From the NCBI RefSeq assembly GCF_014637725.1, contig NZ_BMFC01000010.1:62001-126000 (forward strand): 64,000 bases of DNA, written 5' to 3'. Shown in pieces: positions 1 through 64,000 of this stretch. Position numbers and translations under genes: made by a program. This DNA comes from Marivita lacus. Its GTDB lineage: Bacteria; Pseudomonadota; Alphaproteobacteria; Rhodobacterales; Rhodobacteraceae. Below the pieces are notes generated by a model. It was not told the origin of the DNA and did no database searches. It saw nothing but the letters and a program-made list of their open reading frames with translations. The number at the start of each line of letters is the position of its first letter. Within the stretch, counting starts at the first letter, position 1.

Positions 1-1154
1 ATCGTGGATTTTCCCGCACCGGACGGCCCGACCAATGCCGTGGTCTGCCCAGCCTCGGCGGTAAAGCTGCACCCGTTCAAAATATCTGTATCACCGTAGG
101 TTAGTGACACATTCTCAAGCACGATCCGAGGCACATCGGCGGGCGCGGGCTTTGGCTGTGCAGGGCTGCGCAGGGCGGGTTCGGTATCGAGGATCTGCCG
201 GATGCGTTCGATCCCGGCAGCCGCCACCTGCCAGACGCCCGCGACGTTGCCCAGTCGCCGCAGCGGTTCGAAGGCCAGGCCAAGAGCGGTGAAGAAGGCC
301 ATGAAATCGCCCACTGTTTTCTCGCCCGACAGGATTTCGTTGCCGCCGTAGAACAGCACTCCCATGAAGCCGAGACCGGCCATGATGTCGATCAGCCCCG
401 GAATCGTCGCCTGACCCAGCGCGCTGCGGGTTTCAACGCTCACGCGTTCTTCGGTCAGCGTCCGATAGCGGTCGGATTGGTAGCGTTCGAGCGCGTTGAG
501 CTTGACCGGAACGATGCCGTGGAATGCCTCGTTGAGGCGGACCGACAGTTTCGCGGCCACGTCACGGGCGCGGCGGGCTTCCTTGCGGACATAGCGTTGC
601 AGGAACAGCGAGGGCGCAATCAGGATCGGCGCACCCAGAAGCGCGATGGCCGTCCAGCGCCAATCGACGGAAATCGCCACTGCGAACAGCGAGATCAGCG
701 CGATCACGTCACGTCCAGCGCCCGTGATGATCGTGCGCCAGACCTTTGAAATCGCGTCCACATCGCCTTCGACGCGCTGCATCAGGTAGCCCGGAGAATG
801 AGTCTGGTGATAGGCCGTGTCGAGCACCATCAGATGAGCCAGCAGATCCTGTCGGATATCGGCCACCGACAGTTGCGAAATGCGGGTCAGAAGCACTTTC
901 TGCACAATGCTGGCCACGGCGCGGGTCACGAAAATGCCCAGAAACACCAGCCCGACCCAGACAATCGCGTCCGCATCGCCGCCGACGAACACATTGTCGA
1001 ACATCGGCTTCATCATGTAGGACAGCGCACCGAACATGCCGCCCTCGAGCGCCATGAAAACCATTGCCACGACCAGCAGCCGCCAGTGCTTGGCAAGATA
1101 ACCGCGCCAGACCCAGATCAGCAGGCCCCGCGGATTGACCGCGGCTTCGGTCAC
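1..1154 (-). CDS. ABC exporter, MsbA-like (transmembrane domain plus start of ATPase), partial
   Basis: The reading frame enters from the left edge, so the C-terminal ATPase half is missing. About 384 codons are visible. They encode a six-helix ABC exporter membrane domain containing the PGYLMQRVEGDVD segment, then the start of a nucleotide-binding domain ending at the Walker A motif GPSGAGKST. This fits the MsbA-type lipid or multidrug exporter half-transporters of the inner membrane. I chose the GTG at 1154-1152, which overlaps the stop of the upstream phosphatase gene as GTGA, so translation is probably coupled. The substrate cannot be told from this sequence; lipid A or another lipid is an inference from family resemblance. 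Confidence 0.85.
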   Translation of the reverse strand, partial: MTEAAVNPRGLLIWVWRGYLAKHWRLLVVAMVFMALEGGMFGALSYMMKPMFDNVFVGGDADAIVWVGLVFLGIFVTRAVASIVQKVLLTRISQLSVADIRQDLLAHLMVLDTAYHQTHSPGYLMQRVEGDVDAISKVWRTIITGAGRDVIALISLFAVAISVDWRWTAIALLGAPILIAPSLFLQRYVRKEARRARDVAAKLSVRLNEAFHGIVPVKLNALERYQSDRYRTLTEERVSVETRSALGQATIPGLIDIMAGLGFMGVLFYGGNEILSGEKTVGDFMAFFTALGLAFEPLRRLGNVAGVWQVAAAGIERIRQILDTEPALRSPAQPKPAPADVPRIVLENVSLTYGDTDILNGCSFTAEAGQTTALVGPSGAGKST

Positions 1155-1867
1155 GTCACAAGCGCCGCGGGCAGGGTCAGCCTGTCGGCGGGTGTCTTGC
1201 CGTCAAACCCCGCCTGAATGGCGGTGGCGTCGTATTCGGTGCGGATCCAGTCCTCGAACCCGATGGGCTGGCGGGCATTGCGCGCGGCATAGACCGCGAG
1301 GATGTAGTCCTGCACGCCGGTCGCGGTGAAATCGAGATGGATGTATTTCAGCGACAATTGCTTGCGCGCCACTTCGACCGGCTGGTTCTCGAACACCATC
1401 AGGTAGAGAGCCGCGACGAAGCCGGCCCGATCCGCGCCGGATTTGCAATGGAAGACAAAGGGCTTTTCGGCCATTCGGAGCGTGTCGATCACGTGCTCGA
1501 TCTTCTTGCGGCTGACCGCGTTGCGCGCTTGCAGCTTGGCGTTCAGGAGCTGCAGGCCCAAGGCCTCGCAGGTTTCCACCTCGAAGAGGTAATGTGCGTA
1601 CTTGTCTTCACCGCGCAGGTTCACGACGGTCTTGATGCCCATCGCCTTGTATTTCTCGAACCGCGCATGGGTCGGCTGGTTCGATCGGTAGACGCCCGGT
1701 GCGATTTCAAAGAAATTGGTCCAGAAGGTGCGCAGGAACGCGTGGTCGAACACGTGGTAGTGAAAGGACGACCAGCGCCGCGCCTGCGGATCGGTGATGT
1801 CCTTGCCAAAGGACCGACGCAGCTTGCGTTCTGCATCTTCGATCTTTGTCCAAAGTCGTCCCAGCAT
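1151..1867 (-). CDS. Tyrosine/dual-specificity phosphatase family protein
   Basis: A 238-aa protein carrying the phosphatase signature HCKSGADRAG, with catalytic Cys141 and Arg147 of the C-X5-R loop. The region VVNLRGEDKY and a preceding Asn/Asp-rich strand fit a dual-specificity-like phosphatase core. No signal peptide or membrane segment is visible, so it should be cytoplasmic. It overlaps the downstream ABC exporter gene by 4 bp (GTGA). The tight coupling to an MsbA-like exporter suggests a role in envelope lipid or polysaccharide metabolism rather than general protein phosphotyrosine signalling, but that is inference. Members of this family can also act on lipid phosphates. Confidence 0.8.
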   Translation of the reverse strand: MLGRLWTKIEDAERKLRRSFGKDITDPQARRWSSFHYHVFDHAFLRTFWTNFFEIAPGVYRSNQPTHARFEKYKAMGIKTVVNLRGEDKYAHYLFEVETCEALGLQLLNAKLQARNAVSRKKIEHVIDTLRMAEKPFVFHCKSGADRAGFVAALYLMVFENQPVEVARKQLSLKYIHLDFTATGVQDYILAVYAARNARQPIGFEDWIRTEYDATAIQAGFDGKTPADRLTLPAALVT

Positions 1868-2011
1868 CCGGTCCCTTTCGCGTCAGGCGCGGATGTAGAG
1901 ACTGCAGGCCGCGGTGGCAAGCACCGTGGGTCATTGACGGTGCGGCTGGGCAGGCTAGAGTGCGCCGACCTGTCGGTTCGGCAGGCGTTCCCCATCCTGC
2001 CGAGGTTGCTC

Positions 2012-3208
2012 ATGTCGCTTGCCAATGGTCGCACCTATCTTGCCATTCCCGGTCCCTCCGTGGTTCCGGACGCCGTTCTGCGGGCCATGCACCGCGCGTC
2101 GCCCAACATCTACGAGGGCGAATTGCCCGACATGATGCCGGGACTTGTGACCGACCTGAAGCGCGTGGCGCGCACCGACGGGCATGTGGCGATCTATATC
2201 AGCAATGGTCACGGCGCATGGGAGGCGGCGCTCGCCAACACGGTGGCGGTTGGTGAAAAGGTGCTGGTTCTGTCCACGGGGCACTTTGCCATCGGCTGGG
2301 CCCGCATCGCCGAGGCGCGCGGGATCGAGGTCGATCTGCTCGAGTTCCCGAATGGCGGGACGTTCGATCTGGAGCGGGCGGAGGCGGCGCTGCGGGCCGA
2401 CAACGGGCATGCCTACAAGGCGGTGATGGCTGTGCATGTCGATACGTCAAGCTCGAACCGGAACGAATTTGCCCCGCTGCGGAAGATCCTCGACGATCTG
2501 GGCCATCCGGCGCTGTTGATGGCCGATTGTATTGCCGCGATGGGCTGCGACAGGTTCGAGATGGATGGCTGGGGGGTCGACGTTGCGCTCACCGGGTCGC
2601 AGAAGGGGCTGATGTGCCCGCCGGGTCTGGCGTTCCTGTTCTTCAACGACAAGGCGGCAGAGGGGCGTCGGCGGCTCCGCCATGTCAGCACCTATTGGGA
2701 CTGGACCCAGCGCGCCGCGCCCGAGGCGTTCTACCAGTATTTCAGCGGCACCGCGCCCACGCATCACATCTACGGATTGCGCGCCGCGCTCGACATCATC
2801 CATGCCGAGGGGATGGAGGCGATCTGGCAACGGCACGAAACGCTGGCGCGGGCGATCTGGGCGGCGGTGGAGCATTGGGGGCAGGACGGGCCGCTGCGAC
2901 TCAATATCGCCGATCCGGCGGTGCGCAGCCATGCGGTGACCGCGATGTCCATCGGCAAACCCAACGGCACCCGACTGCGCCGTTGGTGCGCCGATGAGGC
3001 CGGCGTGACGCTGGGCATCGGGCTGGGCATGGCCAGCGAGGACGACCCAAAGAGCGACGGGTTCTTCCGGTTCGGGCATATGGGCCATGTGAACGTTCAC
3101 ATGATCCTCGGTCTGCTGGGCGTGGTCGAGGCAGGTCTTGGTGCGCTGGACATTCCGCACCGGGCGGGTGGGGCCAGTGCCGCGGCCAAGGTGATCTCAG
3201 GCGTCTGA
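2012..3208 (+). CDS. Class V aminotransferase (alanine/serine-glyoxylate aminotransferase-like)
   Basis: A 398-aa PLP enzyme. The N-terminus (LAIPGPSVVPDAVLRAM) and the segment VALTGSQKG, with the PLP-binding Lys198, are typical of the alanine-glyoxylate / serine-glyoxylate / purine catabolism aminotransferase family. The open frame extends further upstream, but the ATG at 2012 has a GAGG-type ribosome binding site and begins exactly at the conserved fold. The gene stands alone and its 3' end overlaps the convergent 2TM gene by 12 bp. Exact amino donor unknown: serine-glyoxylate, alanine-glyoxylate or ureidoglycine-glyoxylate transamination are all possible. Confidence 0.85.
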   Translation: MSLANGRTYLAIPGPSVVPDAVLRAMHRASPNIYEGELPDMMPGLVTDLKRVARTDGHVAIYISNGHGAWEAALANTVAVGEKVLVLSTGHFAIGWARIAEARGIEVDLLEFPNGGTFDLERAEAALRADNGHAYKAVMAVHVDTSSSNRNEFAPLRKILDDLGHPALLMADCIAAMGCDRFEMDGWGVDVALTGSQKGLMCPPGLAFLFFNDKAAEGRRRLRHVSTYWDWTQRAAPEAFYQYFSGTAPTHHIYGLRAALDIIHAEGMEAIWQRHETLARAIWAAVEHWGQDGPLRLNIADPAVRSHAVTAMSIGKPNGTRLRRWCADEAGVTLGIGLGMASEDDPKSDGFFRFGHMGHVNVHMILGLLGVVEAGLGALDIPHRAGGASAAAKVISGV

Positions 3209-3412
3209 TTCCCGTGGCCATTGGATCGCGCGGCTGGCCTTGAACCGGGCCAGCCAGTGGATTCCCTGGTTCAGCGCCCAGCCGGTGAGGATTACGGCTG
3301 CCAGCCCGAACTGAACCCAGATCACCCCGAAAATCCACAAAAGATTGATGAAGATCAGGACCAGCGCTGCGATCGTGTAATCCGCGACCTGTTTGGGGTG
3401 ATGCTCGTCCAT
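3197..3412 (-). CDS. Small 2TM-domain membrane protein
   Basis: A 71-aa protein starting MDEHHPKQVADYT. Two hydrophobic segments (about residues 15-33 and 36-52) are followed by a short basic tail, so it is probably a two-helix inner-membrane protein of the 2TM type. The frame can be extended upstream, but the ATG at 3412 is preceded by an AGAGGC ribosome binding site and the extra N-terminus is unlike a bacterial protein. It is convergent with the class V aminotransferase. Function unknown. Confidence 0.65.
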   Translation of the reverse strand: MDEHHPKQVADYTIAALVLIFINLLWIFGVIWVQFGLAAVILTGWALNQGIHWLARFKASRAIQWPRESDA

Positions 3413-3529
3413 CTGCCTCTCCACGCCTGTGTTGTACCCTATCCGCGGCAGAATAGCGCAGATCGGCATGCAGTCAGCGTCAATTTGGGGCAAAGCGGCA
3501 AATTTTTCGTGAAGATGCAGGTGCTGCAC

Positions 3530-4636
3530 CTAACCGCGCGCCGTTTCCAACGCCCGTGGCAGCGCCTCTTCGAGGATGTCGAGATCAGCGGGTCGGCCTG
3601 CGCTGATGCGAATCGCGCGGTTTCCGGGCGAGACAAACGGCATCCGCACGAACACGCCCTCGTCGATCAGGCCTGCGAGCACCGCCTTGGCGAAATCCCC
3701 GTCGCGGCCGCAATCCACGGTGACGAAATTCGTGGCCGAAGGCAGGGGCGTCAGGCGATTGGCCCGCGCGATCGAGGCGATGCGGCTGCGCGCGTCGGCC
3801 ACCAGCGTGACGACCTCGTCCAGCCAGGCGGTGTCCTCGAACGCGGCCAGGGCACCAGCCTGCGAGATCCGGGACATGCCGAAATGGTTGCGCACCTTGT
3901 CGAAGCTCTTGATCAGCGCGGGCGCGCCGATGCCGTAGCCCACCCGCGCGCCCGCCATGCCCATCGCCTTGGAAAAGGTGCGCATGCGGATCACGCGGGG
4001 ATCGTCCGCGTCGATATTGGGCGCGGTGCCCTCGGGGGCGAATTCGATATAGGCCTCGTCCAGCAGCAGCAGCGTGCCGTCGGGCAGGGCATCAAGCGCC
4101 TTTTCGATCTTGGCGCCACTGTGCCAGCTGCCCATCGGGTTGTCGGGGTTGGACAGGTAGACCAGCTTTGCCTCAACCTCGGCCGCCTTGGCCATGAGCG
4201 CGTCGATGTCTTCGTGATCCTTGTGAAATGGCACCTTGTGCAGAGTGCCGCCGAAGCCCACCACATGGTAGTTGAACGTAGGATACGCGCCGTCCGAGGT
4301 GACCACGGGATCGCCGGGGGCAACCAGAAGGCGCACAAGATAACCCAGAAGACCGTCGATGCCTTCGCCGATGATGATGTTGTCCGGGCGGACCTCCATG
4401 CGCTCGGCGATGGCGCGGATCAGGTCGTGATTGGTGGCATCGGCATATTGCCAGCAGAGGCCCGCGGCATCCTGCATCGCGGCCACGGCAAAGGGTGAGG
4501 GGCCAAAGACGCTTTCATTGGCCCCGAGCCGCGCGCGGAACGGCGCACCGCGTTGGCGCTCCTGCACTTCGGGGCCGACGAAGGGCACGGTGGAGGGCAG
4601 CTTGGCGATCAGGTCGGGATATCTGGGTCCGGTCAT
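3530..4636 (-). CDS. Histidinol-phosphate-aminotransferase-like PLP enzyme (class I/II)
   Basis: A 368-aa fold type I aminotransferase. Visible PLP features are the NPDNPMGS loop near 163-170, LLDEAYIEF (Asp193, Tyr196), and TFSKAMGMAGARVGY with the Schiff-base Lys223. The arrangement matches the HisC family of histidinol-phosphate or aromatic amino-acid aminotransferases. It is not within a his operon, so the substrate may be phenylpyruvate or another keto acid. ATG 4636 is preferred because upstream residues look non-coding, although AAGGG lies unusually close to it. Confidence 0.8.
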   Translation of the reverse strand: MTGPRYPDLIAKLPSTVPFVGPEVQERQRGAPFRARLGANESVFGPSPFAVAAMQDAAGLCWQYADATNHDLIRAIAERMEVRPDNIIIGEGIDGLLGYLVRLLVAPGDPVVTSDGAYPTFNYHVVGFGGTLHKVPFHKDHEDIDALMAKAAEVEAKLVYLSNPDNPMGSWHSGAKIEKALDALPDGTLLLLDEAYIEFAPEGTAPNIDADDPRVIRMRTFSKAMGMAGARVGYGIGAPALIKSFDKVRNHFGMSRISQAGALAAFEDTAWLDEVVTLVADARSRIASIARANRLTPLPSATNFVTVDCGRDGDFAKAVLAGLIDEGVFVRMPFVSPGNRAIRISAGRPADLDILEEALPRALETARG

Positions 4637-4958
4637 CCCTTGTCTATGCCAAGCGCGCGGCTTTTGGACAAGCCACGAAGATTGTTCCGACGAAGAATCA
4701 GGGTCGTCAGATTTTTCGTACGAAAAATCTTTGCCCCCGGTCATAAAATTCTGGGAAAGGGTTAAGAAACCATGTGTTGCGTGAAAAAAATCGGTGGGAT
4801 TGCAAGTGACGTGCAAAGCTGATCGAGACAGGGCAGGTCAGCCCGCCTGACCTGATCATCCGCGCCCCACCCACCGTACCCCAACCCGACCTGCCCCGCG
4901 CGGCTTGACCCTGCGGGGTCAAACGGCCACTTATCCCCCAGAGCAGCAAGAGACCGAC
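4637..4958. other. Intergenic region between divergent aminotransferase and lolE genes
   Basis: About 320 bp without a convincing gene. It holds a perfect 22-bp palindrome (4709-4730, separate entry) and the divergent promoter space for the aminotransferase and the lolE-lolD genes. Sequence from roughly 4800 to 4950 is GC-rich and featureless to me. Confidence 0.6.
4709..4730. repeat. Perfect 22-bp palindrome with core TTTTTCGTACGAAAAA
   Basis: Reading outward from the central CGTACG, both arms match perfectly over 11 bp each (half-site AGATTTTTCGT). It lies 73 bp upstream of the aminotransferase start. There is no spacer and no U-tract after it, so it is a better candidate for a dimeric regulator site or dispersed intergenic repeat than for a terminator. 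Confidence 0.6.
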
Positions 4959-6245
4959 ATGGCCCATACCCCACCACCCTTTGCCCCGTTCGAATGGATG
5001 ATCGCGTGGCGCTACCTGCGCGCGCGCCGTGCCGAGGGCGGAGTCAGCGTGATGACCTGGATCAGCCTGATCGGCATCACCCTTGCCGTCTTCGCGCTGA
5101 TCGCGACACTTGCCGTGCGCTCTGGGTTTCGCGCCGAATTCGTCGACACGATCCTTGGCTCCAATGCCCATGTCACGGTCTATTACACCCAGGAGGCTGA
5201 TGAGTCCGGCCGGTCCTCGCGCGCCATTCCCGACTACGAGACGCTGGCGAAAAGTCTGACCGCCGTTCCCGGCGTCACTCGCGCCGCACCATTGGTCAAA
5301 GGTCAGGTCATGGCCACGGCCAACGGCCGCAATGCCGGGGTCGAGGTGTTCGGCATCTCGCCCGAGGACCTCGCCACCATCCCGCGCATCGCCGATCCCG
5401 AGACGGCGCAGGGTGATCTGGAGCGCTTTTCCGAGGGCATCGCCATCGGCTCCGGCGTGGCGCGCGAACTGGGGGTCGCGCTGGGCGATCGCGTCAGGCT
5501 GATCTCGCCGGACGGGGTGCGCACCGCCTTTGGCACCAGCCCGCGGGTCAAGGCCTACGAGGTGGTCTATGTCTTCACCGCCGGACGCTACGATATCGAC
5601 CGCACGCGGGTCTACATGCCCTTTGACGAGGCACAGCTGTATTTCAACCGCGAAGGCGTTGCCGACGAGATCGAGGTGATGGTCGCCGATCCCGACCGGG
5701 TGGAGCGCATGACTGTGCCGATCCTGGAGGCCGGGGGCCAGCGTGCGCTGGTCTGGACCTGGCAGGACGCAAGTGGCGGGTTCTTGCGGGCCTTGGAAAT
5801 CGAGGACAACGTGATGTTCATCATCCTATCGATCCTCGTTCTGATCGCGGCGATGAACATCGTTTCGGGGCTCATCATGCTGGTCAAGAACAAGGGCCGG
5901 GACATCGGCATCCTGCGCACCATGGGCCTCACCGAGGGCGCGGTGCTGCGGGTGTTCTTCATCTGCGGCGCGTTCACCGGTATCCTCGGCACGGTGGCGG
6001 GTGTGGTGTTGGGCTGTCTCTTCGCGCTCTATATCGACCCGATCTTTTCCTTCGTGAACTATGTCGCGGGGGGCGGCGTCTGGGATCCGGCGGTGCGCGG
6101 GATATACGAACTGCCCGCGCAATTGCGCTTGGGCGATGTGCTGAGCGCCATGGCCCTGTCGCTGGGGCTGAGTTTCGTCGTGACGATCTTTCCGGCGCGG
6201 CGGGCGGCACGCATGAACCCCGTCGAGGCGTTGCGGTATGAGTGA
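4959..6245 (+). CDS. lolE: Lipoprotein-releasing ABC transporter permease LolC/LolE family
   Basis: A 428-aa inner-membrane protein of the MacB/FtsX fold. An N-terminal helix near residues 24-46 (MTWISLIGITLAVFALIATLAV) precedes a large periplasmic domain. Three C-terminal helices start near residue 285 and the protein ends PARRAARMNPVEALRYE, the classic LolC/E tail. The ATG at 4959 was chosen because MAHTPPPFAPFEW begins the conserved N-terminus. It overlaps lolD by 8 bp. Alphaproteobacteria often have a single LolC/E-type permease that forms a homodimer with LolD to extract lipoproteins from the inner membrane; whether a second copy exists outside the window is unknown. Confidence 0.9.
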   Translation: MAHTPPPFAPFEWMIAWRYLRARRAEGGVSVMTWISLIGITLAVFALIATLAVRSGFRAEFVDTILGSNAHVTVYYTQEADESGRSSRAIPDYETLAKSLTAVPGVTRAAPLVKGQVMATANGRNAGVEVFGISPEDLATIPRIADPETAQGDLERFSEGIAIGSGVARELGVALGDRVRLISPDGVRTAFGTSPRVKAYEVVYVFTAGRYDIDRTRVYMPFDEAQLYFNREGVADEIEVMVADPDRVERMTVPILEAGGQRALVWTWQDASGGFLRALEIEDNVMFIILSILVLIAAMNIVSGLIMLVKNKGRDIGILRTMGLTEGAVLRVFFICGAFTGILGTVAGVVLGCLFALYIDPIFSFVNYVAGGGVWDPAVRGIYELPAQLRLGDVLSAMALSLGLSFVVTIFPARRAARMNPVEALRYE

Positions 6246-6921
6246 GGTCACGCTGCGATTGACCGGGGTCACCAAGACCTACAACGCGGGCACTCCGGCG
6301 GCGGTCGAGGTGCTGCGCGGGCTCGACCTTGCGCTGACCAAGGGCGAAGTGGTGGCGCTTGTGGCCCCATCGGGTGCGGGCAAGTCCACGCTGCTGCACA
6401 TCGCCGGGCTGCTCGACACACCGGATGGGGGCCGGGTCGAGATCGCCGGGGCGGACATGACCGGCGCGTCCGACCACAGGCGCACGGTGATGCGGCGCGA
6501 CGAGGTGGGGTTCGTCTACCAGTTTCACCACCTGCTGCCCGAGTTCAGCGCGCAGGAGAACATCGTGCTGCCGCAGCTGGCCGCCGGGGTTCCCCGCGCG
6601 CAGGCTGATGCACGGGCGCGGGATCTTCTGGGGATCGTCGGCATCACGCCGCGTGCGCATCACCGTCCTGCCGCGCTGTCGGGTGGCGAACAGCAGCGGG
6701 TTGCGTTCTGCCGGGCGCTCGCGAACAGCCCGTCTGTGCTGTTGGCGGACGAGCCGACGGGAAACCTCGATCCTGCGACATCGGACACGGTGTTCGAGGC
6801 ACTGATGACGCTGGTGCGCGAAACCGGGATGTCGGCGTTGATCGCCACGCACAACATGCAGCTTGCCGCGCGCATGGACCGGCAGGTGCGGCTTGAGCAG
6901 GGCAGGGTCCTGCCCGCCTGA
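6238..6921 (+). CDS. lolD: Lipoprotein-releasing ABC transporter ATP-binding protein LolD
   Basis: A 227-aa ABC ATPase. Walker A is APSGAGKST near residues 43-51, the signature is LSGGEQQR, and Walker B is VLLADEPTGNLD. The FVYQFHHLLPEFSAQEN segment is the characteristic LolD/MacB Q-loop region. It overlaps the permease gene by 8 bp (ATGAGTGA), so both are co-translated and form the LolCDE-type complex that releases lipoproteins from the inner membrane to LolA. Confidence 0.92.
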   Translation: MSEVTLRLTGVTKTYNAGTPAAVEVLRGLDLALTKGEVVALVAPSGAGKSTLLHIAGLLDTPDGGRVEIAGADMTGASDHRRTVMRRDEVGFVYQFHHLLPEFSAQENIVLPQLAAGVPRAQADARARDLLGIVGITPRAHHRPAALSGGEQQRVAFCRALANSPSVLLADEPTGNLDPATSDTVFEALMTLVRETGMSALIATHNMQLAARMDRQVRLEQGRVLPA

Positions 6922-7017
6922 CGATCACGGTCTCACGCAGAGCCACATCACGCGAACGTTTGATGCAGGTGAGGAGGTGGGGCTGATAGGCACAGGGAAA
7001 CTTGGAAAGGGTGTCCC

Positions 7018-7665
7018 ATGATGCGTTTGATTGCCACCGCTGCCACTTTGCTTTGCCTGACCAGCGCGCCTGTTGTGGCCGCGCCGGTGTCGTTTGACGG
7101 AACCTGGAAGACGCAGAAATTCTCGCTGTTCTCGTCGAACACCTACGGGTTCAATGGCGGATCGGTGAGCGTGGCCTCGAACGGATCGGTGTCGCTGGCC
7201 TATCGCCCCTTGCCCGAAAGCTTTTGGGATGCGTCCTCGGCGACATGGTCGTGGAGCGTTGAGGAAGGTGTGCCGCCCACCGATCTGCGCCAGAAAGGCG
7301 GGGATGACCGCAACCTCGCGCTCTATTTCGTGTTCCTGCCCGCAGCCGAGGCGCAGGCTCTCAAGGGGGCCAGCGTGCGGCAATTGCTGACGAATGACGC
7401 GGCGCGGGTGCTGGTCTATGTCTGGGGCGGCGCGCATGACCGTGGTGCCGTTCTGGGCAGCCCGTATCTGGGCGATCGTGGCAGGACGATCGTGCTGCGC
7501 GGGTCGGGCACGGGCAACGCCAACGAAAACGTCAACCTTTCGCGTGATTACGCCAATGCGTTTGGCGGGGGTGGCGCGGCGCTGGTGGGCCTCGCGCTTT
7601 CGGGTGACAGTGATGACACGGATACCAGCATCCGCGCATCGATCAGTGACTTGAACATCAACTGA
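7018..7665 (+). CDS. Secreted DUF3047-family protein
   Basis: A 215-aa protein with a clear Sec signal peptide (MMRLIATAATLLCLTSAPVVA, cleavage after AxA near residue 22). The mature part has TWSWSVEEG..DLRQKGGDDRNLALYFVF and LVYVWG, which resemble the DUF3047 family. Function is unknown; it should be periplasmic. The double ATG at 7018 is preceded by GGAAAGG. It lies 96 bp after lolD and is probably a separate transcription unit. Confidence 0.75.
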   Translation: MMRLIATAATLLCLTSAPVVAAPVSFDGTWKTQKFSLFSSNTYGFNGGSVSVASNGSVSLAYRPLPESFWDASSATWSWSVEEGVPPTDLRQKGGDDRNLALYFVFLPAAEAQALKGASVRQLLTNDAARVLVYVWGGAHDRGAVLGSPYLGDRGRTIVLRGSGTGNANENVNLSRDYANAFGGGGAALVGLALSGDSDDTDTSIRASISDLNIN

Positions 7666-7683
7666 GGACGGGTTCGCTGCCGC

Positions 7684-8118
7684 TCAGGCCCGCTGCGTGA
7701 TCCAGACACCGAGCGCCATCACCGCGATGCCGGTGCTGCGGGTCAGGGTCAGCGGGCTGACCCGTGCGCCGAACAGCCCGAAATGATCGATCAGCGCCGC
7801 CGAGATGAGCTGTCCGAGAAGCACGAAGAACACCGCGTTGCCCACGCCGAAATGCGGTGCGATATAGGTCACCGACAGCACGTAGAACGCCACGAAGAGC
7901 CCTGCCAGAAACAGGTGCCGGGGCGCCAGATGCATATTCAGAAGCGCCCTTGGCCCGGTGATCAGCGTCACCGCGCTGGTCGCCAGAAGCGCCACGCAGA
8001 AGAGGACCAGCGCTGCCGCTGCCGGTGATCCGATCCGCACGCCAAGGGCGGAATTCAGGGCAGCCAGAAGCGGAATGCCGATCCCGGCGGCCAGCATGGT
8101 CAGGGCATAGATCGGCAT
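7684..8118 (-). CDS. DMT-superfamily transporter, YdcZ/DUF606-like
   Basis: A 144-aa protein made almost entirely of four to five hydrophobic helices, as in the short DUF606 (YdcZ) branch of the drug/metabolite transporter superfamily, which act as dimers. ATG 8118 (MPIYALTMLAAGIG) starts directly at the first helix and has an AAAGGTCC ribosome binding site; a longer upstream frame is unlikely. It is convergent with the DUF3047 gene. Substrate unknown. Confidence 0.75.
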   Translation of the reverse strand: MPIYALTMLAAGIGIPLLAALNSALGVRIGSPAAAALVLFCVALLATSAVTLITGPRALLNMHLAPRHLFLAGLFVAFYVLSVTYIAPHFGVGNAVFFVLLGQLISAALIDHFGLFGARVSPLTLTRSTGIAVMALGVWITQRA

Positions 8119-8263
8119 GGGGGACCTTTTTGTGACGCGATTCGCATGCAGACTGCGCCGTGTTTGGTCGATTGTCACGGCCACAGCCGTGCGGCGCGTT
8201 TCGGATGGTTGCGTGGGCGCGCAAAGACAGGCACTCTAAGCACAATCGAGCAAGGAGGCCGGA

Positions 8264-8686
8264 ATGCGCCCAACCCTAGTCAGCCTCACCATCGGTGCCA
8301 TGGCCGTTGGTCTGATGGCGGCCTGTACCCCCGAAGAGATGCCCGAGGCCAGCGATGGCCGGGCGTTGTTCATGGAAAACTGCGCGGTGTGTCACGGTGC
8401 CGATGCCAAGGGCAACGGCCCGATGGCGCGCGTTATGGAAACGGCACCGGCTGATCTTACCCTGATCGCGCAGCGCAATGGCGGCACCTTTCCCACGGTC
8501 GAGGTGCTGTCGACCATCGACGGCTATACCAAGGCAAGCCTGTCGGGGCCGAACATGCCGGAATTCGGCGCGCTGCTGGAGGGGGATCTGGTGCCGTTGG
8601 ACACCGGCGACGGAGTCCTGACACCGACGCCGCGCAAGCTGGTGGCTCTTGTCGAATATATCGAGAGCATTCAGGCCGCGCGCTAG
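8264..8686 (+). CDS. Class I cytochrome c lipoprotein
   Basis: A 140-aa protein with a lipoprotein signal peptide ending in the lipobox LMAAC (Cys21) and one heme-binding CAVCH motif at residues 40-44. GPNMPEF, near residue 95, likely supplies the distal Met ligand. It would be a membrane-anchored periplasmic mono-heme cytochrome c used in electron transfer. Start 8264 has a strong AAGGAGG site. There is no obvious redox partner next to it. Confidence 0.87.
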   Translation: MRPTLVSLTIGAMAVGLMAACTPEEMPEASDGRALFMENCAVCHGADAKGNGPMARVMETAPADLTLIAQRNGGTFPTVEVLSTIDGYTKASLSGPNMPEFGALLEGDLVPLDTGDGVLTPTPRKLVALVEYIESIQAAR

Positions 8687-8709
8687 GCCGTTGCACTGAT
8701 GCACGAAGA

Positions 8710-8735
8710 AGCCCCGCGCACGCTGGCGTGGGGCT
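8710..8735. terminator. Bidirectional hairpin terminator
   Basis: A 10-bp GC-rich stem (AGCCCCGCGC / GCGTGGGGCT, one G-U pair) with a 6-nt loop, flanked by A-rich sequence on the left and TTT on the right. It lies between the convergent cytochrome c and PLDc_N genes and can serve both. Confidence 0.75.
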
Positions 8736-8749
8736 TTGGCTTGTCTGGC

Positions 8750-8944
8750 TCAGGCCTTGGCCGAGGCCGAGCGGGGGCCCGCGATCAGCCAGATGATGAA
8801 GCCGATAATCGGCAGCAACAGGACCAGCAGGCACCACAGCACCTTTGATCCGGTGGAATTGTTCGAGCCGATGATCGACACGAAGGCCCAAATGTTGAGG
8901 ACAAGAAGGATCAGGCCTCCGACGCCCGTGATTTCAATACCCAT
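8750..8944 (-). CDS. Small membrane protein with PLD nuclease N-terminal (PLDc_N) domain
   Basis: A 64-aa protein with two hydrophobic helices (about residues 8-24 and 35-55) joined by a short polar loop, ending in a basic tail GPRSASAKA. This is the stand-alone PLDc_N arrangement found in many small bacterial membrane proteins; there is no catalytic PLD domain. A GCAAGGAG ribosome binding site precedes ATG 8944. Function unknown; it stands at the edge of the stress island. Confidence 0.7.
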   Translation of the reverse strand: MGIEITGVGGLILLVLNIWAFVSIIGSNNSTGSKVLWCLLVLLLPIIGFIIWLIAGPRSASAKA

Positions 8945-9028
8945 GGCGAACTCCTTGCGGCGCCGGATGCGGCGCTGTCGTCACGTTGCTGTTCCGGTGA
9001 TGATCTGCGCGACCTGGCCCCAGACATT

Positions 9029-9220
9029 TTACCCGTCGGTCGCAGCCTCTGCCGCCGGTTCATCAGCGGTTCCCTCGCCCGGCTCATTGCCTTGGGCGGC
9101 GAGATTCGCGAGGTAGGCGAGGAACAGGGCCGCCGCAAAGATACCGCCCGCGATCATTCCCCAGATGGCTGGGCGATGGCGTTTCTTCTGTTTTTCGACG
9201 TTTGTTGATGGAGCGGACAT
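9029..9220 (-). CDS. 63-aa single-helix membrane protein under an EcfG-type promoter
   Basis: A basic N-terminus (residues 1-18) precedes one hydrophobic helix (about 20-42) and an acidic tail rich in Glu and Ala. No family recognised. The gene is preceded at 9255-9279 by a perfect EcfG-type promoter on the same strand, which puts it in the general stress regulon by inference. Confidence 0.6.
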   Translation of the reverse strand: MSAPSTNVEKQKKRHRPAIWGMIAGGIFAAALFLAYLANLAAQGNEPGEGTADEPAAEAATDG

Positions 9221-9254
9221 ACCATACCTCTAATAATGACAGGTTCATCTGCTT

Positions 9255-9279
9255 AACGCATGGATCGGGCAGGGGTTCC
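9255..9279 (-). promoter_or_regulatory. EcfG-type (general stress sigma factor) promoter
   Basis: On the minus strand: GGAAC, 16-nt spacer, CGTT. The -10 element ends 34 nt before the ATG at 9220. The element matches the consensus seen between phyR and nepR in this window exactly in both boxes and in spacing. Confidence 0.75.
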
Positions 9280-9322
9280 CCTTTTCGGGAGCCCGGTCCT
9301 CTGTCGGGTGGCGCCGCGCCGC

Positions 9323-10036
9323 TCAGGCCAGTTCGTCGCGCATGGCGCGGGTCTGGTTGCGTTCGCTGCGATAGGCGTTTGCGGCACTCACCAGCGCGCG
9401 GAAAATGGCGCGTTGTCGGTGCGCGTAGAACAGGTGTTCGGGGTGCCATTGCACGCCCAGTGCAAAGGGATCGCGCACCCGTTCGATCGCCTGCACCATG
9501 CCGCTCGTGTCCCGTGCCGAAACCCGCAACCCTTGCCCCAGACGGTCGACCGCCTGTGTGTGCAGCGCGTTGACCTTCATCGGCTCATCGCCGCTGATCA
9601 GCGACAGGTGGGTGTCGTCCTCGACGCAGATTTCGCGCTTGGGCAGGATGGTCTTGATCTTGCCTTCGACACCGAAAGTTGCCCAAGCGTCCTGATCGAG
9701 CGTACCGCCAAGCGCCACGTTGAGCATCTGCGACCCCCGGCAGATGCCCAGCACGGGGATGTTGCGCTCCAGCGCGGCTTCGGCCAAGCCGCGTTCCAAG
9801 TCGTCGCGCGCGTGGTCGAGCCGCAGCGAAATGCCCAGCTTGCCGCCATAGAGATCGGGGCCGATATCGTCACCGCCGCCAATGATCAACCCGTCCACAT
9901 CTTCGAGATCGGCAACGCGCCCGACACCCCAGCGGACACCGCGCCCGCCGGTGATCCACAGGTTCAGGTTGACCAGCGGGTAGACGCGCCACCCGCTGCG
10001 GGACGAGGTCGTGACGGCGATCATCGGACGGCTCAT
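9323..10036 (-). CDS. Class I glutamine amidotransferase-like hydrolase (peptidase C26, PuuD-like)
   Basis: A 237-aa protein with the catalytic nucleophile in LGICRGSQM (Cys99) and the GVQWHPEH motif near 205 that supplies His and Glu of the triad. It resembles gamma-glutamyl-GABA hydrolase (PuuD) and other C26 peptidases that cleave gamma-glutamyl bonds. ATG 10036 overlaps the amidoligase stop as ATGA, and this is the last gene of a seven-gene stress operon. Inference: it removes or transfers gamma-glutamyl or amide groups on the product of the adjacent amidoligase. Confidence 0.82.
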   Translation of the reverse strand: MSRPMIAVTTSSRSGWRVYPLVNLNLWITGGRGVRWGVGRVADLEDVDGLIIGGGDDIGPDLYGGKLGISLRLDHARDDLERGLAEAALERNIPVLGICRGSQMLNVALGGTLDQDAWATFGVEGKIKTILPKREICVEDDTHLSLISGDEPMKVNALHTQAVDRLGQGLRVSARDTSGMVQAIERVRDPFALGVQWHPEHLFYAHRQRAIFRALVSAANAYRSERNQTRAMRDELA

Positions 10037-11004
10037 ATATCGGCCCTCGCATCGTGGTCCTGCAGCAGCGTGTCGATCGTGTTGATCCAGACCGAGCCGC
10101 GTTCGAACCACGCGGCATCATGGGCCTTCCATGCGTCCTGCAGAGCGGCCAGCAAGGTGCGGTTCGCGGCCACCAGCTCGACCTGCCGCCAGAGCTGCCA
10201 GGGTTGCCACAGCGACCAGTCGGCCTCGTCGATGCGGCTGTCGGGCAGGCGGAAATGAAAGGTCGGCCGCGCGGTCGTCTTGTCGTCTATGTCGAACAGG
10301 TCGGCAAAGAGATCGGGTTCCGCATGTTTGAAGAGCGGCAGCAGATCAAGGCTCAGATTGCGGCTTTTGATATGTACGGCACTCATGCGCATCACGTCGG
10401 CAAGGCTGTCATTGCGGTTGTTCACCAGATCCGAGATCATCGCCTTGGGCCATGCTCCGATGAAGGGCATCATCCGGCGGGTCGTGTCGACCTGTTCCTT
10501 GTCGCGCAGCCACCGCTCAAGCAGCGCGTAGGCGGTGATCGTGTCGAGGGTGAAGCGGTGGTCGGAGGCCACGACCTCGGGATTGAGGTGCACGCCAAAA
10601 CCCAGCAGGACGCCGCTGCGTGAGCCCATGGCTCCGATGCGCCGCAGCCCTGTGCAGATGGTGTTGAACTCCTCCAGCTGCTCCCGCCTCAGAGGCGGGG
10701 TCACGACCTCGACCGGGATCAGGCCGCGCACGGCGTCCAGTCCCTCTTTGAGAAAGGGCAGGTCGTCGCGTTTGCGCAGCGATATGTCCAGTTCCACCTC
10801 GATGTCGCCAAAGCGGGTGCCGCTGACCACGACGCTGTGATCGCCGCGATCCTCTACGGTGCCGCCGAATTCCTTGGCGATCAGGCTGCCGGTCTCCAGT
10901 TCCGTCGGTCCGGCAAATTCGATCTCGATGCCGCAAAGACGTTCCTCGCCATCTGCGGTCTGTTCCATCGGCAGGGCAGGAAAGGTGGGTCTGGTCTGGA
11001 TCAT
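10033..11004 (-). CDS. Amidoligase family protein (GS-fold COOH-NH2 ligase)
   Basis: A 323-aa protein with an early CGIEIEF motif (Glu27, Glu29) and GFGVHLNPEVV. These are the metal/nucleotide-binding features of the predicted 'putative amidoligase' family, related to glutamine synthetase and gamma-Glu-Cys ligase. Such enzymes should join a carboxylate to an amine using ATP. ATG 11004 lies 1 nt after the AI-2E permease stop, and its own stop overlaps the glutamine-amidotransferase start (ATGA). The substrate is unknown; the pairing with a C26 peptidase suggests a gamma-glutamyl peptide or an amide-linked envelope modification. Confidence 0.8.
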   Translation of the reverse strand: MIQTRPTFPALPMEQTADGEERLCGIEIEFAGPTELETGSLIAKEFGGTVEDRGDHSVVVSGTRFGDIEVELDISLRKRDDLPFLKEGLDAVRGLIPVEVVTPPLRREQLEEFNTICTGLRRIGAMGSRSGVLLGFGVHLNPEVVASDHRFTLDTITAYALLERWLRDKEQVDTTRRMMPFIGAWPKAMISDLVNNRNDSLADVMRMSAVHIKSRNLSLDLLPLFKHAEPDLFADLFDIDDKTTARPTFHFRLPDSRIDEADWSLWQPWQLWRQVELVAANRTLLAALQDAWKAHDAAWFERGSVWINTIDTLLQDHDARADI

Positions 11005-11005
11005 G

Positions 11006-12031
11006 TCACGCCTGTGTTGGTGCCAAATCGGTGTCGGGTTGCGGTTGCGGCTGCGGTCGGTGCGCAAGGTAGGCTATCAGCCAAACCAGCATTGGCAGAG
11101 AGATGATCCCACCGATCGGCCCCCAGAGCCACAGGCCGAACAGGATCGCGAGGAACACCACAAGCGGGTTCAGTTGCAGCCGTTGTCCCACAAGGGTCGG
11201 CGTCACGAATTGAGCTTCAGTCATGTTCAACAAAAGATAGCTCAGGCCCGGCAAAAGCGAATAGGCACCGCCAAATTCGGAAATGCCGACAACGCCAAGT
11301 GCCAGCAAAAGCAGAACCGGCCCGAGATAGAGCACGAAGTTCAGAATGAACGCCGCCGTGGCCCAGAGGATCGGGTTGGGCACCCCGATCAGGGTCATCG
11401 CGGCAAACACGGCGAGGCCAAGCCCGCCATTGATCGCGGTTACGGTCAAAAAATAATGCGACACCGCCTTGTCTGCGTGTCGCAATGCCTCTGACTGTTT
11501 TTTGAAGGTGCCGTAGATCTCGTTCTGGGTCAGGGTGAAAAAGAAGAATGTGCCGGCAAAGGTGAGCAGTTGTGCTGCAAAGTTTGGCGCCACCCAAAGC
11601 GCGTCGAGCAGTGTCGGCATCGCGTCTTCCACGGCATCGCCTTCCTTGGCCAGACGCTCCGCGATCTCGGTTTGCATGGTCTCCAGCCCCCGGATGGCGC
11701 GGCTGGCCTCGATCACCCACCAGCGGATCTCGTCTTCGATCCGGGGTACCTGCGCGATCAGGTCCATGACGATGGGGCCAAGACCGGCGATCAGCAGCAC
11801 TGTGACCGCGCCGACGCAGACAAGGCTGATGCTGGCGCTGACCGCACGGGGAATACCCAGACGGGCCAGCAGGCGCATCCCCGGAGCGGCGATAATCGCC
11901 ACGACTAGGCCAAGCGCCACCGGGGCAAGCAACCCCTTGGCCAGCTGCATGGCCGCCACCACGGTCACAAGCGCCACGAGGGCGATGCAGACGGTCTGTA
12001 CGCGGGCAAGGGTTTCAGGGGGTGTGATCAT
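11006..12031 (-). CDS. AI-2E family transporter (PerM/YdiK-like permease)
   Basis: A 341-aa multi-spanning membrane protein. Hydrophobic segments near residues 14-50 and 65-90 precede a soluble loop with FAQLLTFAGTFFFFTL and the C-terminal core NPILWATAAFILNFVLYLGPVLLLL, typical of the AI-2E exporter superfamily. It overlaps the DUF3618 gene upstream (ATGA) and is followed by the amidoligase after 1 nt. Members include Na+/H+ antiporters and exporters of small signals. The link to an amidoligase suggests it may export that enzyme's product, which is inference. Confidence 0.82.
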   Translation of the reverse strand: MITPPETLARVQTVCIALVALVTVVAAMQLAKGLLAPVALGLVVAIIAAPGMRLLARLGIPRAVSASISLVCVGAVTVLLIAGLGPIVMDLIAQVPRIEDEIRWWVIEASRAIRGLETMQTEIAERLAKEGDAVEDAMPTLLDALWVAPNFAAQLLTFAGTFFFFTLTQNEIYGTFKKQSEALRHADKAVSHYFLTVTAINGGLGLAVFAAMTLIGVPNPILWATAAFILNFVLYLGPVLLLLALGVVGISEFGGAYSLLPGLSYLLLNMTEAQFVTPTLVGQRLQLNPLVVFLAILFGLWLWGPIGGIISLPMLVWLIAYLAHRPQPQPQPDTDLAPTQA

Positions 12032-12771
12032 CTGGCCGCATGGGACGGTTCGGACATTTCCGCGCTGGCCTTGCGCAGGCCGGTTTCGACGGCGTCCTTG
12101 CCCTGACGCTCAAGCTGCGCAAGCTCGGCCTGCAACAGCGCCTCGGCATCGCGCATCATCCTGTCGCGCGCCGCACCCATCAGGTCGGCCTCGGCCTTGG
12201 TCGAGGGCAGAAGGGCGCCGATCAGTGCGCCGATCCCGGCCGCAATCACCCCGGTCAGAAAGGGCTGGCCCTGATGCGTCTTGCGCGCCTGTTCAGCGCT
12301 GCGCCGGGCTTGACGGTCCAGCTTTTCCTGCGCCTCGATCACCTTGAGCCGCGCCTCGGTCACACGGGCGCGCGCGTCCGGCGGCAGCTTGTCCAGCCCC
12401 TTGTCCAGCGACTTGCGCAGCACCGAGGCGGATTGTGCCTTGGCACCTTGTTGCACAGGACGTGTCAGACGGGCAGTGCGGTCCTGCTGCGCGTCCATCT
12501 GGTCGCGTTCTGTGGGCGGTGTTTTGCCGTTCCGGCTGCTGTTGAGGGCGATCATCGCCGCGCCGATGCCGACCAGCACAAAGCCCGAGGGCGCGTTTTT
12601 GGCCCCGTCGAACAAAGCCTTGGTGAGGGTCTGGCCAAGATCGGCGGTCTGGCCCATGGTGCGCTGTGCTGCAGCCTGCGGATTGACCAACGCCGACAAT
12701 GCACTGATCCGGTCGGTCAGCTGCGCGCGGTGTGTTTCGGCGTTGCGTTCGAGTTCTTCTGCGTCAGGCAC
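12028..12771 (-). CDS. DUF3618-containing membrane-associated protein
   Basis: A 247-aa protein. The N-terminus (EELERNAETHRAQLTDRISALSALV) fits DUF3618, then come two short hydrophobic stretches (about residues 63-77 and 170-187) and long charged, probably helical segments. GTG 12771 is preceded by AAAGGAGG and overlaps the upstream gene's stop by 8 bp. Its neighbours are other small envelope proteins of the stress operon. Function unknown; likely an inner-membrane scaffold or stress protein. Confidence 0.7.
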   Translation of the reverse strand: MPDAEELERNAETHRAQLTDRISALSALVNPQAAAQRTMGQTADLGQTLTKALFDGAKNAPSGFVLVGIGAAMIALNSSRNGKTPPTERDQMDAQQDRTARLTRPVQQGAKAQSASVLRKSLDKGLDKLPPDARARVTEARLKVIEAQEKLDRQARRSAEQARKTHQGQPFLTGVIAAGIGALIGALLPSTKAEADLMGAARDRMMRDAEALLQAELAQLERQGKDAVETGLRKASAEMSEPSHAAR

Positions 12772-13165
12772 GCGCGGCCTCCTTTATGGTGTCGATGTCG
12801 GTCTTGACCTGTTTGATCGCTCGTTTGGGGGCCAGTGAAGTTGCCGACAGATGTGATTTGCCGATCAGGGCAAGGATCAGGGCGATGACGAGAAAGGCCA
12901 CGGCCACGATCAGGGCCGCCCAGTGATGGTCCACTCCCAATGCCGCGACGCTCAGAACAGCGGCCACGGCCAGCGCGCTGAGGCCGACAAAGGCGACAAG
13001 GGCCGCAAGGCCGAACAACAGAAGCCCGGAGCCTGCACGGCTGGCACTGTCGGAGAGTTCGCGGCGGGCCAGTTGCAATTCCGTCCGCAAAAGCGCGCGC
13101 GCTTCGGCCACGATGCTGCCGATCAGGCTGGGCAGATCGCCGGGTCCGGGGTTCGGCTGTGTCAC
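12764..13165 (-). CDS. Phage holin family / actinobacterial holin-X-like membrane protein
   Basis: A 133-aa protein. An N-terminal amphipathic segment (SLIGSIVAEARALLRTELQLARREL) is followed by two strong transmembrane helices, as in the Holin-X family (PF07332), which despite its name is common in chromosomal stress operons. I chose the GTG at 13165: AAGGAGG lies 7 nt upstream and it overlaps the preceding stop as GTGA. An ATG 39 nt further upstream is possible but would eat into the previous gene. Confidence 0.72.
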   Translation of the reverse strand: MTQPNPGPGDLPSLIGSIVAEARALLRTELQLARRELSDSASRAGSGLLLFGLAALVAFVGLSALAVAAVLSVAALGVDHHWAALIVAVAFLVIALILALIGKSHLSATSLAPKRAIKQVKTDIDTIKEAARA

Positions 13166-13599
13166 TGCTGCGCCTCCTTGGATGGCTGGAGGTGTCCGGA
13201 CCACGGGTCAAACGCGTCCTCTTCGGATGTCTGCGAGCCGCCCCCCGATTTCAGAAACCGCGCGGCGGCGAATCCGGCAAGCGCCGCGCCACCGAGGAAG
13301 AGCAGTGGATTCCTGCGGGCAAAGACGGCGACATCATCGACCATCTCGTCAACGGAAGTGTCCTGGAAACGCGCGGCAATGACGTTGATCTGCGCGCCAA
13401 GCTGCGCAAGGGCCGCATCCTGAAGCGTGTCAGGGTGGCTGTCCTGACCTGCGGTTTCCGCCTCTTCAGTACCTACGGTCCGCTGGCGCGCGGTTTCGGC
13501 CTGGTCGCGGGCCGACGCTGCAAGCCGCATACGCGCATCGTGCGCCATGTCGGGGGAGCTTTCGCTGGCGGCATGCAATGCCTTTGGATTGGTGCTCAT
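13162..13599 (-). CDS. DUF883/YqjD-like small membrane protein
   Basis: A 145-aa mostly hydrophilic, Ala- and Gln-rich protein with a helical middle (residues 60-95) and one C-terminal hydrophobic stretch preceded by ARRNPLLFLGGAALAGFAAARFL. The RRNPxxxLGxAAxAGF pattern resembles ElaB/YqjD-type (DUF883) proteins that tether to the inner membrane through a C-terminal helix. GGAGGCTGAC precedes ATG 13599. Second gene of the stress operon. Confidence 0.65.
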   Translation of the reverse strand: MSTNPKALHAASESSPDMAHDARMRLAASARDQAETARQRTVGTEEAETAGQDSHPDTLQDAALAQLGAQINVIAARFQDTSVDEMVDDVAVFARRNPLLFLGGAALAGFAAARFLKSGGGSQTSEEDAFDPWSGHLQPSKEAQQ

Positions 13600-13623
13600 G
13601 TCAGCCTCCTTGATATTAACAGT

Positions 13624-14061
13624 TCACACGGCTTCGAAAATCTGAGCGACCTTGTTGCGCAGCCCGTCGCGATGGCCCAGCAAGACGCCGTGCAGATCAT
13701 CGTCCGGCGCCAGACACGCGATGACCTCATCGTAGCGTTTCACCACGATCTCTTCGCCGATGACGATGGCATCGAGCGCGTTTCGATCATCGTCCGCGAA
13801 GACGTCCCGCAGACGGGCCGCGATCTGGTCGCCCGCAATCATATCCGTGCAGTCCCGATCGAGAGGGATGTCCCGGTCAGAAGCGAGGCGGTCGAGTTCT
13901 TCGATATCCCTGAGGTGCTGTTCCGCGATCTCGGCCACAAGCCTGCGGATCGACGCGGGCGCCCGGTCGACAATCAGATCATACCCATGGCCGATATCGA
14001 CCAATCGGTCGAGCAAGGCCTGCACACGATCTTGCAGCGTGTGTGATGATGTGATGGGCAT
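13624..14061 (-). CDS. DUF2383 four-helix-bundle protein
   Basis: A 145-aa soluble protein predicted mostly helical, with LQDRVQALLDRLVDIGHGYDLIVDRA and a C-terminal HRDGLRNKVAQI. This fits the DUF2383 / PA2169-like ferritin-type four-helix-bundle family, which may bind metal. ATG 14061 has a GAGG site; the upstream extension of the frame is not protein-like. It is the first gene of the seven-gene minus-strand operon, 24 nt downstream of an EcfG-type -10 box. Confidence 0.7.
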   Translation of the reverse strand: MPITSSHTLQDRVQALLDRLVDIGHGYDLIVDRAPASIRRLVAEIAEQHLRDIEELDRLASDRDIPLDRDCTDMIAGDQIAARLRDVFADDDRNALDAIVIGEEIVVKRYDEVIACLAPDDDLHGVLLGHRDGLRNKVAQIFEAV

Positions 14062-14085
14062 TCTGGCCTCCCCGGTTGTGGATAG

Positions 14086-14110
14086 AACGCGCGGGAGGGG
14101 ACAGAGTTCC
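14086..14110 (-). promoter_or_regulatory. EcfG-type promoter of the seven-gene stress operon
   Basis: On the minus strand, GGAAC (14110-14106), a 16-nt spacer, and CGTT (14089-14086). It sits 24 nt before the DUF2383 start, the usual distance for a promoter. Confidence 0.75.
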
Positions 14111-14260
14111 CGAATGGGGATTCGGGTGCCGCACTTGGGCGGATGTTGCCACTTTACCTCAACAGTCTCGGTGCTTTCAGGCATGACATCAGACAGTGTG
14201 AAACGTGCGATGTCATTGATACGCCCGGATCTGTGGTCTCAAGTTTTTCAGGACACATCG

Positions 14261-14989
14261 TCAGATCAGCGGGCGTTTCAGCGGCTTCACGCCCTTGGCA
14301 TAACCCAGTTCCGCAAGTTCTTCGGGTCGATGTACCGTCAGGGTATCACCCGACCAGGTCGCGAACCCCTCGACACGCAGCTTGGCCAGCGTCTTGTTGG
14401 TATGAACAAGCGACAGACCCATGGCATCGGCGATATCCTGCTGCCGATAGGGCATGGGAACCTGGTCGTTTTCGTTGAGCCCGAGAGCCGTCAGGCGTTT
14501 GTAAAACCGGTTCAACACCCAAGCGATTTTTGCAATTCCGTCCATCTGGCCCACGGCGGAGAGCATCTCGCCCAGCAGGAATTCCTCGCTGGCGGCCAGA
14601 TGTGTGAGGCCGAAGGACCGGCGCGGGTGATTTTTGAAAAGGTCCCACAACTCGGAGCGGTTGAACACACACATCGTCATGCGGGTCGTAGCCTCGACGG
14701 AATGTTTCATCTCGCCCATCACCCCGCTTTGCAGACCGATGAAATCACCCGGCAAAATGAACCCGACAACCTGTCGGCGTCCGTCCTCAAGCGTCTTGTA
14801 GCGCAGGCCCATGCCTTCGAGCGCGGTGTAGAGCTGCGTCGACGATGCCCCTTCGGCCAGGATTTCGGAGCCCGGTTGCGCGACGAATTCGCCGGTTTTG
14901 AACCTCGACATGAACTGAACTTCGTCGTTCGACATGTCCTCGAAAAGATCGAGCTGCCGAAGTGGACACTTCTCGCACATCGTTGTCAT
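14261..14989 (-). CDS. Crp/Fnr family transcriptional regulator
   Basis: A 242-aa protein with an N-terminal cNMP-binding-like barrel (GDFIGLQSGV near residue 81) and a C-terminal winged helix containing RQQDIADAMGLSLVHTNKTLAKLR. The N-terminus has MCEKCPLR (Cys5, Cys8), and one further Cys at 107. That is one short of the four cysteines expected for an Fnr [4Fe-4S] cluster, so classical oxygen sensing is doubtful. AGCGAGG precedes ATG 14989. Divergent from the pseudo-receiver gene. Its target genes are unknown. Confidence 0.85.
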   Translation of the reverse strand: MTTMCEKCPLRQLDLFEDMSNDEVQFMSRFKTGEFVAQPGSEILAEGASSTQLYTALEGMGLRYKTLEDGRRQVVGFILPGDFIGLQSGVMGEMKHSVEATTRMTMCVFNRSELWDLFKNHPRRSFGLTHLAASEEFLLGEMLSAVGQMDGIAKIAWVLNRFYKRLTALGLNENDQVPMPYRQQDIADAMGLSLVHTNKTLAKLRVEGFATWSGDTLTVHRPEELAELGYAKGVKPLKRPLI

Positions 14990-15070
14990 GGCACCTCGCT
15001 ATGTCATAGATTAATGCAGGAAAAATCGGGGGATGTCATACATGGTGAAACGCTGTGGGGGCCTTGCGAC

Positions 15071-15439
15071 ATGACCGACATGATGACATCCGTTCCAAAG
15101 ACCTTGATCGTCTCGAACAACATGATCGAAGCGGATGATCTGACCGAAATGTTGACCGACCAAGGTCTGGGTCCGGTGATGCACGCGCGCGATCTGAATG
15201 ATGCGTCGCGGGTGCTGACCGAAGCCGGAGGCAATCTGCGATTGATGATGTGCGGCTTGTCTTTGCATCTGCACGAGGTCAACGAATTTCTGGCCGAGAT
15301 CGATTTGCCCGGGATGTCGCTTGTCGTGATCGACGGCCCCGAGGAATTCTCCGAGAGGGAAGGGGCGGGCGTTTTGCTGCGCCCCTTCTCGACTCGGGAT
15401 GTCATGGCCGCCCTGTCACGTCTTGGCTTGCCGGACTAG
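15071..15439 (+). CDS. Receiver-like protein lacking the phospho-acceptor Asp (pseudo-receiver)
   Basis: A 122-aa protein with the length and pattern of a CheY fold: KTLIVSNNMIEADDL (beta1 with acidic pair), LRLMMCGLSL (beta3), SLVVIDGP (beta4), and GVLLRPFSTRDVMAAL (beta5-alpha5). At beta3, where the phospho-acceptor Asp should be, the residues are Met60-Cys61, and the conserved Lys is Arg104. It is therefore probably a non-phosphorylated signalling adaptor. ATG 15071 was preferred; an ATG at 15014 is possible. It is divergent from the Crp/Fnr gene; stop codons overlap convergently with the DUF883 gene (CTAG). Confidence 0.6.
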   Translation: MTDMMTSVPKTLIVSNNMIEADDLTEMLTDQGLGPVMHARDLNDASRVLTEAGGNLRLMMCGLSLHLHEVNEFLAEIDLPGMSLVVIDGPEEFSEREGAGVLLRPFSTRDVMAALSRLGLPD

Positions 15440-15726
15440 GTCCGACGGGTGAGGGCAAGACCCAGGACCATTCCCACACCCAAGGCTCCCAGAACCGCGA
15501 GGGTCGGATTGCGGCGCACGGCGCTGTCGAATTCGCCCTGCATGTTCTGCGCCTGATCCGCAGTGCGTTCAACGGCTTGGACGGCGGTGTCGCGCACACT
15601 GTCTGCCGCGTCCTGCACGTTGTCCTGTGCGTATGAAACAGCGTCGCGCAGCTTCTCTGCGGCGCGGCCTTCGAGGCCTGCATTGTCGTCTGATTTTGAG
15701 TGACGGGCTGTGGATGTTGATGCCAT
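15436..15726 (-). CDS. DUF883/YqjD-like stress protein
   Basis: A 96-aa protein with helical repeats rich in Ala, Asp and Gln ([28 protein letters not shown]), then [22 protein letters not shown] as a C-terminal membrane helix. This is the ElaB/YqjD arrangement; in E. coli such proteins anchor ribosomes to the membrane in stationary phase. GAAGGAGA precedes ATG 15726 and a perfect EcfG-type promoter sits 26 nt further upstream. Confidence 0.75.
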
Positions 15727-15752
15727 TGTTTGTCTCCTTCTATCTCACACCC

Positions 15753-15777
15753 AACGCTGCGACCGGGTCAAAGTTCC
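15753..15777 (-). promoter_or_regulatory. EcfG-type promoter of the DUF883-like gene
   Basis: Minus strand GGAAC (15777-15773), 16-nt spacer, CGTT (15756-15753). On the plus strand an adjoining GGAAC (15780-15784) is followed after 16 nt by GGTT (15801-15804), a weaker version that could drive the DUF1328 gene. Confidence 0.75.
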
Positions 15778-15842
15778 TCGGAACCATCGGTGGGAATGGT
15801 GGTTGTTCAAGCAGTTACAGCCAACAATGGAAGGACTTAGAT

Positions 15843-16004
15843 ATGCTTTACTGGGCAGCCATCTTTCTGGTGATCGCGCTGATCGCCGCTGTGTTCGGAT
15901 TTGGCGGCATCGCGTCGGCATCGGCGGGAATCGCACAAATCCTGTTTGTGGTATTCCTTGTTCTTTTCATCGCAACGCTCATCATGCGGGCGGTGCGGTC
16001 GTGA
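15843..16004 (+). CDS. DUF1328 (YtjA-like) small membrane protein
   Basis: A 53-aa protein, [22 protein letters not shown] and then a second hydrophobic helix ending in MRAVRS. This two-helix, Gly-Phe-Gly-Gly-containing protein fits the DUF1328 family (YtjA), commonly induced by stress. GGAAGGA precedes ATG 15843. A possible EcfG-like promoter (GGAAC-N16-GGTT) lies 39 nt upstream. Confidence 0.8.
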
Positions 16005-16008
16005 CAGA

Positions 16009-16034
16009 AAACCGGAGCGGGGGCGCTCCGGTTT
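16009..16034. terminator. Bidirectional hairpin terminator between DUF1328 and phyR
   Basis: An 11-bp perfect stem, AAACCGGAGCG / CGCTCCGGTTT, with a 4-nt G-rich loop. Both genes converge on it. Confidence 0.8.
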
Positions 16035-16048
16035 CTTGGGTCTGCCTG

Positions 16049-16858
16049 TCAGGCTTTCAGCGTTTCGGTGGATGAAAAGAACATCGCCTGGCTGACCGCA
16101 GAGCGGACCTGTTCCTCGGTATAGGGTTTGGAAATAAGAAATGCCGGTTCCGGCCCTTCGCCCGTCAGCAGCCGTTCGGGGAACGCGGTGATGAAGATGA
16201 CGGGAATATCCGGATCGTCCTCGACGATCTTGTTCACGGCATCCACTCCGCTTGATCCATCGGCCAGCTGGATATCCGACATGATGAGGTGTGGCTTTTC
16301 GGTGTTGTAAAGATGCACCGCCGCATCAGCCGTCCGGGCGATCCCGGTCACTGCGTGGCCCATATCCGACACGATCGCTTCGAGGTCCATGGCGATGATC
16401 GCTTCGTCTTCGATGATCATCACCCGGCCGGCAAGCGACTTGGCCATCTCGGTATAAGCGATATCGACAAGGTTTTCCGCCTCATGCGCCGAGATATCGA
16501 GCACGCTTGCCACGTCTTCGAACGGCAGCTCCTCGACCGTGTGCAGCAACAGCGCCTCGCGCGTGTCAGAGGTGAGGCGCGACAGGTGTTTCTGTGCTTT
16601 TGCTGCAACACCGGTTTCACCCGCGCTGAACGTGGCGCCCGATGTGGACCAGATCGTGTGGAACACCTTGAACAGCGCCACCTTATTGGACGCTTCATGA
16701 TCGAAGATGGAAGTGTCGCTCAGGATCGCTTCGAGCGTGGCGACCGCGTATTTGTCGCCTTCGACCTGCGACCCGGTCAGAGCTCTCGCGTATCGGCGCA
16801 AGAACGGCAGGTTCGATCCGATCTTCGAGGTGAGATCCTGGGGTTGGTCGGTCGACAT
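16049..16858 (-). CDS. phyR: PhyR general stress response regulator (anti-anti-sigma factor)
   Basis: A 269-aa protein with an N-terminal sigma-like domain (about residues 10-135, including EELPFEDVASVLDISAHEAENLVDIAY) and a C-terminal receiver domain with the phospho-acceptor Asp in IMSDIQLADGSSGVD and the conserved Lys in LISKPYTEEQV. Phosphorylated PhyR is known to sequester NepR and free EcfG. ATG 16858 is preceded by GGGAGC; the upstream extension is not conserved-looking. Divergent from nepR-ecfG, with which it shares a symmetric EcfG promoter. Confidence 0.93.
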   Translation of the reverse strand: MSTDQPQDLTSKIGSNLPFLRRYARALTGSQVEGDKYAVATLEAILSDTSIFDHEASNKVALFKVFHTIWSTSGATFSAGETGVAAKAQKHLSRLTSDTREALLLHTVEELPFEDVASVLDISAHEAENLVDIAYTEMAKSLAGRVMIIEDEAIIAMDLEAIVSDMGHAVTGIARTADAAVHLYNTEKPHLIMSDIQLADGSSGVDAVNKIVEDDPDIPVIFITAFPERLLTGEGPEPAFLISKPYTEEQVRSAVSQAMFFSSTETLKA

Positions 16859-16891
16859 ATGGAAAAGCTCCCACTTTTTTTGGACATTATG

Positions 16892-16923
16892 GGAACCGAA
16901 CGCCCTAAATTGCGTTAGGTTCC
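16892..16923. promoter_or_regulatory. Symmetric bidirectional EcfG promoter (phyR / nepR-ecfG)
   Basis: Plus strand: GGAAC 16892-16896, 16-nt spacer, CGTT 16913-16916, toward nepR (ATG 49 nt on). Minus strand: GGAAC 16923-16919, 16-nt spacer, CGTT 16902-16899, toward phyR (ATG 40 nt on). Each promoter's -10 box lies inside the other's spacer, so the two cannot be occupied at once. Confidence 0.85.
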
Positions 16924-16965
16924 GGCCAACGCGCGACTTAATTGAAAAATGATCTGAAGGGCTAC

Positions 16966-17130
16966 ATGAAACAGGATCGGAAACTATCAAGCCTTGAGCA
17001 GGAAATCGAAGCCAACCTCAAGCGCGTTTACGAGGACGTCGCAGGACAAGAGGTGCCGGATCGATTTACCCAACTTCTCGAACAACTCCGCGAGGCTGAC
17101 AAGCCTTCGCCGGAGGCGTCCAATGGTTGA
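16966..17130 (+). CDS. nepR: NepR family anti-sigma factor
   Basis: A 54-aa protein with EQEIEANLKRVYEDVAGQEVPDRFTQLLEQL, the two-helix NepR core that binds EcfG and is captured by phosphorylated PhyR. ATG 16966 has a GAAGGG site; a TTG 24 nt upstream is less likely. It overlaps ecfG by 8 bp, the usual alphaproteobacterial order. Confidence 0.92.
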   Translation: MKQDRKLSSLEQEIEANLKRVYEDVAGQEVPDRFTQLLEQLREADKPSPEASNG

Positions 17131-17671
17131 TCCAAAAGACGAAATCGTTGAACACCTGAGCGCAATGCGCGCGTTTGCCATGAGTTTGACGCGCAATTCC
17201 GCGTTGGCCGATGACATGGTGCAGGATGCCTTGGTCAAAGCGTGGACCAAGATCGATTCCTACCAGCCAGGCACCAACATGCGGGCGTGGCTCTTCACGA
17301 TCCTGCGCAACACGTATTATTCGCATCACCGCAAGGCGCGTCGCGAAGTCGCGGATGTCGACGGCGAGATGGCTGCGTCACTGGCCCAGAAACCCGATCA
17401 TGACGGCCGTTTGCAGATGCGCGACTTCAACCGTGCCTTTGACAAGTTGAACGACGAACAGCGCGAGGCGCTGGTGCTGGTCGGTGCGGGTGGCTTTTCC
17501 TACGAAGAGGCCGCAGAGACCTGTGGCGTGGCCGTTGGCACCATCAAGAGCCGCGTGAACCGCGCGCGCAAGCAACTGGTCGAATTGCTCCAGATGAGCG
17601 ATGACGAGGTCATGGAGGCAACCGATCTCGTCACCACCGGCATCGTGAGCAACCAGAAAAACGTCGCCTGA
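17123..17671 (+). CDS. ecfG: EcfG-type RNA polymerase sigma factor (general stress)
   Basis: A 182-aa ECF sigma factor. Region 2 is at about residues 8-75 (NSALADDMVQDALVKAWTKI..AWLFTILRN) and region 4 at about 110-165 (LNDEQREALVLVGAGGFSYEEAAETCGVAVGTIKSRVNRARKQL). Its position after nepR and beside phyR identifies it as EcfG. It should recognise GGAAC-N16-CGTT promoters and so drives its own operon. GGAGG precedes ATG 17123. Confidence 0.93.
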   Translation: MVDPKDEIVEHLSAMRAFAMSLTRNSALADDMVQDALVKAWTKIDSYQPGTNMRAWLFTILRNTYYSHHRKARREVADVDGEMAASLAQKPDHDGRLQMRDFNRAFDKLNDEQREALVLVGAGGFSYEEAAETCGVAVGTIKSRVNRARKQLVELLQMSDDEVMEATDLVTTGIVSNQKNVA

Positions 17672-17846
17672 TCCAACGCCGATCCGTTGGACGGCAGAAA
17701 GGCACCGCCCTGTTCGTTCCTGTTTCCGAGTCCCTTCACGCGTCACAGGCCGATCCGGTCATGCGGCTTGAAACGCTTCTTTGCCCCGCAAAGGAGCGTG
17801 TTTTCGCGAGTGGGGAGCGGCCTTTCACCAGCAGCGCGGTGGGAGC

Positions 17847-18815
17847 GTGAGCCGCGGACGGTCTGCCCTTCGTCCGACGCGTATCCCGCTCACGGGGGGG
17901 TTGGATGTGCTCGTGCGGATGTGGCACCGGCAGGCGCACCTGAATCTTGGCCTGATCGCGGCGGGCATCGCGTTTTACGGGCTGTTGTCCCTGTTTCCGG
18001 GGATAACGGCAGCCGTCGCCTTTGCCGGGACATTCCTTGACCCCGAGATGCTGGTCGAGAACAGCGACGAAATCACCACATTGTTGCCAGACGCGGCGCG
18101 GACCATCGTCATGGGCCAGCTGCGCGATGTCGCCAATGCCGACAGTTCAACGCTTAGTTTTGCCGCGCTCTTCAGTCTGGGCATCGCGCTGTATTCCGCG
18201 TCCAAGGCGGTGGCCAACTTCATCGCCGGTTTGAATTTCATTTACGAAGAAAAGGAGACCCGGAACTTTTTCCTGGTCAAGGCGCTCACCATCCTGCTGA
18301 CCGCCTTTCTGATCATGGGGCTCTTGATCGCGATCATCGTCGTTGCCGCGATCCCGGTGGTTGCTGCGATTTTCGGGGATTTCGGGCTGGTCGATGACCT
18401 CGTGATGTTCCTGCGCTGGCCGTTCCTGTTCCTCATGGGGGCGTTCGGAATTGCGGTGCTTTACCGATTGGGGCCGAACCGGCGGTCGGCCAAATGGCGC
18501 TGGCTGACGCCCGGCGCGTTCATCGCGTGCGCGCTTTGGGTCTCGGGCAGCTTCGGCTTCAGCCTCTATGTGCAATCCTTCGGTTCGTACAACGAAACCT
18601 TCGGCGCGCTGGGCGGGGTGATCATCCTGCTGACGTGGCTGTGGCTTTCGGCCTTCATCGTGCTGCTGGGCGCATTGCTGGATGCAGAGCTTGAAGCGCA
18701 GACAGAACGTGACAGCACCATCGGCGAAGACCGCCCGATGGGCGAACGCGGCGCGGTCAAGGCGGACAACCTCGGCCCTGCACGCGGCGAGGAAATGACG
18801 GAACTGTCACGCTGA
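17847..18815 (+). CDS. YihY/BrkB family inner-membrane protein
   Basis: About 322 aa from the chosen start. It has at least six transmembrane helices, including LGLIAAGIAFYGLLSLFPGITAA (YihY hallmark), LLTAFLIMGLLIAIIVVAAIPVV, and a C-terminal GGVIILLTWLWLSAFIVLLGA. The tail after residue 290 is charged. I prefer GTG 17847 because GGGAGC lies just before it; a TTG at 17781 would add 22 residues. It follows ecfG by 175 bp. Its role is unknown, though YihY-like proteins are frequent in stress regulons. Confidence 0.82.
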   Translation: MSRGRSALRPTRIPLTGGLDVLVRMWHRQAHLNLGLIAAGIAFYGLLSLFPGITAAVAFAGTFLDPEMLVENSDEITTLLPDAARTIVMGQLRDVANADSSTLSFAALFSLGIALYSASKAVANFIAGLNFIYEEKETRNFFLVKALTILLTAFLIMGLLIAIIVVAAIPVVAAIFGDFGLVDDLVMFLRWPFLFLMGAFGIAVLYRLGPNRRSAKWRWLTPGAFIACALWVSGSFGFSLYVQSFGSYNETFGALGGVIILLTWLWLSAFIVLLGALLDAELEAQTERDSTIGEDRPMGERGAVKADNLGPARGEEMTELSR

Positions 18816-18978
18816 CCGGACGTTGATCCTTTGCACATGTGAGGAAGGATCAAACCGGCCACATCATAGCCTGATGAGCACCCGGTATCGCCTTCAAATC
18901 TCACGCAAACGATCCGCGCGCTGATCGGGACCACCCCGCAGCCAAGGACCATTCACGCAAGCTCTCAGGAGGTGGCAC

Positions 18979-19191
18979 ATGGCTGAACGACACAGATCGA
19001 AAGACGGACGCCGCGAAACCGAAGACGTGTTCGGCACGTCCGATGACATCGGCCAGAAGGGGCGCAGCGGCGGACGGCTGTCGCGCAACGTCGGCACCAA
19101 GGACGAAGAGAAACGCAGCACCGAGCGTCCGGCCGGTGCGACGCGGGTGACGCAAAGCCTGGAAGACGAGGAGAGCGACAGTGACGCGTAA
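18979..19191 (+). CDS. Small hydrophilic protein of unknown function
   Basis: A 70-aa highly charged, Arg/Asp/Glu/Ser-rich protein, likely disordered, without recognisable family. A strong AGGAGG precedes ATG 18979, and the next gene begins inside its 3' end (11-bp overlap), so it is a real translated gene. It is presumably co-expressed with the host-attachment-like protein. Confidence 0.65.
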   Translation: MAERHRSKDGRRETEDVFGTSDDIGQKGRSGGRLSRNVGTKDEEKRSTERPAGATRVTQSLEDEESDSDA

Positions 19192-19645
19192 ATCAGGTGT
19201 ACCGCAGGACGCATGGGTGCTGATCGCCGATGGCGAAAAAGCACTCTATCTGGTCAACAAGGGCGACGACATGGACATGAACCTGGTCGTCCGCGGCAAG
19301 GAAGAACAGGACAACCCGCAGGCGCAGGAATGGGCCGCGAACAAACCGGGGCGCTACAACAAGGGCCCGTTCGTACAGAGATCCGCCGTCGATGACACGG
19401 ATTGGCACGAGCTTGAGAAAGAGCGCTTTGCCAAGGATCTGGCGGACCAGCTTTACGAAGACGTGCACAAGGGTCGGTTCAAGGACCTGATCATCATCGC
19501 CAGCCGCCCGGTCCTGAGCGAATTGCGCAAGGAAATGCACCCCGAGGTAGCAAACTGCGTGCGGCTGGATGTGCCCAAGGTTCTGACCAATCATCCGATC
19601 GACGAGATCGAGACCCTGCTGAGCAAGGAAATGGCCAACAGCTGA
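19181..19645 (+). CDS. Host attachment family protein (AtsA/eRF1-like fold)
   Basis: A 154-aa protein beginning with GTG 19181 inside the upstream small gene. WVLIADGEKALYLVNKG at the N-terminus and FAKDLADQLYEDVHKGRFKDLIIIASRPVLSELRKEMHPEV in the middle are typical of the 'host attachment protein' family, common in proteobacteria. The name comes from a plant-associated homologue; the true biochemical role is unknown. Its place in the stress island agrees with frequent membership in general stress regulons. Confidence 0.82.
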   Translation: MTRKSGVPQDAWVLIADGEKALYLVNKGDDMDMNLVVRGKEEQDNPQAQEWAANKPGRYNKGPFVQRSAVDDTDWHELEKERFAKDLADQLYEDVHKGRFKDLIIIASRPVLSELRKEMHPEVANCVRLDVPKVLTNHPIDEIETLLSKEMANS

Positions 19646-19654
19646 GGGCGGTTT

Positions 19655-19680
19655 GAAACCAATCTGGCGATGTCTTCGTT
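19655..19680 (+). promoter_or_regulatory. Possible EcfG-like promoter (weak match)
   Basis: GAAAC, 17-nt spacer, CGTT. One mismatch in the -35 (GAAAC for GGAAC). It could drive the 31-aa frame at 19708 and the CsbD gene. Confidence 0.4.
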
Positions 19681-19707
19681 AACTCTTTGATAACAGGCGA
19701 TATCGCC

Positions 19708-19803
19708 ATGACGTTCGAAAAGATCGTCGCGGGTGCCTTGCTGATCGGTGTGGTGGCATCTGGCGTCGAGCCGCCCGGAGAGGACGAAACCGCGTCGAAT
19801 TGA
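19708..19803 (+). CDS. Possible 31-aa membrane peptide
   Basis: ATG 19708 encodes MTFEKIVAGALLIGVVASG and an acidic tail to a TGA at 19801-19803. One hydrophobic helix is followed by Pro/Gly/Glu-rich residues. The ribosome binding site is weak (AGGCGA). It sits 27 nt after a possible EcfG-like promoter and 34 bp before the csbD gene. It could be a real small membrane protein of the stress response or chance. Confidence 0.35.
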   Translation: MTFEKIVAGALLIGVVASGVEPPGEDETASN

Positions 19804-19837
19804 ACGAAACCAATCGAAGAAACCACAGGAGGCTCTC

Positions 19838-20035
19838 ATGGACCGTGACATGATCGAAGGCAAATGGACCGAAATCAAAGGTCAACTGCGCGAAAGCTAT
19901 GGCGAATTGACTGACAATGATCTGGAAGAAGCGAAAGGGTCGCGCGAACAGATGGAAGGCGTGCTGCAGCAGAAGCTGGGCAAGTCGAAAGAAGAGGTTC
20001 GCCAGACGGTTGACCGGATTCTCGACAAGGTCTGA
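19838..20035 (+). CDS. CsbD family stress protein
   Basis: A 65-aa protein starting MDRDMIEGKWTEIKGQLRE and containing GELTDNDLEEAKGSREQMEGVLQ, the CsbD family pattern. CsbD-like proteins are general-stress proteins of unknown mechanism in many bacteria. AGGAGG precedes ATG 19838. Followed by a strong terminator at 20059. Confidence 0.88.
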   Translation: MDRDMIEGKWTEIKGQLRESYGELTDNDLEEAKGSREQMEGVLQQKLGKSKEEVRQTVDRILDKV

Positions 20036-20058
20036 TCTGCTTTTCATGACCAATCAAG

Positions 20059-20092
20059 ACGCGCGGCAGGACGTTTTCTGCCGCGCGTTTTT
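20059..20092 (+). terminator. Rho-independent terminator after csbD
   Basis: A perfect 11-bp stem ACGCGCGGCAG / CTGCCGCGCGT with an 8-nt loop, followed by TTTT. Confidence 0.85.
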
Positions 20093-20208
20093 GCGTCTGT
20101 GCCCGGTTTGAAGGCGGATCAAGTGGCTTTGACCCTGCGTGGCACCTTCGGGAATTGCGAAGCCCGCCTTGGGGGCATAGTTTGGCTTCACTCATCCTTG
20201 GAGCATTC

Positions 20209-21171
20209 ATGACAGACGTGCGCACCCCGATCACCCAAGCCATGCAGGAACGCGCGTTGACGCGCCGCGAACTCAAGGCGTTGATGGTCCGGTCCGATGG
20301 TCCGGCCCTTGTCAGGGTCGCGGCTTTCGCGTTTCTGCTGGGCATCACGTCCTGGCTGATCTCGCTCGCGCAGGGCAGCGGCTGGATCTGGCCCGCGATG
20401 TTCGTACAGGGCGTGGTGATCGTGCACCTCTTTTCGCTCCAGCATGAATGCGTGCATTACACCGTGTTCAAGACGCGCAAACTCAACGATATCTTCGGCA
20501 ATCTCTGCGGTTATGCGATCATCCTGCCATTTCAGCAATTCCGCTACGAACACTGCAATCACCACACCTACACGCAGCTCAAGGGGCAGGATCCCGAATT
20601 GATCGAATTGCCGATCTCGGTCTGGAAATACCTGTGGTACATCTCGTCCGTGCCCTATTGGCGCAGCAAGTTTTCCCAGATCCTGCGCAACGCGGCGGGG
20701 CGGTTGAACGACGAAGATCGTACCTTCCTGACCAAACACGAAGCGCCGATCATCATCCGCGAAGCGCGGCTGATGCTGGGGTTTTACGCCGCCGTGGCGG
20801 TGGTTTCGGTGACGATGGGCTGGACCGCGCCGCTCTGGTACTGGATCATTCCGCTGTTTCTGGGCGAACCGGTGATGCGGGCGATCCGCCTGACCGAGCA
20901 TGTGGGCAGGCCCAACGTGGACGACATGACCGAAAACACCCGCACCTCGCTGGTATCGGCGCCGATGCGGTTTTTGTGCTGGAACATGAACTACCATGCC
21001 GAACACCATTACGCGGCGTCGGTTCCGTTTCACGCGTTGCCCAAGCTGCACGAGAAATTGCGCGGCTATGTCCATGTCGAGGAGCGCGGCTATCTTGGCG
21101 CGCATGTCGATATCGTCAGCCAGTTGATCGGCCGCAAACCCCGCAGCGACGGCGAGGCCCGCAAGGCGTGA
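20209..21171 (+). CDS. Membrane fatty-acid desaturase / hydrocarbon oxygenase, MocD-like
   Basis: A 320-aa integral-membrane di-iron enzyme. The three histidine boxes are HECVH (79-83), HCNHH (115-119) and HAEHH (about 263-267), separated by hydrophobic helices. The gene directly overlaps a Rieske ferredoxin gene (GTGA), the arrangement of mocD-mocE, where the ferredoxin feeds electrons to the oxygenase. TTGGAG precedes ATG 20209. The substrate could be a fatty acyl chain or another hydrophobic compound; rhizopine use is not implied. Confidence 0.85.
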   Translation: MTDVRTPITQAMQERALTRRELKALMVRSDGPALVRVAAFAFLLGITSWLISLAQGSGWIWPAMFVQGVVIVHLFSLQHECVHYTVFKTRKLNDIFGNLCGYAIILPFQQFRYEHCNHHTYTQLKGQDPELIELPISVWKYLWYISSVPYWRSKFSQILRNAAGRLNDEDRTFLTKHEAPIIIREARLMLGFYAAVAVVSVTMGWTAPLWYWIIPLFLGEPVMRAIRLTEHVGRPNVDDMTENTRTSLVSAPMRFLCWNMNYHAEHHYAASVPFHALPKLHEKLRGYVHVEERGYLGAHVDIVSQLIGRKPRSDGEARKA

Positions 21172-21488
21172 CGGCGCGGGACAAGGCCTGGACGGATGTG
21201 ATCGCCGTTTGCGATCTGGAACCGGGCGACGCGACGTCTGTCACGCTTGGTTCGCGCGAACTGGCAGTATTCGATGCGGCAGAGGGTGTCTTCGTCAGCC
21301 TTGCCCGCTGCACCCACGGCGCGGCCAACCTGTGTGACGGGCATTTCGATGGCACTCATATCGAATGCCCACTGCATCAGGGGTTGTTCGATGTCCGTAC
21401 CGGGGCGCCCAAGGCGGCACCTGCCCGCGTGCCGCTGCGGATGTTCGAGGCGCGGGTGGTGGACGGAATGGTGCAGATCCTGATCTGA
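21168..21488 (+). CDS. Rieske [2Fe-2S] ferredoxin, MocE-like
   Basis: A 106-aa soluble Rieske protein with the cluster ligands CTH (Cys48, His50) and CPLH (Cys67, His70). GTG 21168 overlaps the desaturase stop codon as GTGA, so the two are translated together. It is the likely electron donor of the upstream membrane oxygenase. The protein ends 2 bp from the convergent Rieske oxygenase gene. Confidence 0.87.
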   Translation: MTARDKAWTDVIAVCDLEPGDATSVTLGSRELAVFDAAEGVFVSLARCTHGAANLCDGHFDGTHIECPLHQGLFDVRTGAPKAAPARVPLRMFEARVVDGMVQILI

Positions 21489-21490
21489 GG

Positions 21491-22516
21491 TCAGGCGGTC
21501 CGTTCTGCCTCAATGCTGCGGGACACCATCTGCCGGAACAGCTTGGCCCCTGCATCCAGCCCAAGGTCGATATGGGGCGTGGCCGGGTTCTTCATGCCCG
21601 CATGGACCTTTTCCAGAACCGCGCGGTCCTCTTCGAACGCCATGCGCGCGCCTGCGTTCATGCGCTCTGACACCGTCTTGTCATGCGGATCGGTGTTGCG
21701 GTGCTGGAACCAGAAATACCGCGTCTTGTCCTCGGTGATCGGGGTCATGAAGTTGTAGGAAATGTTGATCAGGGTCTTGTCCACAGGTGTGCTGTCCGGC
21801 CCGCCGGTGCCCGGAGGAGTGTAGATCGACTTGTTCAGCGCTATCCCCGGCAGGCACATCTCGTAATGCTGGAGCCGGTCGCAGATGCCGTCGAACTTCA
21901 CCAGGCTTGCGTAATAGGGCGAGGGCGGCTGGCCATAGATCCAGCGCGCGACGATCACGCCAGTGTCGGTCTTGCTCACGTCGAGCAAGCCGTCATCGGT
22001 GCCGGCCCCCGCAAACGAGGTCACGTGCACCCAGGCCACATGGCTTGGGTCGAGCAGGTTGTCGCAGATCCACAGGTAATGGCAGTCGATGTCCAGAACG
22101 CCGCCATCGGTGTAACCCCAGTCGGGACTGTCGAAATTCTCGATCGGAAAGATGAGGTCGGGATCGGCCTTGGCGGGATCGCCCATCCAGATCCAGAGCA
22201 GGCGGTAGCGGTCGACCACCGGGTAGGATCTGACCACCGCGCGGCGCGGGATTTGCCCGCGCTGGGTCGGGGCATCGACGCATGTCCCGGAACAGTCAAA
22301 GGTCAGGCCGTGATAGCCGCATTCCACCGTGTCGCCCTTGAGATTGCCCTCGGACAGCGGCAGCTTGCGATGCGGGCAGGCATCCTCCAACGCGACGGGA
22401 TCCCCGGCCTCGGTGCGGTAGATGACGATGTTTTCACCCAAGTAAGTTTCGGCAGACAACGATCTGCCATAGTCTTTCGACCACCCTGCCACGTACCACG
22501 CATTCTTGATGAACAT
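21491..22516 (-). CDS. Rieske non-heme iron oxygenase, VanA-like alpha subunit
   Basis: A 341-aa oxygenase. The N-terminal Rieske domain ligands are Cys47-Pro-His49 and Cys66-Gly-Tyr-His69. The mononuclear iron site is NLLDPSHVAWVH near residues 150-162. The layout fits vanillate O-demethylase-type (VanA) aromatic demethylases. ATG 22516 gives MFIKNAWYVAGW, the conserved VanA start. No VanB-type reductase is adjacent, so electrons must come from elsewhere; the Rieske ferredoxin gene next door is convergent and probably not its partner. A LysR gene ends 97 bp upstream on the same strand. Confidence 0.87.
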   Translation of the reverse strand: MFIKNAWYVAGWSKDYGRSLSAETYLGENIVIYRTEAGDPVALEDACPHRKLPLSEGNLKGDTVECGYHGLTFDCSGTCVDAPTQRGQIPRRAVVRSYPVVDRYRLLWIWMGDPAKADPDLIFPIENFDSPDWGYTDGGVLDIDCHYLWICDNLLDPSHVAWVHVTSFAGAGTDDGLLDVSKTDTGVIVARWIYGQPPSPYYASLVKFDGICDRLQHYEMCLPGIALNKSIYTPPGTGGPDSTPVDKTLINISYNFMTPITEDKTRYFWFQHRNTDPHDKTVSERMNAGARMAFEEDRAVLEKVHAGMKNPATPHIDLGLDAGAKLFRQMVSRSIEAERTA

Positions 22517-22612
22517 GTGCTGCCTTTCGGTCTTCGGAAGCTGCCAGCGCAAGACTGCACCGGTTCGTGCAAAGGTACCAGTGAGAACAACTGATTGACC
22601 GGATTACCCAGG

Positions 22613-23584
22613 CTAATCGTCCTGTGGGCCCGATTGCGTCAGGGCATGTTGGCGCGCCTGTTGGCGGGCTTCGGTCGTGATCCAGTTCAGAAACAGTGCG
22701 ATCTTGCGAACCCGGCGTTGATCGTCGGGATAGACCAGCCAGTAATTCAGCGGTGACGGCACGTTTTGCGGAAAGGGTTGGACCAGACGCCCATCCCGTA
22801 GCGCGTCCATCACCAGCGGGCTGCGCCCCATGGCGATCCCGTCGCCTTGAAGGGTTGATTGCACGACCATGTTGGACTGGCTGAAACTGCGGATGCGCAC
22901 AGGCGTCGGCAGGCTCTGGCCGGTCTCGCGCGCCCAGTATTCCCATGTCGGAAGTTCGGTTGTGGTGGGGGCGAAATCGTCCCGGATCTGGGTGTGAAAG
23001 GCCAGATCCGCGATGCTGCGCAAGGGTTTCGGGCCTTTGAGCAGTTGTGGCGCACAGACTGGAGACAGCGTTTCGCGGATCAGCGGCACAACCGTGACGC
23101 CGTGAAAATCGCCGGTGCCATAGCGAATGGCGATATCTGCCTCGGCGCGGGCGACACCGCGCAACCCGGTATCGGTGGTGATCGAGATGGCGAATTCGGG
23201 ATGCGCCTGGTCAAAGTTCAGAAGCCGGGGGAACAGCCAGATGAAGGCAAAGCCGGGGTCGCAGCTGATCACGATGGTTTTGTCGTCGCGGTGCTTGTCG
23301 CGGATGTCTTCGCAGACTTCCGAAATCTGCCCCAGCCCGTCCGCGATGCTCAGCGCGAGCCTTGATCCGTCGCGCGTTGGCAGCGACCGTTTCGGCCCGC
23401 GGGTGATAAGGTCATGACCCAGCCATTCCTCGAGCGATTTGACATGCTGGCTGACCGCGCTTTGACCGACGCCGAGTTCGTCTGCCGCTTCGGAAAAGCT
23501 GCCATGGCGGGCAACCGCTTCGAAGGCTCTGAGCGCGGCAAAGGGCAGGTTCAGGATCATATTAGTCAGACTAATGCCATTCAT
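22613..23584 (-). CDS. LysR family regulator (GcvA-like)
   Basis: A 323-aa regulator from the chosen start. Helix-turn-helix ARHGSFSEAADELGVGQSAVSQHVKSLE is followed by a periplasmic-binding-like effector domain. ATG 23584 has a GAAAGGAAG ribosome binding site. ATG 23560 (MILNLPFAALRAFEA) fits the family N-terminus better but has no such site. The palindrome at 23561-23575 lies between the two options. Same strand as, and upstream of, the VanA-like oxygenase; divergent from the M29-like gene. Either could be its target. Confidence 0.85.
   Translation of the reverse strand: MNGISLTNMILNLPFAALRAFEAVARHGSFSEAADELGVGQSAVSQHVKSLEEWLGHDLITRGPKRSLPTRDGSRLALSIADGLGQISEVCEDIRDKHRDDKTIVISCDPGFAFIWLFPRLLNFDQAHPEFAISITTDTGLRGVARAEADIAIRYGTGDFHGVTVVPLIRETLSPVCAPQLLKGPKPLRSIADLAFHTQIRDDFAPTTTELPTWEYWARETGQSLPTPVRIRSFSQSNMVVQSTLQGDGIAMGRSPLVMDALRDGRLVQPFPQNVPSPLNYWLVYPDDQRRVRKIALFLNWITTEARQQARQHALTQSGPQDD
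23561..23575. promoter_or_regulatory. Palindrome ATTAGTCAGACTAAT, possible LysR operator
   Basis: Two perfect 7-bp arms around a single central base. ATTAG-N5-CTAAT fits the T-N11-A rule of LysR boxes. It lies at the very start of the lysR gene and 73 bp upstream of the divergent 23649 gene, so the regulator may control itself and its neighbour. Confidence 0.5.
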
Positions 23585-23648
23585 GCTTCCTTTCAATTGG
23601 TGGAACGCGGCTGCGGAAAATAACCTTTTGGGAACAGGAGGCGCGGTC

Positions 23649-24767
23649 ATGACGGCTTTGGCAGGTGCTCGGAACATGTTGGTGAATTGCGGGGGGGCGC
23701 GGCGTGGCGACCGTCTGCTGGTGGCGTACGAGCCTTCGGAATACGGGTATTTCGACGCGCATGTGCTGAATGCTGTCATTGCGACGGCGCAGGAACTGGG
23801 GCTGCAGATCAGCGCGGTGAACGTGGGGTTCAGTCCTTATGCGACCCGGTTGCCCGACGACCTCCGCCAGCGGTTCGACGAGGCCGACATCGTTGTCTTT
23901 CTCGCACGGCTGGGCGACCAGTTGCGGTTTTGCGACATGCCCGAGGACAAGCGCATCATCGTCTGCTTCGCGCTGGATGAAGGCTTGCTTGGATCCGGGT
24001 TCGGTACCACGTCCTATGGCGCTTTTGTCGAGCTTAAGGACCTGATCACCGACACCTTTGCCACTGCCGCAAGCGTACGGGTGACCTGTCCGAATGGTAC
24101 GGATTTCAGCGGCAGACCCGACATGCCCCATGCGGATCAAGGTGACGCGCGGGTGCAGCGGTTTCCAATGTCCGTGTTCAAACCGGTTCCCGCGCACAGC
24201 TTTTCCGGGTGCGTGGCCCTGTGTGGATTCCTGACCGGCACGGGATCGCGGTATTACGATGGCTACACGCTCGAATTCGACGGGCCGGTGATGGCCTGTC
24301 TCGAACAGGGGCGGCTGGTCGGGTTCGACGGGGCCGCGCGGGATGTGACGGCGGCGAATGCGCATTACGACAGGATTTCCTCGATCTTGGGGATCGACCG
24401 GAACTGCGTGCATTCGTGGCATGCGGGCATTCATCCGGGCTGCGGCTATTTGCAGGAGGCGCGCAGCAATTACGAGCGTTGGGGCGGGGCGGCCTTTGGC
24501 AATCCGCGCATCCTGCATTTCCACACCTGTGGTGCCTATGCGCCCGGCGAGATTTCGTGGAACGTGCTGGACCCCACCATCTGGATCGACGGAGTGGCTG
24601 TGTGGGAAAACGGCGTTTTTCACCCCTCGCGGCTCAAGGGCGGGCAGGCGGTGCTGCGGCGCTATCCCGACGCCGCGCGCATCTTTGCGCACCCGGATGC
24701 ACATGTGGGGTTGCCGGACTGGTGCGCTGCCCATGCAGCGACGGTCGCCCTTCCGGTCTTACCCTAG
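23649..24767 (+). CDS. M29 aminopeptidase / 2,5-dihydroxypyridine dioxygenase-like metalloenzyme (tentative)
   Basis: A 372-aa protein I assign only by resemblance. GARRGDRLLVAYEP, an FDAHVLNAVIATAQELG segment, CVHSWHAGIHPGCGY and ILHFHTCG suggest a metal site in the aminopeptidase T (M29) / NicX-like fold. ATG 23649 has AGGAGG upstream. It is divergent from a LysR gene and its TAG overlaps the convergent permease TAG (CTAG). Catabolism of a small heterocycle or peptide would fit the amino-acid transporter next door, but this is a guess. Confidence 0.5.
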   Translation: MTALAGARNMLVNCGGARRGDRLLVAYEPSEYGYFDAHVLNAVIATAQELGLQISAVNVGFSPYATRLPDDLRQRFDEADIVVFLARLGDQLRFCDMPEDKRIIVCFALDEGLLGSGFGTTSYGAFVELKDLITDTFATAASVRVTCPNGTDFSGRPDMPHADQGDARVQRFPMSVFKPVPAHSFSGCVALCGFLTGTGSRYYDGYTLEFDGPVMACLEQGRLVGFDGAARDVTAANAHYDRISSILGIDRNCVHSWHAGIHPGCGYLQEARSNYERWGGAAFGNPRILHFHTCGAYAPGEISWNVLDPTIWIDGVAVWENGVFHPSRLKGGQAVLRRYPDAARIFAHPDAHVGLPDWCAAHAATVALPVLP

Positions 24768-25639
24768 GACTTGCGGTTTTCCAGCCTGCGGAACAGCATC
24801 GACAACCCGAAACAGATGACGAAATAGAACGCCGCCGTGGTGATCCATGCCTCGAAGATCAGGCGCGTGGACGCGACCAGTTCGACTGTCTTGAAGGTCA
24901 GTTCCTGAACCGAGATCAGCGAGATGATCGCGCTGTCCTTGATCAGGGTGATGAACTGGTTGGCCATCGGCGGCATGACCTTTTGCAGCGCCTGTGGCAG
25001 CACGATGTAGCGCATTTCCTGCGTCCGGTTCATGCCGATGGACCGCGCCGCCTCGCGCTGGCCCTTGGGGATGGACTGGATGCCCGCGCGGACAATCTCG
25101 CCCACGAAGGCGCTTTCGAACAGCGCCAGCACGATCACGCCCGACACCAGCGACGGAAAGCGACGCATGTCGCCGAAGAAGAATTCCCAGACCGCGCGAT
25201 TGTCGGAGCGGGCGATCTCGCGCGCCCAGCTTTCGATGTTGAGCGCGGTGATCAATTGCTGCGACAGGAAGAAAAAGAAGATGAAGATCACCACGACAGG
25301 CGGGATGTTGCGGAGCACTTCGAGATAGGTGCGCGCCAGCATGCGGACGGTCAGGTTCTTGGAACAGCGCGCGATGCCGAGGACCGTGCCGAGGATCACG
25401 GCAAGGATGCTGGCGTAGATGGAAATGCGGATGGTGGTGATGAGACCCTGCATGAGCACGTTGGCGAACCATTCCTCGCGCTCGGTGTGGTAGCGGAAAA
25501 TGTAGTTCGGGATCAGATGCCAGCGCCAGTTGTAGTTCAGCGTGCCTTCGATCTTCCACCAGATATAGCCGAAAAAACCCATAACAACGGCCAGCACAAG
25601 CCAGTCGAGCCAGTGGAGTTTTTTCAGTCTTTTGAGCAC
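24764..25639 (-). CDS. Polar amino-acid ABC transporter permease
   Basis: A 291-aa HisM/GlnP-type permease. ITTIRISIYASILAVILGTVLGIARCS and the EAA loop EAARSIGMNRTQEMRYIVLPQAL (ABC-permease signature) are clear. GTG 25639 was preferred because GAAAGG lies 7 nt before it; an ATG at 25678 would add 13 residues. Last gene of a four-gene operon (ATPase, permease, binding protein, permease), so it forms the heterodimeric channel with the 26577 permease. Confidence 0.9.
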   Translation of the reverse strand: MLKRLKKLHWLDWLVLAVVMGFFGYIWWKIEGTLNYNWRWHLIPNYIFRYHTEREEWFANVLMQGLITTIRISIYASILAVILGTVLGIARCSKNLTVRMLARTYLEVLRNIPPVVVIFIFFFFLSQQLITALNIESWAREIARSDNRAVWEFFFGDMRRFPSLVSGVIVLALFESAFVGEIVRAGIQSIPKGQREAARSIGMNRTQEMRYIVLPQALQKVMPPMANQFITLIKDSAIISLISVQELTFKTVELVASTRLIFEAWITTAAFYFVICFGLSMLFRRLENRKS

Positions 25640-25696
25640 ATGCCAGCCTTTCGAGGTGGCTGCCCCCCGGTGTGTCACCAGGGGGCAGGGCAGTTG

Positions 25697-26530
25697 TTAT
25701 TCCGGAACCTGATCGGCCCAGTCATCACCGCGGAACCAGTAGTCGTGACGTTCCTTGAGCCAGCCGGTGTTGGCCTTGGCGGTGATCCAGCTGTTGAAGA
25801 ACGCGAGCGCATCGGGGTCGCCCTTGCGTACTGCAAAGCCTTCGCCGCCGGCCTGGAACGCTTGGTCGAACGGCACGCTGAGAACATCGGGATAGCGGCG
25901 CGCTTCGCTTGACGGGGTCGGCTCGGACGCCATCGTGGCGTGCGCATTGCCGTTCAGAACTTCCTGCGTGGCGGCACCGTCCTCATCGAACAGCAGAAGG
26001 GTCGCTTCGGGGAACATGTCTGCGATCACGGTGGCGGGTGTCGCGCCACGGCGGGCTGCGAATGTCACATCGGGGCTGTTGTAATCCTCAAGTGTGAAGC
26101 CTTCGGTCATCGCCGTGTTGGCAAGGATGGTCATACCGGAATAGGCGTAAGGCACGGTGAAGTTGACCGTCAGGTTGCGCTGCGGTGTGACCGTCATGCC
26201 GCTGATGATCGTGTCGAAATTGCCCGACACGAGGGCAGGGATGATGCCGTCCCACGAGGTCGGCACGAACTCGACCTCGACGCCCATGTCCTCGGCAAGC
26301 TGGCGGCCCACGTCGAGTTCAAAACCGATCAGTTCGCCGTTCAGGTCGCGCATCGACCAAGGCTTGAACAGCGACAGGCCGATCTTGATGACACCGCGTT
26401 CCTTGATGGTTTCGATCACGCTGGCCTGCGCGACCTCTTGCGCGGTGTTTTGAGCAAACGCGGGCAGACCCGCTGTTGCCGCAAGCGCGAGGCCAAGCGC
26501 GGCCCCGACGAATCGTCTGGTGATGGTCAT
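25697..26530 (-). CDS. Amino-acid ABC transporter substrate-binding protein
   Basis: A 277-aa periplasmic binding protein of the SBP_bac_3 family. Signal peptide MTITRRFVGAALGLALAATAG with cleavage after AFA. The sequence GVIKIGLSLFKPWSMRDLNGELIGFELDVGRQLAEDMG is typical of the glutamine/glutamate/arginine-type binding proteins. ATG 26530 begins the signal peptide. The ligand is unknown, probably a polar amino acid. It lies between the two permease genes. Confidence 0.9.
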   Translation of the reverse strand: MTITRRFVGAALGLALAATAGLPAFAQNTAQEVAQASVIETIKERGVIKIGLSLFKPWSMRDLNGELIGFELDVGRQLAEDMGVEVEFVPTSWDGIIPALVSGNFDTIISGMTVTPQRNLTVNFTVPYAYSGMTILANTAMTEGFTLEDYNSPDVTFAARRGATPATVIADMFPEATLLLFDEDGAATQEVLNGNAHATMASEPTPSSEARRYPDVLSVPFDQAFQAGGEGFAVRKGDPDALAFFNSWITAKANTGWLKERHDYWFRGDDWADQVPE

Positions 26531-26576
26531 TTGAGATTTCCCTCTTCCAGTGAATGCGCGGCGGGTGCCACGCGGG

Positions 26577-27422
26577 TTAAGTGTCGACGGCATAGCGTTT
26601 TTCGACGAAGGACACGCCGACGGACAGTATCAGTGTCACCGCCATGTAGACGGCGGCGATGGTGAACCAGATCTCGAAACTCATGTAGGTGTCCGAGATG
26701 ATGTTCCTGCCGATCGTGGTCAGCTCGGCCACAGCGATCACGCTGACGATGGCAGAGGATTTGACCATGTGCACGGCCTCGCCGGTCATCGGCGGCAGCA
26801 TGAAGCGCACCGATTGAGGCAGGATGATGTAGCGATAGGCCTGTCCCCGCGACATCCCGATCGAGGTCGCGGCCTCCCACTGGCCCTTGGCAACGGCGTT
26901 GATCGCGGCGCGGAGAATCTCGGAAATCAGGACCGAATGGAATACGGCAAGGCACAGGATGCTGGCCCAGTAGCGGTCAAAGCCGAAGATCGGACCCAGC
27001 ACGTAGTAAAAAAGGTAGAGCAGCACCAGAAGCGGGATGTTGCGCACCAGTTCAAGGAACCCGATCGACACGGCGGTGCAGATGACCAGCCCCGACAGGC
27101 GCAGCAACGCCACGATCAGCCCCATGATGACCGCCAGCGCAAAGGCGAGCGACGACAGGGTCAGCGTCTTGACCAGACCGATGCTGATTTCACCCCATTG
27201 AAACCCGTCCTCGGTCACGGTGTAGAAATATTTGGGGATGCGGTACCATTGCCAGTTATAGCCCATCGCCTGCGCCCCGCTGTAGGACAGCCACACGATG
27301 CCGCCCACGATGACCGCGTAGACGATCACCGAAAACGTGACGGAATCGATCACCTTGGCCAGCGGCTGTCGCTGCGGCAGGGCGCGGCCCTTGGGGGTAT
27401 AAGAGGTGTCTGCCACGCTCAT
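26577..27422 (-). CDS. Polar amino-acid ABC transporter permease
   Basis: A 281-aa GltJ/HisQ-type permease with the EAA motif EAATSIGMSRGQAYRYIILPQSV. ATG 27422 directly follows the TAG of the ATPase gene with no gap, so the two are probably translated as a unit. Pairs with the 24764 permease. Confidence 0.9.
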   Translation of the reverse strand: MSVADTSYTPKGRALPQRQPLAKVIDSVTFSVIVYAVIVGGIVWLSYSGAQAMGYNWQWYRIPKYFYTVTEDGFQWGEISIGLVKTLTLSSLAFALAVIMGLIVALLRLSGLVICTAVSIGFLELVRNIPLLVLLYLFYYVLGPIFGFDRYWASILCLAVFHSVLISEILRAAINAVAKGQWEAATSIGMSRGQAYRYIILPQSVRFMLPPMTGEAVHMVKSSAIVSVIAVAELTTIGRNIISDTYMSFEIWFTIAAVYMAVTLILSVGVSFVEKRYAVDT

Positions 27423-28169
27423 CTAGTGGTCCAGGATCTGGTCGAGGAACGCGCGGCAGCGGCTGCTGGCGGGATTGGTGAAAAAGGTCTCGGGCGGTGC
27501 TGTCTCGACGATCTCGCCCTCGTCCATGAACACCATCGTGTCGGCGACCTTGCGGGCAAAGCCCATCTCGTGCGTGACCACGACCATGGTCATGCCGGTG
27601 TCTGCCAGTTCGACCATCACGTCGAGCACTTCGTTGATCATCTCGGGATCGAGTGCGGATGTCGGCTCGTCGAACAGCATGATCCGGCTTTCCATGCAGA
27701 GTGACCGGGCAATCGCCACGCGCTGCTGCTGGCCGCCGGACAGGGCAGAGGGGTACTTGTCGGCCTGTTCCGGGATGCGCACCCGTTCGAGGTATTTTCG
27801 CGCCGTGCGTTCGGCCTCGGAGGGGGACACCTTGCGCACCTTGATCGGTCCGATGGTCAGGTTTTCCAGAACCGTCAGGTGCGGGAACAGGTTGAACTGC
27901 TGGAACACCATCCCGACCTCCTGCCGCAACCGGAAGATGTGCTTTGAATCCGCGTACACCTCGACCCCGTCCACGGTCAGAACACCGGAATTGTGAAACT
28001 CCAGCCCGTTGATGCAGCGGATCAGTGTGGATTTGCCCGACCCCGACGGGCCGCACACCACCATGCGTTCGCCCTCGCGCACATGGATCGAAATGTTCTT
28101 CAAGGCGTGAAAATCGCCGTAGAACTTGTCGACATTGTCGAACGTGATGATCGGCCTGTCACGCGACAT
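27423..28169 (-). CDS. Polar amino-acid ABC transporter ATP-binding protein
   Basis: A 248-aa GlnQ-type ATPase. Walker A GPSGSGKST, Q-loop, LSGGQQQR signature and Walker B IMLFDEPTSALDPEM are all intact, as is MTMVVVTHEMGFA. First gene of the transport operon; divergent from the deacylase gene 214 bp away, which may share its regulation. Confidence 0.93.
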   Translation of the reverse strand: MSRDRPIITFDNVDKFYGDFHALKNISIHVREGERMVVCGPSGSGKSTLIRCINGLEFHNSGVLTVDGVEVYADSKHIFRLRQEVGMVFQQFNLFPHLTVLENLTIGPIKVRKVSPSEAERTARKYLERVRIPEQADKYPSALSGGQQQRVAIARSLCMESRIMLFDEPTSALDPEMINEVLDVMVELADTGMTMVVVTHEMGFARKVADTMVFMDEGEIVETAPPETFFTNPASSRCRAFLDQILDH

Positions 28170-28383
28170 GCGAAAAAGTCATGTATCTGTCATCCCTTGG
28201 GTCGCGCCCATCAGACCAAGAAAGCCCTTGTGGGCGCAAGGCAAAGTTTTGTTTCGTTTGGCCGAGATGTGCTGTCCCGACGGGAGTGCCGCAAAACTGG
28301 ACGTTGGAGGGCGCAAGAGGTGTTGCGGTTTGCTTCGTTCACGTTGCAGTTAGAGGTATGACAGGCAGAGGCAAGACCCGCAG

Positions 28384-29391
28384 ATGAGCAAGGCCAGCAG
28401 AATATCCCTGACGATCGACCTGTCGCAGCCCGGCCGTCACGTGGGGGACGCCATGCTGCGCTGGTCCGACAACACCAATCCGCTGGGGTATCACCCGATC
28501 CCAGTTGTGTCCGTCAAAGGGGCGGACGGGCCGGTGCTTTTGATGACGGGCGGCACGCATGGCGACGAATTCGAGGGGCCAGCCGCGATCATGCGGGTGA
28601 TCGGAGCGTTGGATGCCGCGAGTTTGCGCGGGCAGGTCATCGCCTTTCCGGCGCTCAACATGCCTGCATTTGCAGCATCCTCGCGGGTGTCGCCGCTGGA
28701 CGGGGGCAACCTCAACCGGGCGTTTCCGGGGGATCGGGACGGCAACCCGACCGCGATGATCGCGCAGTTCCTCGAGTCCGACATCCTGCCGCGCTGCGAT
28801 GCGGCGATTGATCTGCATTCCGGCGGCAAGGCGTCGTTCTTTCAGCCCTGTGCGCTGCCGACGCATACCGCTGACGGCGGTCTTGCGGCGCGCAACATGG
28901 ATCTGGCGCAGGTCTTCGGCTTGCCGCTGATCTGGCGTCTGGGCGCGCATAACGACAACCGGTCTGTCAACGCGGCGGCTGAACGCGCTGGCGTGCCGAT
29001 GATCGCCACCGAACTGGGCGGCGGTGGTGGCGTCGCCCCCGCGATCACCGATCAGGCCGAAGCGGGCATCCTGAACATTCTGCGCCATCTGGGCATGATC
29101 GACGGCGATGTGACGCGCGCAAAAGCCCCTCGTGTGGTCGAGATCCGCGATCCCGGTGCGTCGCTTTATGCAACATCCGAAGGCCTGTTCGACCGCGCGC
29201 TTGGGGCCGGGGAGAACGTGAAAGCCGGTGATTTCGCCGGGTGGTTTCATCACGTCACGGAACCCGAGCGGGCGTCGGTGCGCCTGACGGTTCCACGGGA
29301 TGGCATGATCCTTGCGCATACAAACCGGGGCTTCGTCAAACGGGGCGAGATGCTATTGCTTGTGGTTCAGGACGTCGATCAGGCCTTGTAA
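28384..29391 (+). CDS. Succinylglutamate desuccinylase / aspartoacylase family protein (DoeB-like)
   Basis: A 335-aa zinc-dependent deacylase. TGGTHGDEFEGP supplies the HxxE zinc ligands and IDLHSGG the third His, as in the AstE/AspA (M14-like) family; N-alpha-acetyl-diaminobutyrate deacetylase (DoeB) has this layout. It should release an amino acid from an N-acyl derivative. Divergent from the amino-acid ABC operon, suggesting that the transporter imports its substrate. No ectoine genes are seen here, so DoeB identity is only a possibility. Confidence 0.72.
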   Translation: MSKASRISLTIDLSQPGRHVGDAMLRWSDNTNPLGYHPIPVVSVKGADGPVLLMTGGTHGDEFEGPAAIMRVIGALDAASLRGQVIAFPALNMPAFAASSRVSPLDGGNLNRAFPGDRDGNPTAMIAQFLESDILPRCDAAIDLHSGGKASFFQPCALPTHTADGGLAARNMDLAQVFGLPLIWRLGAHNDNRSVNAAAERAGVPMIATELGGGGGVAPAITDQAEAGILNILRHLGMIDGDVTRAKAPRVVEIRDPGASLYATSEGLFDRALGAGENVKAGDFAGWFHHVTEPERASVRLTVPRDGMILAHTNRGFVKRGEMLLLVVQDVDQAL

Positions 29392-29954
29392 TAGCCTACC
29401 ACGTCACCTTCAGTCGTTGCGCCAAGACCGTTCAGCAAGCGGTTGGAATAGTTGAAATACGCACAGACCTGATTGACCTCCAGGATCTCTCCGTCATCGC
29501 AACCGGCGATCTTGAGCGCCTCGAAATCCGACTTGACCATCTTGCCCACCGACACGGTCAGTTTGGCCGCATAGCGCAGCAGGGCCAGTTCCTTGCCGTC
29601 GAATTCGTCTTCGGGGCGGTGTGCCTTGAGCGCGGTGAAGATGCGGTCGGACCGGGGCTGATCCTTGAGCAGGTTGCGCACGTTCATGAAATGATGCGTC
29701 AGCGAATAGGTGCAGTCGTTCAGGATCGACGTATAGCTCGCCACCACTTCGAGAAACCAGAACGGCAGCTTATTGTCGTCCGAGTGCAGCACCGACCGGT
29801 AGAGCGCCACATGCCCGTGCATGGTTTCGGGGCGCAGCGAATGCACACGCATCACGGTATCCACGGTCCCGTGCGGGGTGCGGGCCTGATCCAGCAGTTG
29901 CTTCAGACGAGGTGAGGCGTCTTCGTCCGAGATCATTTCGATCCATGCGGTCAT
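29379..29954 (-). CDS. AhpD/carboxymuconolactone-decarboxylase-like protein (peroxidase-related)
   Basis: A 191-aa helical protein of the AhpD-like superfamily. The active-site region reads ILNDCTYSLTHHF: the first Cys is present but the second of the usual C-x-x-C is Ser. So the disulfide redox chemistry typical of AhpD is doubtful, and another decarboxylase or isomerase role may apply. ATG 29954 has an AAGGAG site. It overlaps the convergent deacylase by 13 bp and follows the enolase-superfamily gene by 79 bp. Confidence 0.75.
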   Translation of the reverse strand: MTAWIEMISDEDASPRLKQLLDQARTPHGTVDTVMRVHSLRPETMHGHVALYRSVLHSDDNKLPFWFLEVVASYTSILNDCTYSLTHHFMNVRNLLKDQPRSDRIFTALKAHRPEDEFDGKELALLRYAAKLTVSVGKMVKSDFEALKIAGCDDGEILEVNQVCAYFNYSNRLLNGLGATTEGDVVGYYKA

Positions 29955-30033
29955 TGCAGGCTCCTTGGTTCGCTGTGGGCTGTCGCGAGTATCGGCAGGC
30001 CGGCCGAGAGAAAGCAAGGGCCTTTGCGGGGTG

Positions 30034-31134
30034 TCAGACCTCGCTGATCTGATAGCTTGACCGCGCCAGCCATTCGGGCCTGATCTCGACACCCCAGCCG
30101 GGCGCATCGGTGACACGGGCCTGCCCGTTTTCGATGGTGTACGGCGACTCGACAAACAGGCCGTATTGCCACGGGTAATAATCCGGGCCTTCGATCGAGA
30201 ATTCGAGGTACTTGCCCGCATTCGGGATCGCCCGCAGAAGGTGCATGGTGAAAAGCGTCACCATCGACCAGTTGGCGCAATGGGGTGTGACGGGCAGGCC
30301 CGCCGCCTCGGCCATGCGGACGACGCGCAAGGTCCGGCAAATGCCGCCAAGATAGAGGATATCGGGCTGCACGATGTCCACCGCGCGCATGTCGATCATC
30401 CGTTTCCAGGTGGGCAGGTCGCAATCCTGTTCGCCGCCGGTCACGTCGATCAGCAAGGCATCGGTGACGTGTTTGGTCTGTTCCAGTTCCCAATAGGGGC
30501 AGGGTTCTTCGAAATGGCAGAAACCGTGATCCTGAAGCATGTGGCCGACTTCGATGGCGCGGTCCGGGGAATAGCAGCTGTTCGCGTCGATCAGCAGCGC
30601 GACATCAGGCCCCAATTCACGGCGCATGGTCGGGATGATCTCTTCTGTGCGACCGGGCCATTCGTCCCTGTTGCGGCCGACCTCGGCACCGGCACGCACC
30701 TTGAACGCGTCAAACCCTTGGGTGTCGCGCAGATGCTTGAGGCGGGTGGCCTCATCGGCGGGGGTGATGTCGCGCTTCATCGAAGACGCATAGGCCCGGA
30801 TCAGGCCGGGAGTGCCTCCCAGAAGTTCGACAACCGGCTTGCCCTGCTGCTTGCCGCGCAAATCCCAGATCGCGGTGTCGAGCCCCGCCATCGCGCGGCG
30901 CAGGTAGGATCCGGGGAACTTGTGCTCGCGCTCGGTGACGATATCCAGAAGGTCATCCAGATCGGTGGTGTCCTGCCCCAGCGTCCACGGGGCCACCTGC
31001 CGGTGCAGGACCTGACAGGTGATGTCGGAATGGTAGGTCGACACCTGTCCCCATCCCTGCGTCCCGTCCTCGGCTGTGACACGTACGAAGCCGACCGCCT
31101 CGTTGGTGAAGGTCTCGATGGATTTCAGCTTCAT
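30034..31134 (-). CDS. Mandelate racemase / muconate lactonizing (enolase superfamily) enzyme
   Basis: A 366-aa enolase-superfamily protein. FKVRAG carries the catalytic Lys region and metal ligands lie in LLIDANSCYS, HFEEPCPYWE and GGEQD, with a His in TPHCANW. Such enzymes abstract a proton alpha to a carboxylate, typically dehydrating acid sugars or racemising. AAAGGA precedes ATG 31134. It lies 11 bp after the GMC oxidoreductase, suggesting a sugar-acid or polyol oxidation route. Confidence 0.85.
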   Translation of the reverse strand: MKLKSIETFTNEAVGFVRVTAEDGTQGWGQVSTYHSDITCQVLHRQVAPWTLGQDTTDLDDLLDIVTEREHKFPGSYLRRAMAGLDTAIWDLRGKQQGKPVVELLGGTPGLIRAYASSMKRDITPADEATRLKHLRDTQGFDAFKVRAGAEVGRNRDEWPGRTEEIIPTMRRELGPDVALLIDANSCYSPDRAIEVGHMLQDHGFCHFEEPCPYWELEQTKHVTDALLIDVTGGEQDCDLPTWKRMIDMRAVDIVQPDILYLGGICRTLRVVRMAEAAGLPVTPHCANWSMVTLFTMHLLRAIPNAGKYLEFSIEGPDYYPWQYGLFVESPYTIENGQARVTDAPGWGVEIRPEWLARSSYQISEV

Positions 31135-31145
31135 GCGCTGTCCTT

Positions 31146-32762
31146 TCAGCCAAGGGTGTCTTCGAGAATGAGGTCAGAGGCTTTTTCCCCCACCATGATC
31201 GCGGGGGCATTCGTGTTCCCGGTCGGGATGGTCGGAAAGATCGACGCATCCGCCACCCGCAAACCATCGATGCCGCGCACCCGCAGGCGCGGGTCCACAA
31301 CCGAACTGGCCGGGTCGCTGCCCATGCGGCAGGTCGAGCACTGGTGAAACACCGTCCAGCCGGTCTTGCGGGCATAGGCCGCGATGTCCTCGTCGCTGTC
31401 GATCTCGGGGCCGGGATGCAGTTCCTGGTCGATGACCGCGCGCATGGCCGAGGTGTTCGCGATGCGGCGCATCAGTTTCGTGCCTGCGAGCATCATGGCG
31501 CGGTCATGGTCGGTCGACAGATAGTTGGGGTGCAGTTCCGGCGCGACAAAAGGGTCGGGCGAGCGGATTTGCAGATGGCCAACGCTGGTCGGCTTGCACG
31601 GGTTGAACCCCATCAGCATGCCCGGAAAGGGGTCCGGGCTCATCAGCGGGCGCACACCCACCGGCGCGCGGGTATAGCTGACCGGCGAGAAATAAAGCTG
31701 CAGGTCCGGGCCGGGCGATTGGTCCGACAGTTTGACGAAACCGCCCCCCTGGTTGAGGCTGAGCGACAGCGGCCCCTTGCGATTATACGCGTAATTCAGG
31801 GCAACCTTCACCTTGCCCAGAAGCGGGCCAAGCTGCTGGTTCAGGCTGGCCACCCGCGACACATAGTGGTTGTCGCTGCCCAGATGGTCCTGCAGGTTGC
31901 GACCGACCTGAGGCGCATCCAGCAGCGTTTCGATCCCGTGATCCTGCAAGACCTGGCCCGGCCCGATGCCGGACAGTTGCAACAGCTGCGGCGAGTTGAT
32001 CGCTCCGCCGGACAGGATCACCTCGGCGCGGGCACGCACGGTCCTGATCCTGCCCTTGTGGCGGTATTCAACGCCAACCGCGCGCCTGCCCTCGAACAGG
32101 ATGCGGGTGGCCTGCGCGCCGGTGCGCACTTCGAGGTTGGCACGGCGTCGTGCGGGGGCGAGGTAGCAGCGCGCGGCCGACGCGCGATACCCGCCCTTGG
32201 TGGTGATCTGGTAGAGCGATGCGCCTTCCATCTCGGGGCCATTGTAATCGGGGTTTGTCGGAAACCCCGCTTCTGCCGCCGCTGCAAGGTAGACCCGTGT
32301 CAGCGGATGGACATCGTTCGACACGTCGTGCACGGCAAGCGGGCCACCTTTTCCACGCCCCGGATGCGCCGGTCCGTCCCAGTCTTCCATCCGGCGAAAG
32401 ATCGGCTCTACGTCGCTCCAGCCCCAGCCGGGGGCGGCGGCGTTCCATTCGGCGTAATCGTTGTGGTGGCCGCGCACATAGACCATCGCGTTGATCGAAC
32501 TGGACCCGCCCAGCACCTTGCCGCGCGGCCAGTAGATCGGGCGACCGTCGAGGTTGGGATCGGGTTCTGTGACGTATTTCCAGTTGACCCCGGCGTCGTA
32601 GAACACCTTGCCATAGCCTATGGGAAGGTGAATCCACGGGGACCTGTCGGACCCGCCCGCCTCCAGAACAAGCACCCGGTGTTTGCCCGATGCGGACAGC
32701 CGGTTTGCCAGAACGGATCCGCTGGACCCCGCTCCGACGATCACGAAATCAAATGCGTCCAA
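31146..32762 (-). CDS. GMC family FAD-dependent oxidoreductase (alcohol/choline dehydrogenase-like)
   Basis: A 538-aa GMC enzyme. The N-terminal Rossmann motif VIVGAGSSGSVLANRLS binds FAD and GGSSSINAMVYVRGH is the GMC signature. The C-terminal active-site region (VFHQCSTCRMGSDP) has the usual His. It should oxidise an alcohol to an aldehyde with FAD. The only well-placed start is TTG 32762, 6 nt after GGAGG; the ATG upstream adds a basic non-conserved N-terminus. First of an operon with the enolase-superfamily and AhpD-like genes. Confidence 0.85.
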   Translation of the reverse strand: MDAFDFVIVGAGSSGSVLANRLSASGKHRVLVLEAGGSDRSPWIHLPIGYGKVFYDAGVNWKYVTEPDPNLDGRPIYWPRGKVLGGSSSINAMVYVRGHHNDYAEWNAAAPGWGWSDVEPIFRRMEDWDGPAHPGRGKGGPLAVHDVSNDVHPLTRVYLAAAAEAGFPTNPDYNGPEMEGASLYQITTKGGYRASAARCYLAPARRRANLEVRTGAQATRILFEGRRAVGVEYRHKGRIRTVRARAEVILSGGAINSPQLLQLSGIGPGQVLQDHGIETLLDAPQVGRNLQDHLGSDNHYVSRVASLNQQLGPLLGKVKVALNYAYNRKGPLSLSLNQGGGFVKLSDQSPGPDLQLYFSPVSYTRAPVGVRPLMSPDPFPGMLMGFNPCKPTSVGHLQIRSPDPFVAPELHPNYLSTDHDRAMMLAGTKLMRRIANTSAMRAVIDQELHPGPEIDSDEDIAAYARKTGWTVFHQCSTCRMGSDPASSVVDPRLRVRGIDGLRVADASIFPTIPTGNTNAPAIMVGEKASDLILEDTLG

Positions 32763-32896
32763 GCCATTCCTCCAAAGGATCAACCGCATCGCAGCAACAA
32801 CGACTTCGGACGGATCGTGATCGTTGATTGCGCAGGGTTAGTTGGATCATGTCGGTCGCGCAAGCCGTCCTGAATGTGCCTTTCGATATAGAATGA

Positions 32897-33739
32897 TCAC
32901 TTGGGCAGCTGGTCGAGCAGCCATGACCTGAAACGCGATGCCGCTTCGCTGTGTTCGGTGATCGACAGGTAGAAGCCTTCCTGGCTTGGAATGGACGCGG
33001 GATGTGCCCGTTCGACCAAGCCGGACTGGATCGCCTGGGCGGTCAGCACTTCGCTGACAAGGGCAATCCCGTTGCCGTGGGCAGCGAGTTGCAGCGCCAT
33101 GCCGAAGGTGTCCGCGTAAAGCTGCGGGATGCGCGTGCCGCCATGGGTTTCCGACCAGGCGCGCCAGCCGCTTGATGTGCCGACCGCTTCGATCAGGGGC
33201 AGCGTGTCGAGTGTGCCGTCAAGGCCGGTGGATTTCATCGCGACAAGGTTGCTGGGGATCAGGGCATCGGCATTGGGACCGGCCTGTCTGACCGATCCGA
33301 ACCGGATCTCGACATCGGCGCGGGCGGACTGGAAATCGTCGGGCCAGATCGCGCTCAGGAAGCGCAGGCGAATGTCGGGATGGCGCGCGGTGAAGTCGGG
33401 CAGGCGGGGCGCGATGACCCATTGGGCCACGCTGACCGAGGTGGCGACGGTCAGCATGTTTGTCACCGGCCCCGCATCGAACCGGCTGGCAGCCGCGGCC
33501 AGCGATCCCAGCGCGCCGCTGATTTCCGGCAGAAGCCGCCGCCCGTCATCTGTGAGTGCCAAGCCGCGCGCCTGGCGGACGAACAGGGGCACACCCATTC
33601 GCATCTCGAGCGATTTGACCTGCTGGCTGACCGCCGATTGCGTCAGGCCGATTTCCTCGGCGGCGGCGGTGAAGCTCAGATGCCGGGCTGCCGCCTCGAA
33701 CGAGCGGAACCAGGTCAGCGGGGGAAGCGATTTCGCCAT
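32897..33739 (-). CDS. LysR family regulator (GcvA-like)
   Basis: A 280-aa regulator with an N-terminal winged helix (HLSFTAAAEEIGLTQSAVSQQVKSLE) and a substrate-binding-like domain. Divergent from the DUF1185/LLM operon, whose regulator it most likely is, and upstream on the same strand of the GMC operon. No strong ribosome binding site precedes ATG 33739. The 106-bp divergent spacer is AT-rich and would hold its operator. Confidence 0.85.
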   Translation of the reverse strand: MAKSLPPLTWFRSFEAAARHLSFTAAAEEIGLTQSAVSQQVKSLEMRMGVPLFVRQARGLALTDDGRRLLPEISGALGSLAAAASRFDAGPVTNMLTVATSVSVAQWVIAPRLPDFTARHPDIRLRFLSAIWPDDFQSARADVEIRFGSVRQAGPNADALIPSNLVAMKSTGLDGTLDTLPLIEAVGTSSGWRAWSETHGGTRIPQLYADTFGMALQLAAHGNGIALVSEVLTAQAIQSGLVERAHPASIPSQEGFYLSITEHSEAASRFRSWLLDQLPK

Positions 33740-33845
33740 GGATCAAATCAGCCATTACTGTTTTTAATACCTGAGTCCGAAATACATTCATTTGTCAAAA
33801 ATTTTGTCGGTTCCTACGGTCTCGCTCAGCTGAAAGGAGACCGAC

Positions 33846-34445
33846 ATGACGCCAGAAATCCGCAAGATCGTGACCTATGACGAAGAGGTTCTGATCGAGG
33901 GATTTCGCGTGGCCGAAACCCCGTGGCGGATGTTCGCGGTGGCTGCTGTCGTGCGCAACCCGTGGGCCGGGCGCTATGTCGATGACCTGACACCCGAGAT
34001 CCGCGCGTATGGCCCTCTGCTGGGCGAGATGCTGACCGACCGGATGCTGCGGCTGGCCGGAAGTGGCGAGGCGATCGAAGCCTATGGCAAGGCGGCCGTC
34101 GTCGGGCTGGACGGCGAAGTGGAACACGCCTCTGGACTGATCCACACGCTGCGGTTCGGCAATCACTACAGACAGGCGGTCGGGGCCAAGTCTTATCTCG
34201 CCTTCACCAACACGCGCGGTCCGGCCAATGCGCCGATCATGGTGCCATTGATGGACAAGAACGATGCAGGTCGGCGGTCGCATTACCTGACCATCCAGTT
34301 CGCGATTCCCGACGCACCCCGGGCGGACGAGATCGTCGTCGTGCTGGGTGCTGCCATGTCGGGCCGTCCGCATCACCGCATCGGGGACCGGTATCAGGAT
34401 CTCAAGGACCTTGGGCATGACCTGGACAACCCGGCGGCGGTCTGA
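33846..34445 (+). CDS. DUF1185 / 'amino acid synthesis' family protein
   Basis: A 199-aa protein with VAAVVRNPWAGRYVDDL and GKAAVVGLDGEVEHASGLIHTLRFGNHYR, the pattern of the DUF1185 (AA_synth, PF06684) family. The family name reflects an old assignment; the reaction is unknown. Strong AAAGGAG precedes ATG 33846. It overlaps the following hydrolase by 29 bp. I infer a hydrolase or isomerase of a ring or amide intermediate made by the LLM monooxygenase, but nothing in the sequence proves it. Confidence 0.78.
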   Translation: MTPEIRKIVTYDEEVLIEGFRVAETPWRMFAVAAVVRNPWAGRYVDDLTPEIRAYGPLLGEMLTDRMLRLAGSGEAIEAYGKAAVVGLDGEVEHASGLIHTLRFGNHYRQAVGAKSYLAFTNTRGPANAPIMVPLMDKNDAGRRSHYLTIQFAIPDAPRADEIVVVLGAAMSGRPHHRIGDRYQDLKDLGHDLDNPAAV

Positions 34446-35196
34446 GCGGTCCGGGCTGGCCGCGATAGAGGCAGGCGCAGGCACGCGGATCGTGCTGCTG
34501 CACGGCGTCGGGCTGCGGGCCGAGGCGTTGAGCCGCCAGATCGACGCGCTGGCCGGGTCGTATCACGTGACGGCCTTTGACATGCCCGGACATGGAGGCA
34601 GCCCGGTGCGCCCGGAGATGACTTGCGTGTCCGACTATGCCGACGCAGTGCTTGCCGACCTGACCGAGCCTGTGCTGGTGGTCGGTCATTCGATGGGAGC
34701 GATGATCGCGCTTGATCTGGCGTCGCGCGCGCCTGACCGCGTGCGGGGTGTCGTGGCGCTGAACGCGGTGTTCGAACGCAGCACCGACGCGGCGCGTGCC
34801 GTGCAGCGGCGTGCAGCGGAGCTGGACGGTGTCTCTATCGCTGATCCGACTGGAGCTTTGGACCGTTGGTTCGGTAAAGAGGCGTCACCTGAACGCGAGG
34901 CCTGCCGCGACTGGCTCTGCTCCGTGACGCCCGCAGGTTACAAAGGGGCGTATACCGTCTTTGCCCATGATCGGGGGCCGCGTCGTGCGGACTTGGAGCA
35001 CCTGTCCTGCCCGGCGCTGTTCATGACCGGCGCGCAGGAGCCGAATTCGACACCAGCCATGTCACAAGCGATGGCGGCGCTGGCTCCGAACGGGCGTGCG
35101 ATCATCGTACCGGACGCCGCGCATATGATGCCGATGACCCACGCCGAGGCAGTCAATGCGGCACTGCTGGCCTTTGCTGCCGAGGTGCTGTCGTGA
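34417..35196 (+). CDS. Alpha/beta hydrolase
   Basis: A 259-aa hydrolase. Oxyanion segment LLHGVGL, nucleophile elbow VVGHSMG (Ser92) and a late His in PDAAHMMP give the expected triad. ATG 34417 has AAGGA upstream and overlaps the DUF1185 gene by 29 bp, so it belongs to the same operon. RutD and similar enol-lactone hydrolases act after flavin monooxygenases, which would fit the LLM protein downstream. Confidence 0.8.
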   Translation: MTWTTRRRSERSGLAAIEAGAGTRIVLLHGVGLRAEALSRQIDALAGSYHVTAFDMPGHGGSPVRPEMTCVSDYADAVLADLTEPVLVVGHSMGAMIALDLASRAPDRVRGVVALNAVFERSTDAARAVQRRAAELDGVSIADPTGALDRWFGKEASPEREACRDWLCSVTPAGYKGAYTVFAHDRGPRRADLEHLSCPALFMTGAQEPNSTPAMSQAMAALAPNGRAIIVPDAAHMMPMTHAEAVNAALLAFAAEVLS

Positions 35197-35243
35197 CCAA
35201 GACAAACGGTGATTTCGATTTCTTGTTGGAAAGGAACTAAGCC

Positions 35244-36278
35244 ATGGAGTTCTCGCTCTTCGTGCACATGGAACGGCTGACGCCGGACCAGCCGCATGAC
35301 CAGTTGAACGAAGAGTTCATTGCACTGTGCAAGATGGCGGACGAGGCCGGGATGCGGGCGATCTGGACCGGCGAGCATCACGGGATGGAATTCACCATCG
35401 CACCCAACCCCCTGATGTCCTTGGTGAATATCGCACATCATACCAAGAATGTGCGGCTTGGCACTGGCACCGTGATTGCGCCCTTCTGGCACCCGATCAA
35501 GCTGGCGGGCGAGGCGGCGTCGGCGGACTTGTTGACTGGCGGGCGGATCGAGCTTGGCATTGCGCGGGGCGCCTATTCCTATGAATACGAACGGCTGCGC
35601 CCCGGCATGGATGCCTGGGAGGCGGGACAGCGGATGAGGGAGATCACGCCGCTTCTGCGCAAGCTCTGGGCAGGGGATTGCGCGCATGAGGGCGAATATT
35701 TCCAGTTCCCCGCCACCACCTCGGCCCCCAAGCCGGTGCAGCCCGATGGCCCACCGATCTGGATTGCGGCACGCGATCCGAACAGCCACGAGTTCGGCGT
35801 CCATAACGGGTTCAACATTCAGGTCACGCCGCTTTGGATGGGGATGAGCGAGATCGAGACCCTGATGGGCCGCTTCGACGACGCCTGCGCCAGCCATGAC
35901 GGGCCGCGCCCCAAGATCATGCTGCTGCATCACACCTATGTCGGCGCGGATGAGGCTGACGTGGCGGTTGCGGCACAGGAATTGTCGCGCTTTTATTGCT
36001 ATTTCGGGGCATGGTTCCAGAACAAGCGGCCGGTTTCGCAAGGCCTGATCGCGCCGCTGACCGAGGATGAGATGGCGGCGAACACGTTGATGGCACCTGA
36101 GAACATGGCGCGAGACCTGACCATCGGGACGGCGGATCAGGTGATCGACCGGATCAGGCGCTATGCCGATCTGGGCTATGATGAATATTCCTTCTGGATC
36201 GACAGTGGCATGAGTTTCGACCGCAAGCGCGCCTCCTTGCAGCGCTTCATCGACGACGTGATGCCGGCCTTTCAGTGA
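35244..36278 (+). CDS. LLM-class flavin-dependent monooxygenase (luciferase-like)
   Basis: A 344-aa bacterial-luciferase-like protein. MEFSLFVHMERL, AIWTGEHHGMEF and GGRIELGIARGAYSYEY match the TIM-barrel LLM family that uses reduced FMN and O2. GGAAAGGA lies 8 nt before ATG 35244. It overlaps the aldehyde dehydrogenase gene (GTGA). No flavin reductase is adjacent. Inferred: it oxygenates a small substrate, whose aldehyde product the ALDH then oxidises. Confidence 0.85.
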   Translation: MEFSLFVHMERLTPDQPHDQLNEEFIALCKMADEAGMRAIWTGEHHGMEFTIAPNPLMSLVNIAHHTKNVRLGTGTVIAPFWHPIKLAGEAASADLLTGGRIELGIARGAYSYEYERLRPGMDAWEAGQRMREITPLLRKLWAGDCAHEGEYFQFPATTSAPKPVQPDGPPIWIAARDPNSHEFGVHNGFNIQVTPLWMGMSEIETLMGRFDDACASHDGPRPKIMLLHHTYVGADEADVAVAAQELSRFYCYFGAWFQNKRPVSQGLIAPLTEDEMAANTLMAPENMARDLTIGTADQVIDRIRRYADLGYDEYSFWIDSGMSFDRKRASLQRFIDDVMPAFQ

Positions 36279-37765
36279 GTGATCCAATGACCCAGCTTCC
36301 GCACTACCCGCTTTTCATTGACGGCACCTGGACCGAAGGGGGCAGCGGGCAGGTGATGACGTCGCAGAACCCGGCGACGGGCGAGGATTGGGCGACGTTC
36401 GCCTGCGCCGATGCCTCTGACGTGGATCGTGCGATCACGGCGGCGCGGCGGGCGCTGGACGATCCGCAATGGCGGGACATGACACAGACCCGGCGCGGCA
36501 AGCTGCTCTACCGGCTGGCTGACCTGATCGAGGAAAACGCCGAACGGATCGGCCGGGTCGAGACCACGGACAGCGGCAAGCTCTTGGCCGAGACCGCCAG
36601 CCAGACCGCCTATGTCGCGGATTATTACCGCTATTACGCGGGGCTCGCCGACAAGATCGAAGGCGCGGTCCTGCCCATCGACAAGCCGGACATGCATGTC
36701 TTCACCCGCCGCGAACCGATCGGGGTGGTCGTGGCCATCGTGCCGTGGAACGCGCAGATGTTCCTGACGGCCACCAAGCTGGGACCGGCGTTGGCGGCGG
36801 GATGCAGCGTGGTGCTCAAGGCGTCGGAAATCGCCCCCGCACCGATGCTTGAATTCGCGCGGCTGATCGAAGAGGCGGGCTTTCCGCCGGGTGTGGTGTC
36901 CGTGATCACCGGCGACGCCCAGAACTGCGCCATCCCGCTGACGCGCCACCTGGATGTGGACCGGATCGCCTTTACCGGCGGGCCTGAAACGGCACGCCAC
37001 GTGGTCCGCAATTCGGCCGAGAATTTCGCGGTGACGACGCTGGAATTGGGTGGGAAATCCCCGATCCTGGTGTTCGAGGATGCCGATCTCGACGGTGCCG
37101 CGAACGGATTGATCGCGGGTAATTTCGGCGCGTCCGGGCAAAGCTGCGTCGCGGGCAGTCGTGGGCTGGTGCATCGGTCTGTGCTGGAGGCATTGATCGC
37201 GCGGATCGAGGAAAAGATGACCCATGTCGTCATCGGTGATCCTTTGGAAGCCACAACCCATGTCGGCCCTTTATGCACCGAGGCGCAGGTCAGCCGGATC
37301 GAGGCCACTCTGGCCGCCGCTGTCGAGGGCGGTGCGCGCCTGCGCTTCGGCGGCGCGCGGATCGACCGGCCGGGCAACTACATGGCGCCCACACTGGTTG
37401 AATGCGCCGATGCCGAGAGCGCAACGCTGAAGGTCGAGATGTTCGGCCCCGTCATGTCGCTCTTGCCGTTCGACACCGAGGACGAGGCCATCGCCTTGGC
37501 CAATGCCACGGAGTTCGGGCTTGGGTCGGGCGTGTTCACACAGAACATCGCCCGCGCGCATCGCGTGTCGGCCCGGATCAAGGCTGGGATTTGCTGGGTC
37601 AACACGTACCGCGCGGTGTCGCCCATCGCGCCCTTCGGCGGGTTCAACCAATCGGGCTACGGGCGCGAGGCGGGCACCGAGGCGATCCATGATTACACCC
37701 GCACCAAGACGGTCTGGATCAGCACGTCGGACACGCCGATGGCCAATCCGTTCGTGATGCGCTGA
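36275..37765 (+). CDS. NAD(P)-dependent aldehyde dehydrogenase
   Basis: A 496-aa ALDH with PWNAQMFLTATKLGPALAAG, catalytic Glu in TLELGGKSP and Cys in FGASGQSCVAGSR. GTG 36275 overlaps the LLM stop as GTGA; an ATG at 36287 is an equally good start. Last gene of the four-gene operon. Confidence 0.9.
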   Translation: MSDPMTQLPHYPLFIDGTWTEGGSGQVMTSQNPATGEDWATFACADASDVDRAITAARRALDDPQWRDMTQTRRGKLLYRLADLIEENAERIGRVETTDSGKLLAETASQTAYVADYYRYYAGLADKIEGAVLPIDKPDMHVFTRREPIGVVVAIVPWNAQMFLTATKLGPALAAGCSVVLKASEIAPAPMLEFARLIEEAGFPPGVVSVITGDAQNCAIPLTRHLDVDRIAFTGGPETARHVVRNSAENFAVTTLELGGKSPILVFEDADLDGAANGLIAGNFGASGQSCVAGSRGLVHRSVLEALIARIEEKMTHVVIGDPLEATTHVGPLCTEAQVSRIEATLAAAVEGGARLRFGGARIDRPGNYMAPTLVECADAESATLKVEMFGPVMSLLPFDTEDEAIALANATEFGLGSGVFTQNIARAHRVSARIKAGICWVNTYRAVSPIAPFGGFNQSGYGREAGTEAIHDYTRTKTVWISTSDTPMANPFVMR

Positions 37766-37884
37766 GGTGCAGATCGGACGGTCTGCGACATTGTGACGGC
37801 CACTACGTACATTTTCCAACCGGCGCGTTTGTTGCAACTCCGAAAATTGTCCCCACATACCGCCGAACATCGGGAGGATAAGTG

Positions 37885-38604
37885 ATGTCGCCAACCGACA
37901 AGGTACGCACCCTGCCAAGCGGTCGCCTGTTGCGGTTGGACCGGTTGCGATCCGACGGCATCCTGACCCCCGAGGAATTGGCGTACTGCAAATCGGAAGC
38001 CATTCCTGTCGCGTTTGATCCGCTGCAAAGCGGGTGGATTTTGGCCGACGGGATCGACGATCTCAATCCGAAAGAGGTGATCGATCCGCGTCATCCCCGG
38101 TCCAGTCGGGACCACCCGGATATTGCACTTCACCTGCATCTGCGTCCGTGGGAGGCCAGCGACGCGCAGCGTCTGACCGACCTTCTTGACGACGCGGTGC
38201 TTTGGGACACCCTGCCAGAGCCGTATCCCGACCCGTTCACCGTGGATCTTGCCGAAACGCTGATCGAGATCGCGAATGACGGCCCTCATCATGAGGTCTA
38301 CGCCGTTCTTCACGACGATCTGCCTGTCGGGCAAGTGCGGTTGCACCGTGATCCGGGTGGTACGGATTCGGGCCTGTCGGAACTCAGCTACTGGATCGGG
38401 CGCGCGTATTGGGGGCAGGGCATGGCCGGTGCCGCCGTCGTTGCGTTCGTCAATCAGAGCTTTGTGGAGGACCCATCCCTGAGCACGCTTATCGCGCGGG
38501 TCAAAGACGGCAACATGGCATCGCGGCGCGTGTTGGAAAAAGCGGGCTTCAAGTCAGACGGCGTGGCCGGGCCGGGCTGGTCGGTGTTTCGTCGTTCCCG
38601 CTGA
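37885..38604 (+). CDS. GNAT family N-acetyltransferase with N-terminal extension
   Basis: A 239-aa protein. The C-terminal GNAT domain (about residues 85-235) has SYWIGRAYWGQGMAGAAVVAFV, the acetyl-CoA loop, and NMASRRVLEKAGFK, typical of RimJ/RimL-like enzymes. An N-terminal 85 residues with no known fold precede it. GGGAGG lies 7 nt before ATG 37885. Alone between operons; substrate unknown. Confidence 0.78.
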   Translation: MSPTDKVRTLPSGRLLRLDRLRSDGILTPEELAYCKSEAIPVAFDPLQSGWILADGIDDLNPKEVIDPRHPRSSRDHPDIALHLHLRPWEASDAQRLTDLLDDAVLWDTLPEPYPDPFTVDLAETLIEIANDGPHHEVYAVLHDDLPVGQVRLHRDPGGTDSGLSELSYWIGRAYWGQGMAGAAVVAFVNQSFVEDPSLSTLIARVKDGNMASRRVLEKAGFKSDGVAGPGWSVFRRSR

Positions 38605-38632
38605 ACCCGGTCAGGAACAGCCACGTTCAGAC

Positions 38633-38663
38633 AAGGCCGCCTCCGAAAACCGGACGCGGCCTT
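38633..38663. terminator. Hairpin terminator between GNAT and dps genes
   Basis: An 8-bp stem AAGGCCGC / GCGGCCTT with a 15-nt loop lies between the two convergent genes. Confidence 0.6.
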
Positions 38664-38668
38664 ATGCA

Positions 38669-39139
38669 TCACGCAAGATGCGAGCGCAGCATCCAGGCGA
38701 ATTTCTCGTGGGTCTGGCCGCGCGCGATGCACAAGTCTTCGGTCAGCGTGTCACCATGCTTTGCGGCCAGTTCGCCCGCACCCGCGATGGTTTCGGCAAG
38801 CGTTTCCTGAGCTTCTTTCATCAGGCGGATCATGTCCTCTGCGGATGGTGCGCCGTCGGTCTCGGTCACCTTGGAGCGTTTGAGCATCCCGGCCAGCGTG
38901 CCTTCGGCATGGGCATCGAGCGCCTTGATCCGTTCCGCCAGATCGTCCTGCGCGACGAAATGGTCTTCGTAAATCTTCTGGAACAGGTCATGCAGCGGGC
39001 CAAAGGCCATGCCAGTCACGTTCCAATGGAAATTCTGGGCCAGCATCGTGGTCACCGCGGTTTCCGCCACACACTGGTTGAGGGCGTCCGCGATCTGCGT
39101 CGATGCGTCGGTCGATAGGGATTGTGCCGTTTGTGTCAT
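38669..39139 (-). CDS. dps: Dps family iron-storage/DNA-protection protein
   Basis: A 156-aa ferritin-like protein. NFHWNVTGMAFGPLHDLFQKIYEDHF and DDLAERIKALDAHAEG contain the His/Asp/Glu ligands of the inter-subunit ferroxidase site. Dps oligomers oxidise Fe(II), store iron and shield DNA from hydroxyl radicals. GGAGGTGA precedes ATG 39139. An Irr-like box lies about 94 bp upstream, so iron control of the gene is likely. Confidence 0.9.
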   Translation of the reverse strand: MTQTAQSLSTDASTQIADALNQCVAETAVTTMLAQNFHWNVTGMAFGPLHDLFQKIYEDHFVAQDDLAERIKALDAHAEGTLAGMLKRSKVTETDGAPSAEDMIRLMKEAQETLAETIAGAGELAAKHGDTLTEDLCIARGQTHEKFAWMLRSHLA

Positions 39140-39206
39140 TGTTCACCTCCTGCATGAATGAATCGGGTGCTGGCTGGCGGCGGGCTGGCTTGCACCATCA
39201 AGATAA

Positions 39207-39223
39207 GTCCCCGGTTCGGGGAC
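39207..39223 (-). terminator. Hairpin between the 140-aa gene and dps
   Basis: A 7-bp stem GTCCCCG / CGGGGAC with a 3-nt loop and a short TTAT after it on the minus strand. A weak terminator or leader hairpin. Confidence 0.4.
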
Positions 39224-39233
39224 AACAAGTTGT

Positions 39234-39250
39234 TTTAGAATCTTTCTAAA
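39234..39250 (-). promoter_or_regulatory. Irr-type (ICE) box upstream of dps
   Basis: A perfect palindrome TTTAGAA-TCT-TTCTAAA. From memory it matches the ICE motif bound by the iron/heme-sensing regulator Irr in alphaproteobacteria. It overlaps the stop codon of the 140-aa gene and lies about 94 bp upstream of dps. Confidence 0.65.
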
Positions 39251-39668
39251 TCCAATCAAAATTGTCGACCACGTTGCGCAGCAATGCAATCAGCGTACGC
39301 CGGGCATGTATGGGCACCCGCGAGTGCAGCAGAAAGGTGGCGCTGGACAGGTCCTCGCGCTTGAGGGCGCGGGCAAGGGCCAGCAGCCAGTCCTCGTCAA
39401 ACGATGTTTCCGCCTCGCCGGGACGGAACCAGACGGGGCGTTGCCCGAGTGCCTGCGACAGGCACCGCATCAGCAGATCCGAGGCTGCCTGAAAGGCGAC
39501 ATGGCGCTCGCGGGACAGCGACGCGCAGGCACCAAAGAGATCGACATAGCTTTTGCAGCGCGCCGCGCTTGCGGTGAGTCGCAGGTGATCCAGAAAAGGC
39601 TCTATATCCGTGCGGATGCCCGGATCGCTGGTCTGGAGTTTTGAAATATCGCGTTGCGCTGCGGTCAT
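39246..39668 (-). CDS. Conserved-looking protein of unknown function (140 aa)
   Basis: A soluble, probably helical protein with WFRPGEAETSFDEDWLLALARALKREDLSSATFLLHSRV and HARRTLIALLRNV. No family recognised. Its stop codon overlaps the Irr-like box. It is in series with the DUF1289, 160-aa and HemP genes and is probably part of the same iron-linked operon. Confidence 0.55.
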   Translation of the reverse strand: MTAAQRDISKLQTSDPGIRTDIEPFLDHLRLTASAARCKSYVDLFGACASLSRERHVAFQAASDLLMRCLSQALGQRPVWFRPGEAETSFDEDWLLALARALKREDLSSATFLLHSRVPIHARRTLIALLRNVVDNFDWI

Positions 39669-39723
39669 TGCGTGCCTTTTGGACTTTGAGTGTCGGACGG
39701 GGGTTGATTGGCTGCGGCCCGGA

Positions 39724-39984
39724 TCACGCCGCCTTGCCGCCCTTCAGAAGTTCGAGCTTCACTTTCTTCTTGCCGCATCGTTTGGCATAGGCGTCTTCCC
39801 AGTGCTTGTAACGGCCCATGCAGGTCTGTTGCGCAATGACGAGTTCGACAAACGCTTCGCGATGCGAATTCTTCTTGAGCGCCTTGAACGACGATTTCTG
39901 TGGTTTCGTCATCGAACATCCGATGCAATGGCCTTCGCGTTTGAATTTGCAAACGCCGATGCATGGGCTGGGTACTTTGGCCAT
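39724..39984 (-). CDS. DUF1289 domain protein
   Basis: An 86-aa protein starting MAKVPSPCIGVCKFKREGHCIGC. Four Cys in a C-x3-C-x7-C-x2-C pattern, as in DUF1289, suggest a zinc or iron-sulfur site. A basic C-terminus follows. GAGG precedes ATG 39984. Function unknown; it lies in the heme-iron cluster. Confidence 0.78.
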   Translation of the reverse strand: MAKVPSPCIGVCKFKREGHCIGCSMTKPQKSSFKALKKNSHREAFVELVIAQQTCMGRYKHWEDAYAKRCGKKKVKLELLKGGKAA

Positions 39985-40034
39985 GGTGTCCTCGCTTGAA
40001 AAAAGACGGCTGTCTTTGTCTGGCTGGGGCAGGG

Positions 40035-40517
40035 TCAGTGGAGCCTGCGGTTTGAAGAGATGGGGGTCTGGCGCGGCACCTGCGGGACGTGCCGGGTGAT
40101 GTCTTTCATTGCAGCACCTACGCGCGCGGCCATCAGGGCCAAGGGTTCCGCGTGATGGGCGGGCGCGATCAGGCTTGCGATCAGGGCGGCTTCGGCAAGG
40201 TCGCCACGTTCGGCCTCGCTCACCAATGTGCGCAGAACAGCTTCGTCCGATCCGATGCAGCTGCAGCTCAGGCCATGACGCACCAGAGGTCTGCGGGCGC
40301 AGGTCACAAGTCGCGTAAGGAAGGTTTCGAACTGGCGCAGTTCTGTCCGGCCCTGTCGCGTGCCAAAGCAGCGCGCGAACTGACCCCAGACCTCGGCTTG
40401 CCCGTCGGGCCCGTCCATCCAGAGGCGCATCGACAGGATCAGCTTGGCTTCCCATGGCGCGATATCGGTCAGCTGACCGACAACGGTGCTGCCTGCTATG
40501 TCCAGCGTATCCTTCAT
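40035..40517 (-). CDS. Protein of unknown function (160 aa), coupled to hemP
   Basis: A mostly helical protein with AELRQFETFLTRLVTCARRPL-like segments and two adjacent cysteines (SCSCIGSD). No family recognised. ATG 40517 overlaps the HemP stop codon as ATGA, so translation is coupled. Its fixed position with HemP argues for a role in heme or iron handling, by association only. Confidence 0.55.
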   Translation of the reverse strand: MKDTLDIAGSTVVGQLTDIAPWEAKLILSMRLWMDGPDGQAEVWGQFARCFGTRQGRTELRQFETFLTRLVTCARRPLVRHGLSCSCIGSDEAVLRTLVSEAERGDLAEAALIASLIAPAHHAEPLALMAARVGAAMKDITRHVPQVPRQTPISSNRRLH

Positions 40518-40687
40518 TTGGTCAGGATCAGCTTTCCGGCGCGCGTGATGCGCAGGGTATAGGTCTGCCCGTCCAGCACGATTTCCGCCTTGAGTCCGTT
40601 CACGATCAGGTCGCGCGCGTCATAACTGGCGGTGCCGTCGATATCGTCGATGTTGCGCGGGTGCGGGAGGTTCTGCATCAGGCTCAT
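40514..40687 (-). CDS. hemP: Hemin uptake protein HemP
   Basis: A 57-aa protein: MSLMQNLPHPRNIDDIDG leads into DGQTYTLRITRAGKLILTK, the conserved HemP tail (Y-x-L-R-I-T-x-x-G-K-L-I-L-T-K). HemP-like proteins are found with heme uptake genes. ATG 40687 overlaps the previous stop (ATGA) and its own stop overlaps the 160-aa gene (ATGA). Confidence 0.85.
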   Translation of the reverse strand: MSLMQNLPHPRNIDDIDGTASYDARDLIVNGLKAEIVLDGQTYTLRITRAGKLILTK

Positions 40688-40854
40688 CGTGCCTCTCCCG
40701 ACCGAAGGCTGCGGTCGCGCTGCATGTCGATCAGCTGTTCAAGCGCGAAGCCTTCGATGGTGCCGTGGTCGCTGTTGGACTGGATCAGGTCGCACCATCC
40801 GAGAGCGCTTTGCTGCGCCGGCCCGGTCGGGGTTTTCGGCTCGGGTGTCGTCAT
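40684..40854 (-). CDS. 56-aa protein of unknown function upstream of hemP
   Basis: A small hydrophilic protein, MTTPEPKTPTGPAQQSALGW and a helical C-terminus FALEQLIDMQRDRSLR. Not long enough to assign. AAAGGAGTGA precedes ATG 40854, and the stop overlaps HemP as ATGA, so it is translated with HemP. First gene of the minus-strand cluster that reaches dps. Confidence 0.6.
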   Translation of the reverse strand: MTTPEPKTPTGPAQQSALGWCDLIQSNSDHGTIEGFALEQLIDMQRDRSLRSGEAR

Positions 40855-40940
40855 GGGTCACTCCTTTCTCTGACATCCGGGCTGCCGCGGCGGTGGCTGG
40901 GATGGGTGCGCGTTTGCGCGTGATATAAAGCCGAGCAATT

Positions 40941-40975
40941 AAGTCGGATATAATCCCACTATCGTTATCCGACTT
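40941..40975. repeat. Inverted repeat AAGTCGGATA...TATCCGACTT upstream of the hemP operon
   Basis: Two perfect 10-bp arms separated by 15 nt, then TTTTT on the plus strand. It lies 87 bp before the first gene. It could be an operator for an iron regulator or a terminator of a short plus-strand transcript; I cannot decide. Confidence 0.5.
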
Positions 40976-41078
40976 TTTTAGTCAAGAAAAAAGAGCGACA
41001 TCAAAACGGCGCAGTCGCCTGCAACCCCGGCAGGGGTCAAAGGTGCTGCTTCCGCAGGTTTAGAGGGGTTTGCAGGCG

Positions 41079-41405
41079 TCAGGTCGCCTGAAGCGCGTTG
41101 ATTTCCTGAATCGAGGTGAACCCTTCGAATTTCGGAGTGCCCACATAGAGCGTGCGTGTGTCGCCTGCACGGGCGTGGGACGCGCGGAATTCCGCGCTTG
41201 TGGTCCAGGCCCGGAAATGCGCTTCGGTGGCCCAGATCGTGTGTGAGGCAAAGAGCACGCTGCCCGCCTCTTCCGGTCCCCGGAGCATGTTGAACGAGAC
41301 AAAGCCGTCCATCTCCTGCAGGCGGCTTTCGCGCGACAGCCACAGGTTTTCGAACTCTGACGCGTTTTCAAGCGGGACGGTAAAGCGGTTCATGGCAAGG
41401 TACAT
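41079..41405 (-). CDS. IsdG/HmoA-like heme-degrading monooxygenase (ABM domain)
   Basis: A 108-aa antibiotic-biosynthesis-monooxygenase fold. The three catalytic residues of IsdG-type heme oxygenases align: Asn6 in AMNRF, Trp67 in RAWTTS and His77 in FRASHA. It should open the heme ring and release iron. AGGAAAC precedes ATG 41405. It lies 224 bp upstream of, and on the same strand as, the HemP operon, pointing to a heme-iron use module. Confidence 0.85.
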   Translation of the reverse strand: MYLAMNRFTVPLENASEFENLWLSRESRLQEMDGFVSFNMLRGPEEAGSVLFASHTIWATEAHFRAWTTSAEFRASHARAGDTRTLYVGTPKFEGFTSIQEINALQAT

Positions 41406-41676
41406 CGGGTCGGTTTCCTGTGTTCATCCGTGGGTTTGGCGCGATCCTATCAGGTCAGGCGCGCATAGGGCAGGGTGAAGACCAGCCTAGGGCGGCGCGG
41501 TCCGGCGGAATGTACCTTCAGATTTGGGAAATTCTCCAAGATGATGCAAGGCGCGATGTTCCCTGACCCCAAGGGTATCATTTGTACATATCTTTCATGA
41601 CCTGCTGGTCTTGAACTCTTCGGGCCAAACTGCATAACTTCGCAGGCACCGTAAATTCTGCAAGTCAGGGGAAATC

Positions 41677-42384
41677 TTGCAAAGCATCGGAGACGCTCTT
41701 GGCCTTGCTGTCGCGCTGGTGCTGTCCGGTGATCCCGACCTGCTGGAAATCGTGCTGCTGTCGTTGCAGGTCAGCCTCACCGCCACCGTGCTTGCCTGCA
41801 TGATCGGCCTGCCGATTGGCGCGCTTGTCGCGATTGGGCGGTTTCGCGGACGCAATGCAGTGCTGATCCTGATGAACGCGCTGATGGGATTGCCGCCCGT
41901 CGTGGTGGGGCTTTTGGTCTATCTGCACCTGTCGCGCTCCGGGCCGCTTGGATTTCTGGGGCTGCTCTATACGCCGACCGCGATGATCATTGCCCAGACG
42001 ATCCTGATCGCCCCGATCATTGCGGCCCTGTCGCGGCAGGTTCTCGAAGATTTGCACACCGAATACGCCGACCAGTTTCGGTCCTTTTGCCTGACGCGGC
42101 TGCAGACGGTACAGGCATTGCTGTGGGATGCCCGCTATTCGCTCTTGACCGTGGGTCTGGCGGGGTTCGGGCGCGCCGTGGCAGAGGTGGGTGCGGTGAT
42201 CATCGTGGGCGGCAATATCGACCATCTGACGCGGGTGATGACGACGGCGATTGCGCTCGAGACATCCAAGGGCGAACTTGGTCTGGCGCTGGCGCTTGGC
42301 ATGATCCTTCTGGCGATTGCACTGGGTGTGAATGCGGCGGTGCAATCCGTGCGCATGACGGCCGCGCGGCAAGCCTATGTTTGA
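41677..42384 (+). CDS. tupB: Tungstate ABC transporter permease TupB
   Basis: A 235-aa permease with LLEIVLLSLQVSLTATVLACMIGLPIGALVAIGRF and the loop GRAVAEVGAVIIVGGNI. Its place with an ATPase and a TupA binding protein identifies it. Start is TTG 41677, after AGGGGAAATC; no better start fits. It overlaps tupC by 8 bp. Confidence 0.88.
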   Translation: MQSIGDALGLAVALVLSGDPDLLEIVLLSLQVSLTATVLACMIGLPIGALVAIGRFRGRNAVLILMNALMGLPPVVVGLLVYLHLSRSGPLGFLGLLYTPTAMIIAQTILIAPIIAALSRQVLEDLHTEYADQFRSFCLTRLQTVQALLWDARYSLLTVGLAGFGRAVAEVGAVIIVGGNIDHLTRVMTTAIALETSKGELGLALALGMILLAIALGVNAAVQSVRMTAARQAYV

Positions 42385-43132
42385 TGCGTCGATGATGCGA
42401 ACCGCCCCCGAGAGCCGCGCGACGCAGGTGTCACCGATCCTGCCTTTGACGATGCGGGACGTGGTGCTGCGGTTTGGCGGTGCGACGGTGCTGGACGGGG
42501 TGTCGCTGGATCTTGGCTCCCGTGGGTGCACCGTCATCATGGGGCCGAACGGGGCCGGAAAAAGCCTGTTGCTCAAGCTGATGCACGGATTGATCGCGCC
42601 GGGGTCGGGCGACATCCTGTGGGGTGGCGCCCGCCCGTCCGAAGTGATGTCGCGGCAGGCGCTGGTGTTTCAGAAGCCGGTTCTTTTGCGGCGCTCTGTG
42701 GCGGCGAATATCGACTTCGTGCTCAAGGCGCGGCGCAAGGACAGGTCACGGCGCACCGCGCTGCTGGAGCATGTCGGATTGCTGCACAAGGCGGATCAGC
42801 CCGCGCGTCTTTTGTCGGGCGGCGAGGCACAGCGTCTGGCGCTGGCGCGCGCGCTGGCCACCGATCCGGAGGTTCTGTTTCTCGACGAACCCACCGCCAG
42901 TCTCGATCCCGCATCGGTGCTGGCCATCGAACGGATCATGTCCGACGCTCGGCAGCGCGGCGTTCGGGTTGTTCTGGTGACGCATGACGTGGGACAGGCG
43001 CGGCGCATGGCGGATGATGTTGTGTTCCTGCACCGGGGCCGCATCGCGGAGCACAGCCCGGCATCCGACTTTTTCCCGGAACCGCGCTGCGCGGCGGCTC
43101 GGGATTACGTGAACGGCAGAATTGTCGTCTGA
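42377..43132 (+). CDS. tupC: Tungstate ABC transporter ATP-binding protein TupC
   Basis: A 251-aa ATPase with Walker A GPNGAGKS, signature LLSGGEAQR and Walker B VLFLDEPTASLDP, followed by VVLVTHDVGQARRMADDVVFL. ATG 42377 overlaps TupB. Confidence 0.88.
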   Translation: MFDASMMRTAPESRATQVSPILPLTMRDVVLRFGGATVLDGVSLDLGSRGCTVIMGPNGAGKSLLLKLMHGLIAPGSGDILWGGARPSEVMSRQALVFQKPVLLRRSVAANIDFVLKARRKDRSRRTALLEHVGLLHKADQPARLLSGGEAQRLALARALATDPEVLFLDEPTASLDPASVLAIERIMSDARQRGVRVVLVTHDVGQARRMADDVVFLHRGRIAEHSPASDFFPEPRCAAARDYVNGRIVV

Positions 43133-43163
43133 CTTTTGCCAATAAATGAAGGAGGACCCCCCC

Positions 43164-43982
43164 ATGTCTTCAAACCGCTTTGCCGCGACCGCTATCGCGA
43201 TGATCCTTGCCGGTGCCGCTTCGGCACAGGACACGTCGATCATCGTGCAATCCACCACCTCCACGGCCAATTCGGGACTCTATGACTACCTTCTGCCGCT
43301 CTTTCAGGCGGAAACCGGCATCCAGGTGAACGTGGTTGCCGTGGGCACCGGGCAGGCGATCAAGAATGCCGAGAATTGCGATGGCGACGTGCTTCTGGTC
43401 CATGCCAAGGCGTCCGAGGAAAAGTTCGTCGCCGACGGCTTCGGTACGGAACGGATTGACCTGATGTACAACGATTTCGTTGTCGTCGGCCCGGCCTCTG
43501 ATCCGGCGGGTGTGGTCGGAATGACCGATGTGCAGGCTGCATTGACCCAGATCGCCGAACAGGGTGTCATGTTCGCGTCGCGCGGTGACGATAGCGGCAC
43601 GCACAAGAAAGAGCTGTCTCTCTGGGCCAGCACGGATGTCGATCCGACCGCGTCAAGCGGTGGGTGGTATCGCGAGACCGGATCGGGCATGGGTGCCACG
43701 CTGAACGCGGGGATCGGCATGGGGGCTTATGTTCTCACCGACCGCGCCACATGGATCAGCTTTGGCAACAAGCAGGATTACCAGATCAGCGTTCAGGGTG
43801 ATGACGACCTGTTCAACCAGTATGGTGTGATCCCGGTCAGCCCGGAAAAATGCCCGAACGTGAATATCGACGCGGCGCAGACTCTTGCCGACTGGTTGGT
43901 GTCTGCCGAAGGTCAGGAGGCGATCGCCGCATACACGGTCGCCGATCAGCAGTTGTTCTTTCCGAACGCTCCGACAAACTGA
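43164..43982 (+). CDS. tupA: Tungstate-binding protein TupA
   Basis: A 272-aa periplasmic protein. Signal peptide ends AASAQ near residue 21. TTSTANSGLYDYLLPLF and VGTGQAIKNAENCDGDVLLVHAKASEEKFVADG are the TupA hallmarks that bind tungstate over molybdate. AAGGAGG lies before ATG 43164. The binding protein follows the permease and ATPase. Confidence 0.92.
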   Translation: MSSNRFAATAIAMILAGAASAQDTSIIVQSTTSTANSGLYDYLLPLFQAETGIQVNVVAVGTGQAIKNAENCDGDVLLVHAKASEEKFVADGFGTERIDLMYNDFVVVGPASDPAGVVGMTDVQAALTQIAEQGVMFASRGDDSGTHKKELSLWASTDVDPTASSGGWYRETGSGMGATLNAGIGMGAYVLTDRATWISFGNKQDYQISVQGDDDLFNQYGVIPVSPEKCPNVNIDAAQTLADWLVSAEGQEAIAAYTVADQQLFFPNAPTN

Positions 43983-44519
43983 GGTTGCTTACCGCCGATC
44001 CGGTGATGAAAAAACCCTGCCCCGCGTTGCTACGCGGAGCAGGGCTCCCTGTCACACTCATACTGACAAACCAATCAAGGACAGGGATTCCGAAGCGGTC
44101 AGGGGATCATTGCACCCGCCGCCGTGTCTGTGCCTGAAAGATCCAGAGCCTGCAGCCCGGGACCTCGAGAGCAGTTCCGTCGGGTCTCATGCGCCATGGT
44201 CCCGTGGCATCCGTAGCCCAGGAAACGATTGGCGACAGGCTCAGCGAGACCTGTCGCGGATCGGGTGTCGCAGGTCAGGGGAGGGGCCGTTTCATCACTG
44301 GAATCACCCGTCATGGGGCCTTGCAAAAAGGTGGTAAGAACGCGGCCATCGTAGCGTGGCGCTTTCACCGATCCGAGCAGGGCGTCATTTGCGGCGGAAA
44401 ACACGGTCTCGGACACCTTACTCGCCCTGGGGCAATCTTTACTTTTCAACTTGGCATCTTTAGTTTCTATCTTTCCACTGTCAAGATTTGTTTCCCCACC
44501 TGCACGAAAGTTTTGTGAC
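43983..44519. other. Long intergenic region between tupA and the TetR gene
   Basis: About 540 bp. At its start is a GC-rich hairpin (44015-44044). A minus-strand frame (44099-44521, 140 aa, start overlapping the TetR ATG) has unusual codon content and no family; I cannot call it a gene with confidence. The last 120 bp are AT-rich and probably hold the tetR promoter. Confidence 0.5.
44015..44044 (+). terminator. Hairpin after tupA
   Basis: A 13-bp stem (CCCTGCCCCGCGT / ACGCGGAGCAGGG, one mismatch) with a 4-nt loop. No U-tract, so it may be a factor-dependent terminator or a 3' stabiliser. Confidence 0.5.
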
Positions 44520-44521
44520 AT
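44099..44521 (-). CDS. Possible protein of unknown function (140 aa), doubtful
   Basis: An open frame divergent to the TetR gene, with start codons overlapping by 2 nt. The N-terminal third is Lys/Asp-rich, the rest has many Thr, Cys and Gly and no recognised fold. No clear ribosome binding site. It may be a remnant or chance. Confidence 0.25.
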   Translation of the reverse strand: MSQNFRAGGETNLDSGKIETKDAKLKSKDCPRASKVSETVFSAANDALLGSVKAPRYDGRVLTTFLQGPMTGDSSDETAPPLTCDTRSATGLAEPVANRFLGYGCHGTMAHETRRNCSRGPGLQALDLSGTDTAAGAMIP

Positions 44522-45143
44522 GCGCGGTCCGGTTCCTCCGAAACCCTATCACCACGGCGATTTGCGCCGCGCCATTCTGGACGCGGGTGAGGCGGAACTG
44601 TCCGAGAAAGGCGTTATTGGGTTTTCGCTGCGCCATGTCGCGACCCGCGTGGGGGTCAGCCATACGGCCCCTGCGCATCATTTCGGTGATACAGCGGGCC
44701 TGTTGGATGCCTTGGCAGAACGAGGATTCCTGCGGCTGATCGACTGCATGCAGGCGCGGCAGGATCGCACGGCTGAGGCCCCCTATGAACAGCTGATTGC
44801 CACCGGGCAGGGCTATCTGGATTTCGCCCTGTCCAATTCGGCCATGTTCCGGCTGCTCTTCGGCTCGCGCGAACCGCCGAAGGACGGGTCCGATCTGCAG
44901 GCCGCTGCACTGGGAGCTTTCCTGCATCTTGCCAAGGCGGTCGGCGCGCTGCGCGGCTGCGACCCGATGCAGCACCCGCAGGAACGCATCCTTGTTCTGG
45001 CCTGCTGGACTCGCGCGCATGGTTTGGCTGACTTGATCCTGTCGGGTTATATCGACCTTCCGGATGGAGAGCAGGAGCGGGACGCGTTCTTTCGGCAGAT
45101 GCTGGAGGCGGACGTCACGCCTGCGGGCATGGCACATCCCTGA
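44520..45143 (+). CDS. TetR/AcrR family transcriptional regulator
   Basis: A 207-aa regulator. The N-terminal HTH (AILDAGEAELSEKGVIGFSLRHVATRVGVSHTAPAHHFGDTAGLLDALAERGF) is clear; the C-terminus resembles the WHG-type ligand domain. The upstream ribosome binding site is weak. Its target is unknown. Confidence 0.83.
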   Translation: MRGPVPPKPYHHGDLRRAILDAGEAELSEKGVIGFSLRHVATRVGVSHTAPAHHFGDTAGLLDALAERGFLRLIDCMQARQDRTAEAPYEQLIATGQGYLDFALSNSAMFRLLFGSREPPKDGSDLQAAALGAFLHLAKAVGALRGCDPMQHPQERILVLACWTRAHGLADLILSGYIDLPDGEQERDAFFRQMLEADVTPAGMAHP

Positions 45144-45175
45144 TCTGCGACAAGATCGGTTTGGATGCGGCCGCT

Positions 45176-46897
45176 TCAGAAGAAGATATCGTCCAAGATC
45201 TCGCCATCCGTCTGTGCCTGTGTGTCCTCGGGCCCGGGTTCTGCGGTCTCTGGGATCTCCACGGAGGCACGCAACAGCTTGCGATGGATCAGGCGCTCGC
45301 GCTCCATCGTGTACGTGTTGAACATCTCGGCCGCGACGCCGCCCGTCTTTTCCGGGAAACCGTCATCCTGAAGATCGACCGCAAAATGCCGGGCGGTTCT
45401 TTCGATGAGATGCGCGTGATCCGTCACCGGGCCGAGCCATCCGCGCGATCCGTCGAGTGTCTTTCGGATCGCGGAGACGATTTCGGCACTCCGGTAGGCG
45501 GCATCACCGATCTCGCGGACACCGTCCGACACGTGACGGACCGCACCTTGCGGGAGTGCGTTTGCCCGTTGGCAGGCCGCCTCGAGCAGGCCGATCGCCT
45601 CGCTTGCCAGAATCGTCATTTCGGCGAGTTCGGTTTTGACGACAGGCAGGCGATCCGAGACGTCGCGGGCAAGCTGCTGCAACTGCCCGGCAATTTCGCG
45701 CAAAGCAAGACCGCGCCGACCCAGCCGGGCGCAGGCGATCACGGCGTTGATGCCGATCATCCGCATGTGCGTCTCGAAAAGTTCGCCCGCCGCGATGACC
45801 TTGGTCAGGGCGTCGAATTCCCGTGACAGGGACCGCGCGAACTCCATGAGCACGCCCTGTATACCGACGGCTTGCCCAATCCTGTCCTCGATGTCTTCGA
45901 GGCCGGACTTCAGTCGGCGCGACCCGTTGCGCTGTTCGAAGATCATCAGGTGGTCGCGCAGCAGCATCAGGATGCCATCCTGCAGCGCCGTTGATCCGTC
46001 GCGGACAGCCTCCACCGCATCGACATGCGCCGCTGCGATGTCCTGCATCTGACGCGCAGCCAAGGCAGTCAGCGCGTCGGCCTCGTCCGGTGCGCCGGGG
46101 ATATGTTCGAGAATGACCTGAACATGTTCCAGCCGCTGCCGCGTGGTGTCGCCGATCTGCAAACCCGAGACGGCGATGGCAGACGCGCCCATCAGCGCCT
46201 TGGAGCGGTCAGCGATGTCCGCGCTGGCTGATCCCAGTTTCGTGATATGGGACTCGAACGTGCCAAGCGCGGTGTTCAGAGATGCGACCGGGCCCTTGAG
46301 GCTGGAGGTCAGCAGATCACCCAGAAGGCGTGCATGGTCCAGCGCATCTCCGCTGCCTGCCTTGATCCGTTGCATCGCCTCGTCCAGCCCGCCGAGGATG
46401 GTTCCCAGTTCGGCGACAAGGCGGGTGGCGTCCTCGGTGAAGCCGGTCAGGTTGGACCGGCTGTCCCGATGTCCGACCGAAGTCGTGGCAACGGTGATCC
46501 TCGCATTCAGAACGACGATGTTCATCATCTTGAGGCTGTCACGCAGGTCGCGCACCTGACCGTCAACACCGCGCGCACGCTCCATCAGCGCCGGCAGGAT
46601 CCCGAGCGCCTTGAAGACCTCGTCCGACAGCGCCCGCATTTCGCTGTCATGCCACTGGCTGTGCTGTCGCAGTTCGGTCAGAGTGCCCTTCGCGTTCATT
46701 TCGTCAAAGAGGGCAAGCACGCTCTGCGTCTGACCCAAGGCACCCGAGATGGCCACAAGGTGATCACCTGCTTCAAGGAACACGTCCTCGGTCTTCCGGC
46801 ACAGCTCTGCAACCGCCCGGTCACGTGCCGCGCTATCCGCAATGCCGGTCGCTGACCCACCCGGGGTCAGACGCGGATCGGACCACATGTCCTTCAT
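45176..46897 (-). CDS. Large soluble chemoreceptor-like protein
   Basis: A 573-aa protein made largely of heptad-rich helices without a transmembrane segment. Two stretches recall the MCP signalling tip or its degenerate version: SLKMMNIVVLNARITVATTSVGHRDSRS (residues about 115-140) and MRMIGINAVIACARLGRRGLALREIAGQLQQLARDVSDRL (about 395-435). Last gene of the chemotaxis operon, 4 bp after cheB. It may be a cytoplasmic receptor or scaffold. ATG 46897 (MKDMWSD) is preferred; 46888 is possible. Confidence 0.6.
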   Translation of the reverse strand: MKDMWSDPRLTPGGSATGIADSAARDRAVAELCRKTEDVFLEAGDHLVAISGALGQTQSVLALFDEMNAKGTLTELRQHSQWHDSEMRALSDEVFKALGILPALMERARGVDGQVRDLRDSLKMMNIVVLNARITVATTSVGHRDSRSNLTGFTEDATRLVAELGTILGGLDEAMQRIKAGSGDALDHARLLGDLLTSSLKGPVASLNTALGTFESHITKLGSASADIADRSKALMGASAIAVSGLQIGDTTRQRLEHVQVILEHIPGAPDEADALTALAARQMQDIAAAHVDAVEAVRDGSTALQDGILMLLRDHLMIFEQRNGSRRLKSGLEDIEDRIGQAVGIQGVLMEFARSLSREFDALTKVIAAGELFETHMRMIGINAVIACARLGRRGLALREIAGQLQQLARDVSDRLPVVKTELAEMTILASEAIGLLEAACQRANALPQGAVRHVSDGVREIGDAAYRSAEIVSAIRKTLDGSRGWLGPVTDHAHLIERTARHFAVDLQDDGFPEKTGGVAAEMFNTYTMERERLIHRKLLRASVEIPETAEPGPEDTQAQTDGEILDDIFF

Positions 46898-46901
46898 CGG
46901 A

Positions 46902-47999
46902 TCAGCTCGCCTTGCGAAGTTTGCCACCGAACCAGCCCATGATTTCTCCGGGCATGTCCGACAGGGGGGCAATCTTGTCGACAACCCCGGCCTCGATGGC
47001 AGAGCGCGGCATGCCGAAGACCACGCAGCTTGCCTCGTCCTGCGCCACGGTATAGCCGCCACATTGCTGGATTTCTGCAAGACAGGTCGCACCATCGTCG
47101 CCCATGCCGGTCAGCAACACGCCCATGGCATTCTCGCCAGCGGCCTGTGCGGCAGAGCGGAACAGCACATCGACCGAAGGCCGGTGGCGCGACACGTATG
47201 GCCCGCCAACGACCTCGACCACGTAGCCACGGCCCTCGCGGTGCACCACGAGGTGCTGATCGCCTGGCGCGATCAGGGCACAGCCAGCTTGCAGCACATC
47301 CCCCGAGCGCGCCTCGGTCACGTCGATCTTGCTGCGCCCGTCGAGCCGCCGGGCCAGCGGACCGGTGAATTCCGCAGGCATGTGCTGGACGATGGCAATG
47401 GCCGGAGCGTTCTCCGGAAGCCCCGTCAGGACCTGCCGCAGCGCGTCCGGTCCGCCGGTTGACGATCCGATCACGACCAGAGGCGTTGGCGCAGCCTTCC
47501 GGATGGCCGGTTGCCGGGTCAGAATTTTGTCGGGTGACAGCCGCCCGTCGCTGCGGCCCTCATCTGTGTTGTTGCCACGATGTGTCACGCCGGGTTTCCC
47601 GCCGACCGCCGTGCGCACCGCCTGACCGATCCGCAACCCCGCCCGGGCACGCGCGTCGATTGTGGTGAGATCGGGCTTTGCCAGAACCTCGGCCGCGCCA
47701 AGGTCGAGCGCGGTCATCGCGGCGATCGACCCCGTCTGCGAGTGGCTGGAGCAGACGATGACCGGCACGGGGCATTGCGCCATGATCTTTTTCAGGAAGG
47801 TCAGCCCGTCCATCCGGGGCATCTCGATGTCCAGCAGGATCGCGTCCGGCAGATCGTCGCGCATGCGCTCGACGGCGACGAACGGATCGCTGGCGGTGCC
47901 GAACAGCGTCAGGCCGGGATCGGCGTTGATGATCGCCGAAAAGGCCGTTCTGACGGCAACGCTGTCATCGACGATCAGAACGCTGATGGGTTTTGTCAT
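46902..47999 (-). CDS. cheB: CheB chemotaxis response regulator methylesterase
   Basis: A 365-aa two-domain protein. Receiver domain with VLIVDDS and phospho-acceptor Asp57 (LLDIEMPRMDG), linker, then the methylesterase domain with the catalytic Ser in VIGSSTGGP, His in QHMPAEFT and Asp in GMGDDG. It demethylates or deamidates receptors. Follows CheR by 2 bp. Confidence 0.95.
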   Translation of the reverse strand: MTKPISVLIVDDSVAVRTAFSAIINADPGLTLFGTASDPFVAVERMRDDLPDAILLDIEMPRMDGLTFLKKIMAQCPVPVIVCSSHSQTGSIAAMTALDLGAAEVLAKPDLTTIDARARAGLRIGQAVRTAVGGKPGVTHRGNNTDEGRSDGRLSPDKILTRQPAIRKAAPTPLVVIGSSTGGPDALRQVLTGLPENAPAIAIVQHMPAEFTGPLARRLDGRSKIDVTEARSGDVLQAGCALIAPGDQHLVVHREGRGYVVEVVGGPYVSRHRPSVDVLFRSAAQAAGENAMGVLLTGMGDDGATCLAEIQQCGGYTVAQDEASCVVFGMPRSAIEAGVVDKIAPLSDMPGEIMGWFGGKLRKAS

Positions 48000-48001
48000 A
48001 T

Positions 48002-48841
48002 CTATGGTTCCTTGCGATAGATCGCCGGTGCGACCTGGCGGAAATGTGACATACGTACGATCATGCTTTCGGAATTACCGACAAAGAGGTGCCCGCCCGG
48101 CGCAACATGCCGAGCGACCTTGCGCAGCACGGCAAGCTGATCCTCGGGATCGAAATAGATCAGGACGTTGCGCAGGAAGATGACATCAAGATTGGCGTCG
48201 ACCTCGTACTCGTCGTTCATCAGGTTCAGCTTCTTGAAATGGACGCGGTTGCGCAGAAGCGGCGCGATGCGCCACTTGCCCTGCCATTCCTTCTGCCCCT
48301 CGAACAGGTAGCGCGCGCGCAACGCATCCGGCACCGGGTCGATCACCGTTCCGGAGTAGATGCCCCGGCGCGCATGTTCGAGGACCCGGCCCGAGATATC
48401 CGTGCCGAGAACCCTCCAGTTGAAATCGGGCGAGACCAGCGCGTGTTCGGCAAACAGCATAGCCATGCTGTAGGGTTCTGCCCCGGTCGAGGATGCGGCA
48501 CTCCATGCCCTGAACATCGCGGTGCCGTTTTGCTGCGTCCGGCCCCCAAGAATGGTGTCCCGCAGGTATTGAAAATGGTCTTTCTCCCGAAAGAAATCGG
48601 TCTTGTTGGTCGTGACTGTCTCTTCGATATGGACCATCTCGGATCTCAGCCCGCCCTCCACGAAAAGGTGGCGGAAATAGTCCTGAATGTCCCGCAGCCC
48701 AAGTGCCTGCACACGGCTGCCCAACCGCGCCTCGATCATGTTGCGCTTGGTTTGTGGAATGCAGATTCCGATCGTGTCGTGCACCATGCGCGTGAAACTG
48801 TCGAAGCCCTGCTGCGCCTTCGTGTTTGCTGTCGGGTTCAT
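48002..48841 (-). CDS. cheR: CheR chemotaxis protein methyltransferase
   Basis: A 279-aa SAM-dependent methyltransferase. An N-terminal helical domain is followed by a Rossmann domain with FRAWSAASSTGAEPYSMAML and VIFLRNVLIYFD. It methylates glutamates of chemoreceptors. ATG 48841 follows the CheW stop closely. Confidence 0.94.
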   Translation of the reverse strand: MNPTANTKAQQGFDSFTRMVHDTIGICIPQTKRNMIEARLGSRVQALGLRDIQDYFRHLFVEGGLRSEMVHIEETVTTNKTDFFREKDHFQYLRDTILGGRTQQNGTAMFRAWSAASSTGAEPYSMAMLFAEHALVSPDFNWRVLGTDISGRVLEHARRGIYSGTVIDPVPDALRARYLFEGQKEWQGKWRIAPLLRNRVHFKKLNLMNDEYEVDANLDVIFLRNVLIYFDPEDQLAVLRKVARHVAPGGHLFVGNSESMIVRMSHFRQVAPAIYRKEP

Positions 48842-48848
48842 GATAAGG

Positions 48849-49313
48849 TCATGCCACACTGAGCTCGGGGGCCAGACCGGCAAAGATCCGGTCCATGTCG
48901 AGCACGGTGACAATGGCGCCGTGACGACGGCCGATGCCCGCGATCATGCGGTCCCGCCAGTTGAAGAGCCCGGCGACCGGGAGTTCCTCCAGATCGTCAT
49001 TGTCCAGCGCCGTGACCTCGATCACGCGGTCGGCGCGGAACGAAACCACGGTGCGACGCCCTTCGGTTTGAACCCAGAGGACGACGATGCGCGACATCTC
49101 GGTGTCGGCTGTTGGTGCCATGCCCAACATTGCCCGCAGATCGGCGACCGCGACGCCACTGCCTCTCACATCAATCATCCCCAGAAGGTGCGGCGGCGCG
49201 TTCGGCAGCCGGGTGATGGGACGCAGATCGAGGATTTCCTGAACCCGTTCGACTGGCAGCGCGAACATCTCGTCGTCACAGGCCAGTGTCAGAACGGAAC
49301 CGAGCGTGGACAT
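48849..49313 (-). CDS. cheW: CheW-type coupling protein
   Basis: A 154-aa CheW domain: FALPVERVQEILDLRPITRLPNAPPHLLGMIDVRGSGVAVADLRAMLG. Bridges receptors and CheA. ATG 49313 overlaps the MCP stop (TGATG). A second CheW gene follows cheA. Confidence 0.92.
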   Translation of the reverse strand: MSTLGSVLTLACDDEMFALPVERVQEILDLRPITRLPNAPPHLLGMIDVRGSGVAVADLRAMLGMAPTADTEMSRIVVLWVQTEGRRTVVSFRADRVIEVTALDNDDLEELPVAGLFNWRDRMIAGIGRRHGAIVTVLDMDRIFAGLAPELSVA

Positions 49314-50994
49314 CAACGGGCACTCCGGGGGCGGAAATTGCTGTCCAGATCATCTTCGGTGTTGCGCAGGTCGAAATCGAACCCGCCCTGAGCCTTCCGG
49401 TCCTTGCTGGCAACAAGGCGGATCGCGGTCTTGGCCGGGGCACGCATGAAGGCAGGCGCTTCGGTTTGCACGTCGTCCGAGACAAGGAAGAACTTGATCG
49501 CGGCCTGCAGCTGTTCGGCCTGGCTGGCCAGCGCTTCGGCGGTGGTGGACATCTCGTCTGCCGCCGAGGTGTTTTCCTGGGTCACCTTGTCAAGCTGCTG
49601 GATGGCGATGTTGACCTGCGTGGCGCCGGCATCCTGTTCCTGGCTGGCACGGGAAATCTCGGCCACGAGATGCGATGTGCGTTCGATATCGGGCACCAGG
49701 TCCTGGAGCATATCGCCCGCTTCGCGTGCCGCCCGCACCGTGTTGCCCGAGAGGTTGGAAATCTCGCCTGCTGCGGATTGGCTGCGTTCGGCCAGCTTGC
49801 GCACTTCGGAGGCCACAACCGCGAACCCGCGCCCATGTTCACCGGCGCGGGCTGCTTCGACCGCCGCGTTGAGAGCCAGCAGATCGGTCTGGCGCGCGAT
49901 TTCCTGCACCACCAGGATTTTCTCGGCGATGGTCTGCATGGCCGTGACGGCACGGGCCACCGCTTCTCCGCTCTCGCGTGCATCCGCAGCGGATTTGAGC
50001 GCCATTTTCTCGGTGTCAGAGGCGTTCTTCGCGCTTTGCTTGATGTTGGCGGCCATCTGTTCCATCGACGCAGAGGCTTCTTCGGTCGCGCTGGCCTGTT
50101 CGGTGGCACCCTGGCTGAGCGCTTCGGAGGTCGAAGACATTTCCGCCGCGCCAGAGGCCACGTCGCGCGATGCGGTCGATACGTTAGCCACCACATCGCG
50201 CAAACGCAGGACCATGGTGTTTAGAACCGACAGCAAGTCGCCGATTTCGTCATTGCTTCGTTTATCGATGGTTTTGCCAGGTCGCCATTCGCAACGCCCT
50301 CGGCCAGACGAACGGCCGACGCAAGCGCGCGTTTCATGCGGTTTGTGAACACCCAGACGATCACAAGCGAGGTGAGTATCACGAGCAGGCTGATGACGCT
50401 GATCACGATCTGCGTCTGGCGGGCGATTGTCTGGCCCGCAACGGTCTGGCGGTCTGCTTCGCCAAGCTGGTACTGGGTCAGATCGCCCAGCGACTGGTAG
50501 ATCGGGTCAATGGCGATATAGAAGGACTCCCGCATGTAATCGCGGACAATACCCCGGTTTTCGGTTTCGATGAGGGTCGCTAACTGCTCCAACGCGCGGT
50601 CGGCAGCGCCCTTGTTGGCGGCAACGGCATCCTTCAGGATCACCTCTTCCGGTGTCAGGTAGGTCAGGAGGTACGCGCCCCAGAGTTCTTCGATGCGGGC
50701 CTGCTTGCGATCGACAATCGTCGATGCGTCCTGCCAGCTGATCTCGCCGGCCCAGACCGCGTCGACGATGATGCGGGACTCGGAGACGTAAAGGTCGTTG
50801 ATTTCCTTGAGTTGCTGCACCGGAACGATGCGATCGGCAAAGATCGTCTCCATGCGGTCCAGGATTCTCTCCATGCCGAACAGCCCCGCCACTCCGACGA
50901 CGATCATGGCGACAAAGGTCAATGCCTGCAGGGCGATGATCTTGGACGAAAGGCTGCGAAAAAAGCCTTTCGGGGCGGAGGTTTGCAGTGTCAT
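49313..50994 (-). pseudogene. Methyl-accepting chemotaxis protein split by a one-base frameshift
   Basis: Two adjacent frames make one MCP. The upstream part (50994-50221) has an N-terminal transmembrane helix, a 4HB-type periplasmic domain, a second helix and the start of HAMP, then runs out of frame. The downstream part (50236-49313) begins in HAMP and carries the signalling tip with [39 protein letters not shown]. The break is at the A4 run at 50272-50275 (T-run on the plus strand); one extra A would restore a single protein. It may be a real mutation, a sequencing error or a -1 slippage site. Start ATG 50994 (or GTG 50997) overlaps the CheW stop. Confidence 0.85.
50272..50275 (-). other. 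Frameshift site in the MCP HAMP domain (A4 run)
   Basis: Reading GCA AAA CCA in the upstream frame; re-reading the last A as ACC continues into the downstream frame. Only a Lys tRNA slip of -1 on AAAA is needed. Confidence 0.7.
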
Positions 50995-51476
50995 CACGCG
51001 GATACCTTTTCATTCACCGCGTCTGCGGCACTGTATGTTTTGAAAATCATGTCGAGGTCGGGGAACATCACGAAAGCACCCCTGTGCCGGCCGATGCCCA
51101 GAACGAATTCCGGTGGCCATGGAGATCCGACAGGGGGGACATCGCCGATATCGGCCGTGTTCATGATCGTAACCTCTTCGACCTGATCCGCCAGAACGGC
51201 CACGGTCGTTTTTTCGTCCCCGTTGCGCAGATCGAGTACCAGCACGCGGGTGTCCTCGGTCGCCGCGCTGTGGGGAATGCGCAGCGCGACCCGCAGATCG
51301 GTCAGCGGAACCACCACACCGCGCACATTGATCAGGGCAGTGGCAAAACTGCCCGATTGCGGCACGCGGGTGATCGGTACCATCTCGAGGATTTCGCGCA
51401 GGTATTCTGCCGGAATGGCCAGCTTCTCGCTGCCAAGCCGAAAGGTGAGGATGTCGATTTGGCAATCGCGTTTCAT
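50994..51476 (-). CDS. cheW: CheW-type coupling protein
   Basis: A 160-aa CheW domain: IDILTFRLGSEKLAIPAEYLREILEMVPITRVPQSGSFATALINVRGVVVPLTDLR. ATG 51476 overlaps the CheA stop (ATGA). Confidence 0.92.
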   Translation of the reverse strand: MKRDCQIDILTFRLGSEKLAIPAEYLREILEMVPITRVPQSGSFATALINVRGVVVPLTDLRVALRIPHSAATEDTRVLVLDLRNGDEKTTVAVLADQVEEVTIMNTADIGDVPPVGSPWPPEFVLGIGRHRGAFVMFPDLDMIFKTYSAADAVNEKVSA

Positions 51477-53485
51477 GCGGCGACCCCGCGTCTGGCGCGC
51501 AATTCCAGGTCTCGGCCAAGCATGACAAGCTGGTTGGCGTCGAGGATCAGCGCGACCGTGCCATCGCCAAGGATCGTGGCCCCGGAAAAGAACTTCAGAC
51601 CGGCATGGAACTGCGACAGCTGTTTGATGACGGTCTGGTAATTGCCGATGATGCGATCAACGACCAGTCCGACGCGTCCCCCGGTCGAAGAGACCACAAC
51701 GACCTTCTGGAATTCGGGCGGTGCACCGTCGATGTCGAACAAGTGCCGCAAGCGCAGGAAGGGCACAAGGTCGCCGCGAATGTTCAGGTAGGACGATCCG
51801 CCACTGCTCACCACATGCTGCGCCGGAAGCTCCACGCATTCCTCGACTGCGGCCAGCGGGATGGTGTAGCGTTCGCCGCCCACGTCGATCAGCATGCCGT
51901 CGATGATCGCAAGGGTCAGCGGCAGGCGCAGGGTCAGCGTCGTGCCTTGCCCCGGTTCGGAGGCAAGGTCGATCTCGCCGCGCAACGACCCGATGGTGCG
52001 CATGACCACATCCATCCCGACACCGCGCCCCGACAGTTCGGTGACCTTGTCCACCGTGGAAAACCCCGGTTGAAAGATCATGCGGAAGATCTCGCTTTCG
52101 CTCAGATCGTCCTTGGCCGAGATCAGACCGCGGCTGATCGCCCGTTCCCGGATTTTCCCGGGGTTCAGACCGCGGCCATCGTCGCGCACGGTGATCAGAA
52201 CTTCGGCACCCGAATAGCGCGCGCCGAGTTCGATCATCCCGGTTTCCGGTTTTCCCGCCGCGCGCCGCTCCTCCGGGCGTTCCAGCCCGTGATCAACAGC
52301 ATTGCGCAGGATATGCACCAGCGGGTCGGCCAGCAGTTCGATGACAGTCTTGTCCAGTTCGGTGTCTTCACCAACCGTGACAAAGTCGAGCGGTTTGCCC
52401 AGCGACGCCGACAGATCGCGCATCAGGCGCCGGAACCGTCCCAGAATGCTTCCGATGGGCACCATGCGCATCGACATCGTGGCATCCCGCAGACCGGCGA
52501 CAAGGCGCTGAATGTCTTCGGCCACGGCCATCATCGCGGGGTCGCTTGTCGCCTCGGTCAGGGCCTGCAACCGCGCGTCGGCGATGACCAGCTCTCCAAC
52601 ACGGTCCATCAATTCGTCCAGCCGTTCGGTGGCGACCCGCATGGTTTCGCCCGCACTCGGTGGACTCGCTGGTTGGGCCTTCGGCAGTGCGGGCAGCTCG
52701 GTCCCAGGGTCCGCGATCGGGGCTTGCAGGGATTGCGGTGCCTCCGGAGCAAAGGACAGCTGTTCAACACGGCGTTCGACGGTCAGGTCCATGTCATCGC
52801 GCACGAAGATGAACACCATGTCGATATCGGCGTCGGACAGATCGGCAGCGATTTCGATCTCCCACCCGACATGGCAATCGGTCGGGTCAAGATCGCCCAG
52901 CGTCGGAACCCGGTCCTCAAGCGCGCGTATGGTGGTGTCGCCGAACCCGCGCAGTTCGTCGATCAGCAGGGCGGGGTTGGTGCCAAGTCGCAAGGCATCC
53001 GTGCCCAGCCAGAAGCGGACAATCGTCATGACATTGCCAGAGGGGCCGTTTTCGACCGGTTGCGGGCTCTGCGCGGTGTCTTGCGTGGCGGTAGGAGCAT
53101 CCGCTTCAACGGTGGGCATCAGACGGCCAAGGTTGGCAAGGATGCGCCGGTTTTCCGCCTCGGTGCCTTCGGTGCTCTGCATCAGCTTGCCGATCTGGTC
53201 ACAGGCCTGAAGCGACAGGCCAATCAGGTCGTAAGTCACCACCGCGCGCCCATTGCGCAGGTCGTCAAAGGCCGTTTCGAATTCATGCACGAACTGCGAA
53301 AGCTCGGTAAACCCGAACATCGCACCCGATCCCTTGATCGTGTGCATGCTGCGGAAAATCGAATTGATCAGCTCCGTATCCGAGGGCCGGGCTTCAAGAT
53401 CCATCAGGCCTTTCTCGATGGAGTGCAGAAGCTCCGTGGCCTCCTGCCTGAAGATCTCGGCCCCGATATCGTCAACTTCGCTCAT
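51473..53485 (-). CDS. cheA: CheA chemotaxis histidine kinase
   Basis: A 670-aa kinase. P1 HPt domain with phospho-His48 (SMHTIKGSGAMF), then a dimerisation domain, an ATPase domain with N box HILRNAVDHGLE, DDGRGLN and LSGRGVGMDVV, and a C-terminal CheW-like domain. No second HPt is evident. ATG 53485 overlaps the CheY stop (ATGA). Confidence 0.95.
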   Translation of the reverse strand: MSEVDDIGAEIFRQEATELLHSIEKGLMDLEARPSDTELINSIFRSMHTIKGSGAMFGFTELSQFVHEFETAFDDLRNGRAVVTYDLIGLSLQACDQIGKLMQSTEGTEAENRRILANLGRLMPTVEADAPTATQDTAQSPQPVENGPSGNVMTIVRFWLGTDALRLGTNPALLIDELRGFGDTTIRALEDRVPTLGDLDPTDCHVGWEIEIAADLSDADIDMVFIFVRDDMDLTVERRVEQLSFAPEAPQSLQAPIADPGTELPALPKAQPASPPSAGETMRVATERLDELMDRVGELVIADARLQALTEATSDPAMMAVAEDIQRLVAGLRDATMSMRMVPIGSILGRFRRLMRDLSASLGKPLDFVTVGEDTELDKTVIELLADPLVHILRNAVDHGLERPEERRAAGKPETGMIELGARYSGAEVLITVRDDGRGLNPGKIRERAISRGLISAKDDLSESEIFRMIFQPGFSTVDKVTELSGRGVGMDVVMRTIGSLRGEIDLASEPGQGTTLTLRLPLTLAIIDGMLIDVGGERYTIPLAAVEECVELPAQHVVSSGGSSYLNIRGDLVPFLRLRHLFDIDGAPPEFQKVVVVSSTGGRVGLVVDRIIGNYQTVIKQLSQFHAGLKFFSGATILGDGTVALILDANQLVMLGRDLELRARRGVAA

Positions 53486-53850
53486 GCGCCGACGATCTTT
53501 TTCACAACGGCAAGGATCTGGGTCTGGTCGAACGGTTTGACCATCCATCCCGTCGCACCCGCCTCCTTGGCCTGCGCTTTCAGCGCCGCGTCGCTGTCCG
53601 TGGACAGGAATACGACCGGCACACCCACGGAGTGCGGCGTTTCGCGGTACTTGCGGATAAAGCCCAGACCGTCGAGCCGCGGCATGTTCTGGTCGGTCAG
53701 AACCGCATCGACATGAACCGAGGTCGCCTTTTCGAGCGCGTCCTGACCGTCCACCGCTTCGATGATGCCATACCCGGCGGCTTCAAGCGTCATTCGGACC
53801 ATCATGCGAACAGACGGAGAGTCGTCTACGACGAGAACGGTTTTTGCCAT
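53482..53850 (-). CDS. cheY: CheY-like response regulator
   Basis: A 122-aa single receiver domain. VLVVDDSPSVR, phospho-acceptor Asp53 (LTDQNMPRLDG) and MVKPFDQ (Lys). Phosphorylated by CheA to switch the flagellar motor or another output. Confidence 0.92.
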   Translation of the reverse strand: MAKTVLVVDDSPSVRMMVRMTLEAAGYGIIEAVDGQDALEKATSVHVDAVLTDQNMPRLDGLGFIRKYRETPHSVGVPVVFLSTDSDAALKAQAKEAGATGWMVKPFDQTQILAVVKKIVGA

Positions 53851-53869
53851 GTCATGTTATCCTTGTTGA

Positions 53870-54154
53870 TCAGATCCGGTCAGGTTTTCGGGAAAAACAG
53901 ATACCGAACTCCGCGAGCCGTGCATCAAACGTGCCATTCCCTTGGGACAGGACGGAAAACGACTTGGCATCGCGGTCTGCGGTCTTCCGGGCGCTGATCA
54001 GAAGTTGAAGCATCGCAAGATCGATCTGCGTGACCTGGCCACAGGTGACGACAATTGCGTCATGGTCTTCGATCATCTGCCGCAGCGATGCCTGAACCTG
54101 CGCGCATTCGGACATCGTGGCTTTGGTCGGCAGGTCGTATGTTGGAATGGACAC
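53870..54154 (-). CDS. STAS domain protein
   Basis: A 94-aa STAS-like protein with ECAQVQASLRQMIEDHDAIVVTCGQVTQIDLAMLQLLISARKTADRDAKSF. The position of the phosphorylatable Ser in anti-anti-sigma factors reads TQIDLAML, with Asp in that place, so regulation by a serine kinase is doubtful. GTG 54154 was chosen because GGGAA lies 9 nt before it; GTG 54178 is possible. First gene of the chemotaxis operon. Confidence 0.7.
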   Translation of the reverse strand: MSIPTYDLPTKATMSECAQVQASLRQMIEDHDAIVVTCGQVTQIDLAMLQLLISARKTADRDAKSFSVLSQGNGTFDARLAEFGICFSRKPDRI

Positions 54155-54368
54155 TGTGCAAGGTTCCCTCGTCGTCACCCCTGTTGCGAGGTTTAACGAA
54201 CAGGTGCCGCATCCTTTTAGGGGGCGGCACGCCCGAGGGGGTCGGTCAGAGTGTTCTGGCGTGGGAATTCAGGTGTAAAGCTCTAGAATATATAAGTTAT
54301 TTTCAAACGTCGGGTATCCAAAGATACGCGTCGCGCTGGGCGCGCACGGCTCTCCCGAGCGCGTGAGA

Positions 54369-55031
54369 CTACGACAGCGCTGCGAGGCACATATGCGCAG
54401 AGGCGGCCACCGGATCGACGATGATGCTGCCCTCGGGCGCGGTGAAATGCGCGGCCATGGCCGTCATGCCGCCGCACCCCAGAACAAGGCTGCTGCCGGG
54501 ATGGATGGCGGCGATCCGATCGAGCGCCACCTGCACACGCCGGAGGCTGTCCGCTCCGGTGTTCAGCTCGAGCACAGGCACGCCCGACGCGTGAACCCCG
54601 GCGCAGCGGTCATCCAACCGCATGGCCCGGATGTTTTCCGCGATCACCGGCACCGACACATCGAGGCTGGTGATGACCGCGAACCGTGCCGAGGCAAGGC
54701 TGCCCGCGATGCATCCCGCCTCTCCGAGGCCGATCACCGGCAGGCCGCCTTTTGCGCGCAATGTGGCAATGCCCGTGTCGTCAAAGCACCCGATCACAAC
54801 CGCATCCGCGCCCTGATGGCGCGCCTCGTCGAAGAGGGCAAACAGCCCGTCCAGACACAGCTCCGCATCCTCGGGGCCCTGGATGGAAGCCGGGCCGCGA
54901 TGGTTGGTCATGCCGACGACTTCGGCCAGTGCACCCACAGCAGCGTGCGCGACTGTCACCATTTCGGTGGTCATCCGTTCGGTCGAATTGGGGTTGAGGA
55001 TGGCAATCCTCGGTTTTGCGCGTGTGGTCAC
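54369..55031 (-). CDS. Aspartate/glutamate/hydantoin racemase family protein
   Basis: A 220-aa protein of the Asp/Glu racemase superfamily: RIAILNPNST at the N-terminus, and two catalytic cysteines in VIGCFDD and VLGCGGM. GTG 55031 overlaps the ABC ATPase stop as GTGA, so it is the last gene of the peptide transport operon. It probably converts an L or D form of an amino acid or hydantoin taken up by the transporter. Confidence 0.82.
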   Translation of the reverse strand: MTTRAKPRIAILNPNSTERMTTEMVTVAHAAVGALAEVVGMTNHRGPASIQGPEDAELCLDGLFALFDEARHQGADAVVIGCFDDTGIATLRAKGGLPVIGLGEAGCIAGSLASARFAVITSLDVSVPVIAENIRAMRLDDRCAGVHASGVPVLELNTGADSLRRVQVALDRIAAIHPGSSLVLGCGGMTAMAAHFTAPEGSIIVDPVAASAHMCLAALS

Positions 55032-56047
55032 GAACGGCCCCCTGCACCCGCCATCGCCTCGGCGCGGCTTGCCTGAACACAGCGGGCCCAACGCCCGTCA
55101 CCACCGGTCCAGACCGGAATGGGGCTTGCAGAGCAGGCCGCCTCGGCATGGGCGCAGCGCGGCGCAAAGGAACAGCCTTCGGGCAATGCGCTCAGCGCTG
55201 GCGGCGCACCGGGCACCGCATCGAGCCGCGTTCCCGGCACAGCCCCCACCAGATTGGCCGCCAGAAGCCCCTTGGAATAGGGATGGCGCGCATCGCGGAT
55301 CACGTCCCGGACCGACCCGGTTTCGACAAAGCTGCCCGCATACATCACGGCCAGCCTGTCGGACACTTCGACCGCCACCCCGATGTCATGAGTGACAAAG
55401 ATCACGCCCATGCCCAGTTCCTGCTGCAAGTCGCGCAGCAGAAGCAGGATCTGGATCTGGACTGTCGCATCCAGCGCCGTTGTCGGCTCGTCCGCCAGAA
55501 GCAGCTTTGGGCGGCAGGCAAGGGCAAGCGCGATCATCGCGCGCTGGCGCATGCCGCCGGACATCTCGTGCGGGTAATTGTCCAGCCGCCGCCTGGCCGA
55601 CGGGATGCGGACCAGTTCCAGCATTTCCAGCGCACGCGCCATCGCGTCGGTCTTGGATGCACCCTCGTGGCGGATGACGGTTTCCGCGATCTGCTGACCG
55701 ATGGTGTAGACCGGATCAAGTGCCAGCGAAGGGTCCTGAAAGATCATCGACGCAACACCGCCCCGATGATCGGCCAGCGCACGGCCTTGCAGGGACAGAA
55801 CGTCCTGACCATCCACCTCGATGGTGCCGGTGATCCGCGTCTTCCGTTCAGGCAAAAGGCGCAGCAGGGTCTTGAGCGTCACGCTCTTGCCCGACCCGCT
55901 TTCCCCGAGGATGCCCAGAACCTCGCCTGGCGCCAGATCGAAACTGACATTGTTCACCGCATGAACGGGCGGCGTGCCAGCGAACCGGACAGACAGGTCA
56001 TGGACCCGGACAAGCGGCGTGTCGGACTGCGACGGAAGCGGTGTCAT
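55028..56047 (-). CDS. Dipeptide/oligopeptide ABC transporter ATP-binding protein (DppD-like)
   Basis: A 339-aa ATPase with Walker A GESGSGKS, signature MSGGMRQR, Walker [13 protein letters not shown] and a C-terminal Cys-rich oligopeptide-binding extension ([15 protein letters not shown]). ATG 56047 overlaps the preceding stop (ATGA). Confidence 0.9.
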
Positions 56048-57018
56048 GCGACCTGCTCCTTGGAGGTGTTGAGATGACAGGCGGCGACATGGCTTTTGCC
56101 GACCTTGTAGGATACCGGAACCTGCGTCGAACAGGGGCCAAAGGCGTGGGCGCAGCGGGTGTGGAAGCGGCATCCCGGCGGTGGGTCGATCGGATTGGGC
56201 GGATCACCTGCCAGCGGTGCCTCCAGCGTGCGCCGGTCCGGATCAAGCGAGGGCATCGCCGCCAGCAACGCTTCGGTATAGGGGTGACGCGGCGCGCTGT
56301 AGAGGCTTTCCGCGGGTCCGATCTCGGCCACTTCGCCCAGATACATGACCATCACCCGATCCGAGATATGGCGCACCACGTTGAGGTCGTGGCTGATGAA
56401 GACATAGGTCAGACCGCGTTCGCGCCGCAGGTCCATCAGCAGGTTCAGCACCTGCGCCTCGACCGACTTGTCCAGCGCAGACACAGCCTCGTCGAGCACG
56501 ATCACCTGCGGATCAAAGGCCAGCGCGCGGGCGATGTTGACCCGCTGCCGCTGCCCGCCGGACAGCTCATGCGCATAGCGCCCACCAAAGCGGGCAGGGT
56601 CCAGCCCGACCCTGTCGAGCAGGTCCTGCGCCTTGCGCGTGGCTTCACCGCGTGAAGCGCCATGCACCATCGGGCCAAAGGCCACCGCGTCGATCATCGT
56701 CATGCGCGGGTTCAACGAGGCGAAACTGTCCTGAAACACCATCTGCACCTTGCTGCGGAACGCCTTGAGCGGCAGTTCCGGGCCAACAACCTTGCCATCG
56801 AAGCGGACGCTGCCGCTGTCGGGTGTCAGCAATTGCACCAGCAGGCGGGCGGTCGTGGACTTGCCACATCCGCTTTCGCCGACGACGCCCAGCGTTTCGC
56901 CGGGGGCCAGTTCGAAACTCACGTCATCGACCGCGCGCACCACCTTGCGGGCCGCACCAAAGCCACCGGCGTTGAAATGCTTGACGAGGTTGTGGGCGGA
57001 CAGGATCGGCGCGCTCAT
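56044..57018 (-). CDS. Dipeptide/oligopeptide ABC transporter ATP-binding protein (DppF-like)
   Basis: A 324-aa ATPase. Walker A GESGCGKST, signature LSGGQRQRV, Walker B VIVLDEAVSALD (Ala in place of the usual Pro), and the C-terminal Cys motif GCRFHTRCAHAFGPC. ATG 57018 overlaps the permease stop. Confidence 0.9.
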   Translation of the reverse strand: MSAPILSAHNLVKHFNAGGFGAARKVVRAVDDVSFELAPGETLGVVGESGCGKSTTARLLVQLLTPDSGSVRFDGKVVGPELPLKAFRSKVQMVFQDSFASLNPRMTMIDAVAFGPMVHGASRGEATRKAQDLLDRVGLDPARFGGRYAHELSGGQRQRVNIARALAFDPQVIVLDEAVSALDKSVEAQVLNLLMDLRRERGLTYVFISHDLNVVRHISDRVMVMYLGEVAEIGPAESLYSAPRHPYTEALLAAMPSLDPDRRTLEAPLAGDPPNPIDPPPGCRFHTRCAHAFGPCSTQVPVSYKVGKSHVAACHLNTSKEQVA

Positions 57019-57902
57019 TGCTTGACATCCATGGCAGACCGCAACCCGTCGCTCAGCATGTTGAACGAGATCGAGGTGAGAAAGATCATCACGCCGGGCA
57101 GGGCGGCCAGCCAGGGCTGGACATAGATCGCGTTGCGTAGCGTGTTCAGCATCAATCCCCATTCCGCATTGGGTGGGCTCACCCCGAGGCCAAGGAAGGA
57201 CAGGCCCGCGGCAAGGATCATCGACACCGAGATCAGGCTGGTGGAATAGACGAAGATCGGGCCAAGCACGTTGCCCAGCACATGATCGCGCACGATCTGC
57301 AGGCTCGATGCTCCGCTGGCCTGTGCCGCTTCTATATATTCAAGCTTGCGCACCGATGTGGTGACGCTTTCGGCCACGCGGGCAATGGGTGGAATGAAGA
57401 CGACCGTCAGCGACAAGAGCCCGTTGAGGATGCCCGCACCCAGCGCGCCGGAAATCGCGATTGCCAGCAGCACCGACGGAAAGGCGTAGAGCACGTCGAG
57501 AACGCGCATGGTGATCGTGTTGACCCAACCGCCCAGGTATCCGGCGGCGATGCCGATGGTCGACCCGATGGCAAAGGCGATCAGCACCGGCACGACCCCC
57601 ATAAACAGCGAGAGGCGCGCGCCATAGATCAGACGGCTCAGCATGTCGCGGCCCAACTCGTCGGCCCCCAGTGGATAGCCTTCGGTTCCGATGGGCGAGA
57701 GGCGCTTGATCATGCTGCCTTGCAACGGATCGGCAGGCGCGATCCACGGCGTGAAGATCGCCATCAGCACCAGACCGGCCGCGACAAGTCCAGCGCAGAC
57801 CGCCACCTTGTCGCGCAGGAATCGTGTCCAGACCGAGCGCCAGTAGCCTTGTGATTTCTCGATGGTGGCCAAAGGCGCGATGGTTTCTGCGGTGACAGCC
57901 AT
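57015..57902 (-). CDS. Dipeptide/oligopeptide ABC transporter permease (DppC-like)
   Basis: A 295-aa permease with an N-terminal DppC-type helix, then PLGADELGRDMLSRLIYGARLSL and the EAA loop EAAQASGASSLQIVRDHVLGNVL. ATG 57902; 3 bp between genes. Confidence 0.92.
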   Translation of the reverse strand: MAVTAETIAPLATIEKSQGYWRSVWTRFLRDKVAVCAGLVAAGLVLMAIFTPWIAPADPLQGSMIKRLSPIGTEGYPLGADELGRDMLSRLIYGARLSLFMGVVPVLIAFAIGSTIGIAAGYLGGWVNTITMRVLDVLYAFPSVLLAIAISGALGAGILNGLLSLTVVFIPPIARVAESVTTSVRKLEYIEAAQASGASSLQIVRDHVLGNVLGPIFVYSTSLISVSMILAAGLSFLGLGVSPPNAEWGLMLNTLRNAIYVQPWLAALPGVMIFLTSISFNMLSDGLRSAMDVKQ

Positions 57903-57905
57903 GTC

Positions 57906-58859
57906 TCAGCCCCTTTGCAAGCGCGGATCGAGCGAGGTCTGCGCCACGTCGACCAGCAGGTTGAGGATGACGAAGAACATCGCGAGTACGAGGATGGTGC
58001 CCTGCAGCAGTGGCAGGTCGCGCTGAAAGATCGCCTGTCCCAGCAGGAACCCTGTTCCCGGCCACGAAAACACGGTTTCGATCAGGATCGACCCGCCCAG
58101 GAGGTAGCCCAGTTGCAACCCCATTACGGCCAGCGCGGTGGGGGCGGCGTTCTTGATGACATGCGCCAGCACGCCGCGATCCAGCAGGCCCTTGGCGCGC
58201 AGGCCGGACACGAATTCCTGTTGCAGGATGTCGGCGACAAGCGCGCGGACGGTGCGCGCGACGATGCCCATGGGGATCACCGACATCGTGATGGCGGGCA
58301 GGATCAGGTACTGCATGTGCTCCCAATCCCAGATCCACTGGCTTGATCCACCGGGGCCGGCGCCTGTTGCGGGCAGCCAGCGCAGCTCGACCGAAAAGAT
58401 GATGACCATGACCATGCCCAGCCAGTAATGTGGCACCGACACGCCGATCACCGAGATCGCAGTGGCCAGCTTGTCGATCCAGCTGTCGCGGAAATACCCC
58501 GCGACAAAGCCGAAGAGCCCGCCTAGCGTGAACCCGATGATTGTCGCCGTGACCGCAAGGATAAGCGTGTTGCCCACCGCGTTGAACACTTCGGATGCCA
58601 CGGGCCGCCCTGTCGCGATTGAATTTCCCAGATCGCCCTGAACCGCGCGACCCAGCCAGCGCAGGAACTGTTCGGGATAGGAGCGGTCGAAGCCATAGAT
58701 CGCCATCATCTGCTGCTGCAATTCCACCGACGCGTCCGGCGGCAGGATCGACACGAGCGGATCACCGGGGGAAATGTGGACCAGCGCGAAACACACCAGC
58801 GACACGCCAAGCATGATCGGCACGGTATAGAGAATGCGGCGCAGGATGAACGAAATCAT
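57906..58859 (-). CDS. Dipeptide/oligopeptide ABC transporter permease (DppB-like)
   Basis: A 317-aa permease. FILRRILYTVPIMLGVSLVCFALVHISPGDP is the classical DppB start; the EAA-like loop FVSGLRAKGLLDRGVLAHVIKNA follows. ATG 58859. Confidence 0.93.
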   Translation of the reverse strand: MISFILRRILYTVPIMLGVSLVCFALVHISPGDPLVSILPPDASVELQQQMMAIYGFDRSYPEQFLRWLGRAVQGDLGNSIATGRPVASEVFNAVGNTLILAVTATIIGFTLGGLFGFVAGYFRDSWIDKLATAISVIGVSVPHYWLGMVMVIIFSVELRWLPATGAGPGGSSQWIWDWEHMQYLILPAITMSVIPMGIVARTVRALVADILQQEFVSGLRAKGLLDRGVLAHVIKNAAPTALAVMGLQLGYLLGGSILIETVFSWPGTGFLLGQAIFQRDLPLLQGTILVLAMFFVILNLLVDVAQTSLDPRLQRG

Positions 58860-58882
58860 GGGCGGGGTGGCCTGTCAAAAAA

Positions 58883-58910
58883 GGGGTCGTCCCGAAACCG
58901 GGGCGACCCC
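58883..58910 (-). terminator. Leaky terminator between the binding protein and permease genes
   Basis: On the minus strand, GGGGTCG / CGACCCC with an internal CCC/GGG stem, then TTTTTT. It probably lowers expression of the downstream permease genes relative to the binding protein. Confidence 0.75.
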
Positions 58911-58925
58911 AAAGGTTGCTGTAGT

Positions 58926-60575
58926 TTACTCTTCGATCGTCATCGGGGCGATGTCGATGAACCAGTTCTTTGGCTGGGTCACGTTGCCGACCTTGGACGA
59001 CATCGCGCGCGGACCCACGTCATGGGCGATCCAGACGAACGGTGCCTCCTCGACGATCCGGGTGTGCAGGCGGGCCAATGCCGCGTCGCGATCCGCATCC
59101 GCAAAGGACGTGCGGGCATCGGCGATCAGGGCATCGAACTCGTCATTCCCGAAAAGGCCCCAGTTGTTGGACACCGGTGGGAAGGTTTCGGTCGACACGA
59201 AGCGGACCATCGCAAAGAACGGGTCCATCGTGGCGAAGGACACGTTGATCGCATGGGCGCCCCGTGCGCTTTCATCCGCCGCACCCTTGCGCCAGTTGGT
59301 GAACACGGTGTTCCATTCCAGAACGTCCAGCTCCACGTCGAAGAAGCAATCCGCCAGCGACTGCTGCACGTATTCGTTCATCGTGACCGGCTGCATCTGA
59401 CCCGAACCCGATGCCGAGGTCTGGACCTTGACCTTGACGGGGTTGTCCGTCGAGAATCCCGCTTCGGTCATCAGCGCACGTGCCGCATCGGGATCGTAGC
59501 GAATATCGAAGGACGGGTTGCCCCACCACGGGTGACCCGGCTCGACCGACCCCTTGGGGATGCCCATGTAGCCGCCCAGCAGAACCTGGAGTTCTTCGCG
59601 GTTGACGCAGAGGTTGGCTGCATGGCGCACCCGCTTGTCCAGCCAGGGCGAGCCCTCGTGGAACGACAGCTGCCACGGCCAGACATGCGGCTGCGGGTTG
59701 GAATAGATCACGTTGCCTTCGGCCTGAATGCGCGGGATCGCGTCCGGGGCAGGGGCTTCGATCCAGTCGACCTGACCCGACAGCAGGGCTGCGGTACGGG
59801 CGTTGGAATCGGGCAGCGGCACAAGAACCACGCGGTCGATGGTCGGGGTACGGGCCGGATCCCAATAGTTTTCGTTCTTGACCATCTCGAACCGTTCACG
59901 CGGCACAAACAGATCGCCTTCGAACGGGCCTGTGCCCGACGGATCGAACGCGAAGGCGCTCCATGCCGCGGCGGCGCGTTCCTTGGGGTCGGTGACCGCC
60001 GCATCGACGGCATCGTAAAGCGACTGCCAATGGGTCGGCGACGCCATCAAGAGCATCGTCATGTTGAGCGGCAGGAAGCTGTCGGGCTGTGTGGTCGTCA
60101 GCTCGACGGTCAGATCATCGATGGCGCGGGCCGAGACCAGCGTCGGCATGCGCGACTTTGTGGCGCCCACCTGATCGGGGGCAAAATGCGGTGCGGCCTC
60201 GTCCATCACCTTCTGCACGTTCCAGACCACGGCTTCGGCGTTGAAGGGCGATCCGTCATGGAAGGTCACGCCTTCGCGCAGCGTGAAGGTCCATTTGGTC
60301 GTGTCGTCCGGGTTCACCGCCCAGGCCGTGGCAAGGCCGGGGACGATGCCGCTCGGTTCGGTTTCCGACGACAGGTCCCAATGCGTCAGCGCATCGTACA
60401 TCGGGATGCCGGTAAAGCGGTTGCCTTCAAAGCCCTGATCCGGCTGGCCGGACGTGCGCGGAATATCCGCAGCAGTCATGCCGATGGTCAGTGTCTTTTC
60501 GGCCCAGACCGGACCTGCAGCCAGCATGGCTGTCATCAGTGCGATCGCAGAGGATCGGTACAAGGTATTCCTCAT
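58926..60575 (-). CDS. Dipeptide/oligopeptide ABC transporter substrate-binding protein
   Basis: A 549-aa SBP_bac_5 protein. Signal peptide MRNTLYRSSAIALMTAMLAAGPVWA, then EGVTFHDGSPFNAEAVVWNVQKV and VPLPDSNARTAALLSGQVDWIEAP. AGGAG precedes ATG 60575. First gene of the operon; ligand unknown, possibly a dipeptide, D-amino-acid peptide or opine. Confidence 0.92.
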   Translation of the reverse strand: MRNTLYRSSAIALMTAMLAAGPVWAEKTLTIGMTAADIPRTSGQPDQGFEGNRFTGIPMYDALTHWDLSSETEPSGIVPGLATAWAVNPDDTTKWTFTLREGVTFHDGSPFNAEAVVWNVQKVMDEAAPHFAPDQVGATKSRMPTLVSARAIDDLTVELTTTQPDSFLPLNMTMLLMASPTHWQSLYDAVDAAVTDPKERAAAAWSAFAFDPSGTGPFEGDLFVPRERFEMVKNENYWDPARTPTIDRVVLVPLPDSNARTAALLSGQVDWIEAPAPDAIPRIQAEGNVIYSNPQPHVWPWQLSFHEGSPWLDKRVRHAANLCVNREELQVLLGGYMGIPKGSVEPGHPWWGNPSFDIRYDPDAARALMTEAGFSTDNPVKVKVQTSASGSGQMQPVTMNEYVQQSLADCFFDVELDVLEWNTVFTNWRKGAADESARGAHAINVSFATMDPFFAMVRFVSTETFPPVSNNWGLFGNDEFDALIADARTSFADADRDAALARLHTRIVEEAPFVWIAHDVGPRAMSSKVGNVTQPKNWFIDIAPMTIEE

Positions 60576-60679
60576 TTCATTACTCCTGTTGAACGTCTGG
60601 ACCAAGCCACTCAGTCCGGCCGTGTCCTTGAAGGTGAGAATGAGAAGTCGCCAACTCACGTCGACAAGTGAGTATCAGA

Positions 60680-60687
60680 TTGTATAC
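60680..60687. promoter_or_regulatory. TTGTATAC, possible GntR operator half
   Basis: TTGTATAC lies upstream of the SBP gene; its inverse GTATACAA lies at 60839-60846 in the gntR start. FCD GntR proteins bind TNGTNNACNA-type sites. Confidence 0.4.
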
Positions 60688-60827
60688 GTTATCAATTAAA
60701 AAAGTTCACAATAGCTTGAATTTCACTCACTCCCAACGCAAATGCCTGATTTATAGGCATAAAAGAGGACCGCGCGGAAAGCGGGGAAACTGGGGATGAC
60801 ATTCCGGCCCAAACAGGGGAAAAGGGC

Positions 60828-61577
60828 ATGCGAAAACTGTATACAAACGTGAGCAGTCCAAACATGAGCATCACGCAGCAAGAGGCGAGTTTCATCCGCG
60901 GGCTTCAGGCGGATATGGTGCAGAACCCTGTCTATACTGGCGTTGAGCGCGCCATTCTCGAACAGCGGCTTCCGCCGGGAATGCGCCTTGCCGAGACCGA
61001 TCTGGCGGAATTCTACGGCGTCTCGCGCACCATCGTGCGCACGGGGCTTCAGGCGCTGGCCCATTCGCATCTGGTCACCTTGCGCCCGAATCGCGGCGCC
61101 AGTGTCGCCAACCCGTCGCCGCGCGAAGCCCGCGAAGTGTTCGAGGCGCGCGAACTGCTCGAACCCCGGTCGGCCCGCGAGGCGGCGATGCGCGCGGGGC
61201 GTGCCGATGTGCGGGCGCTGCGCCTGCATGCGCAGGAAGAGCACGATGCCATGCGCGACAACGAATCCGGCCGCGCGCTTCGGCTGTCGGGGCGGTTTCA
61301 CGTGATGATCGCCCAGATCGCGAACCAGCGCACGATCGCCGAGATCATCGAAAACCTCGTGTCCCGGTCATCGCTGATCATCGCCCTGTACTGGACCCGG
61401 TCGAGCACGCGCTGCGACGAGGGCTGCCACAACGCGCTGATCGACGCGCTGGAACGCAATGATGCGACCGAGGCCGAGGAACTGATGCGCAGCCATCTTG
61501 TCGAGCTTCATTCGGCGCTGCGCTTCGACGTGGGCGATACCTCGAACCTGACTCTCAAGGACATGCTGGGCGACTGA
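60828..61577 (+). CDS. GntR family transcriptional regulator (FCD subfamily)
   Basis: A 249-aa protein. Winged helix with LPPGMRLAETDLAEFYGVSRTIVRTGLQALAHSHLVTL and an FCD ligand domain with SGRFHVMIAQIANQRTIAEIIENLVSRSSLI. GGGGAAAAGGGC precedes ATG 60828; ATG 60864 is a second possibility. Divergent from the peptide transporter operon, so it probably controls it. The 252-bp spacer is AT-rich. Confidence 0.87.
   Translation: MRKLYTNVSSPNMSITQQEASFIRGLQADMVQNPVYTGVERAILEQRLPPGMRLAETDLAEFYGVSRTIVRTGLQALAHSHLVTLRPNRGASVANPSPREAREVFEARELLEPRSAREAAMRAGRADVRALRLHAQEEHDAMRDNESGRALRLSGRFHVMIAQIANQRTIAEIIENLVSRSSLIIALYWTRSSTRCDEGCHNALIDALERNDATEAEELMRSHLVELHSALRFDVGDTSNLTLKDMLGD
60839..60846. promoter_or_regulatory. 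GTATACAA, possible second GntR operator
   Basis: The inverse of the site at 60680-60687, within the first codons of the gntR gene if ATG 60828 is used. Confidence 0.35.
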
Positions 61578-61608
61578 GCCGAGCGGGTCAGGTCACTGAT
61601 CCCGAAAC

Positions 61609-61626
61609 CTGTCATATTGCTGTGAG
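61609..61626 (+). promoter_or_regulatory. PhoB box upstream of phnF
   Basis: CTGTCAT, 4 nt, CTGTGAG: close to the alphaproteobacterial Pho box CTGTCAT-N4-CTGTCAT (two mismatches in the second half). It lies 44 bp before phnF. Confidence 0.65.
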
Positions 61627-61644
61627 GTGACTGCGGTAGCAGAG

Positions 61645-61660
61645 ATTCATTCGAATGAAT
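61645..61660. promoter_or_regulatory. Palindrome ATTCATTCGAATGAAT upstream of phnF, possible PhnF operator
   Basis: A perfect 16-bp palindrome 10 bp before the phnF ATG and next to its ribosome binding site, well placed for autorepression. Confidence 0.55.
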
Positions 61661-61670
61661 TGAGGGCCGC

Positions 61671-62384
61671 ATGACAACCGTGGATTGGACTTTTGTAAGG
61701 GACGCCATCGAGAGGGACATCCTCGACGGGCATCTTGCACCGGGCGATCGCATGCCCACCGAGCCTGAGCTTGTAAAGCAGTACGGCGTCGGGCGTCACA
61801 GTCTGCGTCGTGCCATCGCAGCTTTGGCCAAGCAAGGCAAACTGAGTGTCGAGCAGGGGCGCGGCACCTTCGTCAGTGCGCCCAAAATGCTGCATTACGA
61901 GTTGGGCAAGCGGACACGGCTGCGGCAGAACCTTGCCGACCAGACGGTCGATATCTCGCGCGAATTGCTCGAGGCCGAGGTGGTCGCAGCCCCGAACCGG
62001 GTCGCCCAGGCGCTCGACATCGCCGCGCAGGCGCAGGTGCATCATTCCCGCCGCCTGACCTCTGCCGATGGCCTGCCGATTGCGTTTGGTTCGATCTATC
62101 ATTCCGTCGATCGGTTCCCCTGTTTCCAGGAACGGCGTGCGGTGTTCGGGTCGATCACGGAAACCTACAGATCCTACGGGATCGACGATTACATCCGCAT
62201 GGAAACCACCTTCTACTCGCGTCAGGCGCGCCCGGACGAGGCGCGCATGCTGCATCAGCACCCGGACCTGTCGGTCACGATCATCCGCGCGATTGACGCC
62301 TTGCCGGACGGGCAGCCGATTTCCTTTTCCGAAATCATCTGGGCCGCCTCGCGGGTCCGGTTCAGCGTGGTGAGCGGCGCATGA
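61671..62384 (+). CDS. phnF: Phosphonate metabolism transcriptional regulator PhnF
   Basis: A 237-aa GntR/HutC-subfamily repressor. N-terminal winged helix LAPGDRMPTEPELVKQYGVGRHSLRRAIAALAKQGKLSVEQGRGTFV, C-terminal UTRA domain. Overlaps phnG (ATGA), so it is the first gene of the C-P lyase operon. Confidence 0.92.
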   Translation: MTTVDWTFVRDAIERDILDGHLAPGDRMPTEPELVKQYGVGRHSLRRAIAALAKQGKLSVEQGRGTFVSAPKMLHYELGKRTRLRQNLADQTVDISRELLEAEVVAAPNRVAQALDIAAQAQVHHSRRLTSADGLPIAFGSIYHSVDRFPCFQERRAVFGSITETYRSYGIDDYIRMETTFYSRQARPDEARMLHQHPDLSVTIIRAIDALPDGQPISFSEIIWAASRVRFSVVSGA

Positions 62385-62806
62385 AGACCAAGGCCACACA
62401 CAGCGACGTGCTGACGGTTCTCGCGCGGGCCGATGCCGCGCGCATCAAGTCCTTCGCGGAAACCCTGATCACCCCCTTGGGTGAGATCGACGTGCTGCAA
62501 AGCCGCACCGGGCTGGTGATGTTGCCGATGCGCGATACGGCGGGCGGTGCCACCTTTCACCTTGGCGAAGTTCTGGTCAGCGAAGCGCATGTGACCCGCG
62601 ACGGGATCGATGGCTACGGCATGCGGCGCGGGCGTGATCTGGAGGCGGCGATGGCGATGGCGCTGGTCGATCTTGCGCGGGCTTGCGGGATCGAGACCGC
62701 GCGCTGCGAGGCGTTCTGCGCGGACGAGGCGATCCGACAGGCGCAGGCTGACCGCGACACCCTGCGCTGTGTTCAGGCGACCCGCGTCGATATGGAGACC
62801 TTCTGA
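62381..62806 (+). CDS. phnG: C-P lyase subunit PhnG
   Basis: A 141-aa protein: LIQPLG-like FAETLITPLGEIDVLQSRTGLVMLPMRDTAGGATFHLGEVLVSEAHV, the PhnG core. Part of the PhnGHIJ complex that attaches phosphonate to the ribose of ATP. TGATG overlap with phnH. Confidence 0.93.
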   Translation: MKTKATHSDVLTVLARADAARIKSFAETLITPLGEIDVLQSRTGLVMLPMRDTAGGATFHLGEVLVSEAHVTRDGIDGYGMRRGRDLEAAMAMALVDLARACGIETARCEAFCADEAIRQAQADRDTLRCVQATRVDMETF

Positions 62807-63342
62807 TGTTGACCACTCCCATTCCGGATGCCGCAGAAACGCGGTCCAATGCCACGTTCGACGCCATCCTCTGGGCGCTCAGCCGCCCCGGACTGCCGCG
62901 CAACCTGCCCGAACCGGGCGAAGCCGCGTTGATCGAGGCGCTGCTGGACCGCGAATGCGCCGCCTATGCGGGAGACCCTTTGCTGATCCCCGTGCTGGCG
63001 CAAAGCGGCGCGCGGCTGGTTGATCTGTCAGAGGCGGATCACGTGTTTTTCGGACGGCTGCTTGACGCGGAATACTTGCGCGCATGCCGTGTCGGTTCAG
63101 ACCTTTATCCGGACGACGGGGCCACGCTCGTCATCCGGGCGCGGATCGGGCAGGGGGCGACCGTGCGCCTGACCGGGCCGGGTGTGAACGGGGTGGTCGA
63201 GTTGCAGCTTGACGGTCTGCCCGCAGGGTTCTGGCAGGAACGCGCGCGGCTCATTCGTTATCCGATGGGCTTCGATCTTCTGTTTCTGGACGGCGACCGC
63301 CTGATCGGTCTGCCGCGCTCCACCAAGGTCGAGGTGCTCTGA
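62806..63342 (+). CDS. phnH: C-P lyase subunit PhnH
   Basis: A 178-aa protein with FDAILWALSRPGLPRNLP and LTGPGVNGVVELQLDGLPAGFWQERARLIRYPMGFDLLFLDGDRLIGLPRST, the PhnH signature. Overlaps phnI (TGATG). Confidence 0.94.
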   Translation: MLTTPIPDAAETRSNATFDAILWALSRPGLPRNLPEPGEAALIEALLDRECAAYAGDPLLIPVLAQSGARLVDLSEADHVFFGRLLDAEYLRACRVGSDLYPDDGATLVIRARIGQGATVRLTGPGVNGVVELQLDGLPAGFWQERARLIRYPMGFDLLFLDGDRLIGLPRSTKVEVL

Positions 63343-64000
63343 TGGCCTATGTCGCAACCCGTGGCGGTGAACGCGCCATCGAACAATCCGAACGTCTGTT
63401 TCGCGCCGAGTTGGGCCAGATCGATGCGGCCCGCGTTGCAGAGGTGAAACAGGCGCTGCCCTATCTCGTGGATCGCGTGATGGGCGAGGCGTCGCTCTAT
63501 GACGAAGACCTGGCCGCGCTGGCGCTGGCGCAGACCGGCGGAGAGCTTTACGAGGCGGTGCTGGTCCTGCGGGCATGGCGCACGACGCAGCCGCGCCTGA
63601 CGGTGGCTGCGCCCATCGAACAGGACGACCTGTTCACCCATCGCCGCATCTCGGCCGCGTTCAAGGACATTCCCGGCGGTCAGGTTCTGGGGCCGACGCT
63701 GGATTACTCGCACCGGGTGCTGGCAACAGACGTGCTGACCGGCACGCCCTATGATCCACCCGCGGTCGAGCCCGCCGCAGACCCGGCCCCGGCGCATCAA
63801 CCATCGGTCAGCGCGTGGCAGGCGGCGAACGATCTGGTCGATCTGCCGAAACCCGACGCCGCAACAGGCGAGGCGATCCCGGACCTGACCCGCGAACCGC
63901 TCCTGTTCCCGTCCAAACGCGCCCACACGCTGCAAAGCCTCGCACGGGCGGAAACCGGTGGCGTTCTGGCCTTGGGATACGCCGCGATGCGCGGCTATGG
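63342..64000 (+). CDS. phnI: C-P lyase subunit PhnI, partial (cut by right edge)
   Basis: MAYVATRGGERAIEQSERLFRA and QTGGELYEAVLVLRAWRTTQPRL are the PhnI N-terminus; 219 residues are visible and the gene continues past the window. PhnI is the nucleosidase-like core of C-P lyase. PhnJ, PhnK and PhnL would be expected next. Confidence 0.93.
   Translation, partial: MAYVATRGGERAIEQSERLFRAELGQIDAARVAEVKQALPYLVDRVMGEASLYDEDLAALALAQTGGELYEAVLVLRAWRTTQPRLTVAAPIEQDDLFTHRRISAAFKDIPGGQVLGPTLDYSHRVLATDVLTGTPYDPPAVEPAADPAPAHQPSVSAWQAANDLVDLPKPDAATGEAIPDLTREPLLFPSKRAHTLQSLARAETGGVLALGYAAMRGY

Follow-up and report, generated by a model that had tools for sequence, protein, structure and literature searches.

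Marivita lacus carries seven closely packed genes behind a putative EcfG promoter, in which membrane proteins and a permease are joined to an amidoligase and a hydrolase predicted to act on amide bonds. The question raised by this locus is whether the seven genes serve one job in general stress or are separate functions placed under common control. The operon is composed of two separable units, an enzyme pair (genes 6 and 7) and a membrane module formed by the other five genes. The locus lies in a 64,000-nucleotide stretch of contig NZ_BMFC01000010.1, hereafter the window, to which all coordinates refer.

Organization of the operon

Seven tightly packed open reading frames (ORFs) span 14061-9323, all of them on the minus strand, where a sequence-only reading of this DNA had placed a seven-gene operon with gaps or overlaps of no more than 24 bp. 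Both the genes and the spacing are as proposed: the largest distance is a 24 bp gap between genes 1 and 2; the next three junctions overlap by 4, 8 and 4 bp in turn, genes 5 and 6 are 1 bp apart, and the last two genes overlap by 4 bp (for genes 3 and 4 we chose GTG starts, and ORF starts are otherwise mechanical). Gene 1 (13624..14061) is a DUF2383 member, with a match to Pfam PF09537 (4.1e-07) of 30.6 bits, just below the cut-off of 30.8. Gene 2 (13162..13599) encodes a small protein with a hydrophobic C-terminal segment at residues 98-116, and is YqjD-like in layout only. Gene 3 (12764..13165) has two hydrophobic segments and matches Phage_holin_3_6 (PF07332, 1.5e-27); gene 4 (12028..12771) has one such segment and is of the DUF3618 type (PF12277, 4.7e-05; 24.0 versus a cut-off of 24.9), with 6 of 13 homologues matching the model. 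Gene 5 (11006..12031) encodes an AI-2E family permease (PF01594, 1.8e-35), gene 6 (10033..11004) an amidoligase (Amidoligase_2, PF12224, 2.4e-42) and gene 7 (9323..10036) a Peptidase_C26 hydrolase (PF07722), here called C26. These are the family names previously assigned, the DUF2383 and DUF3618 assignments falling just under cut-off, with the exception of gene 2. It matches no credible Pfam family and none of 12 homologues matches a DUF883 model (PF05957, PF19029), so that the earlier name 'DUF883-like' describes its layout and nothing further.

Comparison with five relatives gives dN/dS values below 1 for all seven genes, although the values are rough because many dS exceed 1. They range from 0.089-0.104 for C26 and 0.101-0.192 for the amidoligase to 0.156-0.508 for DUF2383 gene 1, the fastest-evolving member of the operon.

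Relationship to the E. coli yqjCDEK operon

The holin label that Pfam attaches to gene 3 can be corrected, as by sequence the gene belongs to the E. coli YqjE family. E. coli YqjE matches the same PF07332 model (3.5e-21), which firms up an hhalign comparison of the two (probability 23%, E 8.9e-4). Gene 2 has no significant similarity to YqjD (hhalign E 0.037, 24 columns), nor does gene 4 significantly match YqjK. The yqjCDEK operon type, with YqjD, YqjE and YqjK in order, was considered and rejected as a description of the locus, since YqjE is the one member shown; with genes 2 and 4 not shown as YqjD and YqjK the analogy is partial.

What the two operons share is a YqjE-family member and control by a general-stress sigma factor, which is predicted here and described for E. 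coli, where yqjC, yqjD and yqjE are sigma-S dependent (PMC10746276). They differ in that the E. coli operon has no enzymes, whereas the amidoligase and C26 are included here. In E. coli, YqjD anchors ribosomes at the membrane, overexpression of YqjE arrests growth (PMC10746276), and ElaB helps to keep the membrane intact in oxidative stress (PMC6389858).

A conserved EcfG-type promoter

The sequence GGAAC-N16-CGTT at 14086-14110 (minus strand) stops 24 bp ahead of the gene 1 ATG, and corresponds exactly to the EcfG consensus, at the spacing usual for it (PMC7083833). It had previously been called an exact EcfG promoter, and conservation adds weight to that assignment. Of 19 module-bearing loci, the window among them, 16 carry the site; these are related rows and not independent trials. 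Each of the 19 has two or more module genes and sufficient upstream DNA (truncated L047, L048 and L049 are left out), and the search, which allowed N16-17 spacers, ran from 500 bp upstream of the first mechanical ORF start to 250 bp past it. When 500 letter-shuffled motifs were applied to the same 19 loci the mean was 0.088 and the best 5, and none of the 500 reached 16. The module loci without a site are two from Sagittula (L059 and L063) and one from Tropicibacter (L060). Between species the letters of the spacer vary and the two boxes are kept.

Within the window there are six GGAAC-N16-CGTT sites, all of them in 9255-18824 and none elsewhere in the 64 kb, whereas shuffled sequences average 0.65 and reach 4 at most. 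The motif is not enriched genome-wide, with 63 sites against 97 for a backwards control pattern, so the case for the promoter is built on position, clustering and conservation. The regulatory genes are nearby: phyR (16049-16858, minus strand), which matches the PhyR family model at 3.5e-104, and an ECF sigma gene taken as ecfG (17123-17668, plus strand) lie about 2-3 kb upstream of the operon, with a Crp-type regulator between. A Crp-Fnr gene likewise adjoins phyR in Rhodobacter sphaeroides, where PhyR functions in membrane stress (PMC5830050). EcfG control of the operon is well supported in silico, and its expression would be expected to depend on EcfG.

The site is less regularly found where the pair occurs without the module. 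The 58 pair-only loci, a set that excludes L042, L043 and L110 (the last cut by its contig end 290 bp upstream), include 12 with a site no more than 200 bp from the amidoligase (shuffled controls, mean 0.10, maximum 8). The distribution of the site needs 10 changes over 80 tree rows. It is absent outside the family, the single positive among 24 class loci (L147) being from the same family, and with 1/24 class loci carrying the site, we rejected the idea that the pair was ancestrally under EcfG control. Presence of the site and linkage to phyR show no correlation on the tree.

The amidoligase and Peptidase_C26 pair

The amidoligase matches its profile at 145.9 bits (gathering score 22); the activity of the Amidoligase_2 family is itself a prediction. 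A predicted structural model shows a glutamine-synthetase fold; a Foldseek search returned nothing at E <= 0.001, the best match being glutamine synthetase at 9.3e-3. Seven residues (E27, E29, H139, N141, R246, H250 and R252) are invariant in 19 amidoligase sequences. In hhalign comparisons with one E. coli sequence each of PuuA and GlnA the probabilities were below 1, and a sequence search for solved structures matching the amidoligase gave none that was credible.

The hydrolase matches the Peptidase_C26 profile at 150.1 bits (cut-off 20.5), it is 34% identical to PuuD over 219 columns (hhalign probability 99.7), and its C99, H198 and E200 (Cys-His-Glu) are invariant in 15 C26 sequences and aligned with PuuD. 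Its score against the PuuD equivalog NF008471 is 92.9 bits, below the cut-off of 266, and by these sequence measures gene 7, a predicted gamma-glutamyl amide hydrolase, is a relative of PuuD and not PuuD itself. Neither enzyme has a hydrophobic segment (no 19-residue window with a mean hydropathy above 1.6), and both therefore look cytosolic.

C26 also matches the GATase family (PF00117, 3.7e-17), as it should if the pair formed one amidotransferase in which C26 hydrolyses glutamine and passes the ammonia to the amidoligase to give a primary amide. MurT-GatD is an example of such a synthetase-glutaminase pair, and the strict adjacency and short overlaps of the two genes would suit this arrangement. 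However, C26 is much nearer to Peptidase_C26 (1.1e-43) and PuuD (2.1e-26) than to the GATases of GMP synthases (guaA, 7.2e-12), and ammonia feeding is less likely because its closer kin are gamma-glutamyl hydrolases and not synthase glutaminases. Glutamine-synthetase-fold ligases can also take ammonia or amines directly, and four amidoligases (L146, L149, L186 and L187) have no neighbouring C26. We consider an amidotransferase unlikely.

Adjacency of the pair is widespread. In a capped set of 83 rows from close relatives the two genes are adjacent in 81, the exceptions being L049, at a contig end, and L097, in which C26 is in pieces. C26 adjoins the amidoligase in 21 of 21 loci, with L028 cut by a contig end, in 23 of the 26 amidoligase-bearing genomes of a class sample (the misses are L146, L149 and L150) and in 20 of 24 such genomes of a phylum sample, 5 of the 24 being shared with the class sample. 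The amidoligase itself is found in 17/17 genomes of the genus, 3/20 other genomes of the family and 2/24 other genomes of the class. The sequence-only reading knew of no described function for the combination of genes, which stands for the substrate and the stress link and fails for the pairing. The Pfam entry for PF12224 comments on an amidoligase next to a glutamine-amidotransferase-like thiol peptidase, and a gene neighbourhood of amidoligase and thiol peptidase was reportedly described by Iyer et al. in 2009, so the pairing itself is not new.

The neighbours of the pair bear on a second alternative, that of reversible protein modification, in which the amidoligase would modify a protein with an amino acid, peptide or amine that C26 would take off again. 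The glutamine-synthetase-fold ligases include Pup ligase and Dop, and Dop (4b0r) appears in the Foldseek list at E 0.11. A hint of a link to translation comes from rlmN, which precedes the pair within 200 bp in 23 of the 83 rows from close relatives (RlmN was confirmed for one representative, L116, and the other 22 are assigned by blast cluster). Against this, no gene family besides C26 is a same-strand neighbour in more than three of 22 loci, most of which lie outside the family, and the surroundings of the pair contain no recurrent small tag protein or dedicated substrate; further, those C26 homologues whose function is known work on small gamma-glutamyl compounds. Protein modification is a decidedly unlikely reading. 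A narrower version would have the pair as a reversible stress tagging system for translation or membrane machinery, with ribosomes as the target, as both the YqjE-family unit, to which the pair is wired in one clade and whose E. coli counterpart has the ribosome-tethering YqjD as a neighbour, and rlmN, a 23S rRNA methyltransferase gene to which it is wired in a sister group, would point to ribosomes. We regard this version as a long shot, the least probable of the readings considered.

Distribution of the membrane module

The module has a restricted distribution. Its genes, counted with home-made profiles built from these loci, accompany the pair in 22 of the 83 rows from close relatives, all inside one clade. 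An amidoligase tree of the 83 rows, built by a short search and with no bootstrap, places these 22 in one 24-row set and requires three changes. This is compatible with a history in which the module was gained once and then lost in L058 and in L066, both of which keep the EcfG site before the pair. No module gene is present at 58 of 80 named pair loci, which are biased towards close relatives because they are the best 80 of 377, and in the class and phylum samples the pair is mostly without the other five genes.

Within the genus, all five other genes are present in the window and in 11 of 16 other genomes, in one of which DUF2383 is cut by a contig end. Of the others, L027 is cut before gene 2, L036 lacks DUF2383, L037 lacks the whole module, and L025 and L035 lack both AI-2E and DUF2383 and keep the pair. 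The pair does occur elsewhere together with other genes of the operon, as the earlier proposal had required, since six species outside Marivita (two Sagittula, two Tropicibacter, a Pseudoponticoccus and Roseovarius confluentis) carry it with three or four of the five module genes; DUF2383 is beside the pair in Marivita rows only. The holin-DUF3618 unit is found away from any amidoligase in eight places in seven genomes, and three of these seven (G022, G026 and G048) have no amidoligase match. AI-2E proteins are near-universal, being present in 56/61 relatives and 13/14 controls.

These distributions bear on the original proposal of one job, in which a single pathway would make, export (through the AI-2E permease) and trim an amide-linked envelope product. 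Tight packing and a shared promoter are in keeping with such a pathway, as is the persistence of permease and pair together in several genera. However, the pair is usually without the permease, L025 and L035 lack AI-2E and retain the pair, AI-2E proteins are present nearly everywhere, and the enzymes have no hydrophobic segments. The proposal of one job is not supported by these comparisons, and we judge a single pathway very improbable. With the pair mostly lacking the module, the holin-DUF3618 unit occurring apart and AI-2E near-universal, the operon is a two-unit assembly whose seven genes do not make up an obligate pathway. That module and pair have stayed together for long in one clade could, however, reflect a shared job.

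A candidate mechanism

The scenario that we find most likely, at somewhat better than even chances, is that of a stress operon of two independent units, a gamma-glutamyl-type amide cycle and a membrane unit. Here we infer the substrates, the direction of each reaction and the role of the membrane unit. PhyR would release EcfG, which would turn on both units together from the EcfG promoter. In the first unit the amidoligase, with its predicted glutamine-synthetase fold, would spend ATP on linking an amine to a carboxylate, which by analogy would be the gamma-carboxyl of glutamate. The PuuD-like cysteine hydrolase would cut the same type of bond again, such that the two enzymes would jointly set the level of a cytosolic amide. 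The product might be, for example, a gamma-glutamylated amine or peptide in which a reactive or charged amine is masked under stress. In the second unit, the YqjE-family protein, the DUF3618 protein, the C-tail protein, DUF2383 and the AI-2E permease may guard or re-tune the inner membrane.

Relationship to known systems

In its logic the proposed cycle comes closest to PuuA-PuuD of E. coli, a glutamate-putrescine ligase with a gamma-glutamyl-GABA hydrolase, in which a glutamine-synthetase-type ligase is likewise beside a C26 hydrolase. The hydrolases are clearly homologous, whereas the amidoligase gave no significant hhalign match to the one PuuA sequence compared, and Pfam recognised no oxidase, dehydrogenase or putrescine importer family among the seven genes. 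The neighbourhood of PF12224 and thiol peptidase mentioned above has both families adjacent and in like order, and the present operon differs in the EcfG-type promoter and the membrane stress genes joined to the pair. FluG of Aspergillus also couples a gamma-glutamyl ligase to a hydrolase, with an unknown metabolite, and differs in that the hydrolase is of the amidohydrolase superfamily, and the protein is fused and fungal (PMC6478659).

The literature searched, chiefly open-access, contained no link of EcfG with an amidoligase or AI-2E and no description of the operon. The pair is already known; its EcfG stress wiring and its joining to a YqjE-family unit did not turn up in these searches. 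The amidoligase-C26 cassette is spread over Alpha- and other Pseudomonadota and no substrate is known from the literature searched. The conserved EcfG promoter says when the cassette would be made in Roseobacteraceae and suggests general stress as the condition in which to hunt for its metabolite, for which ecfG, phyR and the pair provide genetic handles.

A second EcfG-type site

Just past gene 7 there is a second EcfG-type site (9255..9279, minus strand), ahead of an ORF for a 63-aa membrane protein (9029..9220, minus strand) that adjoins the pair in most same-genus loci. This small gene probably forms a separate stress transcript.

Clustering of EcfG-type sites around the operon

A motif search for GGAAC-N16-CGTT found 63 exact EcfG-type sites in the genome, six of which are packed into a stretch of less than 10 kb inside the window (9255-18824). 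Single exact matches precede the 63-aa membrane protein gene just after the C26 hydrolase gene (9029-9220, minus strand), the seven-gene operon (site at 14086-14110) and a gene at 15436-15726 that encodes a small membrane protein of 96 aa. Two more sites, divergent and overlapping, occupy the phyR-sigma gene interval, and a further site is at 18800-18824. Neighbours of the sigma gene include those encoding a BrkB-family membrane protein (17781-18815) and a Host_attach/baeRF12 protein (19181-19645).

Genome comparisons of the amidoligase-C26 pair

Among the close relatives listed, the pair has rlmN directly upstream (<200 bp) in 23 of 83 rows, an arrangement present in Roseovarius, Thioclava, Lutimaribacter and others (e.g. 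rlmN at L116:6740-7987). Four Amidoligase_2 genes from the class and phylum samples (L146, L149, L186 and L187) have no C26 neighbour within about 1.5 kb.

A MATE family transporter gene on the opposite strand (9687-11123) separates C26 from the 63-aa gene in L051, and several further Marivita loci have gaps of similar size. DUF3618 in L052 is split over two overlapping frames (6209-6974), which is a frameshift or an assembly error. In the amidoligase tree, the pairs of L068 (record title Enemella evansiae) and L110 (Oceanospirillaceae) are placed among Rhodobacterales; both records are probably mislabelled or contaminated.
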